This document shows, piece by piece, positions 1 to 34,640 of a stretch of DNA of 34,640 nucleotides (position 1 is the first letter of the stretch; the number at the start of each line of letters is the position of its first letter). The notes below the pieces were generated by a model. The model searched no databases and had not been told where the DNA came from. It worked only from the letters and a program-made list of their open reading frames with translations. The translations under genes and the position numbers were made by a program. Source of the stretch: Ectocarpus siliculosus (taxonomy: Eukaryota; Sar; Phaeophyceae; Ectocarpales; Ectocarpaceae); NCBI GenBank assembly GCA_000310025.1, contig FN649741.1, forward strand, positions 7,550,701 to 7,585,340, given 5' to 3'.

Positions 1-242
1 TTTAGTGTAGGACTGGGTATTTACGAAATGTCATGCAACACACAGGCGCTCACTCTGTAAGAGTCGTTCTTGGACTCCACAACACGTTCGCTTCCATGTT
101 GCTGAGTGAGGGGATGCAGGGGAAAATGCCAGAGATCCCCTTCCCGCAATAGTAGAAGTGCATGGGAGACCACATACGATGTTCGACTAAAGTACAACAC
201 CTATGATACAAACAAACATGCACCGACCTCCCACTCCTTCGC

Positions 243-518
243 TTACCGGGAGCACTCCTCTGGTGTCTGGGGAAAAAAGAACGGCCCCACCGTCGGCGTG
301 TTGTTGATGGCGTCCACCACTTGCCACATGATGTGGAAGACGGACTCCTTCGAAATGCCGAACAGCAAGCCGACATCGATGTATGACGCCCCTCGAACAT
401 GCACAGCGCAACTGCCAGCCGAATTTTCACCGGCACAGCTCCACTGCTCGCGCGCAACCCTGCACCACGCGACCAACAAGAATACAAGCATGGATGTACC
501 GGTAAATTCGAAGCCCAA
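243..518 (-). pseudogene. PIF/Harbinger-like (DDE_Tnp_4/HARBI1-type) transposase fragment
   Basis: A minus-strand open frame of about 91 codons has no clear gene ends. Its C-terminal half reads YIDVGLLFGISKESV, then a helix containing VVDAINNTP, then FFFPQTPEE. This resembles the helix-turn-helix region just before the DDE nuclease domain of PIF/Harbinger (HARBI1-like) transposases: a surface-recognition segment, 'gvSkstv..', and a 'pfP.t.ee' linker. No catalytic Asp/Glu block follows in the same frame. Stops and frame changes interrupt the continuation towards position 1, although a short stretch around 60-180 (minus, FYYCGKG) could be further downstream debris. I read it as a decayed transposon copy. 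The family assignment is from memory of motif patterns and is moderately sure; the possibility that it is one exon of a domesticated gene remains. Confidence 0.5.
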
Positions 519-652
519 GCACTTGTCAGGCGCATCGCCGGACGGACATCAGCGCACATGCCATCTCCAAGGCGTCTCCTGCGCTGCTGATGTCCCTGGC
601 GGTGCCAATTCATCTTTCGGACATCAGCGGTGAGCAGCAAATACAAGTGCAA

Positions 653-1190
653 ACCGACGGCTGTGTTCGCGACGGCAAGACAACCCTGACGAAACCTAAC
701 CCTACTCGCTCTTCCTCACGCGCGGACGCACCCTGTGTGGGTATATCTCTTACTTGCGTAGAAGTCGTTGCGCTCGAGGATGGGTCGTAAAAGTTCCGCG
801 AGCTTGTCGAAGCTGTGCTCCTCCATCCTGTACATGCGTCGGAACAGAATCCTGCGCCTCACATCTTCTAAGTGCTCGTCCCAAACCAGCCGTCACGGCT
901 CGTGGATACGTTGCCGCGTCTTGGGTGTTAGGCGCTGAACGACAGTCGATGTGGCGACAGTCAGCACCAGCACAATCGCCGCTATTGCTTTGAGCTTGTC
1001 GAGGACATCCCGGGTGTGTGTTGGCCGAGCGCGTGCCCGTGGGCGAAGGGAGCCACTACATTCTGTAGCCGCGCCGCGCTTTCTATGGTCGCCCATGCCC
1101 CAAACACAACCCTAGCTGGCTTCCTATGGTAAGGGGCACTCGTGTTGTAGACGTCGCTGGTGAGGGGCACTCGTGTTGCAGCCGTCGCAG
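653..1190. other. Non-coding stretch, no gene recognised
   Basis: Only short overlapping open frames on both strands, none with a recognisable domain or splice-supported continuation. Two near-identical short segments (GGGGCACTCGTGTTG) occur at 1134-1148 and 1162-1176, a local 28-bp-spaced duplication. Confidence 0.5.
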
Positions 1191-1207
1191 CCCGCGCGTG
1201 CGTCTGT

Positions 1208-1392
1208 AAGGGTGATTTGGAAAGTGCTCCAAAAAGGCTTCCAAAATTTGGAAGCTAGTGGCTCCAAATTTTCGGGCCCAACTTCGTTCCAAATTTATGT
1301 CAAAAATTTGGAGCGGCGGGTTCCAAATTTTCGGAGCTTTTTTGGAGATTTGTACAAAATTTGGATTTTTGGACATCGATTAAAACGGCCCT
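1208..1392. repeat. AT-rich repeat built on TCCAAATTT / AAATTTGGA motifs
   Basis: About 185 bases are packed with the 9-mer TCCAAATTT and its complement in both orientations, including the near-perfect palindrome GCTTCCAAAATTTGGAAGC at 1237-1255. Base composition is far more AT-rich than the flanks. The open frames across it on both strands are by-products of the motif. It is most likely a non-autonomous, foldback-like or satellite-like dispersed repeat. I cannot see terminal inverted repeats or a target duplication well enough to define ends. Confidence 0.55.
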
Positions 1393-2337
1393 AACATGCA
1401 ATAATGGGTGCAGTCTATCTAGAGTACCATTTAGACTGTATATGGAAGCCCTCTACTCTGGCTGAGCAGAGAGTCCGGGAGTGTGGTGGCTATGTCCTGC
1501 CACCGGAGGTTGGCTATTTCCTTTGGTGCAATATGGCGAGGAATGCCAAGCGTGACCGAGCGAACTCAGTCAAGCTAGGGTGGCGAGGAGAGTGGGCGAG
1601 CCTTCGTGGACCCTTTTCCCATTCTCCTAAAGATTCATCAACTCTTCGCAGCCGTTGGGAATCGTAAGAGTCATAGACCCTCGAAGAACGGTAATCTATT
1701 ATCACATATCCTCTCAGATCCTACTCTTTATGTACGTGTATCTGTGCTCCCCGAATCTCCATATCCTGACCTCCACATGTACGTTCAACGACTACCACAA
1801 TACTGTAGTTCTCTATTGTTACAAAATAAAGATCCTTCTGCACTGCTGTGCCCTTTGTATTCACACTCACCGCAGCGGAAAGTAATCCAATAGCCTGTGT
1901 ACAGCAGCATACCGCCGACGCCCCCCACAAAGGCATGGTCGGGGGAATAGGATCCGTTAGCTGTCCAACAAGCGGAAATATCTATACTTGACTGCTGAAT
2001 CCATCCAGCAGTTCTCGTTGTTGTGTGCACCCAACCGTTTCCCAACAAAACAGGACTCGGCTGAAAAGATTTGCTAGCGTCGCATCCCTTCCCCCTCCGA
2101 CTGACAGAGCGCCCCTCGGACCTAAGAGCTAGACCTAAGGGCAAGGGGCAAGGGCCCCCAGGATTCTCTAGATCCAAAAATAAAAATAAAATCCAGGGTT
2201 TCCACGGCGTCGCGTTTTTTTACAGTCCCGTCCCGACGATGAAAAAACAAACGAAAAAGGTCACAAGATCGTGCGATCATTAGCGACAGCGCCTCGTTCT
2301 GCAAGACTCCCCGCCTCTTCCCGTTTACACACATGCA
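1393..2337. other. Intergenic stretch, no gene recognised
   Basis: Short frames on both strands without known motifs. AT-rich patches lie around 1690-1830 and a pyrimidine/purine-mixed stretch precedes the next gene. It may hold the promoter and 5' UTR of the gene starting at 2338, but no core promoter element is convincing. Confidence 0.4.
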
Positions 2338-2911
2338 ATGAACGCCTCATCGTTTCGACTTGTGTTGACGGCGTGCCTTAAGTGGGCATCGATCGGGGTG
2401 ACAACAGCAAGCAGTAGAACCTCTCCATCGGATACATTGATATCGAAAATAAGAATTGATGCTGCCGCCGAGCGGGTATTTCCGAGCGCCCAGGTTGGCG
2501 CACCTTGCTCAATTGTCACTGTCGAAGGCCTCGGACCTCTAGATGGCGATTATGCCTTGCTCGAGGGCCAAGCTGACACGATCCAAGGTAGACCAGCCTG
2601 GATTAGCACGTCGGAAAAAACTGGTGGACATATGGCGCTGACATACAACGATATCCAAGGGGTGTGGACGATAGGCGGGGCTTACGACCGGAGTTCCGCG
2701 TTCGTGCAGGTTGACTCAGCCCTTCCTCCTGCGCACAGCTCGATGTGGAACGTTTACGACGGTGATTCGTCCGATTTTGAGAGGGTCAGCAACGCTGTCG
2801 CCATCTCCTGTCCAGGCAAGACTTTCGCCGGCGACTTGTATTTTCATCCTGTTGCCCCGAGGGGTGAACCGATCGGGGTCGGGTACACAACATCTATGTT
2901 TGCGGGTACAT
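2338..2911 (+). CDS. Secreted/luminal domain protein; possible first exon of the downstream glycosyltransferase gene
   Basis: The ATG at 2338 opens a frame that starts with a short basic-then-hydrophobic stretch (FRLVLTACLKWASIGV), compatible with a signal peptide. A compact module follows at about residues 60-160, with LDGDYALL, GRPAW, LTYNDIQGVWTIGG, then PPAHSSMWNVYDG and a closing Cys. The G-Y / L-Y / W-I-G / W-V-Y-D-G spacing resembles a small repeated domain seen in secreted proteins of brown algae and oomycetes; I cannot name the family. The open frame runs to 3024, but a good donor (GTAAGA at 2912) sits in phase 1. An acceptor at 3236-3238 continues in matching phase into the next open frame, so this may be exon 1 of the GT4 gene. 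Alternatively it is a separate 228-residue protein ending at 3024. The coding call is fairly sure, the gene boundaries are not. Confidence 0.6.
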
Positions 2912-3195
2912 GTAAGATGGACTCGTTGAGGTTGTGTAGCAGTGTACCCCCCCAGAATAATAAACACCTGGATAGAGAACGCCACGCATGCAAACGTAGA
3001 CGGTGCAATCGGGGGAGGATGTAAGCAATCCTATAAGAGATAAGACAAAATATCTATTGCCATCAAGGTTCTCCTATCGAGATGTAGCCGTTATAGGCTT
3101 ATAGACAATACTAGAGTATCTGATGATGTACCAGTCCTCTCGCTGCACCGCAACCCTTAACATTGAGTATACTTATCACCCCTTTTCCGTGTGCC

Positions 3196-6050
3196 ATGCC
3201 TGCCCTTTTGCATCATCATTGCATAGCTTGCACAGCAGTTTCGGTATCGACACTCCCGGCCACTCTCGCTGAGTGTAATGGACCGTACCGCCTTCAGGCC
3301 GCGAACATCCAAGTAGAGGTCTTCACGTGGTCACACGTCAACGATGAGCGCTGCACGATGCTGCACGACACGTCTGGGAACTGCGTTGTCACGATGGAAA
3401 GCCCAGCCACCATTGCCCGAACTTCCTCGGCGACCGCTGCAGCCCGTGGCGCCCTCGTTAGCGAGGAATGGTGGGCCCACATACTTCGAGACGCGGACAT
3501 GTTTTCATCTCTCGGAGGGGATGCCAAGGTGGTGTGTACATCGGCAGGGCACACCACGCGCTTGGTTTTGGACCTGGTGGAGCCTGAGCACACAGCAGTC
3601 GTCCCACTACCGAAAACTGCCGGCGAAGGAGGTGTTGATGGTTCGGTCGCGACGGCCATGTCAAGCTTCAAGTTGACATCCGAACAGAACGGTTCTATCG
3701 TCAGTTCTTCCCACAGCTCATTCCACGTTCGATTCTCACAAGTAGCAGGCCTGCGAAGGATTGGCACGGTTGATGGCGGCACGGCCGGGTCTGAGCTTTT
3801 GGAAACAGTCCCGCGACGGGTCAAGATATCGGTCAACGGCGTCGAGGCAACGACAGTGCTGGACAGCGTAAGCATCGACGGCGTTAGGGCAGGGACAAAC
3901 GTGTTTGAGTTTTGCCTGCTCGACAAACAGATGGAAGATCCGCAGCGGGGGACCCGGCCTGCAGATGGGGAGATTTGCATCGCCCAGATCTCGCTGATTA
4001 TCGAAGTCTTCTCGGCAGAGACACACGTAGTCCGGCGCAGACCTTCACAGGAGGGTGCGCTTTCCTCCAGAGCCGCTGCTGGCGGAACGGAGGGCGGGGA
4101 CGGCGGTATCGAGCCCCGTCGTATCGTGTTTGTTGTTGATCTTCAGGTCGTGGATGGCTACAAGCTCAGCACGCTCCACCTGTCAAAGAACATGCCCAGT
4201 GGTTTCCGAGCATCTATGCTGGACCTATCTTGTGCACGTGAGGAAAGCTTGAAGTAGGGGGTGCACCAGGTATTACTTGATACTGGAGAATTTCCCTTCT
4301 TCCCTGTGTCAAGATGCCGAAAAGTAAGTGATTGGCCATACACATGCCGATGATTAATACTTGTTTTCTCTTGAAGCATCGCGCATCTCACAAAGAGGAT
4401 TTTTTTTTCTCCGGGCTTGGCACCATTGAAGGGTTCTCTTGGCCAGGTTCCCAGCCCGCACAAACTGTTATTTAGAAAGATATCCCCCATCCCCCCGCGC
4501 CGTCGTGTGTGCAGCCGGGGATCTACCTGTGAAGGATTCGTTCGAGAGGCACGCTGTCGAAGTCTTTCGTTTGTGCATCAAGCCACCAATCAAGGTAAAC
4601 CACCTTCGCAGTTTCCCAGTCGGTAGAGTTCGCACGCTACATTTGCCTTTGGTGAAGGTCGTCTTTGTCCACGTTCACGCCCCTCGGCTTGATAAGTCCC
4701 GGCCAGAAAAAGATGACAGCATACTGTAGACTCGACACACGAGCGACATCATAAATCCAAGCTGTCACCACAGCAGTTGACGGTACTATTCCTAACTCAA
4801 GACTTTGCTGTGCACAGTTGAGTCAGCAATTTCCCCTCTGGCGGGCGTCTTGGTTTTTGTTGGCACTTACAAAACAACCATACGAAACCTTCCATTATCG
4901 TACACGACAGATGTGGGACTCGGCTCAGCGGGAGGGCACCACTGTGGTCCAGCTCCTGCATTCCGCCCTCGTGAGCGCGGCAACGTGGGAAGATGTCACG
5001 TCGAGACACCCCGACGTCGCGCAAGCACTCCTCGATCTCCACCGCCACCTATCCGCCTTCGACGTGCTCGTGATGTCCAACGGGCGCGGAGACAACGACG
5101 CGTTTCTCCTGCAGGCAGCGCGGTTGGCAAGAGTGGGCACTCGCGTGGTGCTCCTCGGCGCTGGTGCTGTCAGCAGTCACGTGTCTCCGCTGTTTGGCGG
5201 GGCTACCAAGCTCATCGGGCCGTCTCACTACGTCGCGCACGCCCCGGCCGTTAGCCGAAACGAGCAAGGCTTGTCGGTCAAGGTTTGCCAACCGGTGATG
5301 GACGCCGCGGGAGTTCTGAGCGCCGCTCGTTCGTGCCGCTTGACCAACGCGGAAGCCCGTGACGGCTCTGAGAAGGTCTCGGGTGGTCATCCCCAATACC
5401 CGGAAAGGAGCTTTGGAGAGGATGAAGGCGGCGCAACTGGCGTCAATGACGGAGGAAGCGTTTCACCCTCGCCCTCGAAGTTTATCATGGTCGGCCGAGT
5501 TGTGCCCGAAAAGACGCCGGGTATGTTTGTGCGTGCCGTGGCGGTACTGCAGAGGAGACTGGAGGAGGGCGGCGGAAGGCGAGCAGAAGCTGTCGTCGTA
5601 GGGAACGGCACTCTGCTCGGGCCGATGCAGGGCCTCGCCCGGGACCTCAATGCAACCGTAAGGTTTACGGGGTTCCTGTCGGCAGAGGAAGTGCCCTGTG
5701 AGGTTCAAAAGGCAACCGCTCTCGTTCTACCCTCGACTGGCCCTACGGCGTTCGAGATGGTTGGACCTGAGGCCATGCTCCTGGGCGTGCCGCTGGTGAC
5801 GTTTGGGTTCGGGGGAAGCGGCGAGCTGGTTCGTCACATGGAGAACGGCATCTTGGTGGCCGAGCCCACTCCCAAGGCATTGGCGGACGCCCTCGAGCTC
5901 TTGGCTGGGGACGCGGTGTTAAGAGATCGCTTAGGAGCCCAAGCTCGACTGGACGCCCTTCAGGCACTCTCTCTACCAGAAATGGTAGCTTGTTTTGTGG
6001 ATGAGTTCGGCAGCTTTGCGAAGAATAGAAGAAGAACTAGCCCGACGTAA
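3196..6050 (+). CDS. Family GT4 glycosyltransferase with N-terminal extracytoplasmic-type region
   Basis: I join exons 3196 (or 3239)-4237, 4515-4594 and 4818-6050 by GT-AG sites with matching phases (1, then 0); the stop is TAA. The first exon begins with a weakly hydrophobic stretch, or is entered at 3239 from 2911. It then holds a beta-sandwich-like segment (about 3810-4010, VKISVNGVEATTVLD ... GTNVFEFCLLD). Its end, RRIVFVVDLQVVDGYK, looks like the first strand of a GT-B fold. The last exon carries FDVLVMSNGRGDND, PSHYV, KFIMVGRVVPEKTPGMFV (about 5478-5531), VRFTGFL, and PEAMLLGVPLVTF with GGSGELV (about 5766-5832). These are the classic C-terminal nucleotide-sugar-binding motifs of GT4 (Glycos_transf_1) enzymes. 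In the usual E-x7-E position the first Glu appears to be Thr (TAFEMVGPE). Donor and acceptor sugars are unknown. Role inferred: secretory-pathway glycan synthesis. Confidence 0.82.
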
Positions 6051-7391
6051 GTGACTGAAAGCGGGCTTCCCTCGTTGTGGAGTATTTATACACATAGAAG
6101 GCCAGGTACAGGGGATACGGGGTATTGGTTTTGACAGAAACTATTGCCCAATGTTGGAAGGGGTCTCATTTTGTGAAACAATAAATAAATGTGTGTGATG
6201 TGCGGGATATACCATTTGTGAGAATGCAGGGGCGAACCAGGGGGGTGCTTGTTTCTGAAACGCGCCTCACGAATTCGCAGAGAGAGTTGTTATGGTGCTT
6301 GCGTGTTAGAAGCAGTTTCAGTATGTATGTGCATGTGCAGCACTTTGTGTGAGAGCTGGTTGAATTGAGGGCGCTCCCTTGACGTGGTCATCCGATGTTG
6401 TACCGATTCGGTGCTGCTTGCAGTTTGGAGCTTTCGTGGCGGACAGGATGACAGAGAGTGACGCATTGGATTTTTTTCATGTTTTGCAGTATTCGTTCTC
6501 TGTTCAACACACTTTCTTTACCGACAGAGAGACATGAAGACGTGCCGCACATGCATGCGTGGGCCGACAACACTGTGCATGCACGTCATGTATGTGTGAT
6601 TCGACATACATTTCATACATACATGTACATGCGTGCAACACACGGAAGGAAGAAGATTTTCTTGTGTACAAACACGCAATGCAAGCAACAGGCTGTGACA
6701 CAAAACACATGTTTTGTCCAGCTCATGATGATGATGTCAATCAACCTGGATGGAGGGTAGACCACACCATCGCCTGTGGATGAGATCTTTTGGATGTGGT
6801 GTGGGTGTTTGTTTCCCCCGCGAAAAGGGACCGGAGTTTGTTTACTCTCACGGGGCCTCTGACTTTTGTGGTGTTGGGCTGGGGGTTGGTTTGTTGGTGG
6901 CGGTGAAAAGAGTGCATGGTCCCGGTCCGTGCGTCCCTCATACGGCCTCCCTGGCAAAACACAGAACGGTCCTGACTGCCTTCTTGAATGCGAAGACAAC
7001 AACAGCAACAACAACAATCACCCCTACAGGGACATCTGCAATTATATCTTATATCTCTCTCTACGGAGGAAGAGAAGGAAGGAGAGGGAGAGTGGAGAGA
7101 CAAGAAGAAGAGCGGGAAATGTGTACGAGATCTATCATCCATCCGTCCGCCGTATCCTTCTGGAATTCAAAAAAAAATCCACAGTCGAAAAAAAAGAAAG
7201 GAGTTCGATACAGAAGCGTTCTTACGATCGGGGGCTATTCACCGCTGTCTATATCCCTCTAGACCACCAACCCCTCCCGCCTCTCTAGACACAACGAACA
7301 AGAGAGTGAGCGTTAGTGCGGGCTGCGAGGTGTGGGCGTTGGACAGCCCTGCTGCAGAGGTCAGACCCCGGATCCCCGTGCCTGCAGCAGC
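6051..7391. other. 3' UTR of GT4 gene plus intergenic/5' region of phosphatase gene
   Basis: An AATAAATAAATGTGTGTG stretch at 6179-6196 lies about 130 bases after the stop and could act in 3'-end formation. Bases 6540-6640 are rich in CATGCATG/TACATGTA-type words that can fold on themselves. Bases 7040-7200 are purine-rich (GAGAGGAAGG, long A runs), probably the 5' UTR or promoter-proximal DNA of the gene starting at 7392. No coding signal is convincing. Confidence 0.45.
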
Positions 7392-7859
7392 ATGGACAAC
7401 GACTTCGTGGACGTGTTCCCCTCCGCGGGAGGGGTTGGCGACAGCCCCGTCAAGACGAGCGCTGCCGAGGAGCACCTCAACCCGGCAGGAAGTTCGTGGT
7501 CTCGCCCCGGGCTATCGCTCTCGATCCCCGCCGATACAGGAGGCAGGGAGGCCCTGGTGTCCCCGGCGGTCCCCGGCTCGAGGCGGGCGTCCATGCACTC
7601 GATGCCGAAGGAGGGCGTGCTGCGCGGCGCCTGCGCGGTCTCGGGAGCCGCGGTGATGAGGCAGGACGAAAATGCTGCTGCCGCTGCTGCTGCCGCTGCT
7701 GCGATGGTCGAGCAACCGCAGCCGGCAGCGGCGGCGGAGAGTCCGGCTCCTCCACGAGGCCTGATGCCGTTGACGATCGAGCCCGGGGGGGATTGCGTGC
7801 CGACGGAGCTGGAGAAAAAGAGGGCTAAGCTGGAGAAGTACAGATACGAGTGCAGCGAG
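7392..7859 (+). other. Exon 1 of the phosphatase: disordered N-terminus and lead-in to DSP domain
   Basis: This exon encodes 156 codons. It begins MDNDFVDVFPS, runs through Ser/Pro/Gly-rich sequence, has an alanine tract (about residues 95-104) and a PQPAAAAE stretch, and ends with the charged helix ELEKKRAKLEKYRYECSE. The helix-plus-ECS ending corresponds to the segment immediately before the DSP core in plant MKP1. The donor is GTGGGT at 7860, phase 0. The downstream intron is about 4.4 kb. Confidence 0.85.
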
Positions 7860-10800
7860 GTGGGTGGGGGTCTGCGGGCGCGTGGGCACCCGGGGAAGGG
7901 TTTTTTGAAATATGCGTTGACTGACCGACCCGCTGTTGTTGTCGTTTTTGATTTGCCACCCAGTTTTTCTCCGTCTCTTGGATATAGTGTGGATTCAGAC
8001 AGGGCGCGAAGGTTTCGTATCGGGGATGGTGCGAAGGAGGGTTAATATGGCGTGCGTGTTTTAAACCTGGGCAGTAGTTCGCGGACCAAGCGCAAGAGCG
8101 GTGCAGTGGGGGCGTCTTGGAAAATGGTGGCAAGGAAAGGCATGCGTGGTTGACTGTATCTACCCTGAAGTTTTCTTGCTTCCTCTCTCTCACGCGCGCT
8201 GTACGTTCCCTCTTGAGAAAGTCGCCCACAATTTGTAAAGTCGAGAGTTGGTCCGTTAGACCTCCCCGCTCCCGCGATTTTCAAAAGTCACGTCTCAGTC
8301 TCAACAAGGCAGACCCGGAGCTTTCCCGACGCGTGTTTCTGTGGGGTAGAGAGGCAGTGGCGGGCCATCGCCGTTCGCAAGTCGTGAAAATAACCCGCGA
8401 GTGTTTATACATCATTTGCTGGTAGCTGTCCTCTCTCTCTCTTCGAATGTACAATTCCGATCCGATAATGTCTGTTGCCGCTTTCTTCTTCTTGCTAAAG
8501 AAAAAACGCTGCTTCATTTTTTTCAAGCGGCGGGTAAGGTTCCTCACGGAATATGTTAGCGTAGGTCTGAAGAACGCGGTTTTTTCAGCCATTATGCGCT
8601 CGTCTATTCGAGGCACGCGGCGCGCCCTCTCCCTGTTGCTCGCAAGCTGGGATCAGCTTTTTTGTCTCTTGTGTGCTTGAAAATGGATGATTGCGATGCG
8701 CGGCCTTCCCGAATACACCGGAGCATCTTGACGAACAGACGCGAAGGTAGCAACCGCGCGACGCACGTTCCGGTTCCCGCGAAATATTTTTCCCGTCGTT
8801 TCATTATCTATTCGCTCGAACGGCGAATTAGAGCGCTGCCAACCATCGGGATGCACATACAGCAAGACATCACATCCCTGGCGTGCCGGCCGTCCCGTTT
8901 ACAAACACTTTTCGTCAGTTTGTTGCGTGTAAAGGTAAAGACGCAAAACGAGTACCATCTAGTACTTTAGAAATTCGGTGTGTTTCTGTTGCGCGCCTGC
9001 TGCCTTTGGGAGCCGTTTGATTGGTGCATCCGTTTTCTGTAAGCGTTGGGCAGCATCGTCTCCATTCGGAGAGCCCGCCCCAGGGTCGTGCGCCAAAAGC
9101 AGACAGCAGTGGCAGTCGCAATCATCCGACAGCAAGCAATACGCCCGTGTAGTTTCGTATATGACGGGGTGCGAAGCCCGTCCGCTTGCTGTACACACAT
9201 AATACACGCACGACTTTTTATAGTTGCGGCCGACTTTTTGGATAGCTGCATCAGCGCTCTTGGGGTGGTACACGGACGAGGCGCTACAGTACGCCCCTCG
9301 GCAAGCATGTATGCTTTCTCAAGTTAACCGACTCAGAATACGCCCAGTCCATTCCAGCGGGTTTCCCTCTTAACCGTCAACCGTGCTGACAATGGGTTTC
9401 AACGCATCCATCAGAACTTCGAACGGGGTATACCATATATTACCTCGAACGGGTGTTCTTTCTTATCAATGGTACAATGAATGTTGTTCCCGTACTCGGC
9501 CAGCAGAAAGCAGAACGATTTCGCTTTCGCCTCCATCCGTGGACATGACTACAAGGTACAGCACTAAATAGCAACATATTTGACATGTTGTGCATCCCCA
9601 CCTGGCGAGGATGTCTCCCAAAAATCAAATTAAACAATATTTCAAACATTCAAAATATTTCAAATGGTCTCTCTCGAGTAGGCTTGTCGGGCTACATGAG
9701 AGCCCAGAGTGTCGTCGAACGGGGATGCAAGATGAAAATATCCATGTATAGCGGGCAGCAGGACACAACCCAAACCACAGCTGCCTGCCAACTGCAGTGT
9801 AACGTTTTCCCAAGCTCACACAGCTGATGTGATTTTGACTCGAACAGCCAGCCCAACGAACCAAAAAGAAAAAGTTACAAGATGTCGCTTTGTGTGCTGT
9901 TAGGGAAATCGTGGAAATACAGGTGGCCTTCCTCTGACGCTATGGATTCATTGCTAATCTATCTCAGACTCTTTTTCTCAGATAGAGATGGATTCGTTGT
10001 GTCGTATTAAGAAAATAAAATAAAAACTGTTCCCAGCAGTGCAACCCACTCGTCTTATCAAACTTTTATTTGACGATTCCCTCCATAGCTTGAACATCCT
10101 CGCGTACACAACACGGGCAATCAATCCTAAGTACATTGTTCTCACTGATTGCGCGGAAAAGCATATCTGTGCCATCAAAACCCGTGCACAACAGCAATAA
10201 ACCCCCCGCCCCCCACGCTGCATGCACAGAGGTACGCGTGCATCAGCTGTAGGATTACGGAACTTGAAAAGCCTCTTCACGGCGGTGGTAGAAATGTTAC
10301 TTTCTCGGCGCACCCCTGTGCAATCGCTTGTGTTCAAAGTCCTTTCGTTCCTGCTTAGCTTTTGTATCGCCCCCCAGTGCGATGGCGCTCCGGTACCATA
10401 CAACTCTGCGGAATTTAATCTTCCGGTTCTATGCATACCAGTACGCGCACGCCCGGATACTTCCGATGTGCCAATTGGGATACAGCGCCAGAGTACACTA
10501 AATAGTGGCGATTCTGGGTGATTTGATCTTCCATAGCACCCGTGTGAGACAGCTGCGATGGGTGCGATGACGCGACACGCATACATACCAGCAGGGAGGG
10601 GTGATCACTACAACGCCTGTGTGATTTTACAGCGGGTAGTGTGCCAAGCAAGGTTGGTAATGCGTTGTTCAGGCGCCACGAACAAGGAATGGTGTGGGTG
10701 CCTGCTTTATCAACATGAGCGCATTGTTTTGCCATACCACTCTGTGCTCTCTCGGCTGCTGGCATGTTATCCTCGCTTGTTCTTTTCCGTCAATAGTGCC

Positions 10801-13800
10801 CAGTTATAAGCCACACTTCATGAAACATTTTCTGCGCAGTTTGGTTTGGAGTGACAGGATATACCCTTCGACCTACTTTCAGTGAAGAAAATCTTCTCCA
10901 TTTCCACATGTGGTCCACGACGGTGCCACAACAAACACAACAGCGGAGCGCTATGAAGCGGCGAAATATCAGACCTACTACGGTTGCGCCGCATTATGTG
11001 GCCTAGAAACAGCAGTGGCGATGGCACTAGACCTCATGCCCGATTCTTTTTTTTGGGGGGGGGGTTCTCACCCCCGTGCGATAACCTCGATACTTTTGTG
11101 ACGCGCCCTGTGCGATGAGTCGCACCTTGAACATTTTGATTTCGATGTGCCTGCCAACATGGCTGCTACTATATTCAAGCTGCACCGCCATCAAGCACCG
11201 TTGTGCTTCTGATATTCCAAGGAATAGGGAGGAGGGGAGCGGGGGTGCGCCGCTAGACCAAAACACACCTTATCTTGTAGCAACATCGCGCCAAGACCGG
11301 GCACCCTTCGTGTGGATGTACTGCACTACAGCACGGGAGCGGCAAGATAATTCGGGCGGCCGTTCGAAAGCCGCGTTTTGCGATTTGCGACAGAAAATCT
11401 GGATACGCTACGTTCTATCCACTGATGTGGAAAGACAAACAAGCAGTGTCGCATTCGGTCTGACGTGACGTAGAACAGACTTTCGGTTGATAGAGGCGTT
11501 TCGGTCGCGGGCGGGCACGGGGTGGGATGCTCGGCTTTCTATGGGGAGGTACATCAAAGAAGCACTGATTTCATAGTAGCACCGGTCTCAACAAAAGAAG
11601 GATCTTGCTGCTACTAGTGACAGTAGTGCTGCGACTTCTGTTGCGCATCCTCCGTTCATGAAGTGTTGTCTGATCGTCTGATATTTCTGTATTGCGACGA
11701 TGGCACGACACGCAACGGCGCAGCGCTAGTGATAAGGAGCAACACTGATTACACAACTACATGTACACTGTCAAGCACGTATGCTCACGTTCTCTATTTG
11801 CGCTGCTGCTGCTGCTGCTGCTGCGGCGGCGGCGGCGGCGTCTACAACTATCATACTTGATAAGCTTTATTCATATGAGGCTGCCGCAAGTCTCATACCA
11901 TATATGTCGAGATTGGATCTGACGTGAGCCACCTTCGACATCCGAAGCTCACACGTAAATATGAATCCTTGACTTGATCGCCGGCGCTCTCTTCACCCCT
12001 CGCATCCTCGGCAGTACATGCATGCTCGCTCTCTTTGACCACCGCGCTTCCCCTCCTATACTGGAGACTTTTTCGACAATATTGTTGTCTTGGCGTTACG
12101 AACCGTTCCGACCCCTCTATCCAGTGTTGTATGCATACCTTCATCTGTTGGTACTCATCTATCACTTGGCGCGGTCGAATCCGTGGTCACAGGCTAGCTT
12201 GCCCTACAATGCAATGAACCATGCCCCGAAAATACCAGGTGTCAAGCTCGTTTCTTTACGTCTCGGGCGAAGACGCGGCGAAGCAGCAGGGGTTGGTGGC
12301 CAGCAAGGGCATCACGCACATCATCAACTGCGCTGGGCCTCAGTGCCCAAACTATCTGGAATATGTGAGGAAGCTTTTTCCTGGTAACGGCGGTTGCCAG
12401 GCTCGCCCGCCTGTGTCCGATATTCGTTTCCAAGTACAGCCGTGCCCGCCTTGCGGACACGATGATTTTCAGAGGAATGGTGCCCCGCAGAGTAAATAGT
12501 CAGTATAGATGCAAGTACTTTGTTAAGTAACAAGTCCACGCCTCGACGACACTTTCGTTGGAAGGAAACCAAGGTTATGGTATGTTTGCTTGAAGCGGGG
12601 ACAAATGCTGTACAGCCGATTTCCCCCAAGAGTTGCGCCGATGTGTTCCCCGACTCCGTGAGTTCTGAATGTAGTATATCGTGAGTTTTACCTACGCAGA
12701 GAGTGTACTCGGAGATCACCCCCCTGCGTTGCTTTTTGTACGTAGGTGGCGATTGAAAGCAGGCCTTCTCAGGCTGCATCGTTAGAGACGTGTGAGATCT
12801 GTCCATCGTATTTTGCGTAGAACCCTGCCTTTTCACAGCGAGCCAACAAGATCACTTTGCGCCTACGCGAGCAGTCCCCTCCAATGTTTTGGGCATGCCG
12901 TAGGCTTGACTTGAGCGTTGCGGCACGTGGTGTTGACTTGTATCGCGTGTGGCTTGTGCTGTAGCTCCCATCAACTCGCTCTAATATCTGCTCCGTTTGC
13001 TCATCATCTCGCTCTAATTTTTGTTCCGTTTTCTGTTCTGTTTCGAACAGACTGGGCGGTTCAACTTCTTGCGGCTGAACTTCTACGACCACCGAACGGA
13101 GGACTGTGCGTGGTTCATGTACAAGGCCTTTGACTTCATGAAGGCCGCGGAGGAGCAACGAGGGAGGGTGCTAGTGCACTGCGTGCAAGGGGTTTCCAGG
13201 TGAGTTTTGGCGTTCGTTGTCGTCTGGTCTCAGAAGGGGTATCTGTAGGGACGGCCGGAGGGGGATGTGATTTGTTCTGTTCCCGCAAAAAAATTGAGGA
13301 ATTTTGCGGTTTGGTCGATAACGGACTTTTGTTGGTTGAAAGCAGCAGCAGCAGCGGCAATACACGCAAGCGCGATGTTGAGTGCGTGGTTACGCTTGTC
13401 GTTGCGACCACGGTACCATGGTCATGAGACGTGACTGTCATGTCTCTTACACGAGCGTTCGCCTCTCTTCCCTCCCGCCCAGGTCGTGCACGCTGGCGAT
13501 CGCGTGGCTGATGCTCACGAAGGGGGTAGACTACGACGAGGCGTACCTGAGGGTGCGCCAGGGCAGGCCGATCTGCGCGCCCAACACGGGCTTCATCTGC
13601 AGCCTCCTAGAGTGGCAGCGAAGAAGGCAGCAGGTGATTGTTTTTTCTTTTGAATTTTCCGCGCTAACCGGCTGACCAATGAAAAGACGTCAGTCTCAGT
13701 GCAGTTGAAAACACAAAAACACTTCTATCTGCCATGAACTGGGACCCCGTAAGGAGGCAGCATGGAGAAGGGTAAACTATCCTTCGGATCAAAGACAGAA

Positions 13801-16800
13801 ACGGTAGCAAGAGAAGAGAACTGCACGCGTCTACCAAGGCTATTACCTTGTACTCGAGTTCGTTAAGGAGTACTTTCACCATTATGCTCCTTGTTTTCGC
13901 TCCCATTTTCTGATCATCATGTTGATAACAATCTCTTGACAGTTCTTCCCTAACCCTGCGTCTTTTTGTTTTGAGGAAGGTCACTTGGCTCAAACCCTTT
14001 GCTCTCTTCCACCCCTCCATAGTTTCCTCCTCCATTGTCGTCTTCGTCCTCCTTTCTTCCCTTTCCCTTTCCTTCGTCTCCGTCACTCCCAAAAGAATTG
14101 CCCTCATTTCTATCGTTGTCGCAGAGATCCCAACCGATTGCGCCCTGGTGGAAGTTGGTCGATCTAGGTAGCCTCATCCGACGTTTGAACACCCCCGTCT
14201 TGGACAGGGGTGTCAGCGTGTGTGTATGTGTGTTGTGTGGTCCTTTGATTTGCGTCGATTGCGCTAGCCGGCTGACCAATGAAAACGCGTGTCTTACAGC
14301 GGAATAGAGAACACGGGCACAATTTCTACTGTGCGTTGTGTACTTCGTTATTCCGCATAGATGCGATCACCGACTGACCGATGATGACACGACTTGAGTG
14401 CTTATCCCGATATAGAACGCGAACACGGTTTTCATTAGTAGTCATCGGGCTTCCCCGGCAGGGGAGGCGCGCGCCTGGGTGTGTACGTGTGGGTGGGTGT
14501 TTTCATTCTTGCAAGTAGTTCACGGTAGTTCCGCATCTCTGTGTTTCACATTACACAGGGAGGGTTGAGGGGCTGGAGTGGGCGACCTCGCTCCACACTC
14601 CACACTCTTGAGGGCAAAATCGATGCCACTGATGTTTTCGGGAGGTCGTTCGTTGGCGACGATTAGTGTTGTGTGGCGAGAGGTGGAAGCTAGTCGAGCA
14701 GAATCTTCTCTCAAGCTGGAACGCGTCAGGTTTCCCTGACTTGTGTCCCCCTTCAAATGGGCGCGGATTATGTACCTGGATGTCTTTCGAAGGCAATAAG
14801 CGCGACTTACACCCCTTCCCAAGCCCCCTCTGAAGCCTTCGAGACCATTCTCTGTGCTTGCTTCTCCCTCTTTCCACGTACGCCATTCGGTTCATGGTTA
14901 CACCTTCCCCCCCGCCCGACCAATGTTTTTGCTCGCGCACGTACCCCTCTTCATCCAAGTGTGTTTCATCCTTGCTCTGTCTGTCTCTCCCTCCTTCTCT
15001 TTGTTACACTCACTCACACTCTCTCCCTCTCCTTTTCTCTCTCCCTTGTCCTCTCTCTCGGCAGCCGCCCTCTTCGCCGTTGCTCTACCGGACGGCGTGG
15101 CACGTACCCCTCTTCCCGAACGACCTTGTCCTCAAGATCTGCATCCACGAGAGCGACCGAACGAACGTCAAAGCCACCCTGGCGGCTCTCGACTCCCGCG
15201 GCTGCTACCTTCTCGTCGTCCCGGCCACCGCCGGCGGCGGCGGCGGGGGGAGGGCAAAGGCGACAGTCAGCATGGGAGTGATCCCGTCCAGAATCCGAGG
15301 AGGCTTCGCCCCTTCCTGTTCCTCGACCAGGCAGATACGAACCGGAGGGTTCGGGTTGCCCACCCCGCCCTCGCGCACCCCAAAGGCCAACAACAAGCGC
15401 GGCAGTAGCTTCGGAGTCTCCGTTGCCCCCCGTTGCCGCTACCCGCTGCCGCTGCGCGGCAGCGAGTACTGACCATCCTCGNNNNNNNNNNNNNNNNNNN
15501 NNNNNNNNNNNNNNNNNNNNNNNNNNNNNNNNNNNNNNNNNNNNNNNNNNNNNNNNNNNNNNNNNNNNNNNNNNNNNNNNNCCGCTGCGCGGCCGCACGC
15601 GCTGTCCCTCGCCACCCGGTCCGTCTCCCTCAGCCGCCTGTCGACCCCGTCCCCCGCGGCGGCGAGGGCGAGGGCGGCGGCGGCGGCGGCGGTGATCGCG
15701 AACGCTAAGGCGGTGGCGGCGGTAGCGGCGGCGAAGGAGGCGCAGGCGGTGGCGGCGGCGGCATCGGCGGAGGAGGCGGTGATGGTGGCGAAGGCCGTCG
15801 AGGACCGGCGTCTCTGTGCCGTGGACGTGGCGAGAGTCGGAGGTCTCGGCGAGAGGCGCGCCCAAGGCTAGGCTCTGGACGGAGACGTCCCCGCTGCGAG
15901 TGACGAAGACGGCGGGGACGGCGGGGGGGGGGGCTAGTAGTGGTAGAATTTTGCCAGAGGCGGCCGCGATTAGGCCTTCTTCTGCGCCCGAGGTGTCGCA
16001 GCGACCAGCGGCGGCCGGCGGCGGGGCTCGGGGGGGGGGGGAGGAGGAGGGCGGGGTGTACGTGTACGTGTGGAAGGGGGCGCAGAGCAATGGTGAGTGT
16101 GGAATTCGGGCCTGGGGCGGGGGGGTACCTTTTTTTTCTGTCGTGTTTTGTTTGGTGAAGTTCCTGAGTGTACATTTCGGTAAAAGTTTGCTTGCTCTTG
16201 CGGTTTGATTGTTGAATGTTGTGGTTTTGTGGCAATTTTTTTACGGTAGGACACTGATGTCCTCGTCACCTCCAAAGTAAGCTTCTCTACGACACCTTTA
16301 TGCAAGAGACCCTTGACAATGCTTGACGCACGCCCTCGCCCGTGCGTTGTCGACCACATCACGATGACCCGCTTATCCATATCTCGTGGCTTTCCTGGCG
16401 TGGCAGCACAAATGCTCGAGCTGGCGAAGGAAGGTGCGCGGTGGCTGCGCGACTACGAAGGGTGGGGGGTGGGGTCGAACGCGCCGGTGGTGGAAGAGGG
16501 GCAGGAGCCACACGAAGTGCTGCGACATCTGGACCAGGCGGGCGGTGAAGCAAGAGAGGTGCGTTTAGTAGAGCTCGGAACAGACAGCTTACTCATGTTT
16601 GATTGTTTCGGGCGTTTTGTTCGTTCATCGCCTATCGTCCGCGTTTATTGTAGAGCGATGCGCGGGGGGCTGCGATATGCAGCGTTCCCATCCGCGTGGT
16701 AATAAGAAGGGTGCTCGCGGTTGTGGCTGGCGGCTCAGGTAGCGGAGAAGAGATGGAAGGCATGAGGGGTGCCCACGTGTCCAGTGCTGCTGTGCGGTCT

Positions 16801-19565
16801 TCCCTGTTGTGAACTATACGGGTTTCTGCTGTTGTCGATGGCCCAACGAGTGTTTTTTCCGGGAGTTTTGGTTCAATCTAGGGATGTATTCGCATCCGAA
16901 GTCGGGGTGAAGACGATGCTGTTGAGCACAACTCGCAGATATCAGAGATCACATGGGAGATCAGTCTCGCGTTAGACTGAAGTCTATGTGGAAGTACTAT
17001 TAGCATGCATTTTTCAGTGTGATGAGGCGTTTAGTTTGTTGTGGTGCTTCTTACGGTGATGATGGTCCCTTGTTGGTCACCCCATCCTCATCTGCGTTGC
17101 AACCCCCCCCCCTGCTGCCGTAATACAGCCTCCGGTCTACGGAGATCTCGTTTCGCCGTCGCCGCCACCAACAGCTGCAAGAACCAGCCACAGCCACTCC
17201 TCGTTCATGCCGTGTCCAACGCCTTCACACGGCGGCGGCGGCGGAATGATGATGGGAAGGAGCGCCCCGATGCTCTCGCCGGCAGAGACCCCGACTCTGT
17301 CGCCCGCAGGACCGAGCCCTTCCCCCGGAGGGGTTAGCCTCTCGCCCTCTCCCTACGGCAGCACCGGTGTCTCCCCCGCGGGGGCTTCGCGGTTCGGTTC
17401 GGCCTACGGGGGGGGAGGGGGTCCGACGATCTCGCCATCCGGATCGACCACCGTTTCTCCGGCACCAGGGCATCACAGGCTCAGCGCCGGGGGCGGCGGC
17501 GGCGGGGGGGGGGGCGGGGGGTACCGGGGTTATGGGGGGGGGGACAACAACCTGGCGAGAAGCTCCATGGGTTCCGCGACCCAAATGGGCCAGGACGATT
17601 ATGACGATTACCATTACCGAAGACGAAGAGAGGCTTGCGATGGGGCTGTCTCCTTTGAGCGAGGGTCGTCCGTCTTCGCTGGGCGTCGGGGTGCGGGGGG
17701 GAGGGAGAGGGCGCGACGCCAGTGTCCCCCGGCTGTTTGAGCTCTCCGACGAGCTCGGGCTGGGGCACGGGGCTAGCGGGATGCGGTGGAGCCAGCTGTC
17801 GATTTTTGACGATCAGGTGGGCTGTTTGGTGGGTCTTGTCTCTTTCCTCGGCGTTGCTGTGGAGCAGTTATGGCGGTATTGCTTTGATTGGAAACGCGAG
17901 GTGCCACATGTTATGTATGGGTGGGCCGCGCTTACCGGCTGACCAGTTGAGTGAAGTCGGTTTCATTGAAATATGTCGGTTTCAGCAGGACGAAAAACGT
18001 GCATGAAGAGTTTTTCTCATCTGCGGGGCTCCCTGACAAGGGGCGCCATGAAGGAGACTGGGCACAAAATTCTATTCTGCGGATGTGTCTGTAGGTGTGC
18101 ACGTATGGGTGTGGATTTCTTCTTTTTTTCGTGAAGAACATCGAGGCGTCTATCCGGCTGACCGAGGAAAACGGTCGGTCTTTTTTTGACAAACACACCC
18201 GATCACGTTTTGCTCGGGGTGGAGCATGTCCGCCGGTGCCTACATCCACTGATTTACGCTTGGATTGCGGTTGGTTGATTCTACCCCTCGCTTGTCGACA
18301 CAGCTTCTTAATAGCTATCGTGGCTGTCACCACTTCGCGTTGCATCCCCTTTCCTTAGCGCGTTGCGTGGGCCCCTTTACGTCATGTGAAACCAAGCTCA
18401 ACATGCTCTGGCCCCACTTCACAAGACATGCACGATTCGGAGACTTTACCCATGTATAGGACGGTGTGTATTGATTTTTTTTTGTTTTAACCCCCTCCCC
18501 AACTCGCGTCCTCTCTCGCCTCTGACGGACGTCTTAGGATCTGTTGCCGCAGTGCTGCTTCCTGCTAGTGACTCCCGGCAAGCCAAGCTTCCTGTGGATC
18601 GGAGAGGCCTTCGCTGCGGGTCTTGTGCAGGTGACAGATGGAATGCTGCGACTGGGAGACAGACAAATACACATGCCCTCGTATCTGAGGCTGAGATTTG
18701 CTACGTCCAACAAACTTTCCGCTACCAATCACCTTGCACGAAGATCTTTTTTGCTACAGGTTGACTCAAGCTTGCAGACGTGTTATTGATGTGCTTGGAG
18801 GCGTGGCGGTAGTTGCCTAGTTGACACCTATAGTATGGCATTCTCACCCTCCTGACACTAACCCTGAGTCGGTTGAATCGTTGCCATCCGCACTTGGAGG
18901 TGGTGAGTAAATAAGTAAATACTTTCACGACCGCCTTGGTGCGTGGTGGCTGGTGGCGCTGACGGTGCCTGTTGTTGTGTCTTGAGGTGGGCGGGTGCAG
19001 CGCAAAACGTTCTGGACGTCCTTTGTCAAGGTGGCATGAATGAACGCCAATACCTGTGAACAGAAGGAATCGTTCTCGATGGAGACGTGCGAAGGTGATG
19101 TCCTCGCACATGTAAATAGTTGTCTTCATCTCCTCATTTGAATCTTGTCGTCCCTGTCACCCTTCAAAACCTTATCCAACCGCGAAATGAAGACATGCAC
19201 CCACCGTCTCGACGAAGCTACCATCGACCTTTTCCTCAAAAACCCGGCATCCTTCACGCCTGCCCCCGCATCGCTCGACACATGTGAATAGTAATTATGT
19301 ATCGTTAGACAACAACGACCCCCAAGTTAGAACCTCGCCAAAACACACCACTCGCACGAAACAAAATCCCCCACCACTACCCCAGGTTGTGAGCTCGCTG
19401 GAGGAGCTGCAGGAGCTGGCCAGAGACATCGCCGTGAAGGACGCGAGGAGACTATCGGACCGGACACTTCCCCTACCCTCGGACGTGGAGACGGCGGTGA
19501 TCGTTCCTGGAGACGGCAACGAGCCTCCGGAGTGGTGGTCCGCATTCGAGAGCGGGTACACATAG
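7392..19565 (+). CDS. MKP1-like dual-specificity MAP-kinase phosphatase with two gelsolin-like modules
   Basis: Nine exons: 7392-7859, 12239-12364, 13051-13199, 13483-13633, 15065-16092 (contains the N gap), 16407-16558, 17129-17816, 18538-18630, 19386-19565 (TAG). Donor and acceptor phases agree at every junction. The order is: low-complexity N-terminus with an Ala run; KLEKYRYECSEV leading into the DSP fold; candidate general acid Asp211 (NFYDHRTED); P-loop HCVQGVSRS with nucleophile Cys242 and Arg248; gelsolin-like module 1; a Ser/Pro/Gly linker; gelsolin-like module 2. This is the architecture of plant MKP1, which dephosphorylates Thr/Tyr of activated MAP kinases in stress signalling. The start is the first ATG; GTG at 7332 is in frame but unlikely. 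Exon 5 has in-frame stops around the gap and exon 7 is 3n+1 long. Both fall in low-complexity DNA, so I treat them as assembly faults or missed microintrons rather than a dead gene. Substrate is inferred. Confidence 0.88.
7860..12238 (+). other. Intron 1 of the phosphatase gene (about 4.4 kb)
   Basis: Bounded by GTGGGT at 7860 and ACCAG at 12234-12238; the flanking exons join in frame as CSE|VSSSFLYVSG. No internal exon is needed, because the alignment with plant MKP1 is continuous across the junction. Inside are a (GCT)n/(GGC)n microsatellite at 11802-11840, a run of G at 11054-11063, and a 202-codon minus-strand open frame (9978-10586) without recognisable motifs. No transposase or reverse transcriptase motif was found. 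Confidence 0.7.
11802..11840. repeat. (GCT)n(GGC)n microsatellite
   Basis: Seven to eight GCT/CTG units pass directly into five to six GGC units, inside intron 1 of the phosphatase gene. Confidence 0.95.
12239..13633 (+). other. DSP catalytic core, exons 2-4 (12239-12364, 13051-13199, 13483-13633)
   Basis: Exon 2 encodes FLYVSGEDAAKQQ and GITHIINCAGPQCPNY, the first strands of the DSP fold. Exon 3 gives LNFYDHRTED, a helix, and VLVHCVQGVS. Exon 4 completes the P-loop Arg-Ser and encodes AIAWLMLTKG, the helix with YLRVRQGRPICAPNTGF, and ends RRRQQ. All residues expected for catalysis (Asp, Cys, Arg, Ser after Arg) are present, so the enzyme should be active. The exon 3 donor splits the Arg codon (AG|G) of the P-loop. 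Confidence 0.92.
13634..15064 (+). other. Intron 4 of the phosphatase gene, carrying three copies of an intronic repeat motif
   Basis: The donor is GTGATT at 13634. The acceptor CAG at 15062-15064 follows a very long pyrimidine tract (about 14960-15060). Copies of CCGGCTGACCAATGAAAA-like sequence start at 13668 and 14268, with a divergent copy near 14369. G/C hairpins followed by GTGTGTATGTGTG-like sequence lie at 14188-14230 and 14447-14500. No coding sequence is seen. Confidence 0.7.
13661..14385 (+). repeat. Intronic repeat family, three copies (13661-13735, 14261-14335, 14364-14440)
   Basis: The core words GCGCTAACCGGCTGACCAAT and GCGCTAGCCGGCTGACCAAT are followed by GAAAA and then loosely matching sequence ending in AGAACACGGGCAC- or AAACACAAAAACAC-like words for about 70 bases. 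The third copy (ACCGACTGACCGATGATGAC) is more diverged. Related copies lie in intron 7 at 17928 and 18151. Confidence 0.7.
15065..16558 (+). other. Gelsolin-like module 1 (exons 5-6) interrupted by low-complexity DNA and a gap
   Basis: Exon 5 opens in phase with PPSSPLLYRTAWH, LVLKICIHESDR and ALDSRGCYLLVVPAT, matching the start of the gelsolin-like domain after the DSP core of plant MKP1. The strand VYVYVWKGAQSN appears only at 16057-16091. Between them lie Gly/Ala-rich sequence, an in-frame TGA at 15470, the N gap, and a frame change required between about 15783 and 15868. Exon 6 (16407-16558) joins in phase 1 and gives AQMLELAKEGARWLRDYEG and VVEEGQEPHEVLRHL, the closing helix and EGxEP motif. 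Confidence 0.8.
15482..15581. other. Assembly gap (100 N)
   Basis: One hundred N lie inside exon 5 of the phosphatase. The same word CCGCTGCGCGGC occurs just left of the gap (about 15449-15460) and just right of it (15582-15593), so the contig ends may partly duplicate each other. Confidence 0.98.
17129..17816 (+). other. Exon 7 of the phosphatase: Ser/Pro/Gly linker and start of gelsolin-like module 2
   Basis: From the acceptor CAG at 17126-17128, the frame encodes PPVYGDLVSPSPP and then repeated LSPAETPTLSPAGPSPSPGG-like sequence. Many SP and TP pairs could be proline-directed (MAPK-type) phosphorylation sites. A glycine run follows. The last part, PRLFELSDELG ... RWSQLSIFDDQ, matches the 'PkLy.vSD' opening of a gelsolin repeat but is in another frame. 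The exon is 3n+1 bases long; runs of G at about 17504-17521 and 17532-17541 are likely places for a one-base error. The donor is GTGGGC at 17817. Confidence 0.78.
17817..18537 (+). other. Intron 7 of the phosphatase gene with two copies of the intronic motif
   Basis: Bounded by GTGGGC and a CTTAG acceptor. Copies of the CCGGCTGACC motif begin at 17934 (within CGCTTACCGGCTGACCAGTT) and 18153 (ATCCGGCTGACCGAGGAAAA). Sequence at 18059-18098 (GGGCACAAAATTCTATTCTG) resembles the tail of the intron 4 copy (14315-14335). Confidence 0.65.
18538..19565 (+). other. Gelsolin-like module 2, exons 8-9 (18538-18630, 19386-19565)
   Basis: Exon 8 is exactly 31 codons and encodes DLLPQCCFLLVTPGKPSFLW followed by IGE, the central 'D.....CFlLd.....iFvWiG' strands of a gelsolin repeat. 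Exon 9 encodes SLEELQELARDIAVKDARRL, the module helix, then VIVPGDGNEPPEWWSAFESG, the EGxEPxxFWxxF closing motif, and ends at TAG 19563-19565. All junctions are phase 0. Confidence 0.85.
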
Positions 19566-22421
19566 TGGCGGGGGGGGCAGGGAGGGTCCTCGAGCAGCAC
19601 GACCGAAACGGATTTGCAATCGCTTGGGGCTCCGGACCTCTCTGCGTCGGATACCGAGCACGAGCGGGGCGGGGGTGTCGTGTGCGCGGAAGGAAGCTGG
19701 AGTCGAGCGATGGCGGCTGGGCGCGGTGGGGCTTGTTGGTGGGCATTTTCCATTCGAAATCTATTCAGATACACCGGGATGGAGGAGGGCGCGGAAACGT
19801 CGTGCGTGCGTGTGCGTGTAACCCTTGGGCATCTTACGGCACGGTACGGCGGTTACATGGGGAAGGAAGAGGAATTGGGGGGGGGGGGTAGGAGAGAGAA
19901 ACCCCGCCGTACTTAGTCGCCGGGGCCCCTAGATCACCCCGCGCCTTGTATTGGTCCGTTCGTTCAACTGTAGGGTGGGACAGGGGGTCTTTACGATGAG
20001 CAGATAGGTAGCGACGTGACGTGGCGGTTGCAGTTTAGGTCGCCAAGCAAACGTTCTGCAACTCTTTGTGGGAGCACGTGCGTCGTGGCTTGGTACCAGC
20101 GTCGCCGAGAGGGGCGGAGTGCTGGGAGGCGGGCGGGCGGGAGGGCGGGGGGCGGCAAGACTGCTGAAATTGGTTCAGAGGCCTAACTAGCTCGAGTCTC
20201 CGCTGGCGGCGGAGAGTGGCTGAACTGTCGCGTTACGCAGCGGGAGGCAGAGAAGCAACTACCACACGTACGATGAGGACAAGCCCGAACAGGGTCGGTT
20301 GTGTTGCGCTTAAGATTAGCGTGGGAGAATCGTGTTCCATTTTGGGCCAAGTGGAAGCGTAGTGAGGAATGGCCCTCTTGAAAGGCAAGGGAGTAGTAGC
20401 AGGTGACCATTCGGGGGTGTCATCCGAAAGATGCGTCCGCTTTGATTTTGTGGATGAGTATAGCGACTGAGTCGCTGAAAAGACTGGGAGGTAGAGGGGG
20501 TATCACGTTATGAGGTAGCGGTTGTTGAGGCACACGAGACGAGGAAGCGCGAAGGCTCGTAGTACAGGGCTAGGTTGACCCGACAATCGAGTCGAGCTGT
20601 TCGAACGCCTTGTCTGCTCCCGTAGCATCGTAGCACTCCACGCCGTGTTGAAACACGCGCTTTCGAGCGTTGGCGGCGATCTCACCGATCAAGGAGAACG
20701 GTGTTGTAACCGACGAAGGGTTTGCATCTTACGCCGAACCGGGGATGGGCACAAATCATCCCCTGGCGGCCACGGGCCGGGGCGTTTTTTATGAAGGGCT
20801 GCGTGTGGGGGTCTCCACTCGATATTGTAACGGGGGCAGCTATCTCTCTCTTGTGCCCGTCTGTTTTTGTTTTGGCAGTGTCGTCTATTTAATACATCAA
20901 CAACCAGTTTTTGATAAGTTAACTGTTTGTCGGGACCTCGCCGGCTCTAAAAAGCCGAGAACACCCAACCTAGCTAGTGGGATTGCTTCGCGTAACGTCT
21001 GCTCTGATACCCTCCAAAGATTTAAGCTTGTGGAGCCGCGGGGGGGGGGGGAGGGGGGGAGGATCTCGGTCTGTGCGTTCCTCTTGAACTCAGAATGACG
21101 GGGTTTTTTTCAAGAATTCGCGTCCGAATTTGTCGGGAAGGCGCTGCAGGTGAACGACGCAATTCGCCACGCAGTTGGTCCCCTAGCTCGGTGCACCACG
21201 CGTTGTGTGTGAAGATCTCTCGCTCGCCGTGGAGGGTTTATTGCAGTGGCGGTGGCGGGTGCTGCTGTTCTCTTAGGTCTGGGGTTACCTCCGGAGTGGC
21301 CTGCGTCTGGCGAGCGGGGCTGCAAAAAATTGTACATATAGCAGCTTGTCGGGTACTTGTTTCATTTGCCGTGGCTCTTCCCTCCCCTTGTGGTATATTT
21401 TTGTTTGTTGCCTGAGCGGTCCGGTCAGAGTCGGAGTCGCGGGCTGTGTTTTTCCGGCTTTTCGGGTGCCCTTAAGCTTTGGTTCCGTCCGTCTGTGTAG
21501 AATTATTCACGCGAGGAAATGTTCTTCTTCGCCGCGAGTGTCGGGACGGTTTTTTCTTTTCCAGGTTCTGTTAATTTGCCTTGGAAATTACGTCCTCGTC
21601 CTCGGAAAGACGGAACAAGAAGTGGGCACTGGATAGAGGGTAAATTAGCGGTTTTTAACATGAAGGCCGCGGCTTGCTCAGAAGGGGAGACGAGTTGTAA
21701 AATGTCGCGTGGTGGTTTTGTCGGAGGGGGGTGGAGGCGGAGAGGCAGCCGCCAAGGGGGGGATAGCTTCTGCAGTGCCGAGCGTTGTGGTAAGGAAGAG
21801 GCGTCTTTTGAGCTGAAGAGCCCCAAAAGAATATTCGCAGAATTTTCGTCGCCGGTTCCTGCGAGGGAGAGAGGCTTCGATAGCGAGAGGCTCGTTCGTT
21901 TGTTTGGCTCTTTTCTTGTCCTTCTATGGGTTTTGTTGACTCTTTCCTCGGTTGGCGTCTGTCTGTGTTGCGGGTGTTGGAACTCCGCCTGTGCTCCCTT
22001 TGCTGGTGCCTGGGTGCGGTGGGCTGGGGAGCCACGAACAAACGCGCTGCTGTCGAGAGGCGAATCAAGCGCCCACCTTGTTGATGTTACGTGTGTCGCG
22101 CCCTTTTCTGATTTTGTGCATGAGGAAGTATCTACTACTATTACTAAAATATAATAATAAAAAAAATCGTTCACGTAGAGGTTCGTTGTTTGGTACCGTC
22201 TTTCTTAGACCGTGTCGCTCTCTCTGATTGTAGCCCCGAAGGTCTTGGGGCGACAAATTTTACAGGTCCCCGTATAGCGTGTACGTACGTGACTATGAAG
22301 GTGTGCATGTTGCGGGGGCGGTGAGTAATTCTGCTTTGAGTTTCCTTGTCTGCAAGCTGAGCGGTCGGTGGTCAGCGATAGCTCCTTGATGTATGTGTGT
22401 AGTGTCGTTCTGTCTCGATAG

Positions 22422-22439
22422 CCCCCCCCCCCCCCCCCC
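22422..22439. repeat. Poly-C run of 18 bases
   Basis: Eighteen consecutive C bases. The length is unlikely to be exact in the assembly. Confidence 0.95.
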
Positions 22440-22491
22440 TCTTTCTCAACGCCTGGGGCACGTGTCCAGGGAACTGGTGCGCGATTTATTT

Positions 22492-22647
22492 GGGGAAAAT
22501 ATCTGTGAGAGCCGGAAACGACGTCCTCACCCGGCGTAGCGGGTATCATTCAAGTACTTGATAGCTTCATGTTCCTCTCCCGCGTCGAACAACATTGGGT
22601 GCGTTGTTTGTACGGGGGAAAATACCTGTGAGAGCCGGAAACGACGT
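22492..22647 (+). repeat. Direct repeat pair of about 33 bp (22492-22524 and 22615-22647)
   Basis: Both copies contain GGGGAAAATA, then TCTG or CCTG, then TGAGAGCCGGAAACGACGT, with one mismatch. Spacing is 123 bases, and weaker similarity continues upstream. Confidence 0.85.
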
Positions 22648-24938
22648 GGGGGGGAGGGCTTGATGATTGCCTTCGTTTGCATTGCCCACCACGTGTGTGT
22701 GACCACATGATGAATCTATGGGTCGATTTTTGTGTGTGCTGAATATTTTGAGTCGATATCTACGTATCTCCCTTTCGTTTCGCGAGGTAACGGATTGACG
22801 CTGACTGGCTGCTGTGGTTTGTTGTGGTTGTACGATGAACTTTTGTTGTTCAAAGCTGCATGGCAATGGGGAAAAGGTACTACAGAATGAAAAAGCGTCT
22901 TAGGTTGGTCGTCTCCGGCCTCTGCTTGGTCGTTGTCGACGGCAGTATGTCCGGACCGACCTCCTTGGTATCAAACGAGACCGTTGTTCTGTGAACGGGG
23001 TATATAGGGTACTCGTGCAGCTATTATACCACAGTACGTTCCGAAGAAGACACACACGGTAGCTCTGCGCTTCCGGTTGGCGGCGTTTTGATTATGCGGT
23101 GAGATCGCAAGAATGCAATCGACCAATTAACAACACGGAGCAACGGTGGTGGTGTTGTTGTTTCGAAAACATGCCGGGAGGGCACGTGGGGGCGGCCCTG
23201 CCCGTGCTGTGTCGTGAGGCTATTGGCTGCCAGGACGGAGGGTATTGCGAGCAAGATGGTTTTGGTTGTTTATCGTCGGTTTTGTGCCGTTTGTTTATCT
23301 ATCTTTTGTGTTCGACATTCGGTCGTACGATTTCTGCGCTCCCCCCCTTTCTCCCATGCATGTCCTCTTTTTTGTTTCGATCGAGTATTTGTGGAGCATA
23401 AATTAGTGTGTGTTTTTGTTTTTTGGAGGGATACGGAATATCAAGCAACAGATGGCACCTCAGTTGGGTATTCTACCGCATCCATCGTCCTTGTTTTCCA
23501 TTCGGGGTTTACAATTTGTCGGGGACGGGGGGTAATCGCTGGGTACAAGAGGATGTGCCGGTATCATGTAGGCTTCTGGCATGAGAGGAAAGTAGTGCAG
23601 AACAAGACATTTATAGGATTAACCAAGCGTGGACTTGTTAAAATGACTACTATACAATATAATATCGCGAAACCAATGGCATAATGTACGGGTCGTTCTT
23701 CGTTGACCGCACGCGCTAGCTGACTAGCTACTATCGGTTGGATGTCGAGCTTGAGCACACACCCGCAAAGCAAAAGTGCGAACCCCAGCCTGTCTGTGGT
23801 GGTGTTATGTGGTTTCCACCATGCGTGATGGCCGGCGGTGTGAAAAACAAGCACTGGCAGCACTCCGCACGGACGGCGGTGGGTGGTGGTACCGTACGTG
23901 TTGCCCACGTCGTACGTGCCGTGCAGAGAGAGAGGAGGAGGTGAGAAACAAAAAAAATCCCGTCTACGTGTGGCCGTTTCTCCTTCTGTACGGTCATAAT
24001 GCCGAACGTACGTAATACGTGTAAACCTGACGTCCAGCAAGAATTTGAATGAGGATGACGGTGCACCCACAGACAGTCGGGTTGGGGTCGAGTCCCTCAC
24101 AGCGTCCGTCCATGTTGCTTCTTCTCTGGCTCCAGGGAGATGAGTAAGACAAGAGACGAGTCTTTGGTCAACTCAGCAGCAGCAGCAGCGCTTGCTTGCG
24201 AAGGGCGACCCCGCCGACAACATCGTGCAGATTTTGGGGTTTGAGCGCCACGAAGCTCTTTTTCGGTTGACGATCACCTAGGTAAGTAGTCGGTCTTCTG
24301 TGTGTTAATATAAGGCCAACAAAAGCTTTCCTCGCTTCGGTGCTTTGCGACCAACCAAACGTAGTATAGCGTGACCGGGGTCTTGCCAGCATTGCTGCAC
24401 ACAAAGCAAGCCGTGCTTGATCGTGTCTGAACCACAGGAAGACCGTTCATTGTGTGGCATGCCGATGCGCGATACGGCCATCAATGTCAAATAATAATAC
24501 ATGTTGTTCGGATCGTATGGTGGCAGGTGTTCGTATGTAACAAACTTCCGACACGTTTCTGTGTAATTTACGCGCAAACTGATACTCTCAATAATAAGAG
24601 TAGGCGAACCTTTTGCTGCGCAGCAAGTCCTTGGGTTCAACCATCATCACCGTAGAAGCTACCTCCACATCGCAGCAGCTAGCTGTCGACCGACCCAACA
24701 CGTAGACAGACGTAGTCCCACAGCTCACTCGGCGAAGAGCAAGGCAACAACAGGATCGTGCGGTCTGAAGCAAGGGTTCATGGACACGGTTGGTTGTTTT
24801 CAGAACGTACTTTGGTTTTTTCGTTCTATTGTATATATCAATATTTACTGATCACGGGTGTCCCACTCTCAAAGTAGTACCGTTTTGACTGCATGATAAA
24901 CTGCCCTGATTAACACAGGATGGAGATAGCCAGGAGAC

Positions 24939-25198
24939 AACAACTGTCTGTATGCAACTGCCCGATGCACGACGCTTCTGGGGAAAAACATGTGTTCCGT
25001 GTGTCGCAATCAGCCACCGCCGCCCACAAAATACTCTAACGCGATGCACTCCCCTCTCTTTTCACACTCCCACCACCACTGAAAACCGTCGTACAAACTG
25101 TCCGATGCACGACCCATCTGTCTCGGTAGAACATACGCTCTGTGTGTCGCGATCAGCCACCGCCCACAAAATACTCTACGGCGGTGCACTCCACCCTC
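24939..25198 (+). repeat. Two-copy tandem duplication, unit about 138 bp (24939-25055 and 25085-25198)
   Basis: Each copy runs from CGATGCACGAC through GTGTGTCGC(A/G)ATCAGCCACC and CGCCCACAAAATACTCTA to a GCACTCC ending. The copies differ by small indels and substitutions, so the duplication is not recent. Confidence 0.85.
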
Positions 25199-25752
25199 TG
25201 CTAGTTTCCACCAATCCAACTTACAAACAACCAGGTTTTCCTCCAAGCCGTGGAGCTAAAACTAACAACCCCCGTGCGTAGTTGCAAGCAAGCACGTTTT
25301 TGTTGCCGCGAGCCGTTGCGCGCTTGCATGCAGCTTTGAACGAACAACATTCCTACATCCGAATCCATCGTTCGGTGTTGAAACTCAACCGCCTTTCTCG
25401 GACCCCCCCGCATCATCACCGTGACAAACCCACAAAGAAAGTTAAAGCAAGAAGAACCTAACGAGTATACTACCTCTGTTATGGCCACATCAACAAGGGC
25501 AGACGTCCGGCGGCGACGAACGACCGAGGGACGGCGGCGCTATCCGCCAAGAAGGCGACCTCAAGGCAGACCGACGGACGGGCGGACCGATCCGACCGAA
25601 CCGGACCCACCCAAATCAACACGGAGGAAGGGCCTCCGACCGCGATGATCAAAACCAATAATAAATGAGTCACGACAATTACACCAGGAAAGAGCCACTG
25701 GGGAGATCACCAAGAAACACCTTTTAATTCTGGACATGTTCAAGAGGAATGA

Positions 25753-25848
25753 ATGCCATCTATTAACTTAGGGAGAAAATGTCCAACAAAGAGGAGATGC
25801 CATCTGGTACTATTTACTACTTAGGGAGAAAATGTCCAAGAAAGAGGA
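25753..25848 (+). repeat. Tandem duplication, unit about 44-52 bp
   Basis: Two adjacent copies begin ATGCCATCT and end CTTAGGGAGAAAATGTCC plus AAsAAAGAGG. The second copy carries a short insertion (GGTACTATTT region). Confidence 0.85.
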
Positions 25849-26020
25849 TGCCAACAAGACCAACTTGGAAACACATGAACGAGCAAATAATGCGCACACA
25901 CGCACCCTGCGCCTTCGAGACTTCGTAGGGCCAGTCTATCTAGCCTTCGTCATCTACCAACGCAGCCAAGCGAGCTACGGCCCTCGCCCACAGAACCGCC
26001 AGAACAGACCTCGGGCGTGG

Positions 26021-26407
26021 TTATTGCCTCGGGGGCGGCGGTGGGGGGGGCGCGAACAGGTTGCCGACGAAGCATAACCCCTCCACGATGTCGATAAGGC
26101 TGTCGCAGCGCTCCGCGCCTATGACCCGGCAGTACTCCAGCGCGTAGATGGCGAGGTAGACGACGTGCACGACGACGACCTGCGCAACAGGGGCGAACAC
26201 CTTGGAGGTTCGCTCGGCGGTACACCAGACCACATAGTACACGCCGGAAACGACGAGCATGAGTGCTATGTGTATCAGTCCTCCCCGGATGTAGAGCTGC
26301 CGCCGGTGAGGCACAGCCACCACGGGCAGATGATGTGGCACCGCCGCATGCGCGCCGAGGGCGTGCCAAAATCGGTCCCAGGCGTTCTTCAAGACTTGGG
26401 GAAACAT
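26021..26407 (-). CDS. Small putative membrane protein (terminal or single coding exon)
   Basis: A minus-strand frame begins at the ATG complementary to 26405-26407 (MFPQVLKNAWDRFWHALGAH) and runs 128 codons to a stop beside a proline run (APPPPPPPRQ). A strong acceptor (TTGCTTTCAG) ends at the complement of 26424, so this is either a last exon or a coding exon after a 5' UTR intron. It has at least two hydrophobic segments: GLIHIALMLVVSGVYYVVW, and APVAQVVVVHVVYLAIYALE, the latter followed by an amphipathic stretch with DSLIDIVEGLCFVGNLF. Codons are GC-rich like those of the confident genes. I do not recognise the family. Upstream exons, if any, would lie above 26430. The function is unknown, and the start choice rests on the first Met after the acceptor. 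Confidence 0.45.
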   Translation of the reverse strand: MFPQVLKNAWDRFWHALGAHAAVPHHLPVVAVPHRRQLYIRGGLIHIALMLVVSGVYYVVWCTAERTSKVFAPVAQVVVVHVVYLAIYALEYCRVIGAERCDSLIDIVEGLCFVGNLFAPPPPPPPRQ

Positions 26408-26423
26408 GACGTTGACCGGCGGC

Positions 26424-27690
26424 CTGAAAGCAAACGAATGTGGGTTTGGAGGTAGTAGGTGGTCGAAGTACGACGTGGGACGTGACGCTGGGTATTGAAT
26501 GTAATAAAAAGGGTGGGGAGATGTATTGCATGCCACAGGAACATTATCTCCGGAGTTTGTTATCGATCATCACGGAGTGAGTGCCGATCATGACGGAATG
26601 GGTGCAACTGAGTGTGTTACGCGCCACTACCAAGAACCTGACAACTACGGTACAGTAGTAAGAGCTCCAGGCCAGAAGGAAACAACTATAAGAATGAACA
26701 TGACCGTGAGAAACATGCCCTCAATTCGGAGGTCTGCGTCGGGTACAGATTAGAACGGACTCCCAACAACACGCGGTGGTTGAAACAGGAGAACGTTGGG
26801 GGTGGGGTACAGGGGTGGTTCACCGGGGGGGGGGGCAGTGCCCCTAGCATACTGGAGCCCGGGGAGGGGGGGGACAGGAACAAGGAGTTGACAAAACATC
26901 TGACCGGCGTGTTTTGATTACGCAATTGGGTGGGGGCAGCCATGGGTATTTTTGTCGAGCATCGCCCGGACCGCGAGTTTCATATTTCTTTTCGAAAATA
27001 TTGTGGCATGGCGATGTACGTGCGTGCATACGGGTGAGTCCACGGCAAGAATAACACCGAAAGGGTTAGGTAACCCGTACACCTTCTTCATGGACGTTGA
27101 AAGATGTCAGCGATACCGAGGGAGCTTCAGAGACTAGCAGCGATGAGTGCAGGAGGGAGGATGACCGGAGCAGCCTCGCGGGCGGGGAGCAGACTTGGGC
27201 GGTGGGGGCGACGGGCACAATGGCGGGGGGGGCATCGATGAAGATGATGACGGCAAGGTTGACTCTCCCTTGCGTAGTCCCTTGCGGTCTGGTTGTTGCT
27301 TTTGTTGTCGCATTCATAAACTTGGTTTGAAGTTACGAAACGAACACCTGCTTTGTAACGGCGGTGCGTGACCGCTCTGGTTATTGTCGAGTTTCGCGGT
27401 GCCGCTACGCTACATACACGTCCGTCCCACGGCCAGGACGACGAGTTGGGTCTACATGACGAATGGATGATGCGGACGGCGAGATACATACACGGCATGA
27501 GGATCCCGCACGACGTTACTCGCGTTCGAGGGCCTTCCACCGCTCGCTGCTCTTGACAGTTCTTTTGCCGCAGCATTGGGGGTCTCATAAGATTCAGGAT
27601 AAGGCCTACCTTTGTTGCGAGTGCATCAACGAATCAACACTTTTTTCTGTTGTGTCATGGTACATAGTATGTCAAGGCAGCTTGTTGTGT
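26424..27690. other. Stretch without a recognised gene
   Basis: Overlapping frames occur on both strands. A plus-strand frame at 27097-27330 combines an acidic/Ser-rich part with a hydrophobic tail (VVPCGLVVAFVVAFINLV), but it has no splice-supported continuation and an antisense frame of equal quality. G runs occur at 26827-26837. Confidence 0.35.
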
Positions 27691-27697
27691 GTATGGA

Positions 27698-28942
27698 CAT
27701 GTGCCGAACCGTCAGGGTTTTGGCCGAAAGCTTCAACGAACGGGCAACAGTTACGCGTCATCTTCTTAATGGATGGGGAGGAACTGTGTGATGTGTTTGT
27801 GGTTAACAAAGAAACCAGGAGAGGTAAATGATAATAAGTGGAAAGTGACCTCAGGGGGGGGGGGGTTGTACTCATAGTCGTGCATGCCGTAGTCGTTTGA
27901 CCATTGACCTCGCATCCCTACAAAGCCGGGACGGAGCACGCCGGGTTCTCACCGGACCAGGCTCTCACATCACCAAGCGCGAAGCGCCGTGAGGTATTTG
28001 GCGAGTCGCATGAAGGGTGAGCTGCATCCTGCTAAGGGTGTTCGGCATCTTGTGCTTACTTCCTTGCGTACGGATGACAGCTACGTATGACTTAATTTAT
28101 TTTCTGGTGCTTTCACTTCCAGAGACAGTTGTAAGTACTGTGTAACTGCCTCAAGGAAGCTTGACCATTTTAACACAACGTGGTGCGATCATCCCCCGTT
28201 GCGCGGAGTGAGCGTTGTCGACCCCGCACAACATGATCTACTCGAACACCATTTCCATTATGGTAACCGCCAAACAAAAACCGAGGTACAAAAAAAAACC
28301 CGGTAACCTGGTTGCCGAGTTCACGAAGTGAATTGGCTTGTTTTACAACGTCGTTGCCGAGCGACGAGAACCCAATCCCGATGGCAAACACCGAGTGGGG
28401 GGCTTATTTTACAACGTCGTTGCCAAGCGACGAAAACCCAAACCCCGATGGCAAACACCGGAGGGGGCGGCTTGTTTTACAACGTCGTTGCCAAGCGACG
28501 AAAACCCAAACCCCGATGGCAAACACCGGAGGGGGCGGCTTGTTTTACAACGTCGTTGCCAAGCGACGAAAACCCACACCCCGATGGCAAACAAGGCCGA
28601 GGGGGGGGGGGGAAAGTGACCCCAGGGGGTTGGGAAAAACATGGGAGTAAATACTTCATGAAGGCTGATCAAGAGCAGCCAGGGAGGATCTAGATGCCGC
28701 TAATGGAAGGCAGCAAAATGGAGAAGTAAACAACTTTTGGCGAGAGTAGCTGGCGGAGATATCCAACACAGACGGCCTACAAGCTGGGCACTTTTGTTAG
28801 CATCTCCGCTTTACAGGCGAAGAGCTGGGAGGATGTTGTGGCAGCTTGTATGTTGGACACGCCAAATCAATATGTATGATAAATGTGCCGAACCGTCAGG
28901 ATTTAGGCCGAAAGCTTCAGCGAACGGGCAACAGTTACGTTT
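27698..28942 (+). repeat. Direct repeats of about 58 bp (27698-27757 and 28883-28942)
   Basis: Both copies read ATGTGCCGAACCGTCAGG, then GGCCGAAAGCTTCA, then CGAACGGGCAACAGTTACG, and both are open for the same peptide frame (CAEPSGF, PKAS, NGQQLR). The copies differ at five positions, and three of the differences are silent. A second shared word, GGAAAGTGACC(T/C)CAGG, lies at 27840 and 28612, in the opposite order relative to the first. Confidence 0.8.
28335..28604 (+). repeat. Tandem array, four units of 66-68 bp
   Basis: Units start with GGCTTGTTTTACAACGTCGT (GGCTTATTTT in unit 2) at 28335, 28401, 28469 and 28537. Units 2 to 4 are nearly identical. Each contains a short hairpin, CGTCG TTGCCAAG CGACG, and a TTGCC/GGCAA inverted pair, and ends in a G-rich stretch. 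The period is not a multiple of three, so the frames across it are not evidence for coding. Confidence 0.95.
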
Positions 28943-31020
28943 CTTTGAAGCGGCGTTCTCGGGGTCGAGGCCTGTCTACCAAGCACCTGGTTTTCAGTCA
29001 AAAACCACCCTCGTGAAGGAAGATAAGGAACCCGGTGAACACTGTCCACCGTGAACGTATCACGTGCATACTCCTCCACTTGTCGTTCACATCACGTACC
29101 GTCGTGACATTCGAACGTGTTGCGACCGTTTGTACGCGTTAATCGGAGCTCCAATCAAGCCAAGACCCGGTCTCGGCACATCAGCTCAAGAGACATTGAG
29201 AGATAGAGAACACAAAAAGGAATACAGCTACAATAGCTCAGGCCTCCGTGAGTCGTCACGTTCACGAACTGAGAGCGAAGACAAAGGGTTGGAGTTTTAG
29301 GCTCTTGAACGCTATTATTGCACATAATACATGGTAGCCTATGATGCATATATATGTGTCGACAAGTTTTACATTTTGTCTTGTCGTCCCATCTACTCCG
29401 GGCGCCAATCCAACCCTTCGGGAAATATGTTTGATGAATCAGTCAACATACGGGTGGATCCCCCCCCCGGAAATTAGAACGCGCTGTCCTGTACCGGGCA
29501 AAATTGTTGTTGTTTGTTGTATTTTAGGGAGACCCCGCAAGTGTGTTCCGAGCGAAACGACTGGCCGATAATTTGAGATTGGGAAACGAATGGTGTGCTC
29601 GGGTTGGGGCTGCCAACACAGTGTAAGGCGGAAGTCTCGCGCAATACAGCACACACAGCAGTCAATAGACTGCTACATTAAATATTACAAATAATTGCGG
29701 CTGGCTGTGCTGCGGCTGTAGCATGATACACTATGTATGACAGATGAATCGGGTTATTATATGCGTTATGAATATGATGCGGCGACACACAGCAGCAGCG
29801 TAACACGGCGGTTGGTTGTCGCGGATATAAACACCGCCAAATGTCAGTCACGCAGTCACACAAATGCTTTCTCTCGTTGGTTTGGTTGGTTGGTTGGTGG
29901 ATCATGGGTGAATGGGTTGTTGTGTCGTACAGCATGTAATGTACACTACAATACATATTTTATACACACTATACAATGCATTGGTTTGTTGTTTTTCTGA
30001 TGGCTTCTCGGTGTTTCGCACCCACCCGAGAAATCAAAAGCCACCAACAGTCAGTAGTCTACCCTTTCCATCCACATAGTAATACCCGCGCGGAGTGAGT
30101 GACCAGGTTCGACTGACAGACATCTTTTCTTGATGGTATTTTTTACCCGCCAAAAAACGGACGGACGGCTTGTTTGCTACTACTTTTAGGTCACCTGGTT
30201 GTTGGCGCCGCCGATCGATGCTAACTGAAGATCCACAAGCAAGCACCCTCTGCTGCAGTCAACACCCGCATCGAGCACCCATGGTATAAGAGACGCAAGT
30301 AGACTGTAGATACTACGTATATCATGCGTGCCCGGCATCACACGCCCCGTTGCCAGGTCCTAGGACCTGGACTAGTTGCAATTTTTGTAACCGCTTCACG
30401 AGGTGGAATGTAACATGTTTCTTTATCACGAACGGTGGGCGCCAAGGTGTGCTTCATGTGTGTTTGGGTGGACAGATCGAAGAAACATCTACCGCCAGCC
30501 AACACCCGCGGCAAGGTCCCATCGTGAGGGGCAGAGAGCTGTCGGCTGTCAGACGTACATTTTAGCAGTAGTCTACAGCAGTAGCCCGACATCGCCAGCA
30601 AGATGCTCGCCGCCGATTGTCAGTCTTGCTCAATCAGATGGTTTGGATTGCTGCGGTTTTCCGGCTCGGCAAGAAGTTACGACGATGTTCGTTCTACTCG
30701 TGAGCGCCATGGTGCAGAATGAACGAACGGCATGGATATCCTGCCTCGGACCCTCTTATCTCGCAACACCAACCAGACACTGCTGCTGCTGTGCGGTGCC
30801 TGTGTCTTGGGTAGCTTCTCTTCTCGTGAGCACGTTCGTTTAGATTTTCTTACAGATGTTTGCATGAATCGATCCGCAGGGAACACTGCGCTGGCTGTAC
30901 AGCAGCAGTACCTCTCTACTACTACCGCCGGCGGTATGAGCCACTCTCACCTGTGGAGGAACCAATTGTCTAAAGCAGTACGAGACGTATTCGTGGGGCA
31001 GACACTCAGCGCGGATAGGA
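28943..31020. other. Intergenic stretch, no gene recognised
   Basis: It contains a TTGG simple repeat (29877-29900), a perfect 18-bp palindrome at 30353-30370 and a short CTG run at 30779-30792. Open frames of up to 146 codons on the plus strand (30403-31037) show no motif. Confidence 0.45.
30353..30370. repeat. Perfect 18-bp palindrome
   Basis: CCAGGTCCTAGGACCTGG equals its own reverse complement; symmetry stops exactly at both ends. Confidence 0.95.
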
Positions 31021-31021
31021 G

Positions 31022-31207
31022 AGAACCGAGGGAGTGAGTGATCTGGGCATGCGCTGTGAAATTCGGCGGTGATTTGATTCTTTCCGTAAAAAACTTTCCG
31101 TAAACAACGTGTCTGGTGCGCCGGCGCGCCCCCGGTCCCCTGTGTCGTGTTGCGCCCCCCGCCGAATCCACAGCGCATGCCCAGACCACTCACTCCCTCG
31201 GTTCCCG
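31022..31207. repeat. Inverted repeat (foldback) just upstream of prfB
   Basis: The left arm (31022-31068) and right arm (31162-31207) are reverse complements over about 45 bases with a few mismatches: GAACCGAGGGAGTGAGTG and GGGCATGCGCTGTG, against CACAGCGCATGCCC and CACTCACTCCCTCGGTTC. The loop is about 93 bases and contains TTTCCGTAAA twice. The right arm ends about 110 bases before the prfB start codon. Confidence 0.9.
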
Positions 31208-31318
31208 GCTGCCGGGCCTCTGCTTTTCGGGACCAACCCACGCTGACCGCTGACGGCCCGCACCGACCCAGGACCTGCTTCATATGTGCAGTGAACGTAC
31301 GCCTCCCATCGCTCCGAC

Positions 31319-34300
31319 ATGAAACCATTGCTCGTCGTTTTGGCCTATGTTGAGTCTTTACCTCTGGCGCAAACGTTCTCTGCGACGTCGGGCATCAAGA
31401 TAGCATCAGCAGGAGTTACACCTCCTCCAACAACTTCATCATTCAGCAGTAGTTACAGCAGTAGATCGTGGGGGACCGCAGCAACAACTGCCGTACAACA
31501 ACCCGCCGCTGCTGCACCGCGGTTGACACCGGTGCGTCCGCGCACAGCGCTTGGTGCGGCCAAGCTCGCAGTGGATGTGGGAGACGTGAGGCGCGGCTTG
31601 TCGTCTGCGCGAGAACGTCTGGGGAAGAACCGGCAGCTCTTTGACGAGGCTAAGCTTGAGGGGGAGCTGGAGTACCTTGAGGGGGTGAGCTCGGAGGCCG
31701 AGTTTTGGAACGATGCTAACTCGGCACGGAAGACACTTGGGGACTTGAACAGGTCAGGTTGCGGCCCGGAGTTCGGAGTGGGGGGTAGAGCGCGTGCACG
31801 TGTTTAGTAGTAAGGGAGATTGTTGGTGGGTACATGTTTGGAGCAACACCAAGTATGGAGTGGCAGCGGCGGTGACGCAAGGTATCCCACCCCCAGGCAA
31901 GGTAGCCCCAGGACCGATTTTCAAAGCTCGATTGCTCCACAAGCATAAGGAGTGGCGGTGGCGGCGTTGGAACCGTCTCGTCGAGAGCAGCTTTACAAAA
32001 ACAAATCGGTTGATTCGTAAATCGTCTTCGTCGTGGAGTTATCGAGCTTTGAAAATCGGTCCAGGCAGGGTGTGTGATATCTTGCGTCACCTCCGGTAGG
32101 TTTGTCTTTTGTCTATGTTTTCATGTCTTGTATTCCGCCGCATTCAGCGCGGAATGAGCTGTAGCAACAGCAGTTTCAGTCCGGCACAACTCGCAGTGTA
32201 GTTGGCTCTGGCACCCTTCTTGTCGTGTGTTCGTGGACACAGCAGCTTGACAAGCAGTCCCAAAAGTCGCAGGGTCTACCTCTCTGCTTGCGACGCAGAG
32301 TTTGTTGTCCCCTGGGCACCAGTCTATACCATACCCCTCCGTATGTGTGTTTGGCGCACCATCCGGGGTGATTGTCACACGGAGTATTCTTCACTTCTCC
32401 TCCTGCGGCAATTGCCTTCAACTTTTAACGGGCATCGTGCTTTCCTTGATTTCGACCACATGCCCTGCGTTGCCCCAAGACACATTCACTCATGGCTCTG
32501 CTCTGGCTACATATGCACACCAGAGTCTGGCAACGAGGGTAATCTACCGGCTGAAATTTGTTCCACAGGAGGCGTAGATGCACTAGCAGTGGCACCAAAG
32601 TCACCACTGCTGTAGCTCCTCTAGACAAAAAACACTTGGTAACTCGTCACGTGCTCGGCCCCCTCCGCTGCTGCTGTTACATTGGTACACCGGCAGGTTG
32701 AAGTTGCAGTTGGACCGATTGCATCGGTGGCGGGGATGGGAGGCAGACGCGGAGACGGTTATCGAGCTCTGCGGGGAGGAAGAGGGGGGCGACGAAGAAA
32801 CCGTCGCGATGCTGGATGAGGCAATGGAGGTACGTCAGGAAATCCTGGCTTAACAGAGTCGTAAGGTAGTAGACACCGCTACAAGCCTACTGGCGAGTTT
32901 TCGCTCTGTTGGTGTCCGGAGAAGGGGGAGAGAAGGAAGCTTGATGTTTGTGGAGGCCACGGAGCAACTGACGGCGACGTAGCCGACATGAGCTCGACGA
33001 TAAGGAAAGGGGGGAGGTGGAGGAAGATGGAAAATTGGTCACAGTTTTGGGGCAGGGCCGTGGAGGCACGAGGCACGTGGTCGGCGAACAACTGCGACTG
33101 CGTGCGGTAGTCTAGCAAACACAGACGACATCGAGAAATCTTGGACTCTTGCGCGGAAACGTTAATTCCTACACACAATTGTGAAGCCCAGAGCCCTGTT
33201 TGAGTTCATCGATGACACAAAGCATTATGTGCGCAACAGCAACGGGTACAACCAAGCCGTTCTTATCTAGAGCCCAAGAAGCTTCTACAGGAGGTCCCCC
33301 GACTCGATCCTTGCAGCCTCAGCGAAAGCTCCCGCCCGTCCCCAAAGCACCTGACTAGCGTAACACCCATCCAACGAGGTTGTGTCTCTGCTTTCCCGTC
33401 AACGGTGGCGTGTGCGTGAGGCTTTACGAAACGCCTTGTCCGTGTGGAAAACCCTGCCCGTCGCGAAACTTCGACAGGCGTTACAGCTCCTCCAGCGGGA
33501 CTTGGACGCGTGGGAACTGCAGCAGTTGCTGTCGGGCAAGTACGACAACTGCGGCTGCAGGCTGACTATCATGGCCGGCGCGGGGGGAACGGAGGCCCAA
33601 GACTGGGCGGAGATGCTGCAGCGAATGTACATCCGGTTCTTCCAGAGGAGGGGCTTCAAGTACAAGATGGTCGAGGAAGAGGTAGGGTATGGAAGGGAGT
33701 GGCACGGCGGGACATGTGGTACACTGAAGAGCAGAGGTGTGGAAAGCGTGTGATCTACTTGTAAGAAGGTTGGAAAGCATGTGTTGTAGTTTGAGCAGGG
33801 ATGTTGAATGCATCCGTGTGTTCTATGTTGAGCAGGCGATGGGCGTGGAGCAGATCAATTGCTCTCTGACGGTTTCATGGCAGCCCTTCAGGTATTCAAC
33901 ACGAGGTTAGACACCGAAATGAAAACAGGAACGCGCCATGTATGGAACCAAACAACGCGACACATACTCCTATGTGGATACCACGACAAATACGAGATTT
34001 GTAACATGCTGATGGCTGAAGATGAAACAGATCATGGTTGTATGCGGCGCGAGGCGTGACGCAAACACGTCTGCTTTCGTATCCCTATCTCCATGGCGCA
34101 GTCGGGGGAAGTAGCGGGCATCAAGAGCTGCGAGATGCAGGTGGAGGGAGACTTCGCTTACGGTTACCTGGCCGGCGAGAAGGGGACCCACAGACTGGTC
34201 CGGCAGTCCCCTTTCAACGCGCAGGCGAAGCGACAGACCAGCTTCGCGGGAGTGGAGTCGTTTCCGATCATCGAGCAAGACGACTTATCGTGAGTCGTCG

Positions 34301-34640
34301 TCCTCCGACCCAACTGTACGAGGTTTTTTAAGTTTGTGGGCGCGTTTGTGTTTCGGGGACCCTTGTGTTTGTCGTCAGTTTGTTTTTCTCTGCGCCAAAC
34401 AACCGCTTATCACCTCTCCGAGAATGGTCTGATGCGAACGGTCAAACCGCCTCCTGCTTCTTTGGCATGTAAATTTATGTGTTAGGATATGGCCTGGCTG
34501 AACACCAGTACTACTGCTGTCTGTCATCCTCAGCAGCACTCGACCAGTCTCCAAATTTCCGCTGCTGTCGAATATTTGCGCTTGTTTCCTTTCGGCGTCG
34601 TCCCGAAATTTGTCCACGGCACACTCACCCCGCAATAAAC
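31319..34640 (+). CDS. prfB: Peptide chain release factor 2, organelle-type (5' part; gene continues past window)
   Basis: Exons 31319-31752, 32697-32829, 33478-33681 and 34102-34289 join by GT-AG sites in matching phases (2, 0, 0) and leave at phase 2 towards exons outside the window. The protein begins with a hydrophobic stretch ([17 protein letters not shown]) and a Ser/Thr/Ala-rich region, then enters the RF2 family. It has an N-terminal helical domain ([20 protein letters not shown], then [16 protein letters not shown]), [17 protein letters not shown], and GFKYKMVEE followed by SGEVAGIKS. It also has [19 protein letters not shown] followed by QTSFAG. The SPF tripeptide is the RF2 stop-codon reader for UGA/UAA. 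The GGQ catalytic loop should lie in the missing exons. A signal-peptide-like start with Phe after an Ala-Gln-Thr site suggests plastid import through the four-membrane route of stramenopiles, although a mitochondrial role is not excluded. The last 350 bases are intron. Confidence 0.93.
31871..32093. repeat. Foldback element inside intron 1 of prfB
   Basis: The left arm (31871-31940) and right arm (32033-32093) are inverted copies. CGATTTTCAAAGCTCGAT faces ATCGAGCTTTGAAAATCG, and further out GGTGACGCAAG faces CTTGCGTCACC, with a short unmatched block between. The loop of about 90 bases is GC-rich. It resembles a MITE or foldback insertion; target duplications were not identified. Confidence 0.85.
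32100..32696 (+). other. Remainder of prfB intron 1; no other gene seen
   Basis: Intron sequence up to the acceptor CGGCAG at 32691-32696. A 137-codon plus-strand open frame (32202-32615) has no motif and lies wholly within the intron. Confidence 0.6.
32830..33477 (+). other. Intron 2 of prfB
   Basis: Bounded by GTACGT at 32830 and the acceptor CGACAG at 33472-33477. The flanking exons read [14 protein letters not shown], continuous with the RF2 helical domain. The open frame upstream of 33478 is intron read-through. Confidence 0.75.
33682..34101 (+). other. Intron 3 of prfB
   Basis: Bounded by GTAGGG at 33682 and GCGCAG at 34096-34101. The junction [12 protein letters not shown] matches the GEEAGIKS segment conserved in RF2. 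No other feature seen. Confidence 0.8.

Follow-up and report, generated by a model that had tools for sequence, protein, structure and literature searches.

The window analysed here is a stretch of 34,640 nucleotides from contig FN649741.1 of the brown alga Ectocarpus siliculosus. Within it a gene joining a dual-specificity phosphatase (DSP) domain to gelsolin-like modules was reconstructed from nine exons on the forward strand, at positions 7392-19565 (Table 1). The borders of exons 1-4 carry GT/AG splice signals with consistent phases.

Table 1. Features of the reconstructed gene, in positions of the window
Feature	Position (strand)	Content	Evidence
Exon 1	7392..7859 (+)	Start codon, low-complexity N-terminus, basic leader to KYRYECSE	GT donor, phase 0
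Exon 2	12239..12364 (+)	DSP domain begins	AG/GT borders, 126 nt; DSPc
Exon 3	13051..13199 (+)	DSP including HCVQGVS	Borders, phase, sequence; DSPc
Exon 4	13483..13633 (+)	Remaining active site and DSP end	Borders, phase; DSPc
Exon 5 before gap	15065..15472 (+)	First half of putative module 1 (~15065-15229), then low complexity, in-frame TGA	
Gap	15482..15581 (.)	Exactly 100 N; N count not necessarily the real size	
Exon 5 after gap (5b)	15582..16092 (+)	Ala-rich insert, frame 2 best, then frame 0	Coding score; donor
Exon 5b end	~16056-16092	VYVYVWKGAQSN of putative gelsolin module 1	
Exon 6	16407..16558 (+)	Second half of putative module 1 to VVEEGQEPHEVL	Borders, phase; PDB gelsolin match
Exon 7	17129..17816 (+)	Linker rich in Ser/Pro/Gly in frame A (open to 17737), then a change of frame near 17.6 kb	
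Exon 7 3' part	17718-17816	Frame B, start of putative module 2, ASVPRLFELSD...	
Exon 8	18538..18630 (+)	DLLPQCCFLLV...FLWIGE, putative module 2	Borders; hhalign
Exon 9	19386..19565 (+)	End of putative module 2 (VIVPGDGNEPPEWWSAF) and stop codon	Acceptor; hhalign

The product of exons 1-4 matches the Pfam family DSPc (PF00782) at 96.3 bits, against a cut-off of 33.5, and contains the HCxxGxSRS signature of that family as HCVQGVSRS, bearing out the complete DSP active site described in the initial annotation. This motif straddles the border of exons 3 and 4, and the catalytic cysteine codon is assigned by the motif to 13180-13182. The match of the PDB search falls in the DSP part, among the 60 of 117 matches listed. 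In pairwise scores alone, the domain is 42.5% identical to that of Arabidopsis MKP1 (AtMKP1; 119 bits) and 34.6-35.8% identical to three DSP stretches from the PDB search (83-88 bits), suggesting that it is nearer to AtMKP1 than to these three; in this and all other comparisons a provisional AtMKP1 sequence served as comparator. With the insert of the first module removed, that AtMKP1 sequence aligns across 254 columns with 37% identity (E 1e-50), through the ECS.V leader and the DSP and on into the adjoining gelsolin module, as expected of the plant-MKP1-type DSP plus gelsolin layout that had been proposed for this locus.

The region behind the DSP (module 1, exons 5-6) appears to be gelsolin-like, in keeping with the earlier description of such a module at this position. 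Gelsolin-family matches in PDB emerged only after its low-complexity insert was taken out, with whole-sequence E-values of 1.4e-6 (adseverin) and 3.9e-6 (horse gelsolin), each adding up several weak stretches; taken singly, the strongest stretches among the five alignments listed have i-Evalues of 0.007 (CapG) and 0.011 (adseverin). Pfam scores for the module alone lie below the cut-offs (Gelsolin 17.1 bits against 21; MPK1_gelsolin_C 17.8 bits against 27), the Gelsolin score reaches 20.7 bits in the joined construct, and exons 5b and 6 in unaltered form match no Pfam family. That the insert is instead an intron was considered unlikely, the AG ahead of GVYVYV having, by eye, no CT-rich tract. 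A profile built from modules 1 and 2 combined gave a mixed answer in PDB, with adseverin at the top at 0.001.

The second module postulated in the initial annotation (module 2, exons 7-9) held up in part. Its Pfam search returned a weak Rho_N match alone, neither Gelsolin nor MPK1_gelsolin_C (PF25466) being matched, and its PDB search yielded no gelsolin, only chance matches with E 0.3 or more. In the profile check that had been suggested, DSPc scored clearly, while Gelsolin remained under its cut-off for module 1 and was absent for module 2. A custom gelsolin profile gave 10.9 bits on module 2, and the same profile without the AtMKP1 C-terminal module gave 6.7 bits, in each case with 0 of 1000 shuffles scoring as high; a profile of animal domains only gave 2.3 bits, equalled by 3 of 1000 shuffles. 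Profile comparison with hhalign aligned the module end to end with gelsolin domains, with PRLF, FLL, FLWIG and G.EPP in register, at probabilities of 87% and 77% for two profiles and 32% with animal domains alone. Scores with the two profiles were 36.8 and 33.0, against maxima of 15.7 and 18.2 among shuffles (n=100) and of 16.9 and 15.9 among decoys (100 of 103 decoy ORFs); these controls cover the two profiles, the animal-only set standing outside them. Addition of the AtMKP1 C-terminal module to the profile lowered the score from 36.8 to 33.0, and BLASTP gave only E 0.015, for which reasons module 2 seems no closer to the plant C-terminal module than to gelsolin domains generally. It stops five residues ahead of the stop codon; the C-terminal module of the provisional AtMKP1 likewise lies at the very end, reaching 781 of 784.

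A scan of the 901 six-frame ORFs of the window, each of at least 25 aa, with three gelsolin profiles ranked the ORFs of exons 5b, 9 and 6 second, third and equal fifth with the full profile, and third, second and fourth without the AtMKP1 C-terminal module; with the animal-only profile the exon 9 ORF dropped to 11th. The ORFs of exons 7 and 8 were absent among the best 14, no single ORF was significant alone, and the top one with two of the three profiles (31465-31641) is unrelated to the gene. The strongest of the competing explanations holds that the C-terminal part is another domain altogether, in which WIG and EPPEWW occur by chance. The silence of Pfam and PDB on gelsolin and the weak animal-only signal favor it, but an end-to-end alignment with all four motifs in register, far above shuffles and decoys, makes it improbable.

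The nine-exon protein of the initial annotation survives cleanly in exons 1-4, but it cannot be read as a single continuous protein, given an in-frame TGA in exon 5 (15470-15472), the 100-N gap and two frame switches. By coding score, the preferred frame changes from 2 to 0 at about 15.8 kb and changes once more at about 17.6 kb. The stop and the two switches are most simply viewed as assembly faults, because the TGA and the first switch lie inside GC-rich low-complexity sequence around the gap, and the second switch, away from the gap, follows long G-runs at a distance of some tens of bases. The stop and the gap, together with the missing continuous frame and the weak and mixed coding scores from ~15.25 to 15.56 kb, could also be taken to mark two adjacent genes, a short DSP phosphatase ending at 15472 and a separate gelsolin-like gene downstream. 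However, the gap cuts through module 1 itself, with its first strands before and the remainder after in the same order as in the provisional AtMKP1, and the phases of exons 5b and 6 are compatible, so that we consider two genes very unlikely. Equally hard to sustain is a decayed copy of an MKP1-type gene, to which one stop and two frame switches might point, as these lie in low complexity by the gap or behind G-runs and no damage is seen in the DSP, at the splice sites or in either module core.

At the column of gelsolin Asp187, which we take to be the calcium-binding acidic residue, D or E is present in 6 of the 6 animal gelsolin domains used, while module 1 has G and module 2 has C; the acidic residue typical of calcium-binding gelsolin domains is thus absent from both Ectocarpus modules. 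Both modules of the provisional AtMKP1 likewise have no D or E at this column. Calcium coupling through the gelsolin modules, as the initial annotation had envisaged, is unlikely on this ground. At the usual site the modules seem incapable of calcium binding, which would have them viewed as folds for binding or tuning and not as calcium sensors.

Taken together, these observations are best explained, with a probability that we place at roughly 80%, by a gene encoding a dual-specificity MAP-kinase phosphatase of the MKP1 type with two gelsolin-like modules, presumably expressed as a single transcript. The cysteine of HCVQGVSRS would remove phosphate from the threonine and tyrosine of an active MAP kinase, the probable substrate of a probably active enzyme. 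Both modules would most likely act independently of calcium, as folds that tune the enzyme or bind partners, the MAP kinase itself perhaps among them; module 2 is placed at the extreme C-terminus past the Ser/Pro/Gly-rich linker. Against this reading count the interrupted frame, the missing Pfam and PDB gelsolin matches and weak animal-only signal of module 2, the insert removal that the module 1 match requires, and the provisional nature of the plant comparator.

Searches for relatives were largely silent. A 205-aa query (DSP and the first half of module 1) had no relatives in viral or genome contigs, single-protein scans of this kind being sensitive only to close relatives. Among phage records, 15 distant matches of DSP type appeared, the best at E 6e-3. 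PF25466 was matched neither in the one phage record nor in any of the 14 control genomes scanned, a silence that does not show absence, and the one NCBIfam match lies far below its cut-off. Calmodulin binding and MAP-kinase dephosphorylation are reported for plant MKP1 (PMC6255987, PMC4604306, PMC9157078); the word gelsolin occurs 0 times in the main texts of these three papers and of a fourth. Among the titles and abstract openings covered, with subscription journals mostly outside that coverage, none mentions an algal protein that joins DSP and gelsolin, or refers to gelsolin modules in plant MKP1.

The DSP plus two-gelsolin layout is already known from plant MKP1, and finding it outside plants carries some interest for evolution. 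It is about an even proposition that this layout predates land plants and came to be common to a stramenopile through shared ancestry or an algal endosymbiont, module 2 having diverged past the reach of the plant model and module 1 having been split by a long low-complexity insert. If the brown-algal origin is true, the two-gelsolin layout would be no land-plant invention, and questions would follow as to what the modules do in a group that became multicellular independently, and which elements of plant MKP1 are of ancient date.

The initial annotation had regarded the second module as an addition to the plant layout. However, the provisional AtMKP1 matches MPK1_gelsolin_C at 677-781 of 784; since both this Pfam family and AtMKP1 itself place a gelsolin module at the C-terminus of the plant proteins too, the second Ectocarpus module appears to be part of the plant layout and not an extra. 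The Ectocarpus protein and plant MKP1 would share the ECS.V leader, the HC.QGVSRS DSP, a gelsolin module right behind it, and a long linker followed by a gelsolin module at the extreme C-terminus. They differ in the long Gly/Ala-rich insert between two strands of Ectocarpus module 1, and in that Ectocarpus module 2 is missed by MPK1_gelsolin_C. DUSP4, DUSP16 and 3lj8 (presumably from yeast), which are MAP-kinase phosphatases and their kin in PDB, share the DSP domain at the 34.6-35.8% identity given above and are less similar to it than the provisional AtMKP1. With the actin-binding proteins gelsolin, villin and adseverin, the Ectocarpus modules have in common the gelsolin-type sequence pattern; unlike those proteins, they occur singly, are joined to a phosphatase and are devoid of an acidic residue at the Asp187 column.

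The phosphatase gene likely encodes a stramenopile MKP1-type protein, and the finding reported in the initial annotation is real in substance. The product of exons 1-4 scores 96.3 bits against Pfam DSPc and retains, as had been claimed, a complete DSP active site (HCVQGVSRS), whose Arg codon is interrupted by intron 3. A PDB search with the DSP and the gelsolin-like part behind it (module 1, exons 5-6), collapsed by removal of its Gly/Ala-rich insert, matched 117 distinct sequences at E up to 1, with DUSP4 first (2.8e-21) in the best 60 of these 117. The leader, DSP and module 1 together show 37% identity over 254 columns to a provisional Arabidopsis MKP1 (AtMKP1) sequence, not drawn from a database record, in agreement with the proposed plant-MKP1-type architecture; the DSP alone is 42.5% identical to this provisional sequence versus 34.6-35.8% to three PDB stretches. 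The long introns and CT-rich acceptors are only suggestive of stramenopile origin, and no close relatives of the protein were found in the viral-contig and genome-contig collections scanned.

Features located in the window
Feature	Position	Strand	Remarks
Exon 1	7392-7859	+	GT/AG borders, phase consistent
Exon 2	12239-12364	+	GT/AG borders, phase consistent
Exon 3	13051-13199	+	GT/AG borders, phase consistent
Exon 4	13483-13633	+	GT/AG borders, phase consistent
Glycosyltransferase group 1 ORF, 431 aa	4755-6047	+	PF13692, 81.3 bits
Open frame, 376 aa stop to stop	3127-4254	+	upstream of glycosyltransferase ORF
Tandem array, 68-base unit	28335-28593		3.8 copies, 94% matches

The glycosyltransferase ORF lies upstream of the phosphatase gene on the same strand, and the viral contigs searched held no close relative of it; the preceding open frame, in which Pfam searching to E 0.1 identified no family, perhaps belongs to the glycosyltransferase gene. 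Across positions 1-34640, ARAGORN detected no tRNA and Rfam no family at gathering score.

Exon 5 starts with PPSSPLLYRTAWHV and runs to LDSRGCYLLVVPAT, supplying the first strands of the gelsolin domain, and is followed by the Gly/Ala-rich stretch containing the N gap; VYVYVWKGAQSN and exon 6 form the remainder. Without the insert, module 1 matched adseverin (1.4e-6) and horse gelsolin (3.9e-6, versus 1.8e-12 to gelsolin for the gelsolin module of provisional AtMKP1) in PDB, these whole-sequence E-values being sums over several stretches, of which the best among the alignments shown had i-Evalues of 0.007 (CapG) and 0.011 (adseverin). At E up to 10, 32 of the 33 matches listed were gelsolin-family by name and one was a splicing factor. 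The expected gelsolin hit was likewise recovered with our own profile, on which unmodified exons 5b (exon 5 after the gap, 15582-16092) and 6 scored 21.1 bits, equalled by 0/1000 shuffles; it was not recovered in Pfam, where scores fell below cut-off (joined construct, 20.7 versus 21) and the unmodified exons matched no family.

For the C-terminal module 2 (exons 7-9), Pfam and PDB searches gave no gelsolin match; hhalign gave probabilities of 87% against a small gelsolin-domain set including the first AtMKP1 module, 77% with both AtMKP1 modules and 32% with neither. Shuffle and decoy controls cover the two sets containing AtMKP1 modules: the first-module score of 36.8 compares with a shuffle maximum of 15.7 (100 shuffles) and a decoy-ORF maximum of 16.9 (100 of 103 decoys), and the both-module score of 33.0 with 18.2 and 15.9, respectively. 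In HMMER, the module 2 score was reached by 0/1000 shuffles on the full profile (both AtMKP1 modules), 0/1000 on the reduced profile (lacking its C-terminal module) and 3/1000 on the animal-only profile (lacking AtMKP1). These comparisons suggest that module 2 is a diverged gelsolin domain, with a probability of somewhat under 90%. Among 901 six-frame ORFs of the window (at least 25 aa, N-rich ones excluded), none was significant by itself with these profiles; the exon 5b, 9 and 6 ORFs ranked 2nd, 3rd and equal 5th (full), 3rd, 2nd and 4th (reduced), and 1st, 11th and 3rd (animal-only). ORF 31465-31641, for which a Pfam search returned no family, ranked 1st, 1st and 2nd.

One continuous protein, as initially reconstructed, is not borne out, the reconstruction spanning a stop, a gap and frame changes. 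Frame 2 of exon 5 ends in a stop at 15470-15472, and 100 Ns occupy 15482-15581. By eye, copies of CCGCTGCGCGGC flank the gap (15449-15460 and 15582-15593), so it may conceal an overlap of two contigs instead of missing sequence. The codon score, trained on exons 1-4, the exon 5 start and the upstream ORF, and hence partly circular at the exon 5 start, is weak and mixed between ~15.25 and 15.56 kb, prefers frame 2 from 15.6 to ~15.78 kb, with frame 1 near or above it in places, and frame 0 from ~15.79-15.83 kb. Exon 7 scores mostly in frame 2 up to ~17.5 kb, low in every frame to ~17.6 kb, and in frame 0 from ~17.65 kb.

Calcium is liganded in gelsolin domain 2 by Asp187, which stands before CFIL. 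All 6 animal gelsolin domains compared have D or E in its column; module 1 has G there, module 2 has C, and the two modules of provisional AtMKP1 have G and S. Because the column is non-acidic in both window modules, direct calcium coupling through them, as suggested earlier, appears unlikely. Published reports describe raised MPK3/6 activities in Arabidopsis mkp1 mutants, and lost acquired osmotolerance accompanying an Arabidopsis MKP1 frameshift that removes the authors' "C-terminal MAP-kinase-binding domain" (PMC9157078), as well as calmodulin binding by MKP1 proteins (PMC6255987). They further describe a four-fold rise in TMKP1 activity once both calmodulin sites are deleted, a point on which AtMKP1 behaves differently, and a second AtMKP1 calmodulin site at 669-692 (PMC4604306), which extends into the first residues of the C-terminal gelsolin module (677-781). 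Together, these observations suggest that this module may function in kinase binding or enzyme tuning.

In provisional AtMKP1 (784 aa), Pfam identifies a DSPc domain, a Gelsolin match whose best stretch is 327-385, and an MPK1_gelsolin_C match at 677-781 with 120.7 bits that covers the whole model. The C-terminal part of this provisional sequence is credible because of this full-length match to a curated family so named, and, judged from this match, plant MKP1 carries a second, C-terminal gelsolin module. Since such a module belongs to the plant layout, the novelty initially attributed to it falls; module 2 of the window protein corresponds to that of plant MKP1 in position and fold, without clear sequence kinship.
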